From an uncultured Collinsella sp. (GTDB lineage Bacteria > Actinomycetota > Coriobacteriia > Coriobacteriales > Coriobacteriaceae), in contig CAAEEB010000089.1 in NCBI GenBank assembly GCA_900754745.1, forward strand, positions 1 through 64,000: a DNA stretch of 64,000 nt, written 5' to 3'. Positions 1-64,000 of this stretch are shown here, piece by piece (position 1 is the stretch's first letter; every line of letters begins with the position of its first letter). The notes under the pieces were generated by a model that did not search any database, was not told the DNA's origin, and saw only the letters and a program-made list of their open reading frames with translations. A program made the translations under genes and the position numbers.

Positions 1-29
1 CGAACGACAGAGCCCACGTTTTGTATGGG

Positions 30-66
30 GTCTCTTGGCGAATTTTCATTCGCCAAGAGACTTTTT
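30..66 (+). terminator. rho-independent terminator of a gene outside the window
   Basis: Perfect 14-bp arms at 30-43 and 48-61 enclose a TTTC loop and are followed by five T residues at 62-66. It must end a plus-strand gene that lies left of the window. Confidence 0.85.
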
Positions 67-88
67 GCTATGGGGGAGACATGTCCCT

Positions 89-290
89 GGACAGTTAGTT
101 CAGATACGTATTTTTTTAAAGGCTGACGAAGGTCGATTTGGGGTCAAATGAGCCGTTTTTGGCCTTCTGGGCCGACAGAGGCGCTCGCTCAAGGGCGAGA
201 ATAGCCCATTATTGGGTCCAAAGTGGCTCCAAACCAATCCATTAATGCCAATTGGCACGGCCAAATAATACGTATCTGAACTAACTGTCC
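89..290. repeat. 202-bp miniature inverted-repeat element
   Basis: The 24 bases at 89-112 are the exact reverse complement of 267-290. The 154 bp between them have no convincing gene. A 116-codon minus-strand ORF (100-450) crosses the element but has no recognisable features and runs through both arms. Length, perfect ends and lack of coding capacity fit a MITE or a mobilisable palindrome; a large protein-binding palindrome is the alternative. No flanking target duplication is obvious. Confidence 0.6.
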
Positions 291-333
291 ACCACCCTCC
301 GTCAACCTTCCATTCCAACCAAAAACAGCCAAA

Positions 334-368
334 GTACGTCATGGTAATTCCCGGTGGGTCGCGGGGTG
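334..368. repeat. 35-bp intergenic repeat, copy 1
   Basis: Starts GTACGTCATGG and matches 7239-7273 at 31 of 35 positions, in the same orientation. The two copies bracket the GH31 gene. In both, the repeat is followed by a stem-forming segment containing the string CGCGAAGC or GCGAAGC. Confidence 0.6.
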
Positions 369-749
369 GCGGATACGACTTTCCCTCAGGATAATTCGCG
401 AAGCCCGTTTTCCGAGGAAAGGTATTGGTTATGTAATACCAGTTAAACAAGTAAAACTATGCTTAAGTGGTATCTGGCTGGAGAACCAATTGGTATGGTT
501 GGTTAGACCCACTTCGCCATCTACGTTCATTTTTATACCGCTGGGAGAATTCCAAACTTAATTTGCGCAACTGCTCATGTATGCTGATTCAACCTTATAG
601 GTGGCTATCTGGTTACTACCAGTTGACCCCTTGGTAACGGGTGGGCCAATTGTACGGAATGTACCGAACACCCCCCCCGTTGATGCGTTCGCCCATGCTG
701 CGGGGCGCGCGTCCGCGACACTTCCGCATGTCGGAGGGAAGGAGTCCAG
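369..749. other. non-coding upstream region of the GH31 gene
   Basis: No supported gene. The stretch is more AT-rich than the genes around it. The motif ACCAGTT occurs at 438-444 and 618-624, and the second copy overlaps a possible -35 box TTGACC at 623-628; no clear -10 follows. A Shine-Dalgarno run (GGGAAGGAG) lies just before the GTG start at 750. Confidence 0.4.
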
Positions 750-3700
750 GTGCGTAGGAATTCCATTTTTACGAAACGGTGGGTGAAGGGAAGCGCGGTC
801 CTCGTCGCAACAGCGGCGACTCTCGTGTTCGCTAGCCCCCAGCAGGCGATTGCCACGCCGCTTAAGGGCGTCGACTCGGCGACCGTGTCTCAGTCCGCCT
901 CGAACGTCGTCGACATCGATTTCGCCGACGGCATCAAGGGCCGTATCACATTTCTAGAGGACGGCATTTTCCGTTACAATGTCGACCCCAAAGGCGAGTT
1001 CTCTGAGTATGCCACGCCGCGTAGCAAGTCCCACACGGCTAAGATTCAGGCCCAGCCCGACACCTCGGATACCTACAGCAAGCCGAGCGCGACGGTTGTC
1101 GACAAGGGTGACACTATCGAGATCACCGGTGGAAAGGCGACCGTGATTCTGGACAAGGCGACTGGCAAGATGAGCATCAAGTCGGGCGACCGTGTCGTGG
1201 TCTCCGAGTCCGCGTCCCTCGACCTTGATAAGAAGGGCACCGTCCAGACGCTCGCCAAGGCGAAGTCCGAGAACTTCTTTGGCGGCGGTACTCAGAACGG
1301 CCGCTTCCTGCACACCAACCAGACCATCGCCATCTCCAACACCAACAACTGGACCGATGGCGGCGTTGCTTCGCCCAACCCGTTCTATTGGACGAGTGAC
1401 GGCTACGGCGTGCTCCGAAACACGTTCGCAGAAGGTTCCTACGACTTCGGTTCTACGGATGCATCGACGGTCACGACTTCGCACAGCGAGAATGAGTTCG
1501 ATGCCTACTACTTCGTGGCGACCAACGATGGCGCCTCGAACGTGGCAACCGAGATGCTGCAGGACTACTACAAGGTAACCGGTAATCCGGTGCTGCTGCC
1601 CGAATACGGTTTCTACCTGGGTCATCTGAATGCCTATAACCGTGATGGCTGGTCAACGACTTCGGGTCAGAAGAAGTGGGAGACCAAGGGCAGCAAGTCC
1701 TCGAGCGAGAAGGGCGACGTTAAGTACGAGTCTGGCATGGCGACGGGCTACAAGCTCGACGGCACGCTTGCGTCCGAGACGCTCAACGGTGAAGGTCCTA
1801 CGGTCGATACCGAGAACATGAAGGCGACCGATTTCGACCGCCAGTTCTCTGCCCGGCAGGTTATCGATGACTACGAGGACAACGACATGCCGCTCGGCTG
1901 GTTCCTGCCGAACGACGGCTACGGTGCCGGCTATGGCCAGAACGGTTACTACAAGACCGGCGGCGTCAACTCCGACGGAACGAGTTCTGCCGAGCGCCTC
2001 AACGCCGTGCGCGCCAACGTCGACAACCTTAAGAAGTTCACCGAGTACGCTAACTCCAAGGGCGTGAGCACGGGCCTGTGGACCCAGTCCAACCTTGAGC
2101 CCGATAGCAACTCCGAGACTCCGTGGCACCTGCTTCGCGACTTCGACGCCGAGGTCAAGACGGGAGGCATCACTACCCTCAAGACCGACGTCGCCTGGGT
2201 TGGCTCTGGCTACTCTTTTGGTCTTAACGGCATCAAGACGGCTTATGACACGGTGACGACCGGCGCCAACAAGCGCCCCAACATCATTACGCTCGATGGT
2301 TGGGCCGGCACGCAGCGCTTTGGCGGCATCTGGACCGGCGACCAGTACGGCGGCAACTGGGAGTACATCCGCTTCCATATCCCCACGTATATCGGTCAGA
2401 GTCTTTCGGGCAACCCCAACATCGGCTCCGACATGGACGGCATCTTTGGCGGCGACCCCATCATCTCGGCACGCGACTACCAGTGGAAGACGTTCACGCC
2501 CTCTATGCTCGACATGGACGGTTGGGGCACCTACCGCAAGTCGCCCATGACGCACGGCGATCCCTACACGGGCATCTCGCGCTTCTACCTCAAGCTCAAA
2601 GCGCAGCTCATGCCCTATATCTACACGAGTGCGGCTTCGGCGGCCAACATCGATACGGGTAACGGCGATACCGGCCTGCCCATGATCCGCGCCATGCTGC
2701 TCTCCGACAACTCCGAGTACGCCGCGAGCACTTCGACGCAGTACCAGTATATGTTCGGTGAGAATTTCCTGGTTGCGCCGGTGTATCAGGATACCCAGGC
2801 AGATGACAAGGGCAATGACGTTCGCAACGGCATCTACCTTCCCAACTACGGCACCGATGATAATCCCACCATCTGGATCGACTACTTCTCGGGTAAGCAG
2901 TACCGCGGCGGCCAGGTCCTCAACAACTACGATGCTCCGCTCTGGAAGCTGCCGCTCTTTGTAAAGGCCAATTCCATCGTGCCGATGTATGCCGAGAACA
3001 ACAACCCCGAGGCTGTGACCGAGACCAACACCAAGGGCACTGACCGCAGCCAGCGTATCGTCGAGTTCTTCGCCACCGAGGGTGAGGGCAGCTTCACGCA
3101 GTACGAGGACGACGGCTCCTCCATCGAGAACAAAACGACTGAGGACAATGCCTACGGCACGATCGACAATATCTCTTACGGTGACCATGTGAGTACCGTC
3201 TTTAGCTCCAAGGCCACGGGCGGCACCGCAACCTTTACCGCTGCGGCGTCCCAGGGCAGCTATAGTGGTTACGATTCCAACCGTACCACGACCTTTGTGG
3301 CCAACGTGTCCGCCAAGCCTGCGAGCGTCATCGCCAAGAATGGCGGCACTGCGCTCAACGTGACCGAGGTCGACTCACAGGAGGCTTTCGACGCCGCGAC
3401 CCCCGAGGCTGGCCAAGCGGTCTACTTCTACAACGAAAACCCCAACCTCAACCACTACGGCAGCGATGCGGACAGCACCGAGGCCGAGAAGGGCGAGAGC
3501 TTCAACGACACTAAGATCACCACGAACCCCAAGGTCTACGTCAAGTTTGCGAAGACCGATGTCGCTGCAGCGGAGCAGACGCTCGAGCTGGGCGGTTTCG
3601 TGAACGCCGACGCCACGCTCGCGGCCGACCGCCTCAACGAGAACCTCTCCGCACCAGCGAACCTTGCTGCCCCCGAGGACGCCACGACTCCCACGAGCAT

Positions 3701-6700
3701 TAAGCTCACCTGGGGAAAGGTCGATGGTGCTACCTCCTACGACCTTAAGGTCGATGGCACCGTGTTCGCCGTGGGCGATGCAGCGGAATTCACGCATACC
3801 GATCTTGCCTACAATAGCAAGCACACCTACCAGATCCGTTCGCGCAACGCCGAGGGCTACTCCCGTTGGAGCGATGTGCTCGCGGCGAACTCCGCCCTCG
3901 ACCCATGGCGGAACGTGCCCGAGGCCGAGAAGATCACCTGGGAGGGCTCGATCTACGGCAGCCATAAGGCCGATCTCGCCTTCGACCATGAGTTCCAGAC
4001 GAGCGACGGCGGCTTCCACTCCGGCGGCAACGACCTGGGCAAGGCGCTCACCGTCGACTACGGCCGCGCCTACAAGCTCGACAAGCTCGAGTACTATCCG
4101 CGTACCGACGCCGGCAACGGCACTGTGACCAAGATGCGCATCGAGACGAGTCTCGACGGTGTCCATTGGACGAGCCAGGAGGTCGATTGGGAGCGCTCCG
4201 CCGCCTGCAAAACGGTGACGTTCGACGGCGCCGTGGCCGCACGCTACGTGCGTATGACGCCGCTCGCTTCGGTTGGTAACTTCTTCTCCGCGTCCGAGAT
4301 CGCTATCTACAAGGCCGATGGTACGGACGGCTTTGCTGTGGGTTCCAACCTCAACAAGGCAACGATCTCCGATGGCGACTTTTCCAACATGAAGAATTAT
4401 CTGGGTCTCGAGAACCGCGAGCCCGATACCTCGACGTTCGACTCGCAGATTCGCGACCACTTTGCCGATCTCAACGGCAACGGGGTCTATGATGTCTACG
4501 ACTACTCGTTTACCATGGCGGGGCTTGATGGCGGCACCAAGCAGAAAGGCAAGGTCGCCGGCAAGCTCGCGGTGATTCCGAGCAAGACCGAGGTCGATGC
4601 CGGCGATGAGATCACCGTCGATGTCTATGCGGCCGACGCCAAGAACGTCAACGCCCTGGGCGCGCTCGTCAACTTTAAGAGTGACCAGTTTGAGTTTGTG
4701 TCCGAGAGCATCTCGCAGGATGGTTCGACCGCCGGCATGGAGAACCTGTCGCGCGAGAAGGTCCAGTTCGCGGACGGCACACAGACCATCAACCTCGCCT
4801 TTGCCAACCGCGGCGACGGCAAGCTCTACAACGGCACTGGCGCGGTGGCGAGCTTCAAACTCAAGGCCAAGACGGCCGGCAAGGTTGAACTGCCCTCGAC
4901 GTCTTGGCTCATCGGTCCGGCGTGCGATGCGCTCGAGTTTACGAGTGACGGTACCGTGACGATGCCGGACGTTCCGCAGCCCACGGTTGCCGAGTACGGT
5001 CAGGATGCCTTCAACATCACGATGACCAACGACGAGCTCACGACCGACGACGGTTCCAACGTCGAGAAGCTTATTCAGCAGAAGAGCTATAACGCGCTGT
5101 TCGATAACGATGAGGGCGACAACGGCTTTGAGTTCCTGTGGAACTGGAGCGGCAACTGGGACAGCGAGGGCAAGCTTCCGAGTTACGTGAAGCTTCCCAC
5201 CACGATGACATTTGCCTTTAAGACACCATCGAAGCTCGATGCCGTTGAGGTCGTCAACCGCGACGGCGGTAACGGCACCGTGCAGAAGATCAAGGCCGTC
5301 GTGACGTTCGAGGATGGCTCGACCCAGGAGTTCGCGGGTGGGGAGTACGATTCCTTCCAGGCTCGCTACGCCTTTGGCCTCTCTGCCGAGAACAAGGGCA
5401 AGAAGGCGACTAAGGTCGAGATCACGCCGCTTGAGGCATCGGGTGACCAGATGCTCACACTGCGCGAGATCAACTTCAACTACACGCAGGGTGTCGAGGC
5501 CATCGAGGGTATCGAGCTGGGCAAGAACCAGACCGAGTTCTTTGAGGGCGACGTTACGCTCGTCGACGCTAAGGCCACGCCCGAGAGCGCCGGCTACCCC
5601 TATGTGACGGTCGAGAGCTCCGACTCCTCTGTGGTGAGCGTCTCCGCTGTTCAGGCCGGCGATAGCGTGAACTACTACTTGCGTGCCAACAAGGCCGGCA
5701 AGGCAACGATCACGGTGGCGTCAGTGCTCGACCCCTCCAAGACCGCATCCTATGAGGTCGAGGTCAAGGCTGGTGTCGACACCTCTGCGCTCATGGCGGC
5801 GCTTTCCAAGGCCGCGGGCTACAGCGAGTCCGTCTACACCAAGGATTCTTATGCAGCTCTCACCGCTGCGGTCGAGGCGGCTCAGAAGCTTCTCGACGGC
5901 GGCCAGGGCAGCTATAGCAAGAAGGATGTCGCAGACGCTACGACCAAGATCGAAAAGGCAATCGACGGCCTCAAGATGCGCCCCGTTGATGAGAAGAAGC
6001 TCATCAACACGCCCGAGAACCGCGAGAACGTCAAGGTGACCGGCTTCTCGAGCGAGGCCGACTATGAGGGCAGCAACGCCGTCAACGCTCTTGACGGCGA
6101 TGAGCAGACGCTCTGGCACAGCGACTATGCTTATAAGACCGGTATGCCCCAGCACCTGACCGTCGACCTGGGCCGCGACTACGATCTCACCGACGTCACG
6201 TTCCTGCCGCGCCAGGACGGCGGCACGAACGGCGATATCTTTGAGGCCGAGGTGCTGGTCTCCGACACCGCCGACGGTTATGAGATGGGCACCGCCGCGT
6301 CGATGGGTACGTTTACCTTCGACAACGACGGCCGCGTGCTCACCGACCGTGGCGACTGGAAGCAGATGAGCTTTGGTGCCGCGCGCGGTCGCTACGTGAC
6401 CGTCAAGGTGCTCCACGCCGGCGGTGGCAGCGTTGACGCCTACTGCAGCATGGCGGAACTCAAGTTCTACGGTGCGGCCGTTCCCGATCCGGTGGCGAAG
6501 GACGACCTCACTGCCGCGATTGAAAAGGTTGATGCCGAGGTTGCAGCCGGCGACCTTAAGGCCAGTGACTACACCGAGGCTTCCTGGACCGCGTTCCAGA
6601 ACGCCTTGGCGAGCGCCCGCGCCATCCTGAGCGACGAGAACGCCACGCAGGACGAGGTCGACCAGGCACTCAAGGCGCTCGAGGATGCCCGTGACGCGCT

Positions 6701-7163
6701 CGAGAAGACCCCGGTGACCCCAGTTGAGAACCCGACCAAGAAACAGCTCAAGGCCCTGGTCAAGCAGGCGAAGGAGACTGACACCAAGGGAAAGACGGCC
6801 GAGTCCGTCAAGGCCCTGACGGATGCCATTACCTACGCCGAGGATGTCTTGGGTGATGAGAATGCTTCCGACACCCAGCTCCAGGCGGCTTATGACCAGC
6901 TCAAGCTGGCCATCGAGGGCCTTAAGGATGCCGACTCCGGCAACCAGGGCGGTTCGGGCAACCAGGGTTCCGGCAATGGCTCGAACGGCGGCAGCCAGGC
7001 GGGCAAGCCCGCAGGCGACAAGGCCCAGGGCGGCAAGAAGAACGGTTCGGCGATCCCCGTTACTGGCGATCAAACGGCGGCAACTGTCGCGACTGTCGGT
7101 GGCCTTGGAGCCATCATCGCTGCGATCGGTGCCTTCTTCCACCGTCGCAATAAGGCTGAGTAG
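750..7163 (+). CDS. secreted, wall-anchored multidomain GH31 glycoside hydrolase (candidate alpha-N-acetylgalactosaminidase)
   Basis: A 2137-residue surface glycosidase with a GTG start and a strong Shine-Dalgarno. A Sec signal (about residues 1-35) precedes a GH31 module to about residue 800. Asp480, in KTDVAWVG, is the likely nucleophile and Asp531, in WTGDQYGG, the likely acid/base. Then follow fibronectin III (about 965-1048), a discoidin/F5-8C-like CBM (1050-1190), a short Ca-binding dockerin-like motif (DLNGNGVYDVYD, about 1239), a cohesin-like beta-sandwich (1270-1403), a second CBM-like domain (1417-1580), a Big-2 Ig fold (1583-1672), FIVAR, F5-8C and two more FIVAR modules (1678-2060). 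A Gly/Ser/Asn linker, the sorting signal IPVTGD (about 2102), a membrane span and a basic tail end the protein. Active-site context and modules resemble gut GH31 enzymes that remove alpha-GalNAc from mucin. That substrate is inference; the GH31 fold is secure. A class B sortase gene lies 0.8 kb downstream. Confidence 0.88.
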   Translation: MRRNSIFTKRWVKGSAVLVATAATLVFASPQQAIATPLKGVDSATVSQSASNVVDIDFADGIKGRITFLEDGIFRYNVDPKGEFSEYATPRSKSHTAKIQAQPDTSDTYSKPSATVVDKGDTIEITGGKATVILDKATGKMSIKSGDRVVVSESASLDLDKKGTVQTLAKAKSENFFGGGTQNGRFLHTNQTIAISNTNNWTDGGVASPNPFYWTSDGYGVLRNTFAEGSYDFGSTDASTVTTSHSENEFDAYYFVATNDGASNVATEMLQDYYKVTGNPVLLPEYGFYLGHLNAYNRDGWSTTSGQKKWETKGSKSSSEKGDVKYESGMATGYKLDGTLASETLNGEGPTVDTENMKATDFDRQFSARQVIDDYEDNDMPLGWFLPNDGYGAGYGQNGYYKTGGVNSDGTSSAERLNAVRANVDNLKKFTEYANSKGVSTGLWTQSNLEPDSNSETPWHLLRDFDAEVKTGGITTLKTDVAWVGSGYSFGLNGIKTAYDTVTTGANKRPNIITLDGWAGTQRFGGIWTGDQYGGNWEYIRFHIPTYIGQSLSGNPNIGSDMDGIFGGDPIISARDYQWKTFTPSMLDMDGWGTYRKSPMTHGDPYTGISRFYLKLKAQLMPYIYTSAASAANIDTGNGDTGLPMIRAMLLSDNSEYAASTSTQYQYMFGENFLVAPVYQDTQADDKGNDVRNGIYLPNYGTDDNPTIWIDYFSGKQYRGGQVLNNYDAPLWKLPLFVKANSIVPMYAENNNPEAVTETNTKGTDRSQRIVEFFATEGEGSFTQYEDDGSSIENKTTEDNAYGTIDNISYGDHVSTVFSSKATGGTATFTAAASQGSYSGYDSNRTTTFVANVSAKPASVIAKNGGTALNVTEVDSQEAFDAATPEAGQAVYFYNENPNLNHYGSDADSTEAEKGESFNDTKITTNPKVYVKFAKTDVAAAEQTLELGGFVNADATLAADRLNENLSAPANLAAPEDATTPTSIKLTWGKVDGATSYDLKVDGTVFAVGDAAEFTHTDLAYNSKHTYQIRSRNAEGYSRWSDVLAANSALDPWRNVPEAEKITWEGSIYGSHKADLAFDHEFQTSDGGFHSGGNDLGKALTVDYGRAYKLDKLEYYPRTDAGNGTVTKMRIETSLDGVHWTSQEVDWERSAACKTVTFDGAVAARYVRMTPLASVGNFFSASEIAIYKADGTDGFAVGSNLNKATISDGDFSNMKNYLGLENREPDTSTFDSQIRDHFADLNGNGVYDVYDYSFTMAGLDGGTKQKGKVAGKLAVIPSKTEVDAGDEITVDVYAADAKNVNALGALVNFKSDQFEFVSESISQDGSTAGMENLSREKVQFADGTQTINLAFANRGDGKLYNGTGAVASFKLKAKTAGKVELPSTSWLIGPACDALEFTSDGTVTMPDVPQPTVAEYGQDAFNITMTNDELTTDDGSNVEKLIQQKSYNALFDNDEGDNGFEFLWNWSGNWDSEGKLPSYVKLPTTMTFAFKTPSKLDAVEVVNRDGGNGTVQKIKAVVTFEDGSTQEFAGGEYDSFQARYAFGLSAENKGKKATKVEITPLEASGDQMLTLREINFNYTQGVEAIEGIELGKNQTEFFEGDVTLVDAKATPESAGYPYVTVESSDSSVVSVSAVQAGDSVNYYLRANKAGKATITVASVLDPSKTASYEVEVKAGVDTSALMAALSKAAGYSESVYTKDSYAALTAAVEAAQKLLDGGQGSYSKKDVADATTKIEKAIDGLKMRPVDEKKLINTPENRENVKVTGFSSEADYEGSNAVNALDGDEQTLWHSDYAYKTGMPQHLTVDLGRDYDLTDVTFLPRQDGGTNGDIFEAEVLVSDTADGYEMGTAASMGTFTFDNDGRVLTDRGDWKQMSFGAARGRYVTVKVLHAGGGSVDAYCSMAELKFYGAAVPDPVAKDDLTAAIEKVDAEVAAGDLKASDYTEASWTAFQNALASARAILSDENATQDEVDQALKALEDARDALEKTPVTPVENPTKKQLKALVKQAKETDTKGKTAESVKALTDAITYAEDVLGDENASDTQLQAAYDQLKLAIEGLKDADSGNQGGSGNQGSGNGSNGGSQAGKPAGDKAQGGKKNGSAIPVTGDQTAATVATVGGLGAIIAAIGAFFHRRNKAE

Positions 7164-7184
7164 TCCCAGCGACAACTAAGCAAA

Positions 7185-7227
7185 CGTGCCCGCCGTCCCA
7201 CCCAAGGACGGTGGGCACGCTTTTTTA
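7185..7227 (+). terminator. rho-independent terminator of the GH31 gene
   Basis: Arms 7185-7198 and 7206-7219 pair with one mismatch and are followed by a T-run, 22 bp after the stop codon. Confidence 0.85.
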
Positions 7228-7238
7228 TTTCAGCTAAC

Positions 7239-7273
7239 GTACGTCATGGCAATCCCCGGTAGGTCGAGGGGTG
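7239..7273. repeat. 35-bp intergenic repeat, copy 2
   Basis: Second copy of the repeat at 334-368, 31 of 35 identical. It runs straight into the long hairpin at 7270-7357. Confidence 0.6.
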
Positions 7274-7357
7274 CTTTGCGGGCGGGCCAGGCTTTATCTG
7301 AACGACTTTGCGAAGCAACCGGAGTGAAGATAAAGCCTGGCCCGCCCGCAAAGCACC
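7270..7357. repeat. 88-bp perfect long hairpin upstream of purE
   Basis: Thirty bases at 7270-7299 are exactly complementary to 7328-7357 around a 28-nt loop. There is no T-run, so it is not a simple terminator. Stem bases next to the loop read TTATC/GATAA, as in the hairpin at 31856-31960. It lies 95 bp before purE and could affect its mRNA. Confidence 0.75.
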
Positions 7358-7452
7358 ACGCAGACCGCAGGGACGGGAGCAGCTATACTACTCTCTGTAG
7401 TTAAGGGTCGCGGATTGGCCGCGTCACCGCTCTCAACAGGAGGTCTTTGTTT

Positions 7453-7917
7453 ATGGCAGATCAGAAGCCGGTTGTCGGGATCATCATGGGCTCCAAGTCC
7501 GATTTGGGCGTTATGGAGGGCTGCACCGCCGAGCTCGAGGCACTGGGCGTGCCCTATGAGCTCGTGATTGCAAGCGCGCACCGCACGCCGGCGAAGGTCC
7601 ATGAGTGGGCCTCGACTGCTGCCGACCGCGGCATCAAGGTGATTATCGCCGCCGCCGGCAAGGCCGCTCACCTGGGTGGCGTCGTGGCAGCCTTTACGCC
7701 GCTGCCGGTCATCGGCGTGCCTATGAAGACGAGCGACCTGGGTGGCATGGACTCGCTGCTGTCGATGGTGCAGATGCCTTCGGGCGTGCCCGTTGCCTGT
7801 GTGGCCATCAACGGTGCCAAGAACGCTGCCATTTACGCCACGCAGATTCTGGGCGCATGCGACCCCGAGTACCGCAAGGTTATCGAGAAGATGAAGCAGG
7901 AGATGGCTGACGCCTAA
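7453..7917 (+). CDS. purE: N5-carboxyaminoimidazole ribonucleotide mutase PurE
   Basis: A 154-residue cytosolic enzyme of de novo purine synthesis that converts N5-CAIR to CAIR (class I PurE; PurK makes the substrate and is not in the window). The N-terminal IIMGSKSDLGVMEG binds the phosphate and SAHRTPAK is the catalytic loop. The glycine-rich stretch AAAGKAAHLGGVVA is also typical, and the length is normal for the family. The ATG at 7453 is chosen over an in-frame TTG at 7447 because AGGAGG at 7438-7443 is well spaced for it. A possible -10 (TATACT, 7384-7389) lies upstream without a good -35. The other pur genes here start 3.7 kb away, so purE is in its own transcription unit. Confidence 0.95.
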   Translation: MADQKPVVGIIMGSKSDLGVMEGCTAELEALGVPYELVIASAHRTPAKVHEWASTAADRGIKVIIAAAGKAAHLGGVVAAFTPLPVIGVPMKTSDLGGMDSLLSMVQMPSGVPVACVAINGAKNAAIYATQILGACDPEYRKVIEKMKQEMADA

Positions 7918-7953
7918 GCGCCCTGCCAGTCCATTTGCAGCATAAGGAGAGCC

Positions 7954-8952
7954 ATGTCCGACTATCAGGGAAAGCGTTTTTCGGCTTCTCGGATTTCCGA
8001 TTCAGCCAAGTCGGGAGCAGCCCGCGCGTCGCAGCAGGGTCGGACATCCTCTCCTCAGCAGCCGCGCGCGCCGCGCCCCGTGACGCCGGCGAAGCATCGC
8101 CGTCAGGATACGCCTGCTGCATATCGCCCTTCGTCATACAGTGCGGCCAAGAAGTCATCTCGCTCTTCGGCGCATGCCGCGCCATCGAGCTATACCGAGC
8201 CGCCGCGCAAAAAGCGCCGCTCCGTCATTCCCATACTGCTCATCATTATCGGCATTGGCCTGATCGTTGCCGCCGCCGCCATCTTTATCAACGCGCAGAT
8301 TGGCTACAAGCAGGCGAGCGAGTCGTATCAAAAGATCGAAAAGCAATATGTGAGCGACAAGGACGCCAGTGGCGTGCCGATTATCGACTTTGATGCGCTT
8401 GCCCAGACAAATCCCGAGGTTGTGGGTTGGATTTACGCGCCCGGCACCAACATCAACTACCCCGTGGTGCAGACCAACAACAACTCCAAGTACCTCAACA
8501 CGCTGTTCGACGGTACGGCCAATGCCTCGGGAGCCATCTTCTTGGATAGCGACGACACCGCGCCGGGCATGGTGGATCAGCAGACCACGATTTACGGTCA
8601 TCATATGAACGACGGTTCGATGTTCAACGTGATTTCGGATACGACCGATCAGGCGACGTTCGACAGCATGGAATACGTGTACTACATCACGCGCGATGCG
8701 ACGTACAAGTTGCGCCCGCTGGCGACCAAGGTGGTCGAGGACACGTATGCCAAGGCGCGCACGCCCAACTTTGAGGGCGATGACGGACTGAAGAATTACC
8801 TGTCCGAGATGCTCGACGGTGCCTCGGCCGTGGCGAGCGACGCCACCGATCGCGCCGCTTCGGCAACCAAGGTCGTAACGCTTGTGACCTGCCGTTCGCT
8901 GTCATTTAGCAATACGCGCGCAGTCATGGTGCTCACGCCGGTCGAGGAATAG
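7954..8952 (+). CDS. srtB: class B sortase
   Basis: A 332-residue membrane-tethered cysteine transpeptidase that links wall proteins to peptidoglycan. Residues 1-85 are a Ser/Ala/Pro/Arg-rich cytoplasmic tail, and a membrane helix lies at about 90-113. The catalytic domain follows, with the sortase B order of active residues: His217 in TIYGHHM, Cys313 in TLVTC, and Arg322 in NTRAVMV. The spacing and the opening GWIYAPGTNINYPVVQ are typical of SrtB. Start ATG 7954 has AAGGAG upstream. It is 36 bp from purE, so may be read through from it. The GH31 protein (IPVTGD) and the protein at 26030 (LVATGD) are plausible substrates, but the pairing is inferred only from the sorting signals. Confidence 0.92.
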   Translation: MSDYQGKRFSASRISDSAKSGAARASQQGRTSSPQQPRAPRPVTPAKHRRQDTPAAYRPSSYSAAKKSSRSSAHAAPSSYTEPPRKKRRSVIPILLIIIGIGLIVAAAAIFINAQIGYKQASESYQKIEKQYVSDKDASGVPIIDFDALAQTNPEVVGWIYAPGTNINYPVVQTNNNSKYLNTLFDGTANASGAIFLDSDDTAPGMVDQQTTIYGHHMNDGSMFNVISDTTDQATFDSMEYVYYITRDATYKLRPLATKVVEDTYAKARTPNFEGDDGLKNYLSEMLDGASAVASDATDRAASATKVVTLVTCRSLSFSNTRAVMVLTPVEE

Positions 8953-8962
8953 ATTGTCGAGA

Positions 8963-9084
8963 GTAGCTAATTTGGGACGGGGCTATTTTAGCTACCCTTT
9001 GACCGACGGCGATTTATTTAATGTTGGGTAATTATCAACTGCCGTATGAGGGTAGCTAAAATAGCCCCGTCCCAAATTAGCTAC
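8963..9084. repeat. 122-bp palindrome with GGGACGGGG arms
   Basis: Thirty-six bases at 8963-8998 are exactly complementary to 9049-9084, around a 50-bp AT-rich centre. The arms contain GGGACGGGGCTATTTTAG, which resembles the GGGGAC family seen elsewhere in the window. It separates srtB from the next gene and has no terminal T-run. Confidence 0.8.
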
Positions 9085-9108
9085 TCGATGACAGCAAAGG
9101 GAGAAACA

Positions 9109-9525
9109 ATGCTTGAAAGTGGCAAATCGATGCCTTCGGTTGATGCTTGGCTGCGCGAAGCCAAGGCCGATGTTTCGGCGGCTGATTGTGGGATGTACCT
9201 GACACACAGCGGCGTGGTGCGTGCGACGCCCAAGGCCGAGGTGCGTGGGGTCGAGACAGATGGTGTGGCGCCTGGACATAAGGTGGGCGGCATGGTGTTT
9301 GGCTTCGATGCCGATAAGGTGCAGGCCGCTATCGAGGCAACGCGCACGATGCCGGGTATCGGCTATGTGCGCGTGTGGCTGGCGAGCGGCGAGCTTACCG
9401 TGGGCGACGACATCATGCTCGTGCTCATTGGCGGGGACATTCGCCCGCATGTGGTCGATGCGCTGCAGGCGCTCGTCGGTACCATCAAAAATGAGTGCGT
9501 GAGCGAGGTCGAGCGCGAGGCATAG
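9109..9525 (+). CDS. MoaE-like protein (molybdopterin synthase large subunit fold), probably degenerate
   Basis: A 138-residue protein with the general pattern of MoaE, the subunit that inserts sulphur into precursor Z in molybdenum cofactor synthesis. The pattern runs from SGVVRATPKAEVRG through IGYVRVWLASGELTVGDDIM to a helix ending KNECVSEVE. The C-terminal Pro-Ile-Trp-Lys segment with the catalytic Lys of MoaE is not visible, and the HR motif is replaced by DIRPHVVDAL. No moaD or other moa gene is nearby. The function is therefore uncertain: it may be a non-catalytic relative. The ATG at 9109 is preferred over 9046 because AAAGGGA lies seven bases before it and the upstream codons overlap the 8963-9084 palindrome. 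Confidence 0.55.
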   Translation: MLESGKSMPSVDAWLREAKADVSAADCGMYLTHSGVVRATPKAEVRGVETDGVAPGHKVGGMVFGFDADKVQAAIEATRTMPGIGYVRVWLASGELTVGDDIMLVLIGGDIRPHVVDALQALVGTIKNECVSEVEREA

Positions 9526-9557
9526 GACTTTGCGATTAATTCGAGTCCATCTATAGC

Positions 9558-9599
9558 AAAAGCCCGCTGGCAGTTTAATCAGTCTGCCAGCGGGCTTTT
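9558..9599. terminator. bidirectional terminator
   Basis: Sixteen-bp perfect arms at 9558-9573 and 9584-9599 have an A-run on one side and a T-run on the other. It sits between two convergent genes and can serve both. Confidence 0.85.
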
Positions 9600-9632
9600 C
9601 TGTGCGTTGGAAAATCTCGGCATTGCGTGGCG

Positions 9633-10862
9633 CTACACGCGCGTCGCATCCTTGGGGCTCATGGTCATGCTCTGGAAGCGGTTTTCCATGTAGTCGTTAT
9701 CGAAATATTTGCCGTAGAACTGCGCGACGGGAATATCCGGCTCCGTGCCGTTGACGCGCTGGTACCAGTAGTCGAGCGACTGCAGCGTCATGACGCCGTC
9801 GACCAGCATAATGACGGTAAAGATGACGGTAGCCGAGTAGCGACTCTTCCACGGAATCATGTTGATGAGCTTGAGCAGCCTCGGCAGCAGCAGCTTGATC
9901 CAGATAAGGCCACCCAGGCCCCACAGGCAGGCAAAGCCCGTGCAGGTGCGTCCGCCCGTAAGGACGGCGAGTGGGTCGGGCATGCCGAACAGCTTCATGT
10001 GCGAGTAGCTCCACGAGACCACGCCAAATGAGGTCTGCATAAACCAGCCCACGAACACCTCAAAGCTCGCGCCGAGCACAGCGCTTACCAGGAAAATGAT
10101 GACGGGGTTCTTTTTATAGAAGCGGTTGAGCACCATGGTCATGAGTACGGCACCAAAGCCATAGATGGGGCTGAAGGGACCAAACAGCATGCCGGCGCGG
10201 TCCTGGTAGACGCCTGGGTCGTCGACCGTCATGTGCCAGATGTCCTCGGCGATCAGGCCGAGCACGCAGCAGACGAGGAATACCCAGAACAGGTTGAAGT
10301 AGTTGAGCTTGATGTAGCCCTCGCCGGTTTCATCGCGGCCGAGCATGCCCTCGGCGGCGGCGTCGCGGTCGAGCATCTCCTGCAGGCGGCGCTGCAGTTC
10401 GCGCTCCTGGCGCAGCGTGGGGTCGACGGTGGCCGAAAGCGCGATGAGGATACCGAGCTGAATAGCGGGACGAAGCAAGAAGAGCCCGATACCCTGGAGC
10501 ATCACGTCGACCAAAAGCTCGACGACGGTGAATGCAATAAGGATGTAGGACAGGCGGGCGGCGTTGCGGCGCTGGTTTTTGATAAGGTCCAGGCCAAAGA
10601 TGATCAGGATGACGGCACTTGCCGCAGAGAGCATGATGCCGGCGACGATGAGTCCAACCGAGACCAGCATATTGTCGCCGAGCTTTTCGGCGGCGTTGCC
10701 GTTGATGAGCGCGGTGATGACCTGCCACATAAAGGCGGCGACCGACGGGAGGGTGCCCACGCCGGACAGGATGCACAGGACGGCGTACACCTTAATGATG
10801 AGGGGAATCTTCTTGACCTCCGTGGCGCTGGGGACGCTGGGGTCGAGCTCGTTTCGATCCAT
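9633..10862 (-). CDS. integral membrane protein with C-terminal ABC_trans_CmpB-like domain
   Basis: A 409-residue protein with a short cytoplasmic N-terminus and about eight to nine membrane spans. The N-terminal half has four spans (residues 25-160, ending LLRPAIQLGILIAL), then an acidic Arg/Glu-rich cytoplasmic linker (about 165-200). The C-terminal half has the features of the CmpB or putative ABC-transporter type IV family: LFGPFSPIYGFGAVLMT, FEVFVGWFMQ and TGFACLWGLGG. No ATPase or binding protein is adjacent, so a transport role is not shown. The family is common in gut Firmicutes and Actinobacteria and remains uncharacterised. It is transcribed alone, convergent with the MoaE-like gene and divergent from purF. 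Confidence 0.75.
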   Translation of the reverse strand: MDRNELDPSVPSATEVKKIPLIIKVYAVLCILSGVGTLPSVAAFMWQVITALINGNAAEKLGDNMLVSVGLIVAGIMLSAASAVILIIFGLDLIKNQRRNAARLSYILIAFTVVELLVDVMLQGIGLFLLRPAIQLGILIALSATVDPTLRQERELQRRLQEMLDRDAAAEGMLGRDETGEGYIKLNYFNLFWVFLVCCVLGLIAEDIWHMTVDDPGVYQDRAGMLFGPFSPIYGFGAVLMTMVLNRFYKKNPVIIFLVSAVLGASFEVFVGWFMQTSFGVVSWSYSHMKLFGMPDPLAVLTGGRTCTGFACLWGLGGLIWIKLLLPRLLKLINMIPWKSRYSATVIFTVIMLVDGVMTLQSLDYWYQRVNGTEPDIPVAQFYGKYFDNDYMENRFQSMTMSPKDATRV

Positions 10863-11101
10863 ACAGAACCTTTCTCGCTTTGTCCTAGATTACAAGGATA
10901 CGCCGCCGACCTGCCAAAAGACAGGACGAACGTCCCAATTGCAACAATGCAACCCTCAACGGTGGACGCGGCGGCCATCTGGGGGGCGCGGGCGCTTGCA
11001 CTGGACAGACCGATAAAATGTTTGGCAGCAAAACGGATTATTAGCTCGGTGGGCTTTTAAAAAGCGCTGCTCATGCGCTGGGGAGCGCGTCGCGCCGTGC
11101 G

Positions 11102-11107
11102 TATAAT
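11102..11107 (+). promoter_or_regulatory. candidate -10 box of the purF promoter
   Basis: A consensus TATAAT lies 42 bp before the purF start, in a 286-bp divergent intergenic region. No good -35 is found 17 bp upstream, so activator dependence or a different -35 is possible. No PurR-type operator or riboswitch was recognised. Confidence 0.45.
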
Positions 11108-11148
11108 AAGGCGGGTAACGCCAAAATACGAGGCTCTGAGGGGATGCC

Positions 11149-12819
11149 ATGTCTCAAGAAACCATCCGCGCGGCCGAGCGTGCCGCGGGACAGGTGAACG
11201 CCATGTCGACGTATGATCCGGACTCCGACCAGCTGCATGAGGAATGCGGCGTTTTTGGTGTCTGGGCGCCCGATCGCGACGTGGCTCGACTGACGTACTT
11301 TGGCCTGCGTGCACTGCAGCACCGTGGCCAAGAATCGGCGGGAATCGCTGTTGGTGACGGCGGTACGGTTATGGTCCGCAAGGATCTGGGCCTGCTCGAC
11401 CGCGTGTTCTCCAATGCCGACTTGTCGACGCTCTCCGGTCAGCTGGCCGTGGGTCATGTGCGCTACGGCACCGCCGGCGCCAAGAGCTGGGAAGCCTCTC
11501 AGCCTCACCTCTCTACCATCAATAGCGTCATTATCGCGCTCGCGCACAACGGCACCCTCGTCAACACCGACGAGCTGCGCCGCCAGCTGATCGAGTTGGG
11601 CGTGCCGTTCCTCTCCAATTCGGATTCCGAGGTCGCGACCAAACTCATCGGCTACTTTACTCAGCGTACAGGCCATCTGCGCGAGGGCATTCGCAAGACC
11701 ATGGAGCTCGTGCGCGGCGGCTACGCCATGACGCTCATCAACGAGCAGGCGCTCTACGCATTCCGCGATCCGCACGGCATTCGCCCACTCGTGCTGGGCA
11801 AGCTCGTGGACGAGGGCCTGGACCAGGCCGATGCCGCATCCGTTTCGCAGCTGCCGTCGCAGGACGGCGCCGCGACGGTCGACGCCACCACCCATGTCAC
11901 GCGTGCCGGCGGCTGGGTCGTTGCCTCCGAGACCTGCGCGCTCGACATTGTGGGCGCCGAGTACGTCCGCGACGTCCGTCCCGGCGAGATTTTGCGCATC
12001 AGCGCCGAGGGCCTTGTGTCCGAGCAGGGCGTGCCTGCCGCCGAAGAGCCTGCTAACTGCATCTTTGAGCAGGTCTACTTCGCTCGCCCCGATTCCATCA
12101 TGAACGGCAAGAGCGTCTACGCCTGCCGTTATGACATGGGTCGTCAGCTGGCACATGAGGAGCCCGTCGAGGCCGACCTGGTCATCGGCGTGCCCGACTC
12201 CGGCCTGCCGCCCGCGGAGGGCTATTCGCACGAGAGCGGCATTCCCTTTGGCGAGGGCCTCATCAAGAACCGCTACGTGGGCCGTACGTTTATTGAGCCC
12301 ACGCAGGAGCTGCGCGCCATGGGCGTGCGCATGAAGCTCAACCCGCTGCGCGACAACATCGAGGGCAAGCGCCTGGTCGTCATCGACGACTCCATCGTGC
12401 GCGGCACCACCATGGTGCAGCTCGTCAAGATGCTGCGTAACGCCGGTGCCAAGGAGATTCACATCCGCATCAACTCGCCCGAGGTCATTTGGCCGTGCTT
12501 CTACGGCATCGATACCGACGTGCAGTCGCAGCTCATCAGCGCCAACAAGACGGTTGACGAGATCTGCGAGTACATTGGCGCCGATTCGCTGGCCTTCCTT
12601 TCGGTCGAGGGCCTGTTGAAGGTCATGCCCAAGGGCGGCTACTGCGATGCGTGCTTTACCGGCCGTTATCCCGTGGCGATTCCCGAGAGCTTTGGCCGCG
12701 ACAAGTTTATGGAGGGCTTTAAGCCCCGCAACCTGGACAAGCCGCTGCACTTTGACGACGACGCCGTGGTCGAGAAATACGACGACCGCAGCTGGGAAGA
12801 GGAGCACGGCGAGGCCTAA
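11149..12819 (+). CDS. purF: amidophosphoribosyltransferase PurF
   Basis: A 556-residue enzyme for the first committed step of purine synthesis (PRPP plus glutamine to phosphoribosylamine). The N-terminal nucleophile domain has Cys33 in HEECGVFGVWAP. The 32 residues before it would be a propeptide to be cleaved, as in B. subtilis-type PurF. RALQHRGQESAGIA and VRYGTAGAKSWEASQP belong to the glutaminase; the PRPP loop is VVIDDSIVRGTTMV near residue 410. Cys residues in YCDACFTG and earlier suggest the [4Fe-4S] type. The stop codon TAA is also the first base-paired triplet of a GGGACAGG hairpin. Heads a purF-purM-purN run. Confidence 0.96.
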   Translation: MSQETIRAAERAAGQVNAMSTYDPDSDQLHEECGVFGVWAPDRDVARLTYFGLRALQHRGQESAGIAVGDGGTVMVRKDLGLLDRVFSNADLSTLSGQLAVGHVRYGTAGAKSWEASQPHLSTINSVIIALAHNGTLVNTDELRRQLIELGVPFLSNSDSEVATKLIGYFTQRTGHLREGIRKTMELVRGGYAMTLINEQALYAFRDPHGIRPLVLGKLVDEGLDQADAASVSQLPSQDGAATVDATTHVTRAGGWVVASETCALDIVGAEYVRDVRPGEILRISAEGLVSEQGVPAAEEPANCIFEQVYFARPDSIMNGKSVYACRYDMGRQLAHEEPVEADLVIGVPDSGLPPAEGYSHESGIPFGEGLIKNRYVGRTFIEPTQELRAMGVRMKLNPLRDNIEGKRLVVIDDSIVRGTTMVQLVKMLRNAGAKEIHIRINSPEVIWPCFYGIDTDVQSQLISANKTVDEICEYIGADSLAFLSVEGLLKVMPKGGYCDACFTGRYPVAIPESFGRDKFMEGFKPRNLDKPLHFDDDAVVEKYDDRSWEEEHGEA

Positions 12820-12859
12820 AACCTGCCATGTAGGGACAGGTTTATTTTGGTAGGTTTTA
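12817..12859. repeat. GGGACAGGTTTATTTTGG hairpin at the purF stop codon
   Basis: 12817-12828 pairs with 12848-12859 (one mismatch), with GGGACAGG in the loop side. The same sequence occurs in inverse orientation at 31072-31112, where it also begins at the stop codon of the gene (pth). It may end purF transcription or stabilise its 3' end. Confidence 0.65.
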
Positions 12860-12975
12860 CCTGCTGTTTTGTTGATATGACGGTGCGTGCTGTTATGGCG
12901 CGCGCCAAAATGAACGCAACTATGAGCACCGTTTGGCGCCCGCGCGGCGCCACGGTAGTGGAGAGGAAGGCTCAG

Positions 12976-14079
12976 ATGAGCGACAGCAAGCATGTGACGT
13001 ACGAGGACGCCGGCGTCGATACCGCCGAGGGTGGCCGTGCCGTCGACGCTATTAAGCAGATGGTCAAGGACACCAACCGCCCCGAGGTTATCGGCGGCAT
13101 TGGTGGCTTTGGTGGCCTGTTCTCGGCCGCCGCGCTCAAGGATATGGAAGACCCGATCCTGATCAGCGGCACCGACGGCGTGGGCACCAAGCTCGTGCTC
13201 GCCCAGATCATGGACCGTCACGAGACAGTGGGCCAGGACCTGGTCGCTATGTGCGTCAACGACATTCTGGCTTCGGGCGCCGAGCCGCTGTTCTTCCTGG
13301 ACTACGTTGCCATCGGTCACATCGAGGCCGAGCACATGGCAAAGATCATCAAGGGTGTGGCCGACGGCTGCAAGCTTGCGGGCTGCGCGCTCGTGGGCGG
13401 CGAGATGGCCGAGCACCCGGGCGTCATGGCTCCGGCCGACTACGACCTCGCCGGCTTTACCGTGGGCGTCGTCGACCGTCCCAAGATGCTCGACCCCGCA
13501 AACGTCCGCCCCGGCGACGTGATCCTGGGCCTGCCTTCCACTGGCGTGCACTCCAACGGATACTCACTCGTGCGCAAGGTCATCGGCGTCGACGGCATTA
13601 AGCCGGGCACGCCCGAGGCCGCCGCTAAGGCCGAGGAGCTGAGCCGTCCGCTCGAGGAGCTCGGCGGTGCATCGCTGGCAGACGCTCTGCTGGCCCCCAC
13701 GCGCATCTACGTCAAGCCGATCCTGGAGCTGCTGCGCGGCGGCGCCAACGTGCACGCCATCGCCCACATCACTGGCGGCGGTATTACCGAGAACCTCAAC
13801 CGCGCGCTCGCCGACGACGTCGACGCCGTGGTCACCCGCAACGGTGCCGAGATGGGTTGGGACGTTCCTCCCGTCATCACCTACGTGTCGCGCCAGGCCG
13901 AGCTTGCGCCCAACGAGGCGTGCAAGACCTTCAACATGGGCGTTGGCCTGTGCCTGATCGTTGCCCCCGAGGACGAGGCCGCTGTGACCGAGGCTCTGGT
14001 TGCGCTCGGCGAGAAGCCGTTCCGCGTGGGCGAGTGCGTCGAGGGTTCCGGTAAGGTCGTGTACTCCGATGAGCGCTAA
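12976..14079 (+). CDS. purM: phosphoribosylformylglycinamidine cyclo-ligase PurM (AIR synthetase)
   Basis: A 367-residue ATP-dependent enzyme that closes FGAM to AIR. The hallmark segments are present in order: GGIGGFGGLFSA, SGTDGVGTKLVLA, DLVAMCVNDILASGAEPLFFLDY, ALVGGEMAEHPG, LGLPSTGVHSNGYSLVRK and HITGGGITENLNRAL. The ATG at 12976 is chosen because AGAGGAAGG lies just before it and the encoded MSDSKHVTYEDAGVD is typical. A 43-codon in-frame extension back to 12847 reads through the GGGACAGG repeat and is rejected. The 3' end overlaps purN by 11 bp, so the two are translationally coupled. Confidence 0.96.
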   Translation: MSDSKHVTYEDAGVDTAEGGRAVDAIKQMVKDTNRPEVIGGIGGFGGLFSAAALKDMEDPILISGTDGVGTKLVLAQIMDRHETVGQDLVAMCVNDILASGAEPLFFLDYVAIGHIEAEHMAKIIKGVADGCKLAGCALVGGEMAEHPGVMAPADYDLAGFTVGVVDRPKMLDPANVRPGDVILGLPSTGVHSNGYSLVRKVIGVDGIKPGTPEAAAKAEELSRPLEELGGASLADALLAPTRIYVKPILELLRGGANVHAIAHITGGGITENLNRALADDVDAVVTRNGAEMGWDVPPVITYVSRQAELAPNEACKTFNMGVGLCLIVAPEDEAAVTEALVALGEKPFRVGECVEGSGKVVYSDER

Positions 14080-14770
14080 CGAGCAGATGGCTGCTGGCGA
14101 GGGCCTGGGCTTTGTGCCCTACACCCGTCCGACCGGCACCGATACGGCCGCGCCGCTCAAGATCGGCGTGCTCATCAGCGGTTCGGGCACCAACCTGCAG
14201 GCGCTGATCGACCTGATCGCCGCCGGCAAGCTCAACGCATCGATTGAGCTTGTGGTGTCGAGCCGTCCTTCGGCCAAGGGACTGCAGCGTGCCGAGCGTG
14301 CTGGCATCCAGACGCTCACGCTGTCCAAGGATGTGTACGCCGACCCCATCGCTGCCGATGAGATCATCGCGCACGAGCTGCTCGAGCGCGGCTGCGAGTA
14401 CGTGGTCATGGCCGGTTACATGCGCATGGTGCATACGTCGCTGCTGGCAGCGTTCCCCAACCGCGTGGTCAATCTGCATCCGGCGCTGCTGCCGAGCTTT
14501 ACCGGCGCCCATGCGATTGACGATGCGTTTGCTCGCGGCGTCAAGGTGACCGGCGTGACCGTGCACTTTGCCAACGAGATCTACGACAACGGTCCCATCA
14601 TCGCCCAGCGCGCGCTGGCTGTTGAGGAGGGTTGGGATGTCGACACGCTCGAGGAGCACATCCACGCGATCGAGCACGTGCTGTATCCCGAGGTCGTGCA
14701 AATGCTCGCCGACGGTCGCGTCCACGTGCTGGACAGCGGCAAGGTCGCAATTGATGCGCCTCGCGACTAG
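14069..14770 (+). CDS. purN: phosphoribosylglycinamide formyltransferase PurN
   Basis: A 233-residue folate-dependent GAR transformylase. The Rossmann start is KIGVLISGSGTNLQALIDL. The substrate and catalytic region includes AGYMRMVHTSLL, NLHPALLPSFTGAHAIDDAF and VHFANEIYDNGPIIAQ. About 30 extra N-terminal residues precede the conserved core. ATG 14069 lies within the last codons of purM, which points to coupling. It is the last gene of the purF-purM-purN run, ended by the hairpin at 14801. Confidence 0.95.
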   Translation: MSANEQMAAGEGLGFVPYTRPTGTDTAAPLKIGVLISGSGTNLQALIDLIAAGKLNASIELVVSSRPSAKGLQRAERAGIQTLTLSKDVYADPIAADEIIAHELLERGCEYVVMAGYMRMVHTSLLAAFPNRVVNLHPALLPSFTGAHAIDDAFARGVKVTGVTVHFANEIYDNGPIIAQRALAVEEGWDVDTLEEHIHAIEHVLYPEVVQMLADGRVHVLDSGKVAIDAPRD

Positions 14771-14800
14771 CGGCGCACAGTACAATTTAGCCGAGTAGTC

Positions 14801-14846
14801 AGGGTGGTCATTGGTGCCAAGGCGCGCATGGCCACCCTTTGTTTTA
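14801..14846 (+). terminator. terminator after purN
   Basis: AGGGTGGT at 14801-14808 pairs with GCCACCCT at 14831-14838, with an inner stem, and is followed by TTGTTTT. Confidence 0.65.
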
Positions 14847-14859
14847 GGTAGTCATCGGG

Positions 14860-14893
14860 GACGTTCTTCAGTGACTAGTCGTTAAAGAACGTC
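14860..14893. repeat. GGGGACGTTCTT short inverted repeat
   Basis: GACGTTCTT at 14860-14868 pairs with AAGAACGTC at 14885-14893. The left arm is preceded by GGG, giving the GGGGACGTTC variant of the dispersed family, again at 15398 and in inverse form near 17013. Confidence 0.55.
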
Positions 14894-14922
14894 GCAGGTG
14901 ACAAGGCGAGAGAGGTGGGCCC

Positions 14923-15387
14923 ATGGCGGATAACGAAGCATTGTTTACGCCTGAGCTGGTGTTTTTTGATTGGGAGTGTGCTACGCCGGATGAGGTGTTT
15001 GCGCAGCTCGAGGACGAGCTCGCTCCGCGCGGCTACATTGCGCCCGGTTGGCTCGACGCCGTCCGCATGCGCGAGGACGCCTATCCCACGGGTCTCGCTA
15101 TGCCGGCGGCAAACATCGCCATTCCGCATACCGATCCGGGATTTGTGGCCAAGCCCTATATCGCGGTGGTAAAGCCCGCTGCACCCGTGACGTTCAACGC
15201 GATGGCGGGCATGGGCGCCCCGGTGCCGGCGCAGATTGTCATCAATCTGGGCATTGCCGAGCCGGGCGGCCAGGTCGAGGCCCTGCAAGCGCTTATGAAT
15301 ATCTTTATGGATGCCGATGCCGCAGCCGATGTACTCGGCCAAACCACGCCGCAGGGCATGGTCGACGCCATCCGCCGCCACTTTTAA
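14923..15387 (+). CDS. PTS system EIIA component, fructose/mannitol/galactitol family
   Basis: A 154-residue phosphocarrier with a single PTS_EIIA type-2 domain. The phospho-accepting His is in NIAIPHTDPGFV (about residue 68). The tail repeats the Ala-rich MNIFMDADAAADVLG typical of GatA-like proteins. No IIB or IIC gene is adjacent, so it is either an orphan that serves a distant permease or has a regulatory role. The ATG at 14923 has GAGAGGTGGG before it. It stands alone between two GGGGAC repeats and just left of an insertion sequence. Confidence 0.85.
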   Translation: MADNEALFTPELVFFDWECATPDEVFAQLEDELAPRGYIAPGWLDAVRMREDAYPTGLAMPAANIAIPHTDPGFVAKPYIAVVKPAAPVTFNAMAGMGAPVPAQIVINLGIAEPGGQVEALQALMNIFMDADAAADVLGQTTPQGMVDAIRRHF

Positions 15388-15445
15388 GGTGGCACTTGGG
15401 GACGTTCCTTTTAATATGAGCAGGACATTGTCAAGAGGCAAAATC

Positions 15446-15731
15446 GGGCCTGGCCCCAACGATATGGGGTCAGGCCCTCTCCCTATATCAACCCGTCCGC
15501 GGCGACCTCGGCGTGTCTTCCCGACGCTCGTCTTTGCAGTTTAATATCCGCCCGTGGCGATCTCTCGCTGGGCAATCCGTTGCTACGGCTGAGGCTACTT
15601 CGTCGAACCGACAGTCTGTGCACGCGTGTGGCGCCCTGGGCGCTCGCAGAAAAGGGACCTGAGGTTCGCCTCAACGGCTTCGGATCAAACCGCTTCCGGG
15701 GTGATCGGCTTATGTGCGGGGGACCGGCCCC
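15446..15731 (-). ncRNA. candidate bridge RNA region of the IS110-family element
   Basis: The 286 bp between the transposase stop and the left inverted repeat contain no supported gene but do contain strong stems. One is a 12-bp hairpin at 15446-15477 (GGGCCTGGCCCC with GGGGTCAGGCCC), and GC-rich inverted segments lie at about 15630-15731. IS1111-type elements encode their guide (bridge) RNA downstream of the transposase, which is the only reason for this call. Ends and guide loops cannot be set by eye. Confidence 0.3.
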
Positions 15732-16844
15732 CTACGCCCCCTCGGCCATGAGGCCGACCGCCCACACCCAGCAGGCGAGCTCGCGCGCCGTGGCCACGTT
15801 CGCCTTGTTGTTGTGGACCCCGCGCGCGAGCAGCGCCTCCCGCCTCTCGACCAGCCTCCGCACGCCCTTGGCGGCATGCCTGCGGGCGACCCGGTCCGGG
15901 GCCTGGCCCTTGGCGAGGTCCTTCGGCCGCCCCGAGCACGTCAGGTAGTGCCACGCGGCCTCGACCAGCGCCTTCCTCAGGTGTTTGTTGCCCGCCTTGG
16001 TGATCGCGCCCCTGCGGTCGTTCTCCCCGCTGGAGTGCTCGGAGGGCGTCAGGCCGACCCATGCGGCGAACGAGCGGGCGTTCCTGAACCTCGAGAACTC
16101 GCCGGCCTCGAAGACGAGGTCGGCGGCCGTCGCGGTGTCGACGCCCTTGAGGCAGCGCAGGGAGTCGACCCTCCTCCTCCACCTGGGCTTGCGGGCCTCG
16201 GCCTCGACGAGCCCCTCGAGCCTCGCCTTCTCCTCCGCCGCCCGCCTGACCGCGTCGACGTAGTAGGCGAGCACGTCGTTGTCGGCCCCCTCCGCGAACC
16301 TAATCGACTCGATCCAGGACCAGTGCGCCCGGGTCCAGTTGCCCTTCCTGCGGCCGGTGGGCGTCCTCTCGTCGAAGACGAGCCCGTGCCTGAGCAGGAA
16401 CTTGGAGAGCCGCTGCTTCGAGCGCGAGAGGTCGTCCCTCGCGTCCTCGAGCGCCCTGGTCAGGTCGCGGGCGGCCTCGCACTCGTCGTCGGGGACCCAC
16501 ACCTCGACCACGTTGCCGACCGACAGCATGCGGGCGAGGAACTCGGCGTCGTTGCGGTCGTTCTTCCTGCGCCTGTCCGCGCTGGGCTTGATCATCTTCG
16601 AGACGGCGCCGACCACGCAGTCGACCCCGAGGCCGGAGAGCCTCTTCTGCAGGTCGAACCCCGTGACCCCGGACTCGTACACGCACTTGGCCTTTGGGTC
16701 CACGGACCGCACCCACTCCGCGACGGCGCCGGCGTCGTAGCCGAAGGTCGCGCAGCGCACCTCCCCGGTCATGACGTCGAGGGAGACTGCCTTTATCGAG
16801 CGGGCGTGGACGTCGAGGCCGACGAAGGTGGTAGTATCGAGCAT
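15732..16844 (-). CDS. IS110-family DEDD transposase
   Basis: A 370-residue RNA-guided recombinase. The N-terminal RuvC-like DEDD domain shows Asp in FVGLDVHARS, Glu in YESGVTGFDL, and the pair in KNDRNDAEFLARM. A coiled region precedes the C-terminal transposase_20 domain, with LRCLKGVDTATAADLVFE and the catalytic Ser region WVGLTPSEHSSGE. Start ATG 16844 follows GGAAGGGG; the ATG five codons earlier lies on the Shine-Dalgarno itself. The frame is intact, so the element may be active. Codon use is extremely GC-rich at third positions, more so than its neighbours, suggesting recent arrival. Confidence 0.93.
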   Translation of the reverse strand: MLDTTTFVGLDVHARSIKAVSLDVMTGEVRCATFGYDAGAVAEWVRSVDPKAKCVYESGVTGFDLQKRLSGLGVDCVVGAVSKMIKPSADRRRKNDRNDAEFLARMLSVGNVVEVWVPDDECEAARDLTRALEDARDDLSRSKQRLSKFLLRHGLVFDERTPTGRRKGNWTRAHWSWIESIRFAEGADNDVLAYYVDAVRRAAEEKARLEGLVEAEARKPRWRRRVDSLRCLKGVDTATAADLVFEAGEFSRFRNARSFAAWVGLTPSEHSSGENDRRGAITKAGNKHLRKALVEAAWHYLTCSGRPKDLAKGQAPDRVARRHAAKGVRRLVERREALLARGVHNNKANVATARELACWVWAVGLMAEGA

Positions 16845-16972
16845 GGGAGCCCCTTCCATGAATGCGGCGTGGCCGCCGCGGCTGAATTAGACACTCACCA
16901 TTGTCGGCCTAATCCGCGGTCTTTCATGCAGCAGGGGCTCTCAATGTTTTTATGTCCTGCTCATATCGTCTC

Positions 16973-17034
16973 TGCCGGCAGTTGGGGACGGTCCCCATCT
17001 GCCGGCCTAAAAGGAACGTCCCTAACTGCCGGGT
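16973..17034. repeat. nested GGGGAC palindromes right of the IS
   Basis: TGCCGGC arms (16973-16980 and 17000-17006) enclose GGGGACGGTCCCC. Then come TAAAAGGAACGTCCC, the inverse of 15398-15413, and more GTCCCC strings to about 17076. A cluster of dispersed-repeat fragments abutting the IS. Confidence 0.6.
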
Positions 17035-17152
17035 CTGTCCCCTTTGCACCAAAATGGTGCAGATTAACCTGTCCCCCATGCACCAGGTGTGCCGCGGGGG
17101 CTGCGTTGTGACACAATGGCGTTTGTTCGATTCGTGATGCGAAAGGCCAAAC

Positions 17153-18376
17153 ATGGCAAATAAGAAAAAGAACCCCGAGGTCACGCCGACGTCCGAGCAA
17201 CGGTCCCGCGCCGCCTCCAGCTCTCGCAAGAAGCAGCGCAAGACCTATGTGTCCAAGACCGTCAAGATTGTCCTGGTGGTCATTGGCGTGCTGGCGATGC
17301 TGCTCTCCGTTTCGGCCATGGCGTGCTCCGGCCTGATGTCGCAGACCGAAAGCGCCGGCTCGGGCTATAAGCTCACCGGCGGTGTGGCTGCCACTATCAA
17401 CGGCACCAACCTCACCGAGGACACCGTGACCAAGCAGATCATGAGCATGCGCACGTCCTACGGCTACACCAAGGACAAGGACTGGGCGCAGTACCTGGTC
17501 GACAATGACCTCACGCCCAAGAAGTACCGCAAGCAACTCATCGACTCCTACACGCAGCAGATTCTGCTTCAGCAGGCACAGAAGGAAAACGGCGTGACGG
17601 TGTCGGACGAGGAGGTCGAGAAGGCTTGGAAGGACGCGTGCAAGAGCGCGGGCGGTGCCAAGGCCTTTAAGAAGACGCTTAAGACCTACGGCTATACCGA
17701 GGACACCTACAAGGACTCGCTCAAGGAGAGTCTGGCGCAGCAGAAACTCAAGGATGCCGTGGCGCCCACCAGCAAGCCCAAGGACAGCGAGATTGTCGAT
17801 TACATCAACGAGAACCTGTCTAACTACAACGATGCCCGTCGTTCGTCGAATATCTTGATTAAGGTCGATTCTGACGCTTCCGACGAGGATAAAGCTGCCG
17901 CCAAGGCCAAGGCGCAGGAGTGCCTGGACAAGATCAACTCCGGCGAGTTGAGCTTTGAGGACGCCGTGGAGCAGTACTCCGATGACACCGGCTCCAAGGA
18001 GAAGAAGGGCGATGTGGGCTGGGACAAGCTCACCACCTTCGTCGACAGCTACCAGGCGGCGCTCGAGGGACTCAACAAGGGCGATGTGAGCGGTGTCGTC
18101 GAGTCGACCTATGGCTATCACATCATCAAGTGCACCGACTACTTCCATGTCGATAATCAGGTCGATGACATTAAGCAGGTGCCCAAGGACATCAAAAAGT
18201 ACGTCTCCAACGTGGTGAAGACGCAGGCGGCAAGCACTGCGTACAGCGAGTGGCTGGAGCAGTACAAGAAGGACGCCGACATCACCGTTAACCCCATGCC
18301 CAAGGACGTGCCGTACAACGTCAGCCTGAAGGGCGTCACCAAGAGTTCGACCGACGATTCGTCGACGACTAAGTAA
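17153..18376 (+). CDS. membrane-anchored parvulin-type peptidyl-prolyl isomerase (PrsA/SurA-like foldase)
   Basis: A 407-residue extracytoplasmic foldase. A Lys/Arg-rich cytoplasmic head (1-35) precedes a membrane segment (about 38-60) ending SVSAMACSG. It could be a signal anchor or a poor lipobox. An N-terminal SurA/trigger-like helical region (80-220) surrounds the rotamase domain at about 225-325, with the family pattern SSNILIKVD, SGELSFEDAVEQYSDD, GDVGWDKL and STYGYHIIKCTD. A Ser/Thr tail ends the protein. It probably helps secreted proteins fold outside the membrane. A 54-bp gap to the next gene without a T-run terminator suggests co-transcription. Confidence 0.88.
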   Translation: MANKKKNPEVTPTSEQRSRAASSSRKKQRKTYVSKTVKIVLVVIGVLAMLLSVSAMACSGLMSQTESAGSGYKLTGGVAATINGTNLTEDTVTKQIMSMRTSYGYTKDKDWAQYLVDNDLTPKKYRKQLIDSYTQQILLQQAQKENGVTVSDEEVEKAWKDACKSAGGAKAFKKTLKTYGYTEDTYKDSLKESLAQQKLKDAVAPTSKPKDSEIVDYINENLSNYNDARRSSNILIKVDSDASDEDKAAAKAKAQECLDKINSGELSFEDAVEQYSDDTGSKEKKGDVGWDKLTTFVDSYQAALEGLNKGDVSGVVESTYGYHIIKCTDYFHVDNQVDDIKQVPKDIKKYVSNVVKTQAASTAYSEWLEQYKKDADITVNPMPKDVPYNVSLKGVTKSSTDDSSTTK

Positions 18377-18430
18377 TCATGGGGCGGCGCTCGCGCGAGT
18401 GCCGCCCGCACTATTGAGGAGGATTTGCAG

Positions 18431-18874
18431 ATGACCAACGAAGAACTGCAGAAGGAAATGATTGCGGCCATGAAGGCCAAGGACAAGGTTCGCCTGTCCA
18501 TCATTCGCCAGGTTAAGGCCGAGGTGAAGAACATCGAGGTCAACGAGCGTCGTGATGTGACCGAGGAAGACGTCAACAGCATGATCAAGCGTCTGATTAA
18601 GCAGACGAGCGAGACGCTGGAGATGTCCATTAAGGCCGGTACCGACCAGGAGCGTACCGACAACCTGACTGAGCAGGTCAAGATTCTGGAGAGCCTGCTG
18701 CCCGCGCAGGTTTCGGGCGAGGAGCTCGAGGCCCTGATCGAGCAGGTTATCGCCGAGCTGGGTGCGACCTCTAAGAAGCAGATGGGCCAGGTCATGGGTG
18801 CTCTGGGCAAGGCCACCGGCGGCAACTTCGATAAGCCGGCAGCGGCAAAGATCGTCGGTGCTAAGCTGGCGTAA
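18431..18874 (+). CDS. yqeY: GatB/YqeY domain protein
   Basis: A 147-residue protein made of a single YqeY domain, the helical module also found at the C-terminus of GatB. It starts MTNEELQKEMIAAMKAKDKV and contains RRDVTEEDVNSMIKRLIKQ and GATSKKQMGQVMG. The cellular role is not established; a tRNA-dependent amidation link is only by homology. The ATG at 18431 is used because GAGGAGG at 18416-18422 is eight bases away, whereas an in-frame TTG at 18425 is too close. Confidence 0.9.
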   Translation: MTNEELQKEMIAAMKAKDKVRLSIIRQVKAEVKNIEVNERRDVTEEDVNSMIKRLIKQTSETLEMSIKAGTDQERTDNLTEQVKILESLLPAQVSGEELEALIEQVIAELGATSKKQMGQVMGALGKATGGNFDKPAAAKIVGAKLA

Positions 18875-18901
18875 GGGGCAATCGACAAACAGTTGATAGT
18901 G

Positions 18902-18936
18902 AGGGGCGTCGACCATCGCGGTCGCGCCCCTTTTTT
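18902..18936 (+). terminator. terminator after yqeY
   Basis: AGGGGCGTCGACC (18902-18914) pairs with GGTCGCGCCCCTTT (18920 onward, one mismatch) and is followed by a T-run. Confidence 0.85.
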
Positions 18937-19072
18937 AATGGCCGATGAAGCCCCCTGGATGGTCATTGGGTGCTCATTGGGGACAGACTTAAATGAGTGG
19001 GTAAAAGGTTGCGGGTTCTTTACGGGGATGCAGTGTGGGCTGCGGAAACGTGATTCTTTCCGTACAATAGTG

Positions 19073-19078
19073 CAATTC
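19073..19078 (+). promoter_or_regulatory. candidate -10 box for the amino-acid ABC operon
   Basis: TACAAT lies 26 bp before the first ORF of the operon. The -35 region is poor. A GGGGACAGACTTAAATGAG string lies at about 18979, inside the same intergenic gap. Confidence 0.4.
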
Positions 19079-19103
19079 GTGTAAACGCAGGGAAGGGACA
19101 TTC

Positions 19104-19835
19104 ATGGCAGACATGATCGAGATCAAGCATCTCAACAAGTACTTTGGCGACCTGCATGTGCTCAAAGATATCAACCTCACCGTCAAGCGCGGCGAGAAGC
19201 TCGTCATGATCGGGCCGTCCGGTTCGGGTAAGTCGACGCTCATCCGTTGCGTCGATTATCTTGAGGAACCCACATCGGGCGAAGTTGTCATCGACGGCAC
19301 GCCGCTCACCAAAAAGAATCACCTGGAGATGGCTCGCAAGTACAGCTCCATGGTGTTTCAGCAGTTCAACCTGTATCCCAACATGACGGTGCTGGGCAAT
19401 CTGACGCTCGCGCCCATCAAGCTGCAAAAGAAGAGCAAGGAGGAGGCGACCGAGATCGCCATCGCCGCGCTCAAGCGCGTCGGCATGGCGCATAAGGCCG
19501 GCGAGTATCCGCAGAACCTCTCGGGCGGTCAGCAGCAGCGCATCGCCATCGCCCGTGCCCTGTGCACCAAGCAGCCCATCATCCTGTTTGATGAGCCGAC
19601 CTCGGCGCTCGACCCCGAGATGGTCCAGGAAGTCCTGGACGTTATGATTGAGCTCGCGCAGGAGGATATCACCATGATCTGCGTGACGCACGAGATGGGC
19701 TTTGCGCGCCAGGTGGCCGACCGCGTCATCTTTATGGAGGACGGCCGCATTCTGGAGGAGGGCACGCCCGAGCACTTCTTCGATAACCCCGAGAACCCGC
19801 GCTGCCGCGAGTTCCTGTCCAAGATTCTGCACTAG
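19104..19835 (+). CDS. polar amino-acid ABC transporter ATPase (GlnQ type)
   Basis: A 243-residue ATPase that powers uptake by the two permeases encoded downstream. Walker A is GPSGSGKST (about residue 37), the Q-loop is [18 protein letters not shown], the signature is LSGGQQQR (about 138), Walker B is [13 protein letters not shown] (about 160) and the switch His is in CVTHEMGFA. The sequence is typical of the GlnQ/HisP subfamily for polar amino acids; glutamine or glutamate is likely but not proven. First gene of a four-gene operon. Confidence 0.93.
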
Positions 19836-19841
19836 GCGCGG

Positions 19842-20720
19842 GTGATGGACATGACGGATATGACGAGGGCGGCTGTTTCGCGCCGTCACTTTCTGCAGCT
19901 GGCGGGCGCCGGCATGTTCGCATTGGCGGGCACCGCGCTCACCGGTTGCGGCAGCTCCACCAGCGGCGAGGGCTCCGATAAGGGTTCCAAGCTTGCGGCC
20001 ATCAAGTCGCGTGGACACCTGAACGCCGGCGTCAAGAAGGACGTTCCCGGCTACGGCTATTACGACACCGCCAAGGGCCGCTTTGAGGGCATGGAGGTCG
20101 ACCTGTGCTACCAGATTGCCGCTGCCGTCTTTGGCGTGAGTTACAAGGAGGCTCGCGCCCAGGAGCTTGTCGAGTTTACCGACGTAACGCCCAAGACGCG
20201 TGGCCCGCTCATCGATAACGGTCAGCTCGACGTGGTCGCGGCGACCTACACCATCACCGACGAGCGCAAGAAGAGCTGGGATTTCTCGACGCCGTACCGC
20301 ACCGACTACGTGGGCCTCATGGTCAAGAAGCGCTCGGGCTTTACCTCGATCGAGGACCTGGACGGCAAGGTTATCGGCGTGAGCCAGGGCGCCACCACGC
20401 AGGGCCTGATCGAGCAGATGATCAAGGACAACGGCTTTCACTGCGAACCCGAGTTTAGGGCCTTTAGCGGCTATCCCATCATCAAGAGTTCGCTCGACGC
20501 CGGCAATATCGACGTCTTTGCCATGGATCGCTCCACGCTGGCAGGCTACATGAACGAGACCGTCGAGCTGCTGCAGCCCGAGGTCAAGTTTGGCGAGCAG
20601 GGCTACGGCGTGGCGACCAAGAAGGGTTGCGACCTTTCGGCCGTGGTCGATCAGGTGGTTTGCGATCGCCTGGCCGACGGCTGGCTCGATCAAGAGGTCA
20701 AGACCTGGGGTCTTGTGTAA
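19842..20720 (+). CDS. amino-acid ABC transporter substrate-binding lipoprotein (Tat-type signal)
   Basis: A 292-residue SBP_bac_3 family protein that captures amino acids outside the membrane. The signal has a twin-arginine motif SRRHFLQLAG and a lipobox LTGC at about residues 33-36. Thus it is probably exported folded by Tat and lipidated. The mature part has the usual opening LAAIKSRGHLNAGVKKDVPG, GQLDVVAATYTITDERK and the hinge GVSQGATTQGLIEQM. The GTG at 19842 and ATG at 19845 are both possible starts; neither has a strong Shine-Dalgarno, so coupling to the upstream stop (19835) is likely. Confidence 0.9.
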   Translation: MMDMTDMTRAAVSRRHFLQLAGAGMFALAGTALTGCGSSTSGEGSDKGSKLAAIKSRGHLNAGVKKDVPGYGYYDTAKGRFEGMEVDLCYQIAAAVFGVSYKEARAQELVEFTDVTPKTRGPLIDNGQLDVVAATYTITDERKKSWDFSTPYRTDYVGLMVKKRSGFTSIEDLDGKVIGVSQGATTQGLIEQMIKDNGFHCEPEFRAFSGYPIIKSSLDAGNIDVFAMDRSTLAGYMNETVELLQPEVKFGEQGYGVATKKGCDLSAVVDQVVCDRLADGWLDQEVKTWGLV

Positions 20721-20744
20721 GCGTTCGTCCAAGGAAGGAATCAA

Positions 20745-21491
20745 ATGCTCGAAGGATTGTTTGACGCCGACCGTTGGTCGACGACATTTCAAAACATGGG
20801 GCCCTTCTGGGAGGGCTTTGGCGTGACGCTGCAGGTGGTTGTTGCCGGCCTGCTGCTGTCGCTGGTGCTGGGCACGCTGCTGGGCGTGTTCTCGACCACC
20901 CGTTCGCGCGTGCTGCGCGCCATCAGTCGCGTGTACGTGGAGTTTTACCAGAACACCCCGCTGCCCGTGCAGGTGCTCTTTATGTATATGGCCGGCCCGC
21001 AGTTTTTGCAGGCCATAACCGGTGCCGACCAGCCGGTGCGTATCGCACCGTTCGTGCTGGGCTTTTTGGGCGTGGGCCTGTATCACGCGGCCTACATCTC
21101 TGAGGTCATCCGCACCGGCATCGAGGCCGTTCCGCGCGGTCAGATGGAGGCGGCTCAGAGCCAGGGCTTCACGCGCGCGCAGGCCTACTGGTACATCGTG
21201 CTGCCCCAGACGTTCAAGATCATCCTGCCGCCGCTGTGCAACCAAGCGCTCAACCTGGTCAAGAACACGTCGGTGCTGGCGCTCGTGGCCGGCGGCGACC
21301 TTATGTATCGCTCCGACAACTTCGTAAGCCTGTATGGCTACCTGCAGGGGTACATCGTCTGCTGCTTTATGTACTTCATCATCTGCTTTCCGCTCGCCAT
21401 GCTGGTACAGTGGCTCGAGCGCCGCTCCAAGGAGCACCCGCGCGGTGTGAGCCTGGCTGAGCTGGGGCTCGACAACGTAGAGGAGGCCTAG
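20745..21491 (+). CDS. amino-acid ABC transporter permease 1
   Basis: A 248-residue HisM/GlnP-type permease with about five membrane helices. The cytoplasmic coupling loop that contacts the ATPase carries the EAA motif (QMEAAQSQGFTRAQAYWYIV). YQNTPLPVQVLFMY and NLVKNTSVLALV are typical of the family. Pairs with the next permease as a heterodimer. Start ATG 20745 follows AAGGAAGG. Confidence 0.92.
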   Translation: MLEGLFDADRWSTTFQNMGPFWEGFGVTLQVVVAGLLLSLVLGTLLGVFSTTRSRVLRAISRVYVEFYQNTPLPVQVLFMYMAGPQFLQAITGADQPVRIAPFVLGFLGVGLYHAAYISEVIRTGIEAVPRGQMEAAQSQGFTRAQAYWYIVLPQTFKIILPPLCNQALNLVKNTSVLALVAGGDLMYRSDNFVSLYGYLQGYIVCCFMYFIICFPLAMLVQWLERRSKEHPRGVSLAELGLDNVEEA

Positions 21492-21494
21492 CGC

Positions 21495-22133
21495 ATGGAA
21501 ATCTTCAACGCGACCAACCTGCTCTACATCTGGGGCGGCTTTGTTAAGACCATCGAGATCTCGGCGCTGTCGATCTTTTTCTCGCTCATCTTTGGCACGG
21601 TGCTGGCGCTCGTCAAGAGCTATGCGCCCCGCCCGTTCCGCATTTTGGTGAGTGCCTATATCGAGCTGTTCCGCTGCACGCCGAACCTGCTGTGGATCCT
21701 GTTTATCTACTTTACGGTGCAGGGTCTGGACATTGTGATTTCGACCATCGCCTTTACGCTGTTTACCAGCGCCGTTATGGCCGAGATCGTGCGCGGCGGC
21801 CTCAACTCGATTCCGCGCGGTCAGTTTGAGGCGGCGCAGAGCCAGGGCTTCGGCTTCTTTGCCACCATGCGCTACATCATCCTGCCGCAGACGTTTAAGA
21901 CGATTATTCCGGCCCTGTTTAGCCAGTGCACGACCGTTATCAAGGACAGCTCGTATCTTTCGGGCATTAACGTGGCCGAGCTCATGTACACGGCAAACGT
22001 CGTAATGGCGCATGCGATCGACCTGTCACAGGTGCTCATGCTCTACGGTCTGGTGTTTGCGATGTACTTTGCGCTGAACTTTGGCATTTCGCTGCTGGTC
22101 CGCGCATATCAGCGCCGAGTCGTAGCCGCATAG
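21495..22133 (+). CDS. amino-acid ABC transporter permease 2
   Basis: A 212-residue HisQ/GlnP-type permease, four bases after the first. EAA loop: QFEAAQSQGFGFFATMRYII. FRCTPNLLWILFIYF and VIKDSSYLSGINVAELMY follow the family pattern. Slightly shorter than permease 1, as in other two-permease systems. Last clear transporter gene; a long hairpin begins at its stop codon. Confidence 0.92.
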   Translation: MEIFNATNLLYIWGGFVKTIEISALSIFFSLIFGTVLALVKSYAPRPFRILVSAYIELFRCTPNLLWILFIYFTVQGLDIVISTIAFTLFTSAVMAEIVRGGLNSIPRGQFEAAQSQGFGFFATMRYIILPQTFKTIIPALFSQCTTVIKDSSYLSGINVAELMYTANVVMAHAIDLSQVLMLYGLVFAMYFALNFGISLLVRAYQRRVVAA

Positions 22134-22240
22134 TCCTGCTTCCCCAAGCACGGCACCTTGCCCCTCAATCGTCGCTTGCGTACATTTAGTACGCGGCGCT
22201 CCTCTTTCGGGGCAATCTGCCGCACTTGGGAAACCAGGAC
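22133..22240. repeat. 108-nt extended imperfect hairpin after the ABC operon
   Basis: GTCCTG at 22133 pairs with CAGGAC at the far end. Inward, CCCCAAG/CTTGGG, CGGCA/TGCCG, TTGCCCC/GGGGCAA and GCGTAC/GTACGC pair in register around a short ATTTA loop. No T-run follows. It may act as a 3'-end stabiliser or belong to the long-hairpin repeats of this genome. Confidence 0.65.
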
Positions 22241-22254
22241 GGTCGTAAGTGACA

Positions 22255-22287
22255 AAATGAGAAACGGGGACAGCCTTTTTCTCATTT
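22255..22287. repeat. GGGGACAG inverted repeat before the kinase-like gene
   Basis: AAATGAGAAA (22255-22264) pairs with TTTCTCATTT (22278-22287), and the loop contains GGGGACAG. It lies in the leader 18 bp before the next start. Confidence 0.6.
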
Positions 22288-22304
22288 GTTAGAAAGGAAT
22301 CGCG

Positions 22305-22928
22305 ATGAGCGATCTGGAGAATAAGAAGAATCCTGTGGTCATTACCATCGCGCGCGATTTTGGTGCCGAGGGTCACGAGATTGGTCGCATGCTTGCCAAC
22401 GAGTTGGGGATTCCGCTGTACGACAACGAGCTGCTGGTACGCGCATCGCTGCGCGCGGGCGAGTCGCTCGATAAGATGGCGGCCTACGACGAGCGTCTGG
22501 CTGTGGAGAACATGGCGTTTCTGCCCGACCGCTACGACGCACGCTCGTACTCGGACAAGCTGTTCCAAAAGATGAGCCAGGTGATTTTGGACCTGGGCGA
22601 GACCGAGAGCTGCATTATCGAGGGTCGCCTGTCCGATTACCTGCTGCGCAACAACCCCAACCACATTGCCGTGTTGGTGACCGCACCCTTTGAGGACCGC
22701 GTCGAGATCGTGCGCAAGAAGCGCGGACTTAACAAAAAGAAGGGCGCCAAGCTGGTCAAGCAGCAGCAGAAGGCGCGCGAGGCGTTCTATAAGCGCTATA
22801 GTGCCGGAAAGTGGAAGATGACGAGCGGCAAGGACATTGTCGTCAACCGCGCCAAGCTGGGCCGCGAAGGCTGCAAAGACGTTATCGCCGCAGCCTACCG
22901 CTACAAGGTAGCGCAGCTCGAAGGCTAG
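22305..22928 (+). CDS. cytidylate kinase-like family protein
   Basis: A 207-residue P-loop protein of the Cytidylate_kin2 family. The nucleotide-binding start ITIARDFGAEGHEIGRMLA resembles but is not a classic Walker A. GIPLYDNELLVRASLRAGES and SCIIEGRLSDYLLRN are typical; the Lys-rich RKKRGLNKKKGAKLVKQQQ corresponds to the LID region. The family occurs in many gut anaerobes, often near transport or hydrogenase genes, and its substrate is unknown. ATG 22305 has AGAAAGGAA upstream. Confidence 0.82.
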   Translation: MSDLENKKNPVVITIARDFGAEGHEIGRMLANELGIPLYDNELLVRASLRAGESLDKMAAYDERLAVENMAFLPDRYDARSYSDKLFQKMSQVILDLGETESCIIEGRLSDYLLRNNPNHIAVLVTAPFEDRVEIVRKKRGLNKKKGAKLVKQQQKAREAFYKRYSAGKWKMTSGKDIVVNRAKLGREGCKDVIAAAYRYKVAQLEG

Positions 22929-22935
22929 CCGATTA

Positions 22936-22978
22936 AAAACCACCACAAAGGGGACAGGCACCTTTGTGGTGGTTTTTG
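22936..22978 (+). terminator. terminator with GGGGACAGGCA loop (CCACCAC family)
   Basis: AAAAACCACCACAAAGG at 22936-22952 pairs with CCTTTGTGGTGGTTTTT at 22962-22978. The loop is GGACAGGCA. It is the best-preserved of four such hairpins (others at 24362, 25969 and 28380). Confidence 0.85.
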
Positions 22979-23020
22979 TTTTAGGCAGAGAAAGTCAACT
23001 GGTTCTGCCGGGGCCGATCG

Positions 23021-23063
23021 CTCAAAGAACTCAAGGATGCTCAAAAAACTCAAAGATACTCAA
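23021..23063 (+). promoter_or_regulatory. iteron-like CTCAAAGA direct repeats
   Basis: CTCAA occurs five times at 23021, 23030, 23040, 23049 and 23059, that is every 9-10 bp, about one helical turn, usually as CTCAAAGA. It is 56 bp before the ATPase gene, in an AT-rich promoter region with a possible -10 CATAAT at 23085-23090. Such spacing suits cooperative binding on one face of DNA. Confidence 0.6.
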
Positions 23064-23118
23064 ATAAATTATAGATAGTAGGGGCATAATTAAGTTATAT
23101 GAGTTAAAGGGAGGCTTT

Positions 23119-24234
23119 ATGGCGGCACCGACGGTGTACAGGCAGGCAAATCCATTCACGCCGATGTTCGGACGTGTACCGGCGTATATGGCCGGCCGTG
23201 AGCAAATCATCGATGATATGGTGCTGGCGTTTGAAAATGACGACTCCGATCCCAATCTTTGCTCGGTTTTCTATGGTGCGCGTGGTACAGGTAAAACGGC
23301 GCTTTTGGCATATCTGTCGTACCGCGCCCAGCAAGAGGGCTGGATTACAGCGAATGTGACGGCCTCGGAGGGGATGCTCGAAGACATTTTGCAGCGCCTC
23401 AACGAATCAGCCGCCCATCTGATCGAAAAGCCCGCTTCTAGGCGTGTGAACAGTGTCGGCATTGCCCCCGTAGGAAGCATGAGCTGGGAAAACATCGATG
23501 TTGAATTTGAGGGCGCTAACTGGCGTACTAAGATGAACGCTTTGTTTGCTCAGCTTGAAGCGACTGACACCGGGGTGCTTATCGCCGTTGACGAAGTGGA
23601 TGCATCGTTTGCGCAAATGACGGAGCTTGTTACTACCTACCAGCACTTTGTAAGCGAGAATAAAAAGGTAGCTTTGCTTATGGCGGGGCTGCCGTTTCGC
23701 GTGCTGGCGCTGCTGACGGGGAAATCGACATCGTTTCTTCGTCGCGCGGCTCAACATTCGCTGGGATCAATTTCACCGACTGAGGTAAAAGAAGCGTTTC
23801 GACTAACGATTGAGGACGGCGGCAAGACGATTTCTGATGAGGCGATCGACCTCGCTGCCAAGGCGATCGATGGTTTTCCATTTATGTTCCAGTTGGTGGG
23901 GTATCGGGCATGGAATGCTTCGCGCCAAGCCTCCGAGGTTTCTATTGAGGATGTCGAACGAGGCGCGAAACTTGCGCAAGAGGAGCTGGAATCGCGAGTT
24001 TTCGCTTCAACAGCGGCGGAACTTTCACGAGGGGACCTTGAATTTCTTCGTGCAATGAATCCGGTTGGGACGACGACCAGGCAAGAGCTGGCAGCGAGGC
24101 TTAAGAAGAGTTCCGGTTCGATTTCAACGTATAAAAAGCGTCTGGTAGAGGCTGGGGTAATTGAAGAGCCTCTACAAGGACGTTTTGAGTTTGCATTGCC
24201 AGGCTTTGGCCGATATGTCGCATCGCTTTACTAG
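23119..24234 (+). CDS. AAA/STAND-type ATPase with C-terminal winged helix
   Basis: A 371-residue protein of unknown role. Walker A is GARGTGKTALL (about 53-60) and Walker B is VLIAVDEVDA (about 153-161); residues around 195-215 carry an arginine-rich sensor-like LTGKSTSFLRRAAQHSLGS. A winged-helix domain (about 310-365, RQELAARLKKSSGSISTYKKRLVEAG) follows. This layout resembles Orc1/Cdc6-like and STAND ATPases that bind DNA. The gene is clearly lower in GC than its neighbours and has an AT-rich, repeat-bearing promoter, which suggests horizontal acquisition. Start ATG 23119 follows AAAGGGAGG. Possible roles are transcription control, stress response or defence; the sequence does not decide. 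Confidence 0.75.
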   Translation: MAAPTVYRQANPFTPMFGRVPAYMAGREQIIDDMVLAFENDDSDPNLCSVFYGARGTGKTALLAYLSYRAQQEGWITANVTASEGMLEDILQRLNESAAHLIEKPASRRVNSVGIAPVGSMSWENIDVEFEGANWRTKMNALFAQLEATDTGVLIAVDEVDASFAQMTELVTTYQHFVSENKKVALLMAGLPFRVLALLTGKSTSFLRRAAQHSLGSISPTEVKEAFRLTIEDGGKTISDEAIDLAAKAIDGFPFMFQLVGYRAWNASRQASEVSIEDVERGAKLAQEELESRVFASTAAELSRGDLEFLRAMNPVGTTTRQELAARLKKSSGSISTYKKRLVEAGVIEEPLQGRFEFALPGFGRYVASLY

Positions 24235-24274
24235 AGGGTCGTTGCTGCGAAGGATCGCTTCGTGTCCCTTTACT

Positions 24275-24331
24275 GTCTAGATCTGTAACAATAAGCCTGC
24301 TTTTAGGGGCCTATCTGTTACAGACTGAGAC
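24275..24331. repeat. solitary unit of the 80-bp palindrome family
   Basis: Left arm GTCTAGATCTGTAACA (24275-24290), 25-bp core (24291-24315), right arm TGTTACAGACTGAGAC (24316-24331). It has the same dimensions as the units in the arrays at 28060, 43947 and 48677. Confidence 0.8.
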
Positions 24332-24361
24332 AAACTGGCAGAGTGGCCTTCTGCTCCGCTC

Positions 24362-24396
24362 AAACCACCGCAAGGGGGGCTTTGTGGTGGTTTTTG
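24362..24396. terminator. bidirectional terminator between convergent genes (CCACCAC family)
   Basis: AAACCACCGCAAG (24362-24374) pairs with CTTTGTGGTGGTTTTT (24380 onward) and T/A runs lie on both sides. The loop has decayed to GGGGG. It can serve the ATPase gene and the minus-strand LuxR gene. Confidence 0.75.
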
Positions 24397-24398
24397 TT

Positions 24399-25802
24399 TT
24401 AGGCCGAGGGGAAGGCCTTGGTGAGACCGGCGCGCGTCTGCGTGTCGGTCTTTTGGTAGATAGAGCTCAGGTGGCGCTGCACCATGCGCATCGAGATGCC
24501 GAGTTCCTCGGCGACCTGCTTGAGCGGGCGCTCGTCCTGGGTCACGGCCATGAGCACGTCGACTTCGCGCGGGGTGAGGCCGTGGTCGGCGATGAAGGCT
24601 TGGCGCTGTTCCTCGATGCTGGGTGCAGCGAGTGCCTCCTCGGCGAGCTGTTGATGTTCGCGCTCCTGCTCGGTTTGGGGTAGACGGAACAGCCCCGCAG
24701 CTACAAATGCCACGCTTGCCGCCACAAGCAGCACGAGCGCGCCGATCATGATGAGGGCGACATTGTCCGAGGTGACCAGTGCCAGCGAGATGCCCGATGT
24801 GGTGAATGCGCATACATTGTTGGCGGCGCGGCCCATGCCGGCCCACAAAGCCGGAGTGTGCATACGCGGCGCCAGCTGTGTAAACGTGGCGGTGAAGAAC
24901 GTGACGAAAAAGCCCGAGCTCAGATAAAAGACGATGAGGCCCAGGTTGGGATCGGCGCCAGCTTCCACGGCCAAGATTGAGATGGCGGAGAGCACCGTGA
25001 CACCGAGCATGACAAGGCCCATGTAGCGACGCTCGGCAAGGTCAAAGACGATGCCGGCGACCAGGCCGCTCGCCGCCAAAAAGAGGCGTGGCCAAGTCTG
25101 CACGGCGATGGTGCCGTGGGCGTTGGAGAACGTGACCACGTTATCGAGCGTGGAGAACAGGCAGGCGAGAATCATGACAAGCGCGATGCTCCAACACGCC
25201 TGCTTGGCGAGGACGTGTGAGGGCTCGGTAAAAGGGTTGATGGTGGAGCGGGGGTTCTCATCTGCCTCTTGGGGCGCGGCGCTGAGGGAGGAGATGACGA
25301 TCGTCGCCGCGCCAAGAATGATGAGCTCAACGATGCCGCCACAATCGAGCAGGTTAAGGGCAAACTGCAGGAGGATGCCTGCGGCATAGGCCGCTCCCGC
25401 GCCGGCTGCGAGCTTGGGGTCGTCTTGGAATGCCAACGCAAAGGCGTGATGCGCAGTGGCGCCCAGCAGGCCGAGCCCAAGGAATGCAATGCACCCCAGA
25501 ATCTCGAGTGCAAGCGGACCCGTGGGGGATTGGATTTGAGTTAAGCCAACGATGGCGATGGGAACGGCGGCGCCGGCAACTGCCTGGGGCTGGCCTTTGC
25601 GCTGGGCGAGGGTCAGCAGCGGCGCATATCCGATAAAGCCGATGACGCTGGCACCCAGGATAAAGCCTTGTGCAATCACGACGCGTTCGGCACCGGCGAG
25701 CAACCCGACATTGATGTCGAAGCGAAACTCGGCGGCAAGAAAGACAAAGGTAAAGAGCGCGAGTGCCAGAAGCGCGTTGATTTTAGGCTTACTCAGGTTC
25801 AA
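24399..25802 (-). CDS. polytopic membrane protein fused to a LuxR-type HTH regulator
   Basis: A 467-residue protein with about twelve predicted membrane helices (residues 8-370) in an MFS-like arrangement, followed by a cytoplasmic LuxR/GerE domain at about 400-462 (GLTPREVDVLMAVTQDE, then KQVAEELGISMRMVQRHL). This membrane-LuxR architecture is common in Coriobacteriia and is thought to sense a ligand or metabolite in the membrane and regulate transcription directly. No known sensor motif or partner gene is adjacent; the target could be the divergent surface-protein gene at 26030. The family has many paralogues per genome. Confidence 0.88.
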   Translation of the reverse strand: MNLSKPKINALLALALFTFVFLAAEFRFDINVGLLAGAERVVIAQGFILGASVIGFIGYAPLLTLAQRKGQPQAVAGAAVPIAIVGLTQIQSPTGPLALEILGCIAFLGLGLLGATAHHAFALAFQDDPKLAAGAGAAYAAGILLQFALNLLDCGGIVELIILGAATIVISSLSAAPQEADENPRSTINPFTEPSHVLAKQACWSIALVMILACLFSTLDNVVTFSNAHGTIAVQTWPRLFLAASGLVAGIVFDLAERRYMGLVMLGVTVLSAISILAVEAGADPNLGLIVFYLSSGFFVTFFTATFTQLAPRMHTPALWAGMGRAANNVCAFTTSGISLALVTSDNVALIMIGALVLLVAASVAFVAAGLFRLPQTEQEREHQQLAEEALAAPSIEEQRQAFIADHGLTPREVDVLMAVTQDERPLKQVAEELGISMRMVQRHLSSIYQKTDTQTRAGLTKAFPSA

Positions 25803-25890
25803 GAACGGTCCTTTGGGTGGACGGAATGGTCGTGACCTCGATTGTAGCGTCCCTGGGACGAGCGTGGCGATAACGAAATCAATTTGAATT

Positions 25891-25933
25891 AAACCGCAGG
25901 TAGAGGCCTAGGTTCGCATCTATGAACCTAGGC
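25891..25933. repeat. solitary GCAGGTAGA core and adjacent 10-bp hairpin
   Basis: AAACCGCAGGTAGAGGCC matches the core of the modular palindromes at 38066, 58077 and 58328. It overlaps a perfect hairpin GCCTAGGTTC (25906-25915)/GAACCTAGGC (25924-25933). It may be a remnant of that family. Confidence 0.45.
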
Positions 25934-25968
25934 GTACGGAGTCATTTGGCGCATCTTGGTGGTACAGG

Positions 25969-26003
25969 ACCACCACGAAGGGGACAGGCACCTTTGTGGT
26001 GGT
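25969..26003. repeat. CCACCAC/GGGGACAGGCA hairpin in the leader of the next gene
   Basis: ACCACCACGAAGG (25969-25981) pairs with CCTTTGTGGTGGT (25991-26003). There is no T-run, and the gene starts 27 bp later, so here the same sequence that ends transcription at 22936 sits in an mRNA leader. Confidence 0.7.
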
Positions 26004-26029
26004 ATGCCCCTACGACCAAGGAGGCCGTT

Positions 26030-28024
26030 ATGTACGGAAGCCACTTTGAAAAGCAAACCCAGCGCGAGCGTACCTGCTCGCTGGCTCACGGTACCTGGCG
26101 TTGTGTGGGTGCCAAAATCGCTTGCGCTGGCGCGTGCGCGCTTATGGTCGGCCAGTTGCTGCTGCCGAGCGTGGCGCTGGCGACGGAATGCGCCGATTCC
26201 GCCGCTGGGACGGACGAGGTTGCCGCGGCTCCGGTGACGCCGGCGGTTGCGGAGGATGCGGCTGCAACGACCGCACCAGCTGCTTCGACCGCGCCTGCAA
26301 CCGATGCTGCTCCGGCGGCGCAAGTCACCGTTGAGCCTCAGCAGACAATCCCAGCCGATGCCGTCAATGAGTCTAGCGGTGCTGCGCTCGCTGGGCAAAA
26401 CGCTTCTGGCGACGACGACGCCGCCATGCCAGCGAGCAACGCCATCATGCCCTGCGGTGTGACCGATGTTGTTGGCGGCAGCGACGTTAGGGTCAATACG
26501 ACCGTGGTTCCCCGCTACACGGACTGCGCGCTTCCGAGCAATGTCACACTCGAAAAGGGCCAGTCGTATACCTATGATTTTCCCGATGTTGAGGGCGGCA
26601 TGCCGGATGAGCCGCCCTGCGAACTTGTCGAAACCAAGTACTACCGGGCCGATGCTGTTTCGGGCACTCTGGCTGAAGTCCAGGACACATCTATGTCCGA
26701 TGTGACGGCTCACTTTGAGCCTGTTGGCGATCACATGAGGCTGACGCTGACCTTTACGGGTGGCGCGGCAGGCGGCTCGTATCGACTCGCGCGCAATGAG
26801 GCTCTCTATATTGGCACGGCACTGGAGTATACCGGAACTGACTATGAAGGCAGCTCGACTATCCTCAACGAAACCAGGTACGATTATTACCTCCGCTACG
26901 CCATCAATAGCGAAATTACGCTCGTTGCGTCAGAAAACGAAGCCCTCCATAACCTGGACGTCAACGACGTGAAGACCGACTACGCGCCCGGCGAGGCGCC
27001 GCGCGCGACCGCGACGATCCCCGCTGCCGATGCCGACAAGTACGAGATCGCCTACGAGTGCTGGGAGGAAATGGAGCTCAATATGGAATCCGGGGAGTCG
27101 GTACCCGTCGCCTTCTGGTATTCCGATCCCGCAGAGTACAAGCCGGGCATGAAGAAGATTGACCACTTCGAGGAGGGCAAGTTCTACATGTACTCCGTTG
27201 AGCTGAGGCTCAAGGGCGACAATACCGTGGCCGATGACTGCAATATGAACGTCAACGGTCATTGGGCGCACCACATCAAGACCGTCAACGGCGTCTTCGC
27301 CCCAAACGCTGACAATATGCTGTGCGAGCAGCCAATCGACGAATGGCGCGCCATCGACGTTATCGAGATTAATGGCGCCACGACCACCTTTAAGGCGGGC
27401 GACAGTCCGGTCTTTACGGCGGGCACTCCGGTGGATTCGAACTCCGTCCTTCAGTGTGAGTTCTGGACGGGGAGCGACGGCAGTGAGGTGAATTCCGTCG
27501 AGTTTTGGGACCAGCACATCACCAACCATATCGACGCGTTTAAGCCCGGTGTGACCTATCGTTACGGCCTGTACTTTAAGCCGGCGCGTGGCTTCTACTT
27601 TACGCCCAATACCAAGCTGAAGATCAATGGGGTTGAGTGTGGCTATCAGGTGGGCGAGGCAAGCGAGGTCGATCCCGAGAGCGGCTGGACCCTTACGCTA
27701 TGGCTGAACACCAACCTAACGTTTACGCCCGAGGCTACGCCCACGCCCGATCCGCAGCCCACGCCGGATCCCAAGCCGATGCCGCAGCCTGAGGTGAAGC
27801 CCGACGCGAAGCCCGAGACGAAACCGGAGACCAAGCCCGCTGCGACGCCGATCAAAACGACCGTCACGACCAAGACGGTTGAGAAGGCCACGCCGGCAAA
27901 GAAGTCCGACGCCGCCCTGGTTGCCACGGGCGACAACACTGCCATGACCGTCGTCGCCCTGGGCATCGCCGGAGCAACCGTTGCCGTCGCCGGTGCCGCC
28001 GCAACCAAGCGTCGCGAGCGCTAG
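26030..28024 (+). CDS. secreted, sortase-anchored surface protein of unknown function
   Basis: A 664-residue protein with a long Sec signal (about residues 1-50, hydrophobic core GACALMVGQLLLPSVALA). It continues with an Ala/Thr/Pro-rich region (50-130) and a central part of repeated beta-sandwich-like modules (about 150-565) without a recognised family. A Pro/Thr/Lys-rich wall spacer (PTPDPQPTPDPKPMPQPE onward), the sorting-type signal LVATGDN (about 630), a hydrophobic helix and KRRER end it. The ATG at 26030 is chosen because AAGGAGG at 26018-26024 is ideally placed and the protein then begins with the signal. The upstream in-frame extension to 25922 crosses a hairpin repeat. It is probably an adhesin or a structural wall protein; the 80-bp-repeat array follows it. 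Confidence 0.8.
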   Translation: MYGSHFEKQTQRERTCSLAHGTWRCVGAKIACAGACALMVGQLLLPSVALATECADSAAGTDEVAAAPVTPAVAEDAAATTAPAASTAPATDAAPAAQVTVEPQQTIPADAVNESSGAALAGQNASGDDDAAMPASNAIMPCGVTDVVGGSDVRVNTTVVPRYTDCALPSNVTLEKGQSYTYDFPDVEGGMPDEPPCELVETKYYRADAVSGTLAEVQDTSMSDVTAHFEPVGDHMRLTLTFTGGAAGGSYRLARNEALYIGTALEYTGTDYEGSSTILNETRYDYYLRYAINSEITLVASENEALHNLDVNDVKTDYAPGEAPRATATIPAADADKYEIAYECWEEMELNMESGESVPVAFWYSDPAEYKPGMKKIDHFEEGKFYMYSVELRLKGDNTVADDCNMNVNGHWAHHIKTVNGVFAPNADNMLCEQPIDEWRAIDVIEINGATTTFKAGDSPVFTAGTPVDSNSVLQCEFWTGSDGSEVNSVEFWDQHITNHIDAFKPGVTYRYGLYFKPARGFYFTPNTKLKINGVECGYQVGEASEVDPESGWTLTLWLNTNLTFTPEATPTPDPQPTPDPKPMPQPEVKPDAKPETKPETKPAATPIKTTVTTKTVEKATPAKKSDAALVATGDNTAMTVVALGIAGATVAVAGAAATKRRER

Positions 28025-28059
28025 GTTTTGGTGGCGGCCCTCGTCCTCCGCATCTAATA

Positions 28060-28357
28060 GTCTCGATCTGTAACAACTAGCCACCAAAAACGGCCCTAGA
28101 TGTTACAGATTTAGATGAACCGTCTGACTGCCAACCTAATGTCTCGATCTGTAACACCAAACGAGTAATTTGGGTTCCAGATGTTACAGATTGAGACAAG
28201 CTGGCGAGTGCCGGAACAACGTCTCGATCTGTAACACGTAGCGGGGTATTTGGCCTCTTACTGTTACAGATCGAGATGAACGGGCGGACGCTCGCGCAAT
28301 GTCTCGATCTGTAACATCTACGGGGATCAGCAGGGTCTACCTGTTACAGATCGAGAC
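28060..28357. repeat. array A of the 80-bp palindrome family (4 units)
   Basis: Units begin at 28060, 28141, 28221 and 28301 (spacing 81, 80, 80). Each has left arm GTCTCGATCTGTAACA, a 25-bp core, right arm TGTTACAGATYGAGAY, and 23-24-bp linkers. All four left arms are identical; the right arms differ at a few bases. The cores differ from those in arrays B and C. Confidence 0.92.
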
Positions 28358-28379
28358 AAACCGGTCGGCCGAGTCCAAA

Positions 28380-28414
28380 ACCACCACAAAGGCGTCTGTC
28401 CCCTTCGTGGTGGT
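28380..28414. repeat. CCACCAC-family hairpin
   Basis: ACCACCACAAAGG (28380-28392) pairs with CCTTCGTGGTGGT (28402-28414, one mismatch). GTCCCC in the loop shows it in inverse orientation compared with 22936. It abuts array A. Confidence 0.65.
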
Positions 28415-28430
28415 GGGGCGGTCGGCATAG

Positions 28431-28468
28431 AAAAAGTCCCCGTCGGGCGTGTGCTCGACGGGGACTTT
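28431..28468 (-). terminator. terminator of the nfnAB operon
   Basis: AAAGTCCCCGTCG (28433-28445) pairs perfectly with CGACGGGGACTTT (28456-28468). The T-run lies at 28431-28435 on the minus strand, 28 bp past the nfnB stop. Confidence 0.85.
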
Positions 28469-28496
28469 GCCGTTTGATGGCTAGCGCTGCGGGTGA

Positions 28497-29906
28497 TTAC
28501 TCGCCCAGCAGGCTCTTGGTGATGGAAGCGGCGGCCTTCTTGCCGGCGCCCATCGCCAGAATGACCGTAGCGGCACCGGTGACGATGTCGCCGCCGGCCC
28601 AAATGCGGGGATCGGTGGTCTGGCCGGTCTCCTCGTCGGCGACGATGTAGCCCCACTTGTTGAGCTCCATCTTGCCGCCGATCTTAGCAGCGAAGGGGTT
28701 GGCGTTGGTGCCGATAGCCGAGATCGCGACATCGCAGGGAATCTCCTCGATGGCGCCCTCGATGGCGACCGGACGACGACGGCCGGACTCGTCGGGCTCG
28801 CCGAGCTCCATCTTCTGGACCTTGACGGCGCACACGGAGCCGTCCTCGCCAGCGACAAACTCGAGCGGGGAGACGAGCGGCAGAACCTCGACGCCCTCGG
28901 CCTTAGCGTGGTGCAGCTCGGCGCGGCGGCAGGGCATCTCGTCCTCGGTACGACGGTAGGCGATGATGGCGTGCTCGGCGCCCAGACGCTTGGCGGTACG
29001 GACGGCGTCCATAGCCACGTTGCCGCCACCAAAGACGACGACGTTCTTGCCGTGCTTGGTGGGGGTGTCGTACTCGGGGAACTTGTTGGCCTTCATCAGG
29101 TTCACGCGGGTGAGGTACTCGTTGGCGAAGAAGACGTTGGGCAGGTTCTCGCCGGGGACGTTGAGGAACTTGGGCAGGCCGGCGCCGGTCGCCACGTAGA
29201 TGGCGTCGAAGCCCTGCTCGAACAGCTCCTCGGCCGTGGCCATGTTGCCCACGACGGAGTTGTACTCAAACTTGACACCCATGTCCTCCAGGCCGTCGAT
29301 CTCGCGCTTGACGACCGCCTTGGGCAGACGGAACTCGGGGATGCCGTAGACCAGCACGCCGCCGCCGGTGAAGAAGGCCTCGAAGACGGTGACGTCAAAG
29401 CCGTTACGGGCGAGCTCGCCGGCGCAAGTGATGCCGGACGGGCCGGAACCGACGACGGCGACCTTCTTGCCGTTCTTGGGAGCCATCTTGGGCGTGGAGG
29501 CGAGCTCGGGGCGGTCACCCAGGAAGCGCTCGAGCTGGCCGATGGCCACGGGCTCGGACTTCTTGCCACGGATGCACTTGCCCTCGCACTGGTTCTCCTG
29601 CGGGCAGACGCGGCCGCAGATGGCGGGAAGCATGGAGTCCTCGCGGATGGTATCGAGAGCGCCGCCAAAGTCCTTCTCGCGGATCTGCTCGATAAAGCGG
29701 GGGATGTTGATGTTGACGGGGCAGCCCTCAACACAGAACGGCTTCTTGCAGTTGAGGCAGCGCTCGGCCTCGGCCAGCGCCATCTCCTCGGTGAAGCCCT
29801 TGTCGACGGGGCGGAAGTCGCAGGCGCGCTCGGCGGCCGGCTCCTCGTTATCCGGGGTGCGGGGCGACTTCATATCGGCAACGAAACGACCGTTAACTAG
29901 TGGCAT
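28497..29906 (-). CDS. nfnB: NfnB, large subunit of electron-bifurcating ferredoxin:NADP oxidoreductase
   Basis: A 469-residue flavo-iron-sulphur protein, similar to the small subunit of glutamate synthase. With NfnA it couples NADH- and ferredoxin-dependent reduction of NADP. The N-terminal [4Fe-4S] ligands are in CLNCKKPFCVEGCPV and CGRVCPQENQCEGKC. Two Rossmann folds follow: VAVVGSGPSGITCAGELA (FAD) and VVVFGGGNVAMDAVRTAKRL (NADPH), and GGDIVTGAATVILAMGAGK closes the FAD site. The start codon lies inside the last codons of nfnA (10-bp overlap), so production is coupled. Length 469 is the usual size for NfnB/NfnL. The gltD assignment is less likely because the partner is an NfnA-type protein and no gltB is present. 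Confidence 0.92.
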   Translation of the reverse strand: MPLVNGRFVADMKSPRTPDNEEPAAERACDFRPVDKGFTEEMALAEAERCLNCKKPFCVEGCPVNINIPRFIEQIREKDFGGALDTIREDSMLPAICGRVCPQENQCEGKCIRGKKSEPVAIGQLERFLGDRPELASTPKMAPKNGKKVAVVGSGPSGITCAGELARNGFDVTVFEAFFTGGGVLVYGIPEFRLPKAVVKREIDGLEDMGVKFEYNSVVGNMATAEELFEQGFDAIYVATGAGLPKFLNVPGENLPNVFFANEYLTRVNLMKANKFPEYDTPTKHGKNVVVFGGGNVAMDAVRTAKRLGAEHAIIAYRRTEDEMPCRRAELHHAKAEGVEVLPLVSPLEFVAGEDGSVCAVKVQKMELGEPDESGRRRPVAIEGAIEEIPCDVAISAIGTNANPFAAKIGGKMELNKWGYIVADEETGQTTDPRIWAGGDIVTGAATVILAMGAGKKAAASITKSLLGE

Positions 29907-30736
29907 GCGCAGCTCTTTTCCTCATAGGCCTTGAGGGACTCGCCCTCTTCGGAACGGTAAGCGGCCTGGCGGGCACGAAGGTCATCCCAGTCGACCAGGG
30001 TGGCATCGAAGTCGGGGCCGTCGACGCAAGCGAACTTGGTCACGCCGCCCACCTCGACGCGGCAGCAGCCGCACATACCGGTGCCGTCAACCATGATGGG
30101 GTTGAGCGACGCGGTGATGGGGGTGTCGTACTTCTGGGCGGTGAGGGTCGAGAACTTCATCATCGGAACGGGGCCGACGCAGAAGACCTGGCTCACGGCC
30201 TTGTCCTGCAGCAGGCGCTCCAGCGGAGCGGTGACAACGCCCTGCTCGCCGTAGGAGCCGTCGTCAGTGGTGATATGGATGTGGTCCTCGTCGAGGAGCT
30301 CGCGGAACTGGTCCTCCATGAGCAGGAGGTCCTTGGTGCGGGCGCCCATGATGGCGTGAACTTCGTGACCGGTCTCGACCAGGTGCTTGGCGACCGGGAA
30401 GGCAATTGCCAGGCCGACGCCGCCGCCAATGACGGCGCAGGGGCCCTCGGCCATCTCGGTGGGAACGCCCAGCGGGCCCACGACGTCGCGCAGCGACTCG
30501 CCGGCCTCGTAGGTGGAAAGCATCTCGGTGGTCTTGCCGATCACCATGAAGATGAACTCGACCCAGCCCTCGTCACCGTTCCAACCAGCTAGGGTAAACG
30601 GGACGCGCTCGCCCGTCTCGTTGGCGCGAACCATGAGGAACTGTCCAGCGTGCGCATGCTTGGCGATTGCGGGCGCCTCGATGCGGAACTTGAACACCTT
30701 CTCCGAGAACTGCGTCTTCTCCAGGATCTTATACAT
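29897..30736 (-). CDS. nfnA: NfnA, small subunit of ferredoxin:NADP oxidoreductase
   Basis: A 279-residue ferredoxin-NADP reductase-type protein that binds FAD, NAD(H) and a [2Fe-2S] cluster. VPFTLAGWN lies in the FAD-binding barrel and CAVIGGGVGLAIAFPVAKHL in the nucleotide fold. The [2Fe-2S] Cys cluster is in MCGCCRVEVGGVTKFACVDG near the C-terminus. The tail KSCACH adds two Cys. In anaerobes Nfn interconverts reduced ferredoxin plus NADH with NADPH, which suits a cell with Ech hydrogenase. First gene of the pair, minus strand; the leader holds a large GGGACAGG inverted repeat. Confidence 0.92.
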   Translation of the reverse strand: MYKILEKTQFSEKVFKFRIEAPAIAKHAHAGQFLMVRANETGERVPFTLAGWNGDEGWVEFIFMVIGKTTEMLSTYEAGESLRDVVGPLGVPTEMAEGPCAVIGGGVGLAIAFPVAKHLVETGHEVHAIMGARTKDLLLMEDQFRELLDEDHIHITTDDGSYGEQGVVTAPLERLLQDKAVSQVFCVGPVPMMKFSTLTAQKYDTPITASLNPIMVDGTGMCGCCRVEVGGVTKFACVDGPDFDATLVDWDDLRARQAAYRSEEGESLKAYEEKSCACH

Positions 30737-30920
30737 AGAACCCCTCTCTTGTTAGGGCCGCCGAACCGTGCCTCCACGGAAATGGACGGTAGCCCGAGTA
30801 AAACCGTACGCGCACAGGCGTTGTGCAGACATACGGTGCAAATTATACCCTCATGGACATGCTGTTTACGTGTGTCTTCGGCGGTTGGGAAAAGGGTTTA
30901 TCCCGTCTGACCAACCAAAA

Positions 30921-31099
30921 AGGGACAGGTTTATTTTGGTCGGTTTTATCAGGCAAAACGGCAAAGGGGGCCGGCCTCGCGTTTGCGGTGAGGCCGGCCC
31001 CCTTTGGGGCGTTGCGTATGTATAGCGGCGGGTTGCTTATTGCGATGCGGCCGTTGCGGCGTTTTCGCAGATAAAACCTGCCAAAATAAACCTGTCCCT
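30921..31099. repeat. 179-bp inverted repeat with GGGACAGGTTTATTTTGG arms
   Basis: 30921-30949 pairs with 31071-31099 at 27 of 29 positions. The interior contains the strong hairpin at 30963-31005. The right arm is itself one side of a small hairpin at the pth stop. It spans most of the nfnA-pth gap. Confidence 0.8.
30963..31005 (-). terminator. strong GC hairpin, probable terminator after pth
   Basis: AAAGGGGGCCGGCCTC (30963-30978) pairs perfectly with 30990-31005 around an 11-nt loop. Reading on the minus strand, the stem ends in CCCCCTTT. It is placed between pth and nfnA. Confidence 0.65.
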
Positions 31100-31112
31100 A
31101 AATGGCAGGTTT
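31072..31112 (-). repeat. GGGACAGGTTTATTTTGG hairpin at the pth stop codon
   Basis: On the minus strand it begins with the pth stop codon (31113-31111), so TAAACCTGCCA pairs with TGGCAGGTTTTA, with AGGGACAGG between the arms. Same element and same position relative to the stop as at 12817-12859 for purF. Confidence 0.65.
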
Positions 31113-31740
31113 AGTGCTTGCCGTTGGCGGAGGCGGCGCCGTTGACGTGGTCGCGGGCATAGATCACGCCGTGCACGATGGCGAGACCCGCGGCATCGGC
31201 CGCGCGGGCACAGGTGTCCTGGAAATCCTCGGCCTCGCGGGCGCGCAGCTGCTTAAGTACGTAGTCGGCGACGGCCATCTTGCCGGGAGGGTTGCCGATG
31301 CCAGTGCGGATGCGGCTGAAGTCGCGGCTGCCCATCTTGTCGATGATGGAACGCAGGCCGTTGTGGCCGGCATGGCCGCCGCCGACCTTGACGCGCACGT
31401 CACCGGCGGGAATGTCGAGCTCGTCGTGAATTACGAGCAGCTCCTCGGCCTTGATCTTGTACTCGCGGCAGAGCTTGGAGATGGGGCCGCCCGAGGTATT
31501 CATGTACGACTGCGGCTTGACCAGCACTATCTGGCGCTTGCCGCCCTCTTCCTCGGGGTCGTTGATGTTGATGAGCGCGACCTCGGCGCCGGCCTGGTTT
31601 TTCCAGTACGTGACGCCGGCCTGACGGGCCAGCTCATCGATTGCCTTAAAGCCGGCGTTATGACGGGTCTCGGCATATTCTTCGCCAGGGTTGCCAAGCC
31701 CGGCAACCATGCGAATCTTAAGCGGCCGTGCAGCTGCCAT
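31111..31740 (-). CDS. pth: peptidyl-tRNA hydrolase
   Basis: A 209-residue cytosolic enzyme that frees tRNA from stalled peptidyl-tRNA. MVAGLGNPGEEYAETRHNAG carries the conserved Asn and catalytic His; QSYMNTSGGPI, HDELDIPAGDVRVK and GGHAGHNGLRSI follow the family in order. About ten extra N-terminal residues precede the conserved start. Start ATG 31740 has GGAGG just upstream. It is placed downstream of glmU and prs, an order common in Actinobacteria, though hairpins lie between the genes. Confidence 0.96.
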   Translation of the reverse strand: MAAARPLKIRMVAGLGNPGEEYAETRHNAGFKAIDELARQAGVTYWKNQAGAEVALININDPEEEGGKRQIVLVKPQSYMNTSGGPISKLCREYKIKAEELLVIHDELDIPAGDVRVKVGGGHAGHNGLRSIIDKMGSRDFSRIRTGIGNPPGKMAVADYVLKQLRAREAEDFQDTCARAADAAGLAIVHGVIYARDHVNGAASANGKH

Positions 31741-31855
31741 GTTTGTCCTCCGTTACGTAAAAAAGCTCAATCAACGACAAAGGCTACCACGCCCGCCGAA
31801 GGCGAGGAAAGGTTGCAGCAAAGTCATTTCAGAAAACAGCTGCCCCGAGACAGCA

Positions 31856-31960
31856 GGAAGCCCCGGACACGCCGGGAGGGGTTATCAAAGCGAACATCCC
31901 GCAGCCGCAAAGCGGCGAGGACGTTCGCGTGATAACCCCGCAGGCGTGTCCGGGGCTTCC
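31856..31960. repeat. 105-bp multi-stem palindrome between prs and pth
   Basis: The outer arms 31856-31873 and 31943-31960 (18 bp, perfect) continue with GGGGTTATC/GATAACCCC (31878-31886/31931-31939), GCGAAC/GTTCGC and an apical GCCGC/GCGGC. It could fold into one long rod in RNA or a cruciform in DNA. There is no T-run. Confidence 0.75.
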
Positions 31961-31983
31961 GGAGGGATGCGAGGGTCGAGCGA

Positions 31984-32970
31984 CTACAGCGCGAAGTCGC
32001 CGCCGACGAGCGTGGAGACGGGCTCCTCGTGGTAAACGGCGGAGATGGCCTGAGCGAACTCCTCGGCGACCGAGATGGTCTTGATTTTGCCGCCGACCTC
32101 GACGGGAATGGCGTCGGTGACGACGCACTCGACGATGGGGGCGTCGTTCAGGCGCTCGATGGCCGGGCCGGAGAAGATGCCGTGGGTGGCGCACACGTAG
32201 ATGTCGCCGGCGCCCATAGCCTTGAGCTCCTTGACGTTGGCGCACAGGGTGCCAGCGGTATCGATCATGTCGTCATTGATGATGCAGGTCTTGCCCTTGA
32301 TGTCACCGATGATGCCCATGACCTCGGCGGCGTTGTGGCGCGGACGGCCCTTGTGGGCGATGGCCAGGTCGCAGCCGAGCATGTCGGACAGCTTCTTGGC
32401 GGCCTTGGCGCGACCCACGTCGGGGGAGACGACAACCAGGTTGTCGGTGTCGAAGTGCATGTCGTTGTAGTACTGACCAAACAGCGGCAGAGCGGACAGG
32501 TGATTAACCGGGATATCGAAGAAGCCCTGGATCTGACCCTGGTGCAGGTCGAGGGTGATGATGCGGTTGACGCCGGCACGCTCGAGCAGGTTGGCGACGA
32601 GGCGGGCGGTGATGGGCTCACGCGGGCCGGCCTTGCGGTCCTGGCGGGCATAGCCGTAGTGGGTGATAACGGCGGTGATGGAGCGGGCGGATGCACGCTT
32701 GGCAGCGTCGGTGGCGATGAGCAGCTCCATGAGCATGTCGTTGACGTTACCGCCGGCCACGGACTGAATCAGGAAGACGTCGGCGCCGCGGACGGTCTCG
32801 TCGTAGCGGGCGTAAATCTCACCGTTGGCGAACTGCTTTAGCGTAAGGCCCGAAAGCTCGACCCCAAGGTACTCAGCGATCTTCTGAGCGAGGGGACGGT
32901 TGGAGGAACCGGAATACACGCGGATGGACTTGCGCATATTCTCCGACTTCTCGGGATCATTAATCGGCAT
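31984..32970 (-). CDS. prs: ribose-phosphate pyrophosphokinase (PRPP synthetase)
   Basis: A 328-residue enzyme that makes PRPP from ribose 5-phosphate and ATP; it supplies PurF and the other nucleotide and NAD routes. The Prs flexible loop and ATP region YGYARQDRKAGPREPITARL, the signature DLHQGQIQGFFDIPVNHL and the PRPP loop INDDMIDTAGTLCANV are present. The length matches the hexameric bacterial class. ATG 32970 has AGGAGAAGGG upstream. TACAAT on the minus strand near 33022-33027 may be its own -10, since a terminator separates it from glmU. Confidence 0.96.
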   Translation of the reverse strand: MPINDPEKSENMRKSIRVYSGSSNRPLAQKIAEYLGVELSGLTLKQFANGEIYARYDETVRGADVFLIQSVAGGNVNDMLMELLIATDAAKRASARSITAVITHYGYARQDRKAGPREPITARLVANLLERAGVNRIITLDLHQGQIQGFFDIPVNHLSALPLFGQYYNDMHFDTDNLVVVSPDVGRAKAAKKLSDMLGCDLAIAHKGRPRHNAAEVMGIIGDIKGKTCIINDDMIDTAGTLCANVKELKAMGAGDIYVCATHGIFSGPAIERLNDAPIVECVVTDAIPVEVGGKIKTISVAEEFAQAISAVYHEEPVSTLVGGDFAL

Positions 32971-33112
32971 TACCCTTCTCCTTTATACATCGAATGCCAT
33001 ATAGATGCCTTTTTGCATTGTAACCGTGCGGCGGGGTTAATCGGGTCTTGATAACGTCTTTACCGTCAACGGACACGAACCGACCACTCATCCGGTCGCG
33101 CAGGTCACGATA

Positions 33113-33147
33113 GAAAAAGGAGCCGTCCCCATGGAACAGCTCCTTTT
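33113..33147 (-). terminator. terminator after glmU
   Basis: AAAAGGAGC (33115-33123) pairs with GCTCCTTTT (33139-33147). On the minus strand it ends in a T-run. The loop holds a GTCCCC string. Confidence 0.7.
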
Positions 33148-33162
33148 GTGCTTGGTGAAACG

Positions 33163-34575
33163 TTATGCCTCGTCGTCCTCGTGCAGACGACGGCGATAAT
33201 CGGCGGCCCAGCCCTCAATATTTACCTGACGGGCGCGGCCCAGACCGAGTGCGTCGGCCGGGACCGGCTCGGTGATGACGGAACCGGCTGCCACGAGCGC
33301 GCCATCGCCAATCTGGGCGGGCGCGACCATCATGGTGTCGGAACCGATAAAGGCATCCTTGCCGATGACGGTCTTGTGCTTGTGAACGCCGTCGTAGTTG
33401 CAGGTGATGGAGCCCGCGCCTACATTGACGCCGGAGCCCATGGTGGTATCGCCGATGTAGGACAGGTGGGGCACCTTGGAGCCCTCGCCGATCGTGGACT
33501 TCTTGATCTCCACATGCGTGCCGGCCTTGGAGCCGTCGAGCATATGGGTGCCCGGGCGCAGGTAGGCGCGCGGGCCGCAGTCGACGCCGTTCTCGATGAC
33601 GGCCTCGATGGCGATGGTCTCATCGATGATGCAGCCGCTGCCGACGGTGGTGTCGGTGAGGCGGCTGTTGGGGCCGAGCTGGCACTCCTCGCCCACGGTG
33701 ACGTGGCCGATCAGATGCGTCTGCGGCCACACGACGGTGTCGCGGCCGATGGTGGCGTCGGGGCCGATCCAAGCCTGCGTGGGGTCGATGAAGGTGACGC
33801 CCTCGGCCATCCAGTGCTCGTTGATGCGGTCGCGCGCGATGGCGGTGAGCTGCGCGAGCTGGATGCGGCTGTTGACGCCCAGGCCGTCGCGGTAGTCGTC
33901 ACAGTGGAAGATGGAGACCGCCTGGCCGTGACCCTTGAGGATTTCGAGCATGTCGGGCAGGTAGTACTCGGACTGTGCGTTGTCGTTGCCGATCTCGTTA
34001 ATGTGGGCGGCAAGCTGCGCGCCGTCGAAGGCGTAGCAGCCGGCGTTGCACTCCAGCAGCGTGGCGGCCTGCTCGGGCGTGCAGTCCTTCTGCTCGATGA
34101 TGCGCTCGATCTGGCCGTCGGCGCCCAGCTTGATGCGGCCGTAGCCGAAGGGGTCGGGCGGGGTCATGGTCATGACGGTGCAGGCGAGCTCGCCGGTGGC
34201 GACGGTCTGCGCGAACTTGGCGACGGTGTCGGCGGTGATGAGCGGCAGGTCGCCGTTGAGCACGACGACGGGACCTTGCGCGATGCCGCAGGCCTCGAGC
34301 GCGACCTTGACGGCGTGGCCGGTGCCCAGGCGCTCGGTCTGCTCGACGCACTCGACCTTGGTGGCGCTGTTGGCGTAGGCGCCATCGATAAGGGCGCGCA
34401 TCTCGTCGGCGTGGCTGCCGATGACGACCACGACGCGGCTGCAGCCGGCCTTGATGGTGGCGTCGACGATCCACTGAACCATGGGCTTGCCCAGGATCTT
34501 GTGCGAAACCTTGCAGTGGTTCGACTTCATGCGGGTGCCCTCGCCGGCGGCGAGGATAATTGCGGTTGCGTCCAT
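33163..34575 (-). CDS. glmU: bifunctional UDP-GlcNAc pyrophosphorylase / GlcN-1-P acetyltransferase
   Basis: A 470-residue cytosolic enzyme of wall precursor synthesis; it acetylates GlcN-1-P and uridylates it to UDP-GlcNAc. The N-terminal nucleotidyltransferase begins ATAIILAAGEGTRMKS and contains VVLNGDLPLI. The C-terminal left-handed beta-helix (about 255-455) has hexapeptide repeats, the acetyltransferase loop YLRPGTHMLDGSKAGTHVEI and NVGAGSITCNYDGVHKHKT. ATG 34575 is set by CAGGAGATCAC just upstream; the longer in-frame ORF to 34782 lacks a plausible start. It heads the glmU-prs-pth cluster. Confidence 0.96.
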   Translation of the reverse strand: MDATAIILAAGEGTRMKSNHCKVSHKILGKPMVQWIVDATIKAGCSRVVVVIGSHADEMRALIDGAYANSATKVECVEQTERLGTGHAVKVALEACGIAQGPVVVLNGDLPLITADTVAKFAQTVATGELACTVMTMTPPDPFGYGRIKLGADGQIERIIEQKDCTPEQAATLLECNAGCYAFDGAQLAAHINEIGNDNAQSEYYLPDMLEILKGHGQAVSIFHCDDYRDGLGVNSRIQLAQLTAIARDRINEHWMAEGVTFIDPTQAWIGPDATIGRDTVVWPQTHLIGHVTVGEECQLGPNSRLTDTTVGSGCIIDETIAIEAVIENGVDCGPRAYLRPGTHMLDGSKAGTHVEIKKSTIGEGSKVPHLSYIGDTTMGSGVNVGAGSITCNYDGVHKHKTVIGKDAFIGSDTMMVAPAQIGDGALVAAGSVITEPVPADALGLGRARQVNIEGWAADYRRRLHEDDEA

Positions 34576-34771
34576 GTGATCTCCTGTTACGTTATAGAGA
34601 CGTGTGTTTGGAAACGATACACGGCGCAATATGATACCGCAGGCATATGATGAGCGCGTAACGATTGATGCGCGGCAGCTGAGGCTTGGGCCGGCGGTAC
34701 GGCGTTTGCGCTGGTTGTGTATGGCGGCGGCGCTGCGGCGTTGGTGATTTGGCGGGAGAGCGGGGGTGCCT

Positions 34772-35659
34772 ATGGACAACATGCGAGAGGGTTCGGGCGC
34801 CGAGCCCGTGGCGGCATTCTCGATGTCGCATCCGGCGGTGCCGGCACTCTATATGGTGCTGACGCTGGGGCTTACCATGTTCTCGATGCAGCCGGTGCTG
34901 ATTGCGCTGTCGCTCGCAGGCGGACTGGCGTACGGATTCGCGACCCGCGGTGCTGCCCGCACGCTGGGCGCGTTGCGCTGGCAGCTGCCGGTGATTTTGA
35001 TTATCGCGCTGGTCAACCCGCTGTTTAGCGCATCGGGCTCGACGGAGCTGCTCCGCATTGGCATGCGCGCGGTGTATTTGGAAAGCATGGTGTACGGCCT
35101 GTGCATGGGCGGGTTGTTTGTGGCGAGTGTGCTGTGGTTTGAGGCCGCGGCGTCGATGCTTGGCTACGACAAGGTGCTTGCACTGCTGGGCAACGCTGCG
35201 CCGGTGATCGCACTCATGATTTCGATGTGCATGCGGCTTATCCCGCAGTTTTTGCGCCGCGGTCGCACCGTGCTGGCGGTGCAGGACGCTATCGATGTGC
35301 CGGGGCGTGCTCCCACCGATCCTGTGCGCTCGCGCCTGCGGGCATCGAGCGTGCTGATGGGCTGGGGCATGGAGGATTCGCTTGAGCGTGCGGACGCCAT
35401 GCGCTCGCGCGGATGGGGCGCGGCCGCGCGCCGCACGACGTACGCTCGGTATCGTTTGAGGCGCAGCGATGTTGCTGCGCTGGTGGGGCTTGCGTTGTTT
35501 GGTGCTGTCACGGTTGCGGTGGCATGGACCGCCACGACGCAGTATTCGTTTTACCCGCAGCTCTCGGCGCCGGCGCCGTGGCCGGGCTATGTTGTATACG
35601 CTGCCTGGATGGTGCTGCCTTGCGTGCTGCGCGCGATTGACGAGAAGAGGTTTGGCTGA
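34772..35659 (+). CDS. ecfT: ECF transporter transmembrane component (EcfT)
   Basis: A 295-residue membrane protein that couples the S component to the ATPases. It has five or six membrane helices and the coupling-helix motif SLERADAMRSRGWG (A-x-R-x-R-G type). FLRRGRTVLAVQDA is typical of the family. Starts at ATG 34772 or GTG 34766 are possible; a GGGAGAG at 34754-34760 serves either. The stop overlaps the next start by one base. It opens an ecfT - ecfAA - ecfS operon. Confidence 0.88.
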   Translation: MDNMREGSGAEPVAAFSMSHPAVPALYMVLTLGLTMFSMQPVLIALSLAGGLAYGFATRGAARTLGALRWQLPVILIIALVNPLFSASGSTELLRIGMRAVYLESMVYGLCMGGLFVASVLWFEAAASMLGYDKVLALLGNAAPVIALMISMCMRLIPQFLRRGRTVLAVQDAIDVPGRAPTDPVRSRLRASSVLMGWGMEDSLERADAMRSRGWGAAARRTTYARYRLRRSDVAALVGLALFGAVTVAVAWTATTQYSFYPQLSAPAPWPGYVVYAAWMVLPCVLRAIDEKRFG

Positions 35660-37302
35660 TGGCTCGGTTTGATAGGGGCTCGGTGTCGGGCGTGGCGTGC
35701 GGCTCGGATGTGCCGGCGATTGAGGTTCGGGGTTTGAGCTTTGCCTATCCCGGGGCTGACGCTGCAGTGCTCGAGGGGCTCGACTGGTCTGTTCCCCAAG
35801 GTGCGTTTGCGCTGTTGGTTGGTGGTACCGGGTCGGGTAAGTCGACGCTGCTGTCGTTGCTCAAGCCCGAGATCGCCCCGGCGGGCGAGCTTGCCGGCGA
35901 GCGGCGTGTGCTTGGCGAGTCCGTTGCCGACATGGACGTTCGCACGTCTGTGGAACGCGTGGGATACGTGTTCCAGGATCCCGAGAACCAGATTGTGTGC
36001 GAGACCGTGTGGCACGAGATGGCGTTTGGCCTGGAAAACCTGGGCCTAGCGCCCGATGAGATGCGCCGCCGTGTTGCCGAGACTAGCTATTTCTTTGGGT
36101 TAGAGGATTGGCTCCACCGCGATACCGACACGCTCTCGGGTGGTCGCAAACAACTGCTGTCGTTGGCCGCCATCCTGGCGCTGCGCCCGCACCTGCTGCT
36201 GCTCGACGAGCCCACGTCTCAGCTCGATCCCGTTGCCGAGAAGAATTTTCTGCACGCGCTGTTTCGCGTGAACCGTGAGCTGGGCTGCACGGTTGTTGTG
36301 GCTACGCATCAACCGCGGCCGATGCTCGAGTATGCGACGTGTGCGTACCGGATTGAGAGCGGTCGCGTGCGCGAGGTGGCGGATATGGCTTCTTTGGGAC
36401 GCCGAGAATCGCTGTTTTCCGATGACATGTTGGGGTGGGGTGCCATCCGATGTGCAAAAAACGGAGTATTCAGCAGGCGTGAGGACAATTTGGGCTCTCT
36501 GGAGCCGCCCGGGGACGTATCGAGCGCGAAAAAAAGTTCGGAATTGGACAAATCGTCCGAATTTGTGGCGCAAACGTCGCTCGAGAACGGCTCGGAAGCC
36601 TTTCCGCGCACGGATGGAAGCAGAATACTCCAAAAAATGCACGGCGGGTCGGCTACCACCCTGTCGGAAGGCTGGTTTCGCTACGATCGCGCTAGCGGTT
36701 GGGTGCTGCGCGGGCTCGATGTGACGTTTTCAGCCGGCGCGGTGCATGCGGTCGTGGGCGGAAACGGCTGTGGCAAGTCGACGATGCTCTCGGTGCTGGC
36801 CAAGACGGCTAAGCTGCAGCGTGGCCGCATAGTGCGTGGGACGGCCTCGGCGGCACTGCTGCCACAGAATCCCAAGGCATTGCTGGTCGCCGAAACGGTG
36901 CGCGACGAGCTGATGGAATGGGCTTCGACCTGCGGATATGACGAGAACTTGGCGCGGGAGCGTGCGGCGCAACTGGGACTGGACGGCTTGGAGGCGCGTC
37001 ACCCGTACGATCTTTCGGGCGGTCAGCGCCAGCTGCTTGCGTTGGCAAAGCTGCTGTTGATTGGTCCGGAGCTGCTGCTGCTTGATGAGCCCACCAAGGG
37101 CCTTGATCTGGCAAGTCGCTGCATTATCGCCCGAGCCCTGCGCGAGCATGCGCAGACCGGCGGCACCGTCATCATGGCCACGCACGACTTGGACTTTGCC
37201 GAGCAGGTGTCCGACGACGTCGCCATGATGTTCGACGGCGAGATCGCCTGCATGGAGCCTCCGGCAGATTTCTTTGCCGACAACGTTTTCTACAGGGCGT
37301 GA
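35659..37302 (+). CDS. ECF transporter ATPase with two fused ATPase domains (EcfA-A')
   Basis: A 547-residue protein that contains both ATPases of an ECF transporter. Domain 1: Walker A GGTGSGKST (about 55), signature LSGGRKQL (about 160), LLLDEPTSQLDP. Domain 2: Walker A GGNGCGKST (about 368), signature LSGGQRQL (about 452), LLLDEPTKGLDLA. Fused A domains are known from YkoD-like systems. The interdomain linker (about 255-335) is unusual: Ser/Glu-rich and coded by DNA with nested inverted repeats (36452-36642), as if an intergenic repeat were inserted in frame. Confidence 0.92.
   Translation: MARFDRGSVSGVACGSDVPAIEVRGLSFAYPGADAAVLEGLDWSVPQGAFALLVGGTGSGKSTLLSLLKPEIAPAGELAGERRVLGESVADMDVRTSVERVGYVFQDPENQIVCETVWHEMAFGLENLGLAPDEMRRRVAETSYFFGLEDWLHRDTDTLSGGRKQLLSLAAILALRPHLLLLDEPTSQLDPVAEKNFLHALFRVNRELGCTVVVATHQPRPMLEYATCAYRIESGRVREVADMASLGRRESLFSDDMLGWGAIRCAKNGVFSRREDNLGSLEPPGDVSSAKKSSELDKSSEFVAQTSLENGSEAFPRTDGSRILQKMHGGSATTLSEGWFRYDRASGWVLRGLDVTFSAGAVHAVVGGNGCGKSTMLSVLAKTAKLQRGRIVRGTASAALLPQNPKALLVAETVRDELMEWASTCGYDENLARERAAQLGLDGLEARHPYDLSGGQRQLLALAKLLLIGPELLLLDEPTKGLDLASRCIIARALREHAQTGGTVIMATHDLDFAEQVSDDVAMMFDGEIACMEPPADFFADNVFYRA
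36452..36642. repeat. palindromic repeat inserted in frame in the ecfA linker
   Basis: GTGCA and GGAGTATTC at 36452-36471 are inverted at 36623-36642 (GAATACTCC and TGCAC). Inside, CGAGCG/CGCTCG (36521-36526/36577-36582) and TTCGGA/TCCGAA (36537-36542/36557-36562) form a second nested palindrome. Base composition differs from the flanking ATPase domains. Confidence 0.55.
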
Positions 37303-37306
37303 TGGA

Positions 37307-38020
37307 ATGACGGATCATCGCGCTTCGCGCTTACTCACAAAAATGGAGATTCCGCTGCTCCTGGCTGTGCCGGCAGTGATGACTGCGGCGTTGCTGGCGG
37401 GCATTGAGCAGGCGGCGCTTGCCATGCTGGTTGTAGTGGCGCTCGTGCTCGCACTGTTCTTTGCGGGCTATGAGACATCACGTCCAGGCCTGCGCCAAAT
37501 CATGCCCACGCTGGTGCTGGCGGCGCTGGCCGCGGCGGGGCGCATCCTGTTTGGCCCCATTCCCGACTTTAAGCCCGTGAGCGCTATCGCCATTATCGCG
37601 GGTGCGACACTTGGCCGTCGCAATGGTTTTATGGTCGGCGCGTTGGCAGCGCTGACCAGTAATTTCTTTTTTGGACAGGGCATGTGGACGCCGTGGCAGA
37701 TGTATGCCTGGGGTCTGGTGGGCTATATCGGTGGCGCGCTGGCGCATGCGGGTGCGTTCGACCGCGCGGATGGAACCGTGCGATTGCCGGCGCTGTTGGC
37801 GTATGGCTTTGCGTCGGGCCTGCTGTATGGCGTCGTGATCAACGCGTATGACATCATCGGTTTTGTGCAGCCGCTCACCTGGGCAGGCGCTGTAGCGCGT
37901 CTTGCTACGGCGGTGCCGTTCGACATCATGCATAGCCTCGCGACCTGCGTGTTTTTGGCCGCTCTGTACAAGCCCTGGTGTCGCCGCATCAACCGTGTCG
38001 TCGTGAAGTACGGGCTGTAG
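37307..38020 (+). CDS. ECF transporter substrate-specific component (S component)
   Basis: A 237-residue protein with six predicted helices that binds the substrate. It belongs to the ECF S family by FGPIPDFKPVSAIAIIAG, TLGRRNGFMVGALAALTSN and FFFGQGMWTPWQMYAWGL. The vitamin or metal it carries cannot be told from the sequence; no cobalamin, thiamine or other riboswitch was recognised before the operon. ATG 37307 is four bases after the ATPase stop, with GATGGAA as a weak ribosome site. Last gene of the operon. Confidence 0.85.
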   Translation: MTDHRASRLLTKMEIPLLLAVPAVMTAALLAGIEQAALAMLVVVALVLALFFAGYETSRPGLRQIMPTLVLAALAAAGRILFGPIPDFKPVSAIAIIAGATLGRRNGFMVGALAALTSNFFFGQGMWTPWQMYAWGLVGYIGGALAHAGAFDRADGTVRLPALLAYGFASGLLYGVVINAYDIIGFVQPLTWAGAVARLATAVPFDIMHSLATCVFLAALYKPWCRRINRVVVKYGL

Positions 38021-38065
38021 TGGCGGTTGCACCGGGGCGGGAATTAATGCTGCCTTGGTGCCATA

Positions 38066-38221
38066 TCAAAACTATGCCGGTTTACGGGGCTGAATTGACG
38101 CAGACCGATCATACCGGCATTTTTCGAAAATAGACAAGCCGTCTACCTGCGGCTTTATTTTGCTCGAATTGCGCGTGGTTGGAGGCTCGCGATTCGGCCC
38201 CGTAAACCGGCATAGTTTTGA
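38066..38221. repeat. modular palindrome, copy 1 (156 bp)
   Basis: Thirty-bp outer arms 38066-38095 and 38192-38221 differ at one position; they include ACTATGCCGG and TTACGGGGC. The centre carries, on the minus strand, GCCGCAGGTAGACGGC, the core shared with 58077-58230 and 58328-58478. It lies after the ecf operon. Confidence 0.85.
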
Positions 38222-38274
38222 AACGGGCCGACTCGTATGACGGTCGCAGCGGGCTCCAAAAGGCTAAATGACCA

Positions 38275-38299
38275 GTTTTCCTCCGTCTCCGGGGGATCA
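38275..38299 (-). repeat. 25-bp companion motif of the modular palindromes
   Basis: Reverse complement of TGATCCCCCGGAGACGGAGG plus AAAAC, identical over 25 bases to 58496-58520. It lies 53 bp from palindrome copy 1, as the other lies 17 bp from copy 3. Confidence 0.75.
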
Positions 38300-38307
38300 T
38301 TTGGGGG

Positions 38308-39126
38308 TTAGAGCTCCAGGGCGAGGGTGACGGGGCAGTGATCGCTGCCGAAGATGTCGCCGCGGATGCCGGTGCCGCGTACGTTGCCGGCGATTACGTC
38401 GCTTACCAGGAAGTAGTCGATGCGCCAGCCTGCGTTGTTCTTGCGGGCATTAAAGCGGTAGCTCCACCAGCTGTAGACGCCCTCGACGTCCGGATTGGCC
38501 GCGCGCCAGGTGTCGGTGAAACCGGCGTCGAGCAGCTCGGTAAACTTGCCGCGCTCCTCGTCCGAAAAGCCTGCGTTGCCGCGGTTGGACTTGGGGTTCT
38601 TAAGGTCGATCTCCTCGTGAGCCACGTTAAAGTCGCCGCAGGTTACGACGGGCTTGCCGGTTTCGCGCTCAAGCGCGTTCAAAAAGCGGCGGTAGGCATC
38701 GTCCCAAGCCATGCGTACATCGATGCGCGCGAGCTCGTTTTGGGCGTTGGGCGTATAGACGTCCACGAACCAAAACTTGTCGAACTCGAGCGCGCAGACG
38801 CGGCCCTCGGTTGCGGCTTGGGCGACGAGCTCGGCCGCCTCGCCCTCGTCGGCGTAGGGCAGTAGTGCATCGGCGCACAGTACGCGCAGCGGTTCCTTGC
38901 GGCTAAAGACCGCGGTGCCCGAGTAGCCCTTGCGCTCGGCGTAGCTCCAGGTTTGGTGATAGCCGGGCAGGTCGATATCGACCTGGCCCTCCTGCAGCTT
39001 GGTCTCTTGCAGCGCTAGGATATCGACATTGAGCCCCTGCGCGATCTGAATAAAGCTCGGGTCCTTTTTGAGCACGGCGCGCAGGCCGTTGACGTTCCAC
39101 GAGGCGAAAGTGTAAGTCTGAGGCAT
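38308..39126 (-). CDS. xth: exodeoxyribonuclease III (AP endonuclease)
   Basis: A 272-residue ExoA/XthA-type repair enzyme that cuts at abasic sites and digests DNA 3' to 5'. The family residues occur in order: SWNVNGLRAVL (Asn), ALQETKLQE (Glu metal ligand), YTPNAQNELARID, CGDFNVAHEEIDL (Asp, Asn), DTWRAANPDVEGVYSWW, RIDYFLVS and the catalytic SDHCPVTLAL. Length typical. Start ATG 39126 has GAAAGGACACC upstream. Single gene, convergent with ecfS and divergent from the sirtuin. Confidence 0.96.
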   Translation of the reverse strand: MPQTYTFASWNVNGLRAVLKKDPSFIQIAQGLNVDILALQETKLQEGQVDIDLPGYHQTWSYAERKGYSGTAVFSRKEPLRVLCADALLPYADEGEAAELVAQAATEGRVCALEFDKFWFVDVYTPNAQNELARIDVRMAWDDAYRRFLNALERETGKPVVTCGDFNVAHEEIDLKNPKSNRGNAGFSDEERGKFTELLDAGFTDTWRAANPDVEGVYSWWSYRFNARKNNAGWRIDYFLVSDVIAGNVRGTGIRGDIFGSDHCPVTLALEL

Positions 39127-39239
39127 GGTGTCCTTTCGACGGGGTTGGCAGGCTTAAGATTAACGCAACAAGAGCGGGGCGGAGTCCGCGAGTGATAGTG
39201 CGAACGCCGCCGTCCCGGAGACACGGACGGAGGACATAT

Positions 39240-39992
39240 ATGACGCAGGCAATATCGGACCCCAAACAGGCCTCCGCCGCGCTGGCGGAGCTGTTCGAAA
39301 CCCATAGCCACGTGGTCTTCTTTGGAGGCGCGGGCGTTTCCACGGCAAGCGGCATCCCCGATTTCCGCAGCGTGGACGGCCTGTATCACCAGCGGTTTTC
39401 CTACCCGCCCGAGACTATGCTTTCGCACAGCTTCTACGAAGCGCATCCGGCGGAGTTTTTCGACTTCTACCGGACCAAGATGATCGCCCCTAACGCCAAG
39501 CCTAACCACTGCCACGCCAAGCTGGCGGAGCTGGAGCGCGCCGGCAAGCTCGACGCCGTGGTGACGCAAAATATCGACGGCCTGCACCAGATGGCCGGCT
39601 CGCAGCGCGTGTTCGAACTGCACGGCTCGGTCCACCGCAATATCTGCCAGACGTGCGGCGCGGTCTACAGCGCCGAATGGATTTGCGCACGCGAGCACGA
39701 GGATGCCGCGGGCGTGCCCGTGTGCCCTGCGTGCGGCGGTCGCATCAAGCCCGATGTGGTCCTCTACGAAGAGCCGCTCGATGAGCGTGTGCTTGCCGGC
39801 GCCGTCGCTGCCATCGCCGCAGCCGACGCCCTCGTCGTGGGCGGAACCTCGCTCGTAGTGTATCCGGCAGCGGGCCTCACGCGCTACTTTACCGGCGATA
39901 CGCTGGCCATTTGCAATTTGGTTCCCACCGATCAGGACGCAAATGCCGACCTGCTGATTTCTTGCGACATCGCGGCCGCGTTTGCGTTCTAG
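39240..39992 (+). CDS. cobB: NAD-dependent protein deacylase of the sirtuin family
   Basis: A 250-residue Sir2 enzyme that removes acyl groups from lysine using NAD. NAD site: GGAGVSTASGIPDFRS; QNIDGLHQMAG; catalytic His in VFELHGSVHRN; zinc Cys pairs CQTCG and CPACGG; then KPDVVLYEEPL and GGTSLVVYPAAGL. The class resembles the bacterial deacetylases with MTQAISDPKQASAAL at the start. ATG 39240 is set by GGAGGAC just before it. Single gene. Confidence 0.94.
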   Translation: MTQAISDPKQASAALAELFETHSHVVFFGGAGVSTASGIPDFRSVDGLYHQRFSYPPETMLSHSFYEAHPAEFFDFYRTKMIAPNAKPNHCHAKLAELERAGKLDAVVTQNIDGLHQMAGSQRVFELHGSVHRNICQTCGAVYSAEWICAREHEDAAGVPVCPACGGRIKPDVVLYEEPLDERVLAGAVAAIAAADALVVGGTSLVVYPAAGLTRYFTGDTLAICNLVPTDQDANADLLISCDIAAAFAF

Positions 39993-40086
39993 CCCGCGCG
40001 CGCGGATACAATAGAAAGACTGATTGCAAAGCGACCCCGCCGCCAGCGCCCGAGCGCGGCGGCGTGGGCATTTTAGGAGGATGTTC

Positions 40087-41826
40087 ATGGCGAACGACAG
40101 CAAGACATGGCGGTGCGGAAAGTACGAGCTCAGCTTTGACCGTCCGCGCATCATGGGCGTCCTCAACGTGACGCCCGATTCGTTTAGCGACGGCGGTGAG
40201 CACTTCGACCAGGATGCCGCTATCGAGTACGGCCTGGCGATGCTCGATGCCGGCGCCGACATCATCGACGTGGGCGGCGAGTCCACGCGCCCCGGCTTTA
40301 CCCCGGTCAACCCCGACGAGGAAGCGCGTCGCGTGCTGCCCGTCGTGCGCGCGCTCGCCAAAGAGGGCGCCATCGTCTCGATCGATACACGTCATGTGGC
40401 GGTTGCCAAGGCGGCTGTGCGCTGCGGTGCTTCGATTGTCAACGACGTGACGGGCTTCACCGATCCCAAAATGGTTGAGTTCGTTAAGACGAGCACCTGC
40501 GGCGTCATCGTAATGCACGCCGGCGAGGTCGCCGCACCCGCACGCACGCACGCGACGGTGCAGCTTGATACCTCGGCTGCGGCGTTTGTTGCCGAGAAGG
40601 CACGCGAAGCGGCTGCCGAGGCCGCGCGCGAGGCCGAAAAGCCGGCCCGTCGCCGTCGCGGCAAGTTGCTGGGCGAGCCCAAGGCTGAGGCCAAGCTTCC
40701 GGGCGGTGTGGTACAGCCCTCGCTGCCGTTTGGCGAGCCGGAGCCCGCGCCCGAGCCTGCGGTCGAGCAGAAGACGCCGGCAGCCGAGCAGGCTGCCCCT
40801 GCCGCCGAGACTGCAGAGCCCGAGACCGTGCCCGCAGCTACCGAAGCCGCACCAGAGCCCAGCGACCACCTGGCCGCCATGATGCGCCGCAGCGCCCGCC
40901 GCGAGGAAGCCTACGTGCCTACCTCGCAGCTCCGCCGCTTTACCCTGCCCGATTCTGCGCCCATCATGCGCCGCGTCATGGGCTTTCTGTCCGACCAGGC
41001 CCGCACGCTCATTCATGCCGGCGTGTCGCGCGACCGTATCTGCATCGATCCCGGCCCGGGCTTTGGCAAGACGGCCAATGAGGATATCGTCATCCAGCGC
41101 GAGACCGCCAAGATGGCGTCGCTGGGCTATCCGCTCATGTGCGCCGTGTCGCGCAAGCGCTTTGTGGGCGCCGTCTCGGGCGTGACCGAGGCCGCCGAGC
41201 GCGATGCCGCCACGTTTGGTGTGTGCCTGGGCGCCATCCAGGCCGGCGCCAACATCGTGCGCGTACATGACGTTGCGGGCTTTGCGCAGTTCCTGAACGG
41301 TTACTGGGCCGTTGCCAAACCGCAACCGCGCCGCGCGTTTGTGGCCGTGGGTTCCAACCTGGGGCATCGCTGCGACAACATTCGCGCTGCGCGCGACATG
41401 ATTGCCGAGATTCCGCTGACCTGCGTGTCCAACTGCTCGCGCATCTACGAGAGCGAGCCGGCCTACGAGACGCGCCAGGACGCGTTTGCCAACGCCGTCA
41501 TCGAGATCAAGACCGAGCTGGCTCCACTGGTGCTGCTCGACGAGCTTATGAAGATCGAGGCCGAGCTGGGGCGTGACCGTTCCAAAAAGGCCAAGGCAAA
41601 CGGCCCGCGCACCATCGACTTGGACCTGCTGTGGATGGACGGCGAGACCCACGGCGGCAAGAAGCTGCGCCTGCCGCATCCGCTGATTGGCGAGCGCGAC
41701 TTTGTGCTGGTGCCGCTCGAGGACCTGATGCACGACCCGGCGCGGTTCTTCCGCTACAACGGCGTCGAGGTCAAGGAGCCCGAGGATCGCGTGGGCCATA
41801 TCGTGGGCGAATTGGGGCGTATGTAG
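40087..41826 (+). CDS. folP-folK: fused dihydropteroate synthase / HPPK (FolP-FolK) with a large insert
   Basis: A 579-residue bifunctional folate enzyme. DHPS part (1-405): IMGVLNVTPDSFSDGG (loop 1), DVGGESTRPGFTPV, SIDTRHVAVAKAA, IVNDVTGF, CIDPGPGFGKT and SRKRFVGAVSG. HPPK part (from about 417): AFVAVGSNLGHRCDNIRAAR, RIYESEPAYETRQDAFANAV and GPRTIDLDLLW. HPPK makes the pyrophosphate that DHPS uses. An Ala/Glu/Pro-rich insert of about 130 residues (150-285) splits the DHPS barrel after VMHAGEV. ATG 40087 has AGGAGG six bases before. The stop adjoins the next gene. Confidence 0.92.
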   Translation: MANDSKTWRCGKYELSFDRPRIMGVLNVTPDSFSDGGEHFDQDAAIEYGLAMLDAGADIIDVGGESTRPGFTPVNPDEEARRVLPVVRALAKEGAIVSIDTRHVAVAKAAVRCGASIVNDVTGFTDPKMVEFVKTSTCGVIVMHAGEVAAPARTHATVQLDTSAAAFVAEKAREAAAEAAREAEKPARRRRGKLLGEPKAEAKLPGGVVQPSLPFGEPEPAPEPAVEQKTPAAEQAAPAAETAEPETVPAATEAAPEPSDHLAAMMRRSARREEAYVPTSQLRRFTLPDSAPIMRRVMGFLSDQARTLIHAGVSRDRICIDPGPGFGKTANEDIVIQRETAKMASLGYPLMCAVSRKRFVGAVSGVTEAAERDAATFGVCLGAIQAGANIVRVHDVAGFAQFLNGYWAVAKPQPRRAFVAVGSNLGHRCDNIRAARDMIAEIPLTCVSNCSRIYESEPAYETRQDAFANAVIEIKTELAPLVLLDELMKIEAELGRDRSKKAKANGPRTIDLDLLWMDGETHGGKKLRLPHPLIGERDFVLVPLEDLMHDPARFFRYNGVEVKEPEDRVGHIVGELGRM

Positions 41827-42528
41827 ATGATCGAGATGAATGCTGTTGCCGCCGGTACCGAGCTCGACGCGGCGCGTGACGCGGGCCGCGAGGGCGTGTC
41901 CGCGGGCTGGTGCGCGTGGAGCGTGGGCGATGCTTTGCTGACGTTTTCGCTGGTTGTGCGCCCCGATGTGAATATGCACGCCTTCCACGGCCTGCCGTTT
42001 GTGGCCGCGATGGGCATGATGGACGCGCTCGTGGGCACGGCTTCGACGCCGGGCCTGGGCCTTGCCGGCAAGGTGGGCATCCAGTGGCCGAGCGACATCG
42101 TGTGTGGCGCGCCTGCGTTTGAGACGTCGCTCGCGCGCGTCGCCGTCAACGGCGGTGCCGGTGCCGCGGGCATGTTCGGTGCCGTGACGGTGGATATTGA
42201 GCGCGCGGCGCTGGGCGAGCTTGGCGTGGATGTTGCTGACGAAGCGCTGGTCGAGGCATTAGCCACCGCCGTGTTGACCCGCGTGGACGCCTGGGCGGTT
42301 GTCGCCAACACGCCACAGGGTGCTGCCGGTCCGTTGGCTCCCGTGCTGGGCGAGTACTTCGACATGGTGCCGCTGCTCGGTCGCCAAGTTGCGGCGGTGT
42401 CGCCCAACGGCCTGCCACTTGCGGTCGGTGTGTTTGCGGGCCTGGACATCTGGGGTCGCGCGACCATTAAGACCGACGCCGGCGAGCAAGAGTTTCCGCC
42501 CGAGGCCGTACGCATCCGCGGTCTGTAG
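41827..42528 (+). CDS. biotin/lipoate protein ligase-like protein, probably degenerate
   Basis: A 233-residue protein that resembles the catalytic and C-terminal domains of biotin protein ligases. WSVGDALLTFSLVVRPDVNM corresponds to the strand after the GRGR loop, GIQWPSDIVCG corresponds to KWPND, and LPLAVGVFAGLDIWGRATI resembles the C-terminal SH3-like domain. The GRGRxGR biotin loop is not clear and the Lys of KWPND is Gln, so catalysis is doubtful. The next gene, coaX, is often next to birA, which supports the fold call. It starts directly after the folP-folK stop, so is coupled to it. An alternative is a family-specific scaffold of unknown role. Confidence 0.5.
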   Translation: MIEMNAVAAGTELDAARDAGREGVSAGWCAWSVGDALLTFSLVVRPDVNMHAFHGLPFVAAMGMMDALVGTASTPGLGLAGKVGIQWPSDIVCGAPAFETSLARVAVNGGAGAAGMFGAVTVDIERAALGELGVDVADEALVEALATAVLTRVDAWAVVANTPQGAAGPLAPVLGEYFDMVPLLGRQVAAVSPNGLPLAVGVFAGLDIWGRATIKTDAGEQEFPPEAVRIRGL

Positions 42529-42567
42529 CGCGAGGCGCCCGCACCCAAAGACAACGATGACAACGAA

Positions 42568-42601
42568 GCCCTTCTCGGCCTGCACCGGGGAGGGCTTTCG
42601 C
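42568..42601 (+). terminator. weak terminator after the ligase-like gene
   Basis: AGCCCT pairs with AGGGCT around a GC-rich loop and is followed by only three T residues. Confidence 0.4.
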
Positions 42602-42625
42602 GTGACTGCAGGGTGGCATCTCGGT

Positions 42626-42668
42626 CCTATTCCTCAAAACTGAAAATCTTTCGATTTTGAGGAATAGG
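42626..42668. repeat. TATTCCTCAAAA hairpin 1
   Basis: CCTATTCCTCAAAA (42626-42639) pairs perfectly with 42655-42668. The loop is CTGAAAATCTTTCGA. Confidence 0.75.
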
Positions 42669-42710
42669 AAACATGCACGATATCGCTGTGCTGGGTGTAT
42701 TCGAGGAGTC

Positions 42711-42753
42711 TCTATTCCTCAAAATTGAAAATATTTCGTTTTTGAGGAATAGA
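42711..42753. repeat. TATTCCTCAAAA hairpin 2
   Basis: TCTATTCCTCAAAA (42711-42724) pairs with 42740-42753. The loop TTGAAAATATTTCGT is close to that of hairpin 1, 85 bp away. It could also end coaX transcription on the minus strand. Confidence 0.75.
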
Positions 42754-42810
42754 CTTGGCGAACGTTTGCGGGGACTGTGGCATCGGGCGTGCTCGACTTA
42801 GGTCCCCGTC

Positions 42811-43584
42811 CTACCCCAGCTCCTGCATGCGGCGGTAGATTTCGCAGATACCCTTGATGGTGAGCTGTCCGTCGACCGCGTCGAATGCGTCGGTCGAATC
42901 GGCGACGATGCTGGCGAGGCCGCCCGTGGCGATAACGGTGACGTCCTCGCGCCCCAGCTCGCGCTTCATGCGCGCGACCAGGCCCTCGGCCATAGCGGCA
43001 GCGCCCGTTACGGCGCCGACCTTGATGCACTCCTCGGTATCGCGGCCGATGGCGTGCTCGGGCGCCTCGAGCGGCACGCTGGCGAGCTTGGCGGCACGGG
43101 CGGCAAGCGCGTCCATGGAGATGCGGATGCCCGGCGCAATCGCTCCGCCAATGTAATAACCGTCCTCGTCGATGACGTCGATATTGGTTGCGGTGCCAAA
43201 GTCCACCACGATCGCTGGGGCGCCGTAGAAGGTCTCGGCAGCGACGGCGTTGGCGATGCGGTCGGCACCAACGGCCTGGGGGCGCGCCGCCCGCAGCTTG
43301 GTCACGGCCGCCGTCTGCGGTCCAATGACGATGGCATCTGCCGCGATGCGGTTGGCCACGGCGTGCCACTCGCGCGAGAGCTGCGGCACCACGCCGGCAA
43401 AGGCGATCGCGTCGACCGCGCCGAGCGAGAGGTCGTACATCTTAAAGAAGCCCATCAGGCGCACGTGGATCTCGTCGGCGGTATAGGAGCGGTCGGTGGG
43501 CATGCGCCACGACTGCACCAGCTCGTCTCCGTCAAACAGACCCATGGCCGTCTGCGTGTTTCCCATATCGATAGCGAGCAGCAT
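42811..43584 (-). CDS. coaX: type III pantothenate kinase
   Basis: A 257-residue kinase for the first step of CoA synthesis (phosphorylates pantothenate). Phosphate loop DMGNTQTAMGLFDGDEL; GADRIANAVAAE; VDFGTATNIDVIDEDG and YYIGGAIAPGIRISMDAL are type III signatures. Length and order are normal. ATG 43584 is internal to a longer open frame that runs to 43947 over the tRNA gene; the conserved start rules the extension out. The leader carries GGAGTAGAC before the start. Confidence 0.94.
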   Translation of the reverse strand: MLLAIDMGNTQTAMGLFDGDELVQSWRMPTDRSYTADEIHVRLMGFFKMYDLSLGAVDAIAFAGVVPQLSREWHAVANRIAADAIVIGPQTAAVTKLRAARPQAVGADRIANAVAAETFYGAPAIVVDFGTATNIDVIDEDGYYIGGAIAPGIRISMDALAARAAKLASVPLEAPEHAIGRDTEECIKVGAVTGAAAMAEGLVARMKRELGREDVTVIATGGLASIVADSTDAFDAVDGQLTIKGICEIYRRMQELG

Positions 43585-43720
43585 GTCTACTCCAGGTGTC
43601 GGCGTAAAAGGACGCGCACCATTGTATACGCGCCGCCGACGGCGCTCGGCTGCGATTCGTTTACGCTGATATGGACTGAGGGGTTTAAATATGAAGGAAT
43701 TATGCTCTACGAGATTTTCC

Positions 43721-43749
43721 TTGCCGTTTACCGAACTCCCACGTAATAT
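43721..43749 (+). promoter_or_regulatory. sigma-70-type promoter of the initiator tRNA
   Basis: TTGCCG (43721-43726), a 17-bp spacer and TAATAT (43744-43749) precede the tRNA by 31 bp, the best promoter match in the window. Confidence 0.65.
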
Positions 43750-43780
43750 TCTTTCTTGCGCACATGAGGCGCCCAGACAT

Positions 43781-43857
43781 TGCGGGGTGGAGCAGTCTGG
43801 TAGCTCGCCGGGCTCATAACCCGGAGGTCGTAGGTTCAAATCCTGCCCCCGCGACCA
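43781..43857 (+). tRNA. initiator tRNA-fMet (CAT)
   Basis: A 77-nt cloverleaf with encoded CCA. The anticodon loop is CTCATAA. The anticodon stem has the three GGG:CCC pairs next to the loop that mark initiator tRNA. The acceptor 1:72 pair would be U-G, weak as expected for an initiator, whereas E. coli has C-A. T-arm GTAGGTTCAAATCCTGC and D-arm are normal. Confidence 0.95.
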
Positions 43858-43867
43858 AGAACTTGCA

Positions 43868-43896
43868 GCTCGTCGGCCTAGCCGGCGAGCTTTTTT
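43868..43896 (+). terminator. terminator after the tRNA
   Basis: GCTCGTCGGC (43868-43877) pairs with GCCGGCGAGC (43881-43890) with one G-U, then six T residues. Confidence 0.85.
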
Positions 43897-43946
43897 GTTA
43901 TTCCAGGAACGTTTTTTCGGCCCAATCCTCAACTTCCCAAACAACA

Positions 43947-44245
43947 ATCTCGATCTGTAACATCTAGACCCGATTTGGACGGCTAGGTGTTACAGATCGA
44001 GATGTTTCGGCAGGACGGTCTTCGTTTGTCTAAATCTGTAACACGAGGGACGGATTTTGCCGAGTTGTTGTTACAGATTGAGATTTTCTAGCAGGCGGGT
44101 TCGGCTTGTCTCGATCTGTAACAGGTAGGGGCCAAAAGTGGGGCTAGATGTTACAGATCTAGATTGTTGAGGATGGGTCGAGATGAATATCTTGATCTGT
44201 AACAGTAAGACCCGGTTTTGCCGAGTAACTGTTACAGAACGAGAC
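43947..44245. repeat. array B of the 80-bp palindrome family (4 units)
   Basis: Units start at 43947, 44028, 44108 and 44189. The arms vary slightly (for example GTCTAAATCTGTAACA in unit 2). All cores are 25 bp. The core types of units 2, 3 and 4 (beginning CGAGGGACGG, GGTAGGGG and GTAAGACCC) recur in the same order in array C. Confidence 0.92.
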
Positions 44246-44320
44246 ATTTGGACAGAGCAGGTCCGAATATTCGATTCGAAACATGCCGGCAAGGCAGATA
44301 CTAGGGAACTCTACTAGGCC

Positions 44321-44360
44321 GCCTCCCATTTCTTGGACATTAGAAATGGGAGGCTTCTTT
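44321..44360 (+). terminator. terminator-like hairpin
   Basis: GCCTCCCATTTCT (44321-44333) pairs perfectly with AGAAATGGGAGGC (44342-44354), then TTCTTT. No plus-strand gene ends here except the region after array B, so it may end an array transcript or be remnant. Confidence 0.65.
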
Positions 44361-44450
44361 ATGGACGGGAGAGTTGGGCACGACCGCCCTCGGACTTCAC
44401 CCACCTCAACTGCCCTCAATTACATAGAGCTGGTCGAAAAGGGGCGCAAG

Positions 44451-45794
44451 CTAGCGGGCGTCTTCCTCGTCGTCGTTGGGTCGGTAGGTGATGAACTCGA
44501 TAACAAAGGCCAGAACGGCAGAGACGAGTGCGGCGATGATCGCGTAGATCATGTGGGAGATCCCAGCGCCACCAGGGGTCCCGTCGATGAAGTTGAGCAG
44601 GTTGAAGACGCCGATGCCGTAGATGCCCGGCTCGGTGACGCCGAAGAAGAAGGCGGAGATCATCGCGGGGAGGGCGATGCCGCGGAAGCGCTCGTCCTTG
44701 TTTTTGAGGTACATGGCAAAGATGACCGCTCCGAGCGCGAACCCGTGGCCGATGGTGGCGGCGAGCACGCTGTCGTGGCCGAGGGTGTTCAGGTTCATGA
44801 TGGAGATGGGGATGAGGCTCCAGTGGAAGCCAAAGATGACGAGGCACATCCACAGTCCGCCGACCAGGGCGCTGCCCAGGACGGAACCAACCACGGGGAG
44901 CTGGAAGATGAACGAGAACGCCGCGCTCAGCAGGTTGGTGATGAGGGTGGCCACCGGGCCGATGATGAGGTAGCCCAAGGCGATGGAGACCGTCATCGTG
45001 GCGAGCGGGACAAGGAACATCTTGAGCGCAGCCGGCATCCAGCTCTTGAGCCAGCGCTCAATGATAGAGCCGAACCACACCATGAGAAGGACGGGGATCA
45101 CCGAGCTCACGTAGCCGGACACGGGCATGATGATGGGGAGCCCGAGGGCGGTGGCGTACCACGAGAACGTGCCGGCCACGCCGAGGTCGACGCTGCCGAG
45201 CGCCTCGCCCGAGGTCAGGGCGACCATCGTCGGGTAGAGGAGTGCCACGCCGATTGCCACGCCGGTGAACTCGTTCATGCGGAACTTGCGCGCGGCACTG
45301 AACGCCAGGGCGACGGGAAGGAAGTAGAAGAAGCCGTCAGCCACGGTGTAGAGCAGCGTGTAGAGGCCGTCGTTTGCAAAGGCCGGGACGAAGTAGGTGA
45401 TGAGGGCAAGCAGTCCCTTCATGATGCCTGCGGCGGCAAGCGGTCCCAGGATGGGCTGGAAGATGCCAGAGATGAGGTCGATGATGACGGAGGTCACGGT
45501 CTTCTCGCCCTGGGGCTCGTCGTCGGCGCTTGCGCCGCTCGAGAAGTTGCCGGCCTCCAGGACCGCGTCGTAGACGTCCTCGACGATGTTACCCACGACC
45601 ACCTGGTACTGGCCGTTGGCCTGGATGACCTGGATGACGCCCTTGAGGGCCTCGATCTTGGCCGTGTTGGCGCGGGACTCGTCCTTGAGCTTGAAGCGCA
45701 CGCGCGTGATGCAGTGCGCGACGCTGGCGACGTTCTCTGCGCCGCCTACGTTCTCGAGTATGGATCTGGCCAGGTCGTCGTATTTTTCTGCCAT
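44451..45794 (-). CDS. bglP: PTS beta-glucoside-type EIIBC component
   Basis: A 447-residue sugar permease that imports and phosphorylates an aryl-beta-glucoside. IIB (1-85) has phospho-Cys28 in VAHCITRVRFKLKDE. IIC (about 100-440) has ten or so helices and the sugar-site loop FFGVTEPGIYGIGVFN. There is no IIA domain, unlike E. coli BglF, so a separate IIA (perhaps glucose type) must serve it. It is the third gene in an EamA - GH1 - PTS run on the minus strand; no BglG/LicT antiterminator is adjacent. Confidence 0.93.
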   Translation of the reverse strand: MAEKYDDLARSILENVGGAENVASVAHCITRVRFKLKDESRANTAKIEALKGVIQVIQANGQYQVVVGNIVEDVYDAVLEAGNFSSGASADDEPQGEKTVTSVIIDLISGIFQPILGPLAAAGIMKGLLALITYFVPAFANDGLYTLLYTVADGFFYFLPVALAFSAARKFRMNEFTGVAIGVALLYPTMVALTSGEALGSVDLGVAGTFSWYATALGLPIIMPVSGYVSSVIPVLLMVWFGSIIERWLKSWMPAALKMFLVPLATMTVSIALGYLIIGPVATLITNLLSAAFSFIFQLPVVGSVLGSALVGGLWMCLVIFGFHWSLIPISIMNLNTLGHDSVLAATIGHGFALGAVIFAMYLKNKDERFRGIALPAMISAFFFGVTEPGIYGIGVFNLLNFIDGTPGGAGISHMIYAIIAALVSAVLAFVIEFITYRPNDDEEDAR

Positions 45795-45825
45795 TATTTT
45801 CTCCTTAGTGATATTGCCCGGGCGG

Positions 45826-47379
<1,554 letters not shown>

Positions 47380-48360
47380 CTAGCTGACGGCTTGTCCTGC
47401 GGCGGCGCGATGTGCCGTCCTGCCTCCGACCAGGGAGGGAACCTGTGCCAGGCATACGCCGGCGAGGATGATGGCGACGCCCAGCCACTCGACGACGCCG
47501 AGCGGCTCACAGAGGACGATCATGGCGATGAGCAGGCCGGCGGGGAGTTCCGCGGCGGCCATGACAGTGGAGAGGCCCGCGGGCAGGTGCGGAGAGCCCA
47601 TGCCGAAGAGCAGGACCGGGCAGAGCATGCCAAAGAAGCCAGCGATGACGGCAAAGGGCAGGATGCCCTGGGCGAGGACGCCCGAGACGACGTAGTCCGG
47701 GCACACCGTGAGCGACATGACCACGGAGCCCGCGCACACGATGACGCCACGCTGCTCGGACGAGCAGGGGGCCTCGACCTTGCCGGAGAGGGTGACAAAG
47801 AGGGAGCAGGAGACGGCCGCCCCCAGCGCGCAGAGCAGGGCCACGGGGTCGTACCCGGTGATGCCGGTCTTGTAGACGCCGCTGGCGAACACCGTTCCGA
47901 AGACGATGACCAGGGCGGAGATTACTTGGAGGGGCCTCGGCGGCCGGCGCGTCATGACGGTCTGCCACACGAGCCCCAGCCACGTGAACTGGAAGAGGAG
48001 CGTGAGCGCCACCGGGGCGGGCAGCACGCTCATGGCGTAGCAGTAGAGGATTGAGGTGAGGCAGGTGAGGGCTCCCAGGCCCATGAGCTTGAGGGCGAGC
48101 TTCCGGCCCACGCGTTGCCAGCGGTGCCCGAGCGCATGGCCCGCGAGTGTGGCGAGGGCGAAGAAGAGGCAGCCAAACCACGCCTGGCTCGCCACCACCT
48201 GCGCCGAGGTGAAGCCCGCGGCGTAGGCGAGCTTGTAGGTCGTGGCCATCGCGCCGTAGCAGGCGCCGCCCGCAAAGACCTGGAGTGCCGCCTTGGCCTG
48301 TCCCTCGCCCGTGGCTCCTGCCCCGGCGGCCTGTTGCTTGATTGTGTTTGTTTCTGCCAT
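47380..48360 (-). CDS. DMT-superfamily (EamA) membrane exporter
   Basis: A 326-residue protein with ten membrane helices in two EamA repeats (about 25-155 and 175-310); PLGVVEWLGVAIILAGVCLAQ is the typical end of the second. The substrate is unknown. ATG 48360 is preceded by GAAAGGGAG; the longer open frame to 48516 crosses a terminator hairpin and is rejected. It may be the first gene of the glucoside module or an independent unit, as a GC-rich stem lies between it and bglA. Confidence 0.82.
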   Translation of the reverse strand: MAETNTIKQQAAGAGATGEGQAKAALQVFAGGACYGAMATTYKLAYAAGFTSAQVVASQAWFGCLFFALATLAGHALGHRWQRVGRKLALKLMGLGALTCLTSILYCYAMSVLPAPVALTLLFQFTWLGLVWQTVMTRRPPRPLQVISALVIVFGTVFASGVYKTGITGYDPVALLCALGAAVSCSLFVTLSGKVEAPCSSEQRGVIVCAGSVVMSLTVCPDYVVSGVLAQGILPFAVIAGFFGMLCPVLLFGMGSPHLPAGLSTVMAAAELPAGLLIAMIVLCEPLGVVEWLGVAIILAGVCLAQVPSLVGGRTAHRAAAGQAVS

Positions 48361-48477
48361 TAGGCTCCCTTTCGTCTGCTGTCTTGCAGATGCACGTCTC
48401 GTGCGTCTGTTCCCTGCAGTCGGAAGGTGGGCTCGTGCGGTCTTCTGGCGGTGCATGTGGTACCTGCTGCCAAGAAG

Positions 48478-48514
48478 AAAAAAAGCCACGCAACCGACTG
48501 CTCGGTTGCGTGGC
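48478..48514 (-). terminator. terminator in the leader of the EamA gene
   Basis: GCCACGCAACCGA (48485-48497) pairs perfectly with 48502-48514. On the minus strand, a T-rich run follows. It lies 120 bp before the EamA start in the same direction, so it acts as an attenuator or ends a short upstream transcript. Confidence 0.75.
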
Positions 48515-48676
48515 AAAAAGGTGGCTAGCGCCCAGAAAAGTCCACGCGTTTTTAGACGGAGACAAGGTACTACAACAGAAGAGATGCCGTCAAGAAAAGC
48601 CGAGGAAAAAAGTGAGTCTCTGCCCGCCGCACCTGTGGCGGTCGTTTCCCCGAACGGGGCGGTACCGTTGGGGACT
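48515..48676 (-). other. region upstream of the EamA leader terminator
   Basis: No gene seen. On the minus strand the string TTGACGGCATC near 48595 might be a -35; no clear -10 follows. I looked for a T-box or a known riboswitch before the terminator and found none. It adjoins array C. Confidence 0.35.
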
Positions 48677-49137
48677 GTCTCGATCTGTAACAGTTGGGGG
48701 GGGGTCGAAAGGGGGTCTAGGTGTTACAGATTGAGATTTTCGGCGAGCCGGGCTCAGTTTGTCTAAATCTGTAACACGAGGGACGGATTTTGCCGAGTTA
48801 CTGTTACAGATTTAGATTTTCTGGCAGACGGGTCCCGTTTATCTCGATCTGTAACATCTGGGGCCCATTTTGTCGAGCAACTGTTACAGATTTAGATCTT
48901 TCGGCAGATTAGATTGGTTTGTCTCGATCTGTAACAGGTAGGGGTCAAAAGTGGGTCTAGATGTTACAGATTGAGATGTTTGGTCGGACCGAGTTTGTTC
49001 GTCTCGATTTGTAACATCTAGGGTCGTTTTTGGTCTGCAGGTGTTACAGATCGAGATTTTCCGACGGAACGCTTCCGTTTGTCTCGATCTGTAACAGTAA
49101 GCCCCGGTTTCGCCGCGTAACTGTTACAGATCGAGAC
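48677..49137. repeat. array C of the 80-bp palindrome family (6 units)
   Basis: Units start at 48677, 48761, 48841, 48921, 49001 and 49081; the last five are exactly 80 bp apart. Arms are GTCTCGATCTGTAACA and TGTTACAGATYGAGAY; cores are 25 bp, except the first (29 bp, with a run of nine G). Linkers are 23 bp and share the pattern TTTCGGC-N-CGG-N-GTTT. This is the largest array in the window. Confidence 0.95.
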
Positions 49138-49278
49138 AAACCGACGGGCCGCCCCGTCCCATCCACCTGCCGCTGCCTGCTGTCCGCCGATTTCAGTTGT
49201 GCCGCCGTGCTCCCATGCCATATCCTTTAGACAACTACGCGGCACCATCGCCGCCGCGCCTACAAGAGAGGAATGTCC

Positions 49279-51309
49279 ATGACCGCACCTGCATCCAAGC
49301 TGCTCCAGCCCATTACGGTTGGCCCCCTTGAGCTCAAGAACCGCATTATGTTCCCGCCGCTGACCACCGGCTACGAGGAGCGCGACGGTTCCATCGGCGA
49401 GCGCAGCCTGGCCTTTTATGAGCGTCTGGCCCGTGGCGGCGTGAGCTACATCGTCATCGGCGACGTCGCTCCCGTTATGACCGCAAGCCCCACGCCCAAG
49501 CTGGCGACCGACGCCCAGATCCCCACGTTTAAGGCACTGGCCGACGCCGTCCACAAGCACAGCGCCAAGGTCGCGCTGCAGCTGTTCCACCCCGAGTATG
49601 ACGTGCCCGGTGTCGGCCGCATGGTCATGGGATCCATGGCCGCTGCCAAGGCCGCGCAGGAGGCCAAGGCCGCCGGCGACGAGGAGACCTTTGCCGCCAA
49701 GATGGCCGAGTCCAACGAGATCCGCAATCAGGCCTACGCCAAGCTGCACCACGACATGCAGCACTTTGTGAACGAGGCAAGCGTAGAACAGCTCACCCAG
49801 ATCAAGGAAGCCATCGCTGCCTCGGCCGCCCGTGCGCAGCAGGCCGGCATCGACGCCATCGAGGTCCACGGCGATCGCCTGGTGGGTTCGCTGTGCTCGG
49901 CCATCCTCAACCAGCGCACCGACGAGTACGGTGGCTCGTTCGAGAACCGCGTTCGCTACGCGCTCGAGGTCGTCGCTGCCATTAAGGAAGCCGCGCCGCA
50001 GCTGATGGTGGAGTACAAGCTCCCCGTGATCATGGAGAACCCCGACGGCACGCCGCGCGGCAAGGGCGGCCTGCAGCCTGACGAGGCCTGCGAGTTCGCC
50101 AAGCTGCTCGAGGGCGCGGGCATCGACATGATCCAGGTTGCACAGGCCAACCACACCGGCAACATGGGCGACACCATTCCGCCCATGGGCGCCATGCCCT
50201 ACAACTGGACGCTGCCCGTGGCCGAGCGCGTCAAGGCCCTGGTCTCCGTGCCGGTGGCAACCGTGGGCCGTGTCATCTCGGTCGAGGCCGGCGAGAAGAT
50301 TCTGGAAGACGGCGCGGCCGACATCATCGCCTATGGCCGCTCGCTCATGTGCGACCCTGACATTGCGCTGAAGGCTGCCACGGGTGAGCCCATCCGCGAG
50401 TGCCTCAACTGCAACAAGGGCTGCGTCGATGCGATTCAAAACCGCAAGTACATCTCGTGCGTGCTCAACGCCGAGAACGGCGACGAGGCGACCGTCGCCA
50501 TCAAGCCGGGCGAGGGCGACAAGAAGATCGCCGTGGTGGGCGGCGGTATTGCCGGCCTGGAGGCCGCACGCGTGGCGGCCAAGCGCGGCTACGATGTGAC
50601 CGTCTACGAGGCGAGCGATCATCTGGGCGGCCAGATTGTGCTGGCGGCCGCGCCTCCGCGCAAGGACGAGATCATGCGCTCGGTCGAGTATTACGAGAAG
50701 ATTCTGCCCGGCCTGGGCGTGAAGGTTGAGCTCAACCATGCCGCTACTGCTGAGGACCTCAACGCCGCCGACGCCGCGATTGTGGCCGTGGGCGCGCACG
50801 ACGTGGTTATCCCCGTTCCGGGTGCCGACTCGGAGAAGGTCGTCTCGAGCTGGGACGTGCTGGCCGGCAAGGCGGAGCTTACGGGCCGCGTCGCTGTCAT
50901 TGGCGGCGGCCTGGTGGGCACCGAGACTGCCGAGTACCTGCTGCAGCACGGCTGCGAGGTGGCGATCGTGGAGATGCTCGACAAGATTGCCGCGGGCGAG
51001 TCCGAGACCATTCTGCCGCTGATTATGAGCGACTTTGCAGAGCACAACGTGGAGCAGCACGTGAAGACCCGCCTGACCGCCATTACCGACGAGGGCGTGG
51101 AGGCCATTCGCACCACCGAGGACGGCGCCGAGGAGCCGGTGAAGATCGCCTGCGATTACGTGGTGATGGCCGTGGGCTCCAAGGCCAACGCGTTTGACCT
51201 GGACGGCGTGACGGTGCCCGTGACCTGCGTGGGCGACTGCTCGGGCGAGCGCACTGCCGACATTGCGAGCGCCATTCGCACGGCGTATCACGCGGCCAAC
51301 GAGCTGTAG
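49279..51309 (+). CDS. FMN/FAD/[4Fe-4S] oxidoreductase of the Old Yellow Enzyme / 2,4-dienoyl-CoA reductase family
   Basis: A 676-residue flavoenzyme. An N-terminal FMN-binding TIM barrel (1-370) starts PITVGPLELKNRIMFPPLTT and has DAIEVHGDRLVGSLCSAILN; the usual catalytic HxxH is replaced by EVHGDR. The 4Fe-4S ligands are in ECLNCNKGCVDAI and the following ISC. The C-terminal part has FAD and NAD folds (IAVVGGGIAGLEAARVAAKR, VAVIGGGLVGTETAEYL). The family includes gut bacterial bile-acid (BaiCD/BaiH), enoate and 2,4-dienoyl-CoA reductases. Substrate unknown. ATG 49279 is preferred to 49273 because GAGAGG lies seven bases before it. Confidence 0.9.
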   Translation: MTAPASKLLQPITVGPLELKNRIMFPPLTTGYEERDGSIGERSLAFYERLARGGVSYIVIGDVAPVMTASPTPKLATDAQIPTFKALADAVHKHSAKVALQLFHPEYDVPGVGRMVMGSMAAAKAAQEAKAAGDEETFAAKMAESNEIRNQAYAKLHHDMQHFVNEASVEQLTQIKEAIAASAARAQQAGIDAIEVHGDRLVGSLCSAILNQRTDEYGGSFENRVRYALEVVAAIKEAAPQLMVEYKLPVIMENPDGTPRGKGGLQPDEACEFAKLLEGAGIDMIQVAQANHTGNMGDTIPPMGAMPYNWTLPVAERVKALVSVPVATVGRVISVEAGEKILEDGAADIIAYGRSLMCDPDIALKAATGEPIRECLNCNKGCVDAIQNRKYISCVLNAENGDEATVAIKPGEGDKKIAVVGGGIAGLEAARVAAKRGYDVTVYEASDHLGGQIVLAAAPPRKDEIMRSVEYYEKILPGLGVKVELNHAATAEDLNAADAAIVAVGAHDVVIPVPGADSEKVVSSWDVLAGKAELTGRVAVIGGGLVGTETAEYLLQHGCEVAIVEMLDKIAAGESETILPLIMSDFAEHNVEQHVKTRLTAITDEGVEAIRTTEDGAEEPVKIACDYVVMAVGSKANAFDLDGVTVPVTCVGDCSGERTADIASAIRTAYHAANEL

Positions 51310-51677
51310 TTGAACATCGCGGCCAGGCGGGGCGGCAGCACGGACCTGCCTCGCCCGACTGCGTCCCATCGGGTGTCAACCGGGGCGGGGTCTGCAAGCG
51401 CAGCAGGTCCCGTCCTTTTTGTTTTGCTCGGGTGGATGGCAATGCGCGGTAATCATGAGGAGTGAGGCGTCACTGCCCTGCAGGCCGCTTAAAATTATTG
51501 GGGGAGGGGTTAATAATTATTCCCTCTAGACCAAAGGACATAAAGAGATGTCAATTTTGTTGGCAAACGAATGACGATTAGCTGCGAGCTAGCTACCAGC
51601 GTAAATAATCGATAAAGAAATGTCGTAAATAGGTGTCAAATGCCCAGATAACGCCGCGTCTATTTTAATTAACTACT
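51310..51677. other. intergenic region between the flavoenzyme and the HTH gene
   Basis: A GC-rich stretch to about 51425 has a long imperfect stem ending in TTTTTGTTTT at 51415-51424, a likely terminator for the flavoenzyme. The remainder is distinctly AT-rich, with TGTCAA twice and TAATAATTAT near 51510. No gene is seen. Confidence 0.4.
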
Positions 51678-51706
51678 TTGAGCAAACAGCAAAATGCTAC
51701 TATCTA
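51678..51706 (+). promoter_or_regulatory. candidate promoter of the HTH gene
   Basis: TTGAGC (51678-51683), a 17-bp spacer and TATCTA (51701-51706) lie about 50 bp before the gene, at the end of the AT-rich block. Confidence 0.5.
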
Positions 51707-51756
51707 GCGTGCACGTAAGAAAGCAGATTAACGGTTAAGGCTAAGAAGTGGCAGGT

Positions 51757-52152
51757 ATGTCGGAAGCAACTAGGACTCGCACGCATGCGCCCGAGGTTAG
51801 GCAGCGTGCCGTCGAGATCCTCCAAGAGGGGGTCGGTCACCGCGCCCTCGCCGCAAAGCTTGGCATTCCCCAGGCCACGGCTCGTCAGTGGGCCCGCGCA
51901 TATGCCGTGGGCGGCGCCGACGCCGTGCTCAACGCGGGCGCTCGCCATCACACCTATTCGTACGACGTCAAGCTCGCCGTGGTAAAGGATCGCCTGGAAA
52001 ACGGCCTGACGGTTCGCGAAGCCATGATTAAGCACAAGATTCCCAGCGAGTCTTCGGTCAAGGCCTGGTGTCGCCAGTATCGCGATGGCGGCGCCGACGC
52101 GCTTATCGATAAGCCGCGCGGTCGCAAGCCGCGCGTTAAACAGGCAGAGTAG
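51757..52152 (+). CDS. small protein with two transposase-type (IS3 OrfA-like) helix-turn-helix motifs
   Basis: A 131-residue basic protein with two HTH segments. The first is PEVRQRAVEILQEGVGHRAL with AAKLGIPQATARQWARAY. The second is TYSYDVKLAVVKDRLENGLT with MIKHKIPSESSVKAWCRQY. A Lys/Arg-rich tail follows. Such domains occur in IS3/IS630 OrfA proteins, but there is no OrfB, inverted repeat or transposase core here. It thus seems a domesticated DNA-binding protein or a stranded transposon piece. The ATG at 51757 or GTG at 51748 may be the start. It lies just upstream of the ech operon in the same direction, but a terminator separates them. Confidence 0.65.
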   Translation: MSEATRTRTHAPEVRQRAVEILQEGVGHRALAAKLGIPQATARQWARAYAVGGADAVLNAGARHHTYSYDVKLAVVKDRLENGLTVREAMIKHKIPSESSVKAWCRQYRDGGADALIDKPRGRKPRVKQAE

Positions 52153-52160
52153 CAAGAGGG

Positions 52161-52184
52161 TGCGCCCACAGGGGCGCATTTTTC
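52161..52184 (+). terminator. terminator after the HTH gene
   Basis: TGCGCCC (52161-52167) pairs with GGGCGCA (52172-52178) and is followed by TTTTT. Confidence 0.85.
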
Positions 52185-52328
52185 TTGCCGCCCCACTGCT
52201 CCAAAGCGGACGTGCCCTTGCCCCGTACGCCTAAAACTCCCCAGTTGACCGAAAACCTGCCGCCGTTGCTCCTCAATTGAGCTATAACGTTAAACAATTG
52301 CAGCGTTTTTGCATGGGGGAGTGATGGT

Positions 52329-55211
52329 ATGACGCTACTGTATTTCCTTACCCTGTTTCCGCTGGTACCGGCGCTGGGCATGCTGCTTGCGCGCGGTGAC
52401 CGCGCCCGCGATGCGGTGGGGCTCATAGGTTCCGGCATTATTATGGCGGTGACAGTTGTAGTCGCCGTCATGTTTTTTGTCACGGGTCCGCAGAGCTTTG
52501 AGGTTGCCCCCGGCACCTCGCATGTGCTCTCGATCATCAGCTCCGTCATCGACGTAATTCTGTGCGCCGTTATCCTGTACAACGCGTACAAATATAGGAA
52601 CGCGCTTACCGGTGTGCTCGGCGTAGTACAGCTAGTGGGCTCCGTTGCCTTTGCAGCCATGACGCTGCCCGCGGCCGAAGCCGTCACGGCAACGCCGCTC
52701 TACCTGGACTACATGAGCGTGATCATGGTCCTTGCCGTCGGCATTGTCGGCAGCCTAATCTGCGTGTATGCCTTGGGCTACATGAAGGACTTCCAGGCCC
52801 ATGACGAGCACGAGGCCGCGCTGTGCGGGCAGACCGCACCCGACCGACGTCCGCAGTTCCTGGCGCTTATGTTCCTGTTCCTCTCGGCCATGTTCGTCAT
52901 CGTGACGAGCGACAACCTTGAGTGGCTGTTCTGCGGCTGGGAAATCACCACCGTGTGCTCGTTCCTTATGATTGGCTACACGCGCACGCCCGAGGCCATC
53001 AAGAACGCCTTCACCCAGATCATCCTCAACATGCTGGGCGGCATCGCGTTTTTGGCCGGACTCATATACCTGCACGTTAACAGCATGCCGCTGACCATCT
53101 CGGGCATGATCGAGCTTTCCGGCGCCGGAACCGCGCAGTCCGCGCTGCTGGTGATGCCGGTCATCCTGCTGTCGCTCGCCGCACTCACCAAGGCCGCACA
53201 GATGCCGTTCCATACTTGGCTGCTGGGTGCCATGGTTGCCCCCACGCCCACGAGCGCCCTGCTGCACTCGTCAACCATGGTCAAAGCCGGCGTGTTCCTG
53301 ATGGTCAAGCTGAGCCCGCTCTATGCCATCTATCCCGTGACTGGCTTTATGGTCACGAGTGTGGGTGCCATCACGTTTTTGCTCGCTGCCCTCATGGCCA
53401 TCTCGCAGAGCAACGCCAAACGCGTGCTCGCGTACTCCACCATTTCCAACTTGGGCCTCATCAGTGCCTGCCTGGGTGTCGGCGCGCCCGAGGCCGTGTG
53501 GGCCGCCATCTTCCTGATCCTGTTCCACACGGTGGCAAAGTCGCTGCTGTTCCTGTGCGTGGGCACGGCCGAGCATCATATCGGCAGCCGCAATATCGAG
53601 GACATGGACGGTATGTTCAGCCGCATGCCGCACCTGACGCGCCTGATGATGCTGGGCATCATGGGTATGTTCGTCGCGCCGTTTGGCATGCTCGTGTCCA
53701 AGTGGGGCGCCCTGGTGGCGTTCGCGCAGACCGGCAACGTGCTCATGATCATGGTGCTGGCCTTTGGCTCGGCCGCGACGTTTTACTTCTGGGGCAAGTG
53801 GCTTGCCAAGCTTTCGGGCGTCGACCCCACGGCTCAAAACGTTGAGGTCAATGTCCATAAGACCGAATGGATGGCGCTCAACACCATCGCCGCGCTGCTG
53901 ATTCTGTGCTGCGTGGCGTTCCCGGTTATCTCGAGCGGTCTGGTGTCGCCTTACTTGGCCATGGTGTTTGGCCGCGTGCCGTACGTTATTGGCAAGGACG
54001 CCATGTATCTGATGGTGGTTATCGTGGCGTTTATCGCCGTGGTGCTGCTGACTTCATTCCGCGTGAGCAATAAGCCGCACGTCAACGTGTACCTTTCGGG
54101 CGTGGGAACCGACAAATATCGCCATTTCCGCGGCTCGATGGGACACGAGGTGAAGGCCGAAAAGCGCAATTGGTACTCGGAGGACGCCCTTGGCGAGAAG
54201 CGTATTAGCCCCGCGGGTAGCGTCGTGTGCTGCAGCATTATCTTGTTTGCGCTGCTGTGTTGCGCGTGGATTGGGCCCGAGCGGCTTGCCATGAGTGCGC
54301 CCTCGGTGCTGCGCGGCAAGTATTTCGAAGGTTCGGGCGTCGTGGGCATCTTTATTGGTACCGTGGTGTTTGCCCTGCTGGCGCCGCTTTTGGGCGGCCT
54401 GATCGACGGTCTTGACCGCAAGCTGTCCGCTCGCATGCAGGGCCGCGTGGGCCCGCGCCTGCTGCAGCCCTTCTACGACGTTGCCAAGCTGCTGCGCAAG
54501 GCCCCCGCCAGCGTAAACACCATGGACGATACCTATATGGCGTGCGCGCTCATCTTTACCGTGGTGGGCGGCGGCATCTTTGTGTCGGGCTCCAACACGC
54601 TGCTGTGCGCTTTTATGGTTACCCTCGCTGCAATCTTTGTGGTGCTGGCGTCCGCCTCGACGCAAAGCCCGTTTGCCCAGGTCGGCGCCGACCGCGAGCT
54701 GCTGCAGGTTATGAGTTACGAGCCCGCCGTTTTGCTGATGAGCGTGGGCCTGTACCTTGCTACCGATAGCTTCGATTCCATCGCCGTGACGGGGCAGTCG
54801 GCCCCCATCATCGTGTACAGCGCGCCCATTTTCCTCGCGCTGCTCGCGGTGCTTACCATCAAGCTGCGCAAGTCTCCGTTCGATCTTTCGTACTCGCATC
54901 ACGCGCATCAGGAGATCGTCCAGGGCGTCGCCACCGAGATGAGCGGCGGCACGCTGGCCAAGATGACCCTTATGCACTGGTGCGAGACCGTGCTGTTTTT
55001 GATGTGGGTGGGCATGTTCTTTGTTTGGGACAACCCGGTGAGCTGGGTCGTAGCCCTGGTCGTGATGGCTGCGACGTATTTTGTCGAGGTGTTGATCGAC
55101 AACACCTTCGCACGCAGCACCTGGCGCAGCTGCTTTAGGCTCGGATGGGGCGTGGCGCTGGTGTTTGGCCTGCTCAACCTTATGCCCATCCTCGTCGACG
55201 TATTTATTTAG
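52329..55211 (+). CDS. echAB: fused EchA-EchB membrane subunits of energy-converting hydrogenase
   Basis: A 960-residue membrane protein that joins two Ech subunits. Residues 1-about 600 match the NuoL/EchA antiporter-like subunit: TSDNLEWLFCGWEITTVCSF, TKAAQMPFHTWLLGAMVAPT (proton-path Lys and the HTWL motif), SALLHSSTMVKAGVFLM and AISQSNAKRVLAYSTISNLG. From about 625 the EchB/NuoH-like part follows, with LDRKLSARMQGRVGPRLLQP, the acidic loop SFDSIA and LRKSPFDLSYSHHAHQEIV. In most organisms echA and echB are separate. Together they pump H+ or Na+ on ferredoxin oxidation. ATG 52329 has GGGGGAG upstream. First gene of the ech operon. Confidence 0.93.
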   Translation: MTLLYFLTLFPLVPALGMLLARGDRARDAVGLIGSGIIMAVTVVVAVMFFVTGPQSFEVAPGTSHVLSIISSVIDVILCAVILYNAYKYRNALTGVLGVVQLVGSVAFAAMTLPAAEAVTATPLYLDYMSVIMVLAVGIVGSLICVYALGYMKDFQAHDEHEAALCGQTAPDRRPQFLALMFLFLSAMFVIVTSDNLEWLFCGWEITTVCSFLMIGYTRTPEAIKNAFTQIILNMLGGIAFLAGLIYLHVNSMPLTISGMIELSGAGTAQSALLVMPVILLSLAALTKAAQMPFHTWLLGAMVAPTPTSALLHSSTMVKAGVFLMVKLSPLYAIYPVTGFMVTSVGAITFLLAALMAISQSNAKRVLAYSTISNLGLISACLGVGAPEAVWAAIFLILFHTVAKSLLFLCVGTAEHHIGSRNIEDMDGMFSRMPHLTRLMMLGIMGMFVAPFGMLVSKWGALVAFAQTGNVLMIMVLAFGSAATFYFWGKWLAKLSGVDPTAQNVEVNVHKTEWMALNTIAALLILCCVAFPVISSGLVSPYLAMVFGRVPYVIGKDAMYLMVVIVAFIAVVLLTSFRVSNKPHVNVYLSGVGTDKYRHFRGSMGHEVKAEKRNWYSEDALGEKRISPAGSVVCCSIILFALLCCAWIGPERLAMSAPSVLRGKYFEGSGVVGIFIGTVVFALLAPLLGGLIDGLDRKLSARMQGRVGPRLLQPFYDVAKLLRKAPASVNTMDDTYMACALIFTVVGGGIFVSGSNTLLCAFMVTLAAIFVVLASASTQSPFAQVGADRELLQVMSYEPAVLLMSVGLYLATDSFDSIAVTGQSAPIIVYSAPIFLALLAVLTIKLRKSPFDLSYSHHAHQEIVQGVATEMSGGTLAKMTLMHWCETVLFLMWVGMFFVWDNPVSWVVALVVMAATYFVEVLIDNTFARSTWRSCFRLGWGVALVFGLLNLMPILVDVFI

Positions 55212-55223
55212 GAGGCGGCATCC

Positions 55224-55826
55224 ATGGATCATAAAATGTCGCGCTCGCCGTGGGTTATTCATTACGACGGCTCGAGCTGCAACGGATGCGATATCGAGGT
55301 GCTGGCCTCGCTCACGCCACTGTTCGATGCGGAGCGTTTTGGCGTGGTCAACACCGGCAACCCCAAGCATGCGGATATCTTTTTGGTGACGGGGTCGGTC
55401 AATGCCCAGAACCTGCCCGTCGTGCGCCAGATTTACAACCAGATGCTCGAGCCCAAATGCGTGGTGGCGTGCGGCATTTGCGCGTGTTCGGGCGGCGTGT
55501 TCCGCGATGCCTATAACGTGATCGGCGGCGTGGACCGCGCGATTCCCGTGGACGTGTACGCGCCCGGGTGCGCCATTCGCCCCGAGACCGTGATCGATGC
55601 CATCGTGGAGGCGTGCGGCATCCTGGACCAGAAGGAGGCCGTGATGCGTGCTGGCGGTGACCCGCTTACCGTGGGCGGCGCCGCAACCTGGGACGGTGGC
55701 GTTGAGCTGGGCGAGGACGGGTTTGTGGCAGCGGGGGTCGGCGACGCCCCTGCCGGGACGCCCGCCGCACCCGCCGCTGGCGACGCACCCGCTGGGACGC
55801 CAGCCGCTGCAAAGGAGGCCGAGTAA
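55224..55826 (+). CDS. echC: EchC, [4Fe-4S] small subunit of Ech hydrogenase
   Basis: A 200-residue NuoB-like small subunit. Cluster ligands: Cys pair in SSCNGCDIEVL, Cys in VACGICACSGG, and Cys in YAPGCAIRPE; these bind the proximal cluster next to the NiFe site. A low-complexity tail of two near-identical GDAPAGTPAA repeats (last 30 residues) is not usual for EchC. Its stop overlaps the echD start by one base (TAATG). Confidence 0.93.
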   Translation: MDHKMSRSPWVIHYDGSSCNGCDIEVLASLTPLFDAERFGVVNTGNPKHADIFLVTGSVNAQNLPVVRQIYNQMLEPKCVVACGICACSGGVFRDAYNVIGGVDRAIPVDVYAPGCAIRPETVIDAIVEACGILDQKEAVMRAGGDPLTVGGAATWDGGVELGEDGFVAAGVGDAPAGTPAAPAAGDAPAGTPAAAKEAE

Positions 55827-56536
55827 TGCAAAAGGCAATCTATACCACCGTCGGGATCGACGAACTCCTGTCGCATGTCCAGGCGCTCAAGGGCGTCGGC
55901 GCGCGCTTTGTGCAGATGCATGCCGAGCGCAACGTGGACGACGGCACGTATCGGCTGGTCTATACGTTTATCGACGTTCGTGCTGCTCAGGAGCATATTG
56001 CGCAGGACGGTAGCTATGCGATCGAGAATCTGGTGGTCGAGGGTATCGACCAGTACCAGGAGATTCCGTCCATTAGCTCGTACTATCCGGCGGTATTTCC
56101 GTTTGAAAATGAGGCGCACGACCTGTTCGGGCTTGCCATCACCGACATGCAGATTGACTTTAAGGGCTTTTTCTACCAGGTCTCGACTGCCGAGCCCATG
56201 AGCGTTATCACGCCCGAGGTGAAGGCTGCGCGCGAGAAGGCCATGAAGGTCCGCGCGGCTGCCGAGGCCAAGGCGCGCAAGGCTGCGGCCGAGAAGGCCG
56301 CCGCGGCTGCTGCAGGGGAGGGCGCTGCGAGCGCCGGCGATGCCGCAGGCGCCGCCGCTCAGCCTGCTGCGGCTGCCGGCTCCGATGCCCAGCATGACGA
56401 GGCTGCCGCCAAGGCCGCGCTCAAGGCTGCCGAGCTGGAAGCAAAGCTCGCCGCCATGGATCCCGAGAAAGCGGCCAAGGTCCGCGCGGCGCTTGCCGCC
56501 AAGGCCGCCCGCGACAAGCAGAAAAAGGAGGCGTAA
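55826..56536 (+). CDS. echD: EchD, NuoC-like subunit with a long Ala/Lys-rich tail
   Basis: A 236-residue protein. Residues 1-about 130 match the NuoC/EchD subunit (PSISSYYPAVFPFENEAHDL and FGLAITDMQIDFKGFFYQ). The remaining hundred residues are an Ala/Lys/Glu-rich, helical tail starting AAREKAMKVRAAAEAKARKA. Such tails are not found in reference EchD proteins and may form a coiled coil or be a flexible tether. Part of the ech operon. Confidence 0.9.
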   Translation: MQKAIYTTVGIDELLSHVQALKGVGARFVQMHAERNVDDGTYRLVYTFIDVRAAQEHIAQDGSYAIENLVVEGIDQYQEIPSISSYYPAVFPFENEAHDLFGLAITDMQIDFKGFFYQVSTAEPMSVITPEVKAAREKAMKVRAAAEAKARKAAAEKAAAAAAGEGAASAGDAAGAAAQPAAAAGSDAQHDEAAAKAALKAAELEAKLAAMDPEKAAKVRAALAAKAARDKQKKEA

Positions 56537-56541
56537 GGTCC

Positions 56542-57630
56542 ATGGCACATCGCTCCGTTATTCCGTTTGGCCCGCAACACCCGGTGCTGCCCGAGCCGCT
56601 TCATCTGGACCTGGTGATCGAGGACGACCGCGTCATCGAGGCAATTCCGCAGATCGGCTTTGTGCACCGCGGACTCGAGAAGCTCACCGAAAAGCGTGAC
56701 ATGCACCAGTTTGGTTACATCGCCGAGCGCATCTGCGGCATCTGCGCCGTGGGCCACAGCTGCGGCTATGCCAGCGCCTGCGAGCGCATGCTCGACATCG
56801 AGGTGCCCGGCCGCGTGCAGTATATCCGCACCATTTTGCATGAGCTTTCGCGCATTCACTCGCACCTGCTGTGGCTGGGCCTGCTCGCCGATGCCTTTGG
56901 CTTCGAGGCGCTGTTCTATCGTTCGTGGACCCTGCGCGAGCAGATTCTCAAGATCTTCGAGAGCACCTGCGGCGGCCGCGTGATCCTTTCGATCAACGAG
57001 ATCGGCGGCCTTAAGCACGACATCGAGGACTCCGAGCTGGCGGGTATTGTCCAGACGCTCGATGCCATGCGTCCCGACTACGAGGCCCTGGTGCATACGT
57101 TTTTGGACGACAATAGCTGCGGCGAGCGCCTGCATGGCGTGGGCGTGATCAGCAAGAAGGATGCGCTGGAGCTTTCGATGGTCGGCCCGTTCGGCCGCGC
57201 CTCGGGCGTGGACTACGACGTGCGCATGTTTGGCGACGGTGCCTATGCGGATCTGGCCGCGTTTGAGCCTATCGTTGCTAGCGATGGCGACTGCTATGCC
57301 CGCTGCCAGGTGCGTTGTGCCGAGGTCACGCAGGCCATGGACATCATCAAGGAGCTTGTGGGCAAGATCCCGCACGACGGTATCGGTGGGCGCACCAAGC
57401 TCACGCCGGCCGACGGCGCGCGCGGCGAGGTTGTGATTGAGCAGCCGCGCGGCGAGGCGTATTACTATGTGCGCGGCAACGGCACCAAGAACCTGGACCG
57501 TTTTCGCGTGCGCACGCCGACGTCGCAGAACCTGGCAGGTCTGACGCATGCGCTGCAGGGCGTGCTCCTTGCCAACGTGCCCATGATTATCCTGACCATC
57601 GACCCCTGCATTAGCTGCACGGAAAGGTAG
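56542..57630 (+). CDS. echE: EchE, [NiFe] large subunit of Ech hydrogenase
   Basis: A 362-residue catalytic subunit. Both Ni-binding CxxC pairs are present: Cys65/Cys68 in RICGICAVGHS and Cys356/Cys359 in DPCISCTER at the C-terminus. This is what distinguishes it from NuoD of complex I. The protein ends three residues after the last Cys, so no C-terminal peptide remains to be cleaved. Other features: QIGFVHRGLEKLTEKRDMHQ and RIHSHLLWLGLLAD. It reduces protons to H2 with electrons from EchF. Start ATG 56542, five bases after echD. Confidence 0.95.
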   Translation: MAHRSVIPFGPQHPVLPEPLHLDLVIEDDRVIEAIPQIGFVHRGLEKLTEKRDMHQFGYIAERICGICAVGHSCGYASACERMLDIEVPGRVQYIRTILHELSRIHSHLLWLGLLADAFGFEALFYRSWTLREQILKIFESTCGGRVILSINEIGGLKHDIEDSELAGIVQTLDAMRPDYEALVHTFLDDNSCGERLHGVGVISKKDALELSMVGPFGRASGVDYDVRMFGDGAYADLAAFEPIVASDGDCYARCQVRCAEVTQAMDIIKELVGKIPHDGIGGRTKLTPADGARGEVVIEQPRGEAYYYVRGNGTKNLDRFRVRTPTSQNLAGLTHALQGVLLANVPMIILTIDPCISCTER

Positions 57631-57637
57631 GCGCGGC

Positions 57638-57979
57638 ATGAGTTTACTGACATTTGCCAAGACGGCCTTGGGTTCTATGGTCAAGCAGCCGGTCACGGTG
57701 TGCTATCCGCAGGAGAAGCTGACGGCGCCCGAGCGCTTGCGCGGGCATATCGTCAATGACATGGATGTGTGCATCTGCTGCGGCATGTGCGCACGTCGCT
57801 GCCCGGCGGGCGCGCTCGCGGTCGATCGCAAGGGTGGGACGTGGTCGATCGACCCGTACGCCTGTGTGGTGTGCGGCGAGTGCATCGAGAGCTGCCCCAA
57901 ACACTGCCTGACTATGGACACCGCTCGTACTCCAGTTGCGGCGAACAAGACTCCCACGGTAGAAACCAAGCCGGAATAG
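57638..57979 (+). CDS. echF: EchF, 2x[4Fe-4S] ferredoxin-like subunit of Ech hydrogenase
   Basis: A 113-residue electron-entry subunit, NuoI-like. Two cluster motifs: CICCGMCARRCPAGAL and CVVCGECIESCPKHCL. It passes electrons from ferredoxin to EchC. Last gene of the operon; no hypABCDEF maturation genes follow, so these must lie elsewhere. Confidence 0.94.
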   Translation: MSLLTFAKTALGSMVKQPVTVCYPQEKLTAPERLRGHIVNDMDVCICCGMCARRCPAGALAVDRKGGTWSIDPYACVVCGECIESCPKHCLTMDTARTPVAANKTPTVETKPE

Positions 57980-58011
57980 CTCTGGAATGGGGCTGGTATA
58001 GCGCTGGAATG

Positions 58012-58045
58012 GGGGCCGGCGAGGCAAAAATGCCCCGCCGGCCCC
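58012..58045 (+). terminator. GC hairpin after the ech operon
   Basis: GGGGCCGGC (58012-58020) pairs perfectly with GCCGGCCCC (58037-58045), with an inner stem. No T-run. Just before it, CTGGAATGGGG is directly repeated (57982 and 58004). Confidence 0.45.
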
Positions 58046-58076
58046 GCGCTTAAACGCGCGGTTGTACCGCCACGAA

Positions 58077-58230
58077 CAAAACCATGCCGGATTACGGGGC
58101 TGGATAGCGAACCTCCGACCATACAGAAAATTGCAAAAACAAAACCGCAGGTAGATAGCCTGCCGTTTTTCAAAAAATGAAGGTATGGATGAGGTCCCCG
58201 ACTTTAGCCCCGTAATCCGGCATAGTTTTG
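58077..58230. repeat. modular palindrome, copy 2 (154 bp)
   Basis: Outer arms 58077-58101 and 58206-58230 (25 bp, one mismatch) are homologous to those of copy 1 at 38066. Next come ACCTCCGACCATAC/GTATGGATGAGGT (58110-58123/58183-58195) and a core hairpin with GCAGGTAGA and GCCTGC at about 58140-58170. Confidence 0.88.
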
Positions 58231-58263
58231 AAATGACACCATATCAGTACCAGCCCCTGAACT

Positions 58264-58296
58264 CCCGTGGACAGAGGGAAACGGACCATTTTGGCC
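58264..58296 (+). repeat. companion motif, degenerate copy
   Basis: CCCGTGGACAGAGGGAAACG, followed by GACCATTTTGGCC, is a decayed version of the motif at 58496-58534 in the same orientation and spacing after palindrome 2. Confidence 0.55.
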
Positions 58297-58327
58297 TTGC
58301 GAGGGCTGCCGCGTGACCCGTCTGCCA

Positions 58328-58478
58328 CGAAATGGGCCCATCTACTACGTTTAAGCCGCTACCCTCAACCATGGCGAAAACGCAAAAACAAAACTGCAGG
58401 TAGAACGCCTGCGATTTTTCATGAAAAGCGGCTATGGTCGGGGGTATCGATTCAAACGTAGTAGATGGGCCGATTTCG
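58328..58478. repeat. modular palindrome, copy 3 (151 bp)
   Basis: Outer arms 58328-58352 and 58454-58478 (25 bp, one mismatch) are unrelated to those of copies 1 and 2 (CCCATCTACTACGTTT here). The core (TGCAGGTAGAACGCCTGC at about 58394-58412) is the same as in the other copies. Confidence 0.88.
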
Positions 58479-58495
58479 TAGCGAGCACCACCAAT

Positions 58496-58534
58496 TGATC
58501 CCCCGGAGACGGAGGAAAACGGATCATTTTGGCC
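58496..58534 (+). repeat. companion motif, full copy
   Basis: 25 bases identical (inverse) to 38275-38299, then CGGATCATTTTGGCC. Placed 17 bp after palindrome 3. Confidence 0.75.
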
Positions 58535-58589
58535 TGTCGGCTCCGAGCCGCACCCGTTTTCCTGCGAAAACCCTCGTGTCTCAACTTTG

Positions 58590-58607
58590 GTGAGACATTT
58601 GTCTCAC
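58590..58607. promoter_or_regulatory. 8-bp-arm palindrome, possible operator
   Basis: GTGAGACA-TT-TGTCTCAC, about 100 bp before the adhesin start. A half-site GTGTCTCA lies at 58576. It could bind a dimeric repressor of the adhesin gene. Confidence 0.45.
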
Positions 58608-58708
58608 GCCCAAAATCAAATCTGGAACGTGTGTCACCTGCCCTAATTGTGTTTCATTCCGTAACTTTAGGCTGATGCAAGGTCTGAGACCGCGAGAAGG
58701 GAGACGCG

Positions 58709-61700
58709 ATGAGTAAGTACACGAGGGGTCTCTTGGCGGTGATACTTGCCGTAGTGCTTGTGTTGCCGGCTGCAGCATTTGCCATGCTGCCCGAGGCCAA
58801 CGCCAGGTCCAGCACCGGAATGGACGGACCGACAGTAAGCGGAAAGATCGTCGACCCCCATACAAGCGACAACTGGACGTATTGGGCCGCCGGCTCTGAC
58901 GACAGCGGCAAAATCACGACACAAAACGTCGGCCGAATCTGGACCGACAAGACAGTCGAGGCCGGCGAGGGGTCAGACTTCCTCACCACACTTTCGGCGA
59001 TATCCTCGACGTCCAACACGACGACGACGGTCCCCAAGCCGCTCGACATTGTACTGGTGCTGGATGCTTCTGGCTCAATGAACGATCCTATGAGCTCAAG
59101 CGACCGCACCAAGCGCATTGATGCGCTGAAGACCGCGGCCAATAGCTTTATCGAAAAGATCGCCGAAGAAAATGCAAAGATCTCGGATGAGTCCAAGCAG
59201 CATCGGGTCGCAATTGTAAAGTTCTCGGGCTATAAGACTGATGAGGTCGGCAACGGCACTTATCGTGAAGGCGGCCACACTTACAACTATTCGCAGATCA
59301 TGAAGAGCCCGACGCCTTGCTTGGGCGATGGCGTAAACAGCCTCAAGAGTACGGTCAGCTCCATTTCACCTGCCGGCGCCACACGTGCCGACTATGGCAT
59401 GGATCTTGCCAAGGACATTTCTGGCCGAGCGGACGCCAAGAAGGTTGTCCTGTTCTTTACCGATGGTTCGCCCACGAGCTACAGCAGCTTTGAGCCCTCG
59501 GTTGCCAATGGCGCCATCAACAAGGCGAATAGCATGAAGAAAGACGGCACCGTCATTTACACCATTGGCATTTTTAGCGGCGCGAATCCCAGCGCCGACC
59601 CCACGGCCTCCAGTACGATTAACGAGAATAAGTTCATGCACGCCGTGTCGAGCAACTATCCTGCGGCCTCGTCCAGTATTTCTTACTGGGGCGAATGGAC
59701 CATCAACTTCGGTGCGCGTGCAGAAAATGCCAATTACTACAAGTCGGCGAAGAACGCCAAGGAGCTCGAGGATATCTTCAAGGATATCTCCGAGAGCATC
59801 ACCGAGGTTGTTGGCTACCCGACCGAAACCCATGACGGCTACGCCAATAAGTCCGGCTACATCACGTTTACCGACGAGCTGGGCGACTATATGCAGGTCG
59901 ACAACTTTACCGAAGTCGAATACAACGGCACGACGTTTGTCGATCCGGTAAAGTCCACCACGGGCAATGTCGATGCCTACGCCTTTGCCGGCGAAGCCGC
60001 GAACCTGGTCATTACCGTCCAGCGCGCCGCGGCGGGCGGCCCCCAGCAGGGCGATATTGTAGAGGTCAAGATCCCCGCGTCGTTGATCCCGCTGCGCAAC
60101 TTTGACGTTGACGAGACCAAGGGCACGCTTACGGTCAACGATGTCGATCCCATCCGCGTGAAGTATGCTTCGAGCGTCAAGGCTATCGCGCGCGAAAACC
60201 TGTTCACCCCTGATGAAGCGCTGAAGAAGTATATCGACGAGAATGCGATCGACGAGCAGGGCTCCAAGTCTGTTGCCTTCTATGCCAACAAGTGGAGTGG
60301 TGATCCGGACCTGGGCGACACGATCGCCAACTTTAAGCCCGCCGCCACCAACCGGTACTACTTCTTCCAGAAGCAGACGCCCATTTACACGGATCCCGCC
60401 TGCACGCAGCCCGCGAAGGAGCAGTTGGCGAGCGACCGCCTTTATTACTACCAGGATGAGTTTGAGATAGCGGACGCCAGCCGCAAGCTCGACCACGGCA
60501 TCACCGTCATCGAGTTTGCCGGCAGGCATGCTGCACAGTTTGCGGACGCCGTGGTTGCCGACGAGAGCGGAAACCTGTCGTTTAGCGCCGGAACCGCACG
60601 CCTGGCATTTATTGACGAACTTCATACCGACAAGAATCCCAACGCGACCGGCACCGCGTCCGACGTGCTCAATCCCAGGTGGAATGACACGTCATCCAAG
60701 GCGACCGCGACGCATGTCAATTCCTACCTGGGCAACAACGGCAAGATCAGCTATAAGTACAACATGACGCCGGCAACGGTGGATACCAAGGCCAGTTTTG
60801 GTCTGACCAAGGTGCTCGAGGGCCGCGCCTGGACGGATGCGGACGAGTTTAAGTTTGAACTCTCCGCGACATCCGAGAATGACGCCCCGATGCCCACATC
60901 CGCGACCGCGACCGTGACCAAGGACAACACGGCCATCGGCTTCGGTGAGATCACCTACACCGAGCCCGGCACGTATGTCTACAAAGTCAGCGAAAAGAAC
61001 GCCGGGACCACGGTCGACGGCATCACCTACAGCGGAAACGTTGCGGAGATTACCGTGACGGTAACGCCCAACAAGAAGGGTAAGCTCAGCGCTGCCGTGG
61101 AGGTGACCTCGGGCAAGGCCAAGTTCGAGAACACCTACACCACGAATCCTGTTGAGTCCAGTGTTACCAGTCAGATTGCCGTAGCCAAGGTCCTGACCGG
61201 GCGCGACCTTACAGCCGGCGAGTTCAGCTTTGAGCTGCGCGAGGTTAAGGGCGGGGACTCTGAGCTTATCGAGACCGTTGAGAATGACGCCGAGGGCAAC
61301 GTTACGTTCAAGCCCATCAAGTACACCGAGATCGGTCAGCACACCTACACGCTGCATGAGGTTGCAGGCGACGCCGGTGGTATTGACTATGACAACGCGG
61401 TCTACACCATCGTGACGACCATTGCCGACAACGGCAAGGGCGAGCTTGTGGCTACGCATGAGCTGAAGGGCGCCGAGGGCGTTAAGAGCATCGAGTTCAA
61501 GAACGCTTACAATCTGACCCCCGAGAGCTTCAGCGTCACCGACCAGATCACCGCGACCAAGTCCCTGGACGGGCGCGACCTCAAGGCCGGCGAGTTCTCC
61601 TTCGAGCTCGTCGAGGGTAACGATGTCGTCGCTACCGGCACCAACGACGCTCGCGGCAAGATTACGATGACTGGCATCGAGTACACCGCTGCTGGCGAGC

Positions 61701-64000
61701 ACACCTATACGCTGCGCGAGGTCAACGGCGGAACCACCAGCAACGGCATCTCCTACGACGGCAAGACCTATACCATCGTGACCACCATCACCGACAACGG
61801 TGACGGTACGCTCGGCGCTGCGCACAAGCTGCAGGGCGCCGAGACCGCCGAGTTTAAGAATTCCTACAACCTGACGCCGTCTAGCTCCAGCGTCACCGAC
61901 CAGATCACCGCGACCAAGGTTCTGGACGGCCGCGACCTCAAGGAGGGCGAGTTCTCCTTCGAGCTCGTCGAGGGCGACGAGGTCGTCGCCACCGGCACCA
62001 ACGCTGCCGACGGCACGATCACGATGAACTCCGTGAAGTACGATAAGGCCGGCAAGCATACCTACACGCTGCGCGAGGTCAAGGGCAGCGCCGGCGGTAT
62101 CACTTACAGCGATGCCAAGTACACCATCGAGACCACCATCACCGACAAGGGCGACGGCACGCTCGAGGCGAAGCATGTCCTGAAGGACGCCGACGAGGCG
62201 AAGTTCAGCAACTCCTATAAGCCTGGCTCCAAGGAGTCCAGCGTCACTGACCAGATCACCGCGGCCAAGTCCCTGGACGGGCGCGACCTCAAGGCCGGCG
62301 AGTTCCGTTTCGAGCTCGTCGAGGGCAATAGCGTGGTCTCCACCGGCACCAACAATGCCGACGGCAAGATCGTGATGGATTCCGTCACCTACACCGCGGC
62401 TGGCGAGCACACCTACACGCTGCGCGAGACCAAGGCCAGCACCACCGAAAACGGCATTACCTACAGCACCGCCGAGTACACTATCGTGACCATCGTCAAG
62501 GACAACGGCGACGGCACCCTCAGCATGGAGCACAAGCTGCAGAACGCCGACGAGGCGATCTTCGAGAACACCTACACGGTGACCCCCAAGAGCTCCAGCG
62601 TCACTGATCAGATTAAGGCGACCAAGTCCCTGACTGGCCGCGACCTCAAGGAAGGCGAGTTCTCCTTCGAGCTCGTCGAGGGCGACGAGGTCGTCGCCAC
62701 CGGCACCAACAATGCCGAAGGCAAGATCACGATGAGCCCCATCGAGTACACTGCTGCTGGCAAGCACGCCTACACGCTGCGCGAGGTCCCGAGCGACGCC
62801 GGCAATGGCATCACTTACGACGGTAAGACCTACACCATCGAGACGACCATCACCGACAACGGTAGGGGCGAGCTCGTGGCAAAGCATGAGCTGAAGGGCG
62901 ACGACGAGGCGAAGTTCAGCAACAGCTACAAGCCGAATCCTGGCGAGTCCAGCGTCACCGACCAGATCACCGCGACCAAGGTCCTGGACGGCCGCGACCT
63001 CAAGGAGGGCGAGTTCTCCTTCGAGCTCGTCGAGGGTAACGATGTCGTCGCCACCGGCAAAAACGCCGCCGACGGCACGATTACGATGAGCCCCGTGAAG
63101 TACGACAAGGCCGGAGCGCACACCTACACGCTGCGCGAGGTCAAGGGCGGAACCACCAGCAAGGGCGTCACTTACAGCGACGCCAAGTTCACCATCGAGA
63201 CCACCATCACCGACAACGGCGACGGCACTCTCGAAGCAAAGCACGTCCTGAAGGGCGACGAGCCTGCCGAGTTCAAGAACACCTATAGCGTGACCCCGCT
63301 CGATGCAGAGCTCGACTTTGGCCTGAGCAAGGCTGTCGATGGTCGCGCTTGGACGGACTCCGACGAGTTCAGCTTTACCATTACCGCCGCCGAGGGCACC
63401 CCGCTGCCCGACCCCGCGACCGTGACCGTGAGCAAGAAGGACGCGAAGGACGGCATCGCCGCCATCAAGTTCGGCAAGATTCGCTACACGGCTGCCGGAA
63501 CCTACAAGTACGAGATCCGCGAGAACGCGGGCAACGCGGCCGGCATGACGTATGACGGGCATGTTGCGACCGCTGAAGTAATCGTGACTGAGGACGGCGA
63601 GGGCAAGCTGCTCGCCAGCGTCACCAAGAAGGAAAACGGCCGCTTCACCAACACGTACCGCTCCGAGCTCGACTACGCCGCGGCCGGCGGCCTCAAGCTC
63701 AGCAAGAGCCTCTCCGGACGTCCCATGACCGAGGGCCTGTTCACCTTTACCGTGACGCCCGCCGACGAGGCTTCGGCCAAGGCGCTCGGCCTGCTGCCCG
63801 GCGCCAACAACTTCAAGTCCCCTGCGACGGCAGAGGCAACGGTCGGTCTGATTGACATTCTGGCGGGCCATGAGGTCAAGTTCACGCAGGCTGACGCCGG
63901 CAAGACCTTTGCGTACACCGTGTCCGAGAAGAACGACGGCAAGCCCGGTTACACCTACGATGACGCCGAGCGCACCGTGACGATCGCCATTGCCGATGAC
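58709..64000 (+). CDS. VWA-domain adhesin with tandem isopeptide pilin repeats (3' end outside window)
   Basis: An open reading frame of 1764 codons without a stop. Sec signal (residues 1-32, LLAVILAVVLVLPAAAFA). A von Willebrand factor A domain (about 110-320) with the MIDAS motif DIVLVLDASGSMN. A linker domain (about 320-690) precedes nine successive FctA/Spy0128-type pilin-isopeptide domains of about 115-125 residues, starting near nucleotides 60771, 61147, 61519, 61876, 62219, 62584, 62932, 63296 and 63664. Each complete repeat has the Lys of K-x-L-x-GRDL, a Glu in TYTLREV and an Asn in FxNxY, the residues of a self-formed isopeptide bond. A sorting signal is expected beyond the edge. Probably a stiff surface adhesin. 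AGAAGGGAG precedes ATG 58709. Confidence 0.92.
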   Translation, partial: MSKYTRGLLAVILAVVLVLPAAAFAMLPEANARSSTGMDGPTVSGKIVDPHTSDNWTYWAAGSDDSGKITTQNVGRIWTDKTVEAGEGSDFLTTLSAISSTSNTTTTVPKPLDIVLVLDASGSMNDPMSSSDRTKRIDALKTAANSFIEKIAEENAKISDESKQHRVAIVKFSGYKTDEVGNGTYREGGHTYNYSQIMKSPTPCLGDGVNSLKSTVSSISPAGATRADYGMDLAKDISGRADAKKVVLFFTDGSPTSYSSFEPSVANGAINKANSMKKDGTVIYTIGIFSGANPSADPTASSTINENKFMHAVSSNYPAASSSISYWGEWTINFGARAENANYYKSAKNAKELEDIFKDISESITEVVGYPTETHDGYANKSGYITFTDELGDYMQVDNFTEVEYNGTTFVDPVKSTTGNVDAYAFAGEAANLVITVQRAAAGGPQQGDIVEVKIPASLIPLRNFDVDETKGTLTVNDVDPIRVKYASSVKAIARENLFTPDEALKKYIDENAIDEQGSKSVAFYANKWSGDPDLGDTIANFKPAATNRYYFFQKQTPIYTDPACTQPAKEQLASDRLYYYQDEFEIADASRKLDHGITVIEFAGRHAAQFADAVVADESGNLSFSAGTARLAFIDELHTDKNPNATGTASDVLNPRWNDTSSKATATHVNSYLGNNGKISYKYNMTPATVDTKASFGLTKVLEGRAWTDADEFKFELSATSENDAPMPTSATATVTKDNTAIGFGEITYTEPGTYVYKVSEKNAGTTVDGITYSGNVAEITVTVTPNKKGKLSAAVEVTSGKAKFENTYTTNPVESSVTSQIAVAKVLTGRDLTAGEFSFELREVKGGDSELIETVENDAEGNVTFKPIKYTEIGQHTYTLHEVAGDAGGIDYDNAVYTIVTTIADNGKGELVATHELKGAEGVKSIEFKNAYNLTPESFSVTDQITATKSLDGRDLKAGEFSFELVEGNDVVATGTNDARGKITMTGIEYTAAGEHTYTLREVNGGTTSNGISYDGKTYTIVTTITDNGDGTLGAAHKLQGAETAEFKNSYNLTPSSSSVTDQITATKVLDGRDLKEGEFSFELVEGDEVVATGTNAADGTITMNSVKYDKAGKHTYTLREVKGSAGGITYSDAKYTIETTITDKGDGTLEAKHVLKDADEAKFSNSYKPGSKESSVTDQITAAKSLDGRDLKAGEFRFELVEGNSVVSTGTNNADGKIVMDSVTYTAAGEHTYTLRETKASTTENGITYSTAEYTIVTIVKDNGDGTLSMEHKLQNADEAIFENTYTVTPKSSSVTDQIKATKSLTGRDLKEGEFSFELVEGDEVVATGTNNAEGKITMSPIEYTAAGKHAYTLREVPSDAGNGITYDGKTYTIETTITDNGRGELVAKHELKGDDEAKFSNSYKPNPGESSVTDQITATKVLDGRDLKEGEFSFELVEGNDVVATGKNAADGTITMSPVKYDKAGAHTYTLREVKGGTTSKGVTYSDAKFTIETTITDNGDGTLEAKHVLKGDEPAEFKNTYSVTPLDAELDFGLSKAVDGRAWTDSDEFSFTITAAEGTPLPDPATVTVSKKDAKDGIAAIKFGKIRYTAAGTYKYEIRENAGNAAGMTYDGHVATAEVIVTEDGEGKLLASVTKKENGRFTNTYRSELDYAAAGGLKLSKSLSGRPMTEGLFTFTVTPADEASAKALGLLPGANNFKSPATAEATVGLIDILAGHEVKFTQADAGKTFAYTVSEKNDGKPGYTYDDAERTVTIAIADD
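61147..63295 (+). repeat. tandem about-350-bp isopeptide-domain repeats within the adhesin
   Basis: Six successive units share near-identical openings (SVTDQITATK, GRDLKEGEFSFELVEG) and closings. The DNA is very similar between units, for example around 61560, 61920, 62280, 62640 and 62980, which would favour recombination and copy-number change. Confidence 0.85.

Follow-up and report, generated by a model that had tools for sequence, protein, structure and literature searches.

Background

The BIMEs of enterobacteria, BIME-2 among them, are short intergenic elements of alternating orientation, regular spacing and variable copy number, and passages of two articles report that they bind gyrase (BIME-2), IHF (BIME-1) and Pol I (PMC2817692, PMC6379681). 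The REP palindromes of Stenotrophomonas are preserved, which in the passage concerned is taken to suggest complementary mutations (PMC2817692), and a passage of PMC12306157 links the REP array REP325/naRNA4 of E. coli to nucleoid condensation through RNA.

Here we describe a repeat from a stretch of Collinsella DNA of 64,000 nucleotides (the window), the arms of which change ten times more slowly than their surroundings and which is present in dozens of copies per genome; as far as the sequences go, such a site family would imply an undescribed DNA-binding activity in gut Collinsella. No description of the repeat was found in the literature among the matches listed (supplements were outside the scope); the Collinsella passages of PMC8040213 and PMC7771070 mention the organism and not the repeat, and the parts of PMC3733652 and PMC12306157 that were available do not name Collinsella.

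Architecture of the repeat

The window has 30 arm matches, i.e. 15 units in four intergenic arrays (Table 1), where 0.22 matches are expected and where none of 100 shuffles reached this number. A unit consists of a 15-bp arm (TCTCGATCTGTAACA), a 25-bp core and the inverted arm, and linkers of 25 or 26 bp join the units. The sequence-only reading had reported a 15-copy intergenic repeat with an array of six units, and both this and the spacing of exactly 80 bp between the starts of units 2-6 are borne out. Its statement that every unit has the same geometry holds for units 2-6 and fails for unit 1 (48678-48736), which starts 84 bp before unit 2 and has a core of 29 bp containing a run of nine G; the 25-bp core stands, with arms of 15 rather than 16 bp, and the 23-bp linker gives way to one of mostly 25 or 26 bp. 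Outside the main array the period is 80 or 81 bp. The ordered likeness between the cores of the 43948 array and those of the main array suggests that a block was duplicated.

Table 1. Positions of repeat units, companion hairpins and neighbouring genes in the window
Feature	Position	Strand	Remarks
REP-like hairpin copy	22940..22972		
Single unit	24276..24330		
REP-like hairpin copy	25970..26002		looser pattern only
Array, 4 units	28061..28356		between convergent predicted genes
REP-like hairpin CCACCAC...GTGGTGG	28381..28413		24 bp from end of 28061 array
NADPH-dependent glutamate synthase	28497..29873	-	TIGR01316, 540.2 bits, cut-off 471.75; query for orthologous sites
Array, 4 units	43948..44244		three cores resemble main-array cores, in the same order
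Transporter-like gene, divergent neighbour of main array	47380..48360	-	TIGR00950, 46.9 bits, below cut-off 230.2
Main array, 6 units	48678..49136		arm starts 48678, 48762, 48842, 48922, 49002, 49082; core 25 bp except unit 1
Example unit	48762..48816		arm 48762-48776, core 48777-48801, inverted arm 48802-48816
Bilirubin reductase, long form	49273..51309	+	NF045599, 1042.9 bits, cut-off 750; 136 bp beyond main array

Across 136 loci and the window, the gap between facing neighbour arms is exactly 25 bp in 381 of 386 cases and 24, 26, 26, 26 and 29 bp in the others (counted with no limit on core length and after 56 cases of an arm called twice with overlap had been removed). Outward neighbour arms are separated by 25 bp (161 cases), 26 bp (108), 24 bp (8) or 23 bp (1), and another 57 neighbours point in the same direction, 55 of them at the spacing produced by double calls. 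Only five arms with at most two mismatches have no partner at 24-26 bp, and two of these belong to unit 1 of the main array with its longer core. Moreover, our own count of rows for one whole chromosome of the clade (G002; 92 rows, less one overlapping double call) gives 91 arms, 86 of them with a partner at 40-41 bp; two of the five without one come from a single unit that an IS has split. Orthologs disagree in core length in 6 of 771 comparisons and in linker length in 91 of 471, to be compared with 0.233 gaps per 25 bp in the flanks; these comparisons are pairwise with shared ancestry, hence not independent, and the arrays were predefined by cores of 24-26 or 29 bp. The facing-arm and core-length counts support the suggested selection on spacing, and other genomes keep the spacing, so that the loss of spacing for which the sequence-only reading had allowed did not turn up. 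Helical phasing was dropped, since the ten-bp phasing of A/T blocks is weak (reached by 68 of 5000 permutations and by 31 of 169 circular shifts).

The pairing at 40-41 bp also argues against IS or MITE ends on the G002 chromosome, the one checked, where no IS with these ends, which would have refuted the sequence-only reading, was seen. Two cases of far-apart arms on this chromosome were considered as IS ends: one pair is the unit split by an IS with other ends, and the second is a lone arm beyond a gene that we read as Nramp-like. The inserted element (locus L280, about 298-1650) has GCTTATAGGACAAAATGTGTGTCC-type ends, lies inside the core of one unit and is bordered by an apparent 8-bp target duplication.

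Evolution of arms, cores and linkers

The 199 arrays fall into 22 flank groups, i.e. positions common to species, although some of these groups may merge neighbouring sites. Divergence between orthologous units from 16 groups is 1.3% at the 13 fixed arm positions (145/11310 comparisons), which sets these positions apart from arm positions 4-5 (296/1740, 17.0%), the variable core (1132/6960, 16.3%), the linker (996/6927, 14.4%), the flank (1062/8220, 12.9%, stretches with more than 12 differences in 30 being excluded) and the semi-conserved core (371/3915, 9.5%). The comparisons are again pairwise among sequences of common ancestry, hence not independent. One group of the 16 has arms that are barely slower than the rest (6.4% vs 6.2-9.4%). 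The arm finder allows four mismatches per arm, which by itself should not create the gap between the arms and their surroundings.

Arm positions 4 and 5 vary freely and it is these two that the pairing test covers, the other 13 being too invariant. Left and right arms are identical at position 5 in 200 of 411 distinct units (205 expected), and at position 4 a variant is common to both sides in 11 of the 411 units (13.8 expected); hence, there is no covariation between the two sides where the arms vary. A separate count of position-5 pairs gives AA 90, AG 111, GA 109 and GG 118. Across linkers, position 5 is the same in 93 of 263 cases, below the 131 expected, and the symmetric core columns 1, 8 and 12 together with several linker columns pair below expectation, with z of about -2 to -5. 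Complementarity at symmetric positions of core and linker thus falls short of expectation, and avoidance of long perfect palindromes is one guess at this trend. Some linkers resemble small perfect hairpins; the idea of linker hairpins was rejected since in most columns shuffled halves pair more than the symmetric positions do.

Genomic context

By our own gene finder, one of 169 arrays overlaps a predicted gene. Among the 132 arrays with genes on both sides, 61 lie between convergent, 21 between divergent and 50 between tandem genes (36 others have no neighbour in the stretch). The arrays thus favour convergent gene ends, also by ortholog group: with each group scored by its commonest orientation, 8 of 19 groups have convergent flanks vs 30 of 202 array-free intergenic regions of at least 150 bp (p = 0.007). 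The neighbours are functionally mixed: profile matches name glutamate synthase and bilirubin reductase, and our own reading of sequences adds ClpB, PTS, LacI-type, glycogen phosphorylase and others. The main array itself occupies the region upstream of the bilirubin reductase gene. The eight genes that adjoin the window arrays include none that was named as cas, and a search of 50,697 phage records with the main array gave no match.

On G002 both replichores are used, and 15 of the 17 listed arrays (a list that omits a single unit at 1083678) are no more than about 0.7 Mb from dnaA. The distances to dnaA cannot be told from a uniform distribution (KS p 0.13 for G002 and 0.06 for G001), and clustering at the origin was dropped for this reason.

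A second repeat, a hairpin CCACCACAAAGG...CCTTTGTGGTGG with a centre in both orientations, often borders the arrays (in the window and at L139, L222, L223 and L106). It is enriched beside arrays: a loose pattern gave 87 copies and matched in 36 of 126 array-bearing vs 8 of 202 other intergenic regions, and a strict finder gave 50 copies and 14 of 126 vs 4 of 202 regions; these counts depend on the definition, and many of the compared regions are orthologs of each other.

Distribution and turnover

An exact-pattern scan of 43 Collinsella genomes, with 20-32 bp allowed between half-arms, gave 17-44 units in each of 22 genomes, one in G037 and none in 20; the reversed control pattern had no match. 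At three mismatches, three of the 21 array-poor genomes have one unit each (G016, G037 and G038). In the family, 23 of 65 genomes and one of six genera had matches, and in named bacterial contigs at least 120 stretches matched, all 80 among the matches listed being Collinsella. The repeat is restricted to part of this genus. A scan for tandem palindromes that returned six pairs in the window found none with other arms in G038 and G013 (195 kb of each), both array-free. In viral sequences, one contig has units, between genes that we read as hydrolase-like and integrase-like. One bacterial sequence with 22 matching places, NZ_OY725717.1 of Collinsella aerofaciens (L250; 899,693 bases), is labelled plasmid 6 and carries ribosomal protein genes; it looks like a chromosome rather. 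A Y1/RAYT-like gene in G020 (L196) has GGGGACAGGTCCC-type copies on both sides.

The number of units per array varies, mostly by whole units. Of 22 orthologs of the 28061 site in array-bearing genomes, 12 have two, three or four units and eight have none (L145 and L150 are on stretches too short to judge), and because of this and the varying unit number no single array is essential. At two sites the array-free ortholog retains one hairpin REP and the array sites have two flanking copies, which suggests that recombination between the flanking hairpins may delete arrays; at a third array-free site (L219) the picture is not clear. For the 43948 array, a gene close by served as the query; at a strict limit it matched in 11 of the 43 genomes, and no empty site that could be used came from these.

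In nine of ten loci (L251-L260), the unit closest to clpB on its upstream side is within one base of the same position, the remaining locus (L256) being without a unit and one of the nine coming from G038. In G016 and G038, where one unit each adjoins clpB sequence, an ancestral site had seemed possible; this was dropped given the ClpB identities. The ClpB N-terminus of G038 (L254) is 100% identical to that of the array clade, as against 72-82% in 19 other matched genomes outside the array-rich set, and G038 therefore likely acquired clpB together with one unit by gene transfer rather than by descent. In G016, the best ClpB is located away from its single unit.

Discussion

Base-specific conservation without covariation, at fixed spacing, is the pattern of a protein site on double-stranded DNA, and given the arm conservation, the core length, the lack of covariation and the arm pairing such a site fits the arrays better than a hairpin RNA, a RAYT-borne REP, a CRISPR or IS ends. 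We propose that the unit would consist of two half-sites, inverted and not palindromic in themselves (TCTNNATCTGTAACA, 13 fixed bases), 40 bp apart on duplex DNA, repeated by the array every 80-81 bp. A putative clade-specific DNA-binding protein would read the arms on the duplex and bind pairs and arrays cooperatively, and a nucleoprotein patch would form at gene ends, where it might absorb supercoils, anchor the nucleoid or insulate converging transcription from each other. Such a structural role, similar to that of BIMEs, is our best guess by analogy and is suggested by the gene-end placement, the arrays and the mixed neighbours. For the reading as a whole, from half-site pairs to structural role at gene ends, we estimate a probability of roughly 0.5 on the sequences at hand. 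Protein-binding sites were among the options of the sequence-only reading, and the slow evolution of the arms and the lack of covariation at the varying positions lend support to that option. Against the reading as a whole stand the core and linker positions that pair below expectation, which a symmetric dimer does not explain, the varying unit number and the absence of arrays from eight of the 22 orthologs of one site, the weak phasing of A/T blocks and the dnaA distances that do not differ significantly from uniform; moreover, the 13 arm positions hardly vary and so cannot test pairing, and no binding protein was found, co-occurrence with the arrays having been tested for the Y1 family.

MITEs are the class with which selfish intergenic repeats and IS ends are compared. 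It is possible, though unlikely, that the arrays are a selfish or neutral repeat (MITE- or BIME-like) that had a single episode of spread in the clade and survives where it is harmless, with no host function. Tolerance would account for the intergenic placement and the bias towards 3' ends, and the variation in whole units, the ordered cores common to two window arrays and the array-free orthologs, with one hairpin REP in place of two at two sites, are also in keeping with it. However, arms that change ten-fold more slowly than the cores and linkers between them, and a fixed core length, argue for selection. If the copies had been homogenised, cores and linkers would have become uniform as well; the search for the Y1 family found no mobilising gene.

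A further reading, which we consider rather improbable, is a clade-specific chromatin element in which the 80-81-bp unit would be one superhelical turn and a protein would wrap or bridge the DNA, with the arms on opposite sides. If true, short phased nucleoprotein arrays would exist at the gene ends of a common gut bacterium.

Improbable on present counts is also a repeated hairpin RNA, i.e. transcribed arrays in which each unit forms a stem with a 25-nt loop. Folding of seven window sequences gave stabilities well beyond those of shuffles (z -3.2 to -9.2), the loop length is strict, and in 78 of 116 within-array comparisons units with unlike position 5 share the direction in which they lean, though 27 of the 78 are from one group. 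Nevertheless, there is no covariation at arm positions 4 and 5 (see also the position-5 pair counts above), which weakens the earlier suggestion of a processed hairpin RNA even though the units would fold. At gathering score, Rfam returned only tRNA in the window, and at looser E-values the main array had 11 weak matches, all to microRNA models and far below the cut-offs.

For segregation and condensin-loading sites the classes of comparison are parS and matS. A parS/matS-like function has a small chance: the conserved sites at common chromosome positions and the 15 of 17 arrays near dnaA on G002 would agree with it, and the dnaA distances not distinguishable from uniform, the use of both replichores and the absence of arrays from other Collinsella genomes speak against it. 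As for the nucleoid or segregation site put forward earlier, nearness to dnaA is not significant, and the arrays may still be such a site.

Finally, a REP/REPIN family mobilised by a RAYT transposase is very unlikely: Y1 transposase (PF01797) matches in all 22 array-rich genomes of the genus, and inverted arrays that alternate as in BIMEs, are offset by Y1 genes in 15 of the 21 other genomes, i.e. without arrays, by paired units within about 3 kb at none of the 20 Y1 loci fetched (a subset of those listed; two have one unpaired arm-like match with at most three mismatches), by single arms that are not palindromes, and by a Y1 locus (L196) flanked by GGGGACAGG-type copies instead.

Returning to the protein-site reading, the arrays are short, singly dispensable and confined to one clade, which makes a direct search for the putative protein and its effect by DNA pull-down possible, with the array-free sister species as natural controls.

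Relation to described repeat families

The sequence-only reading recognised no known repeat family, and REP/RAYT, CRISPR and IS ends each fell short in at least one test. Like a CRISPR, the arrays have short conserved words with variable stretches of regular length between them; unlike in a CRISPR, the words alternate in orientation and the stretches carry a common motif and are inherited at orthologous sites. REP325/naRNA4 resembles them as an array, one of REPs and tied to nucleoid condensation through RNA; no sign of an RNA was seen for the Collinsella arrays. With REPINs they share the build of two inverted short sequences forming one extragenic unit, and they differ in that no RAYT flanked by the repeat was seen in 20 loci and that the arms are strongly conserved at common sites. 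Compared with REPs in general, no stem was read within the arm and the two varying arm positions do not covary, in contrast to the preserved palindromes of Stenotrophomonas. The extragenic location, alternating orientation, regular spacing and variable copy number are traits of BIMEs, and E. coli BIMEs with gyrase, IHF or Pol I would be comparable to the proposed nucleoprotein patch; the differences are the non-palindromic arm, the core fixed at 25 bp and the lack of a RAYT flanked by the repeat. The BIME is the nearest analogue, and the Collinsella arrays could show that BIME-like arrays arise without REP and RAYT.
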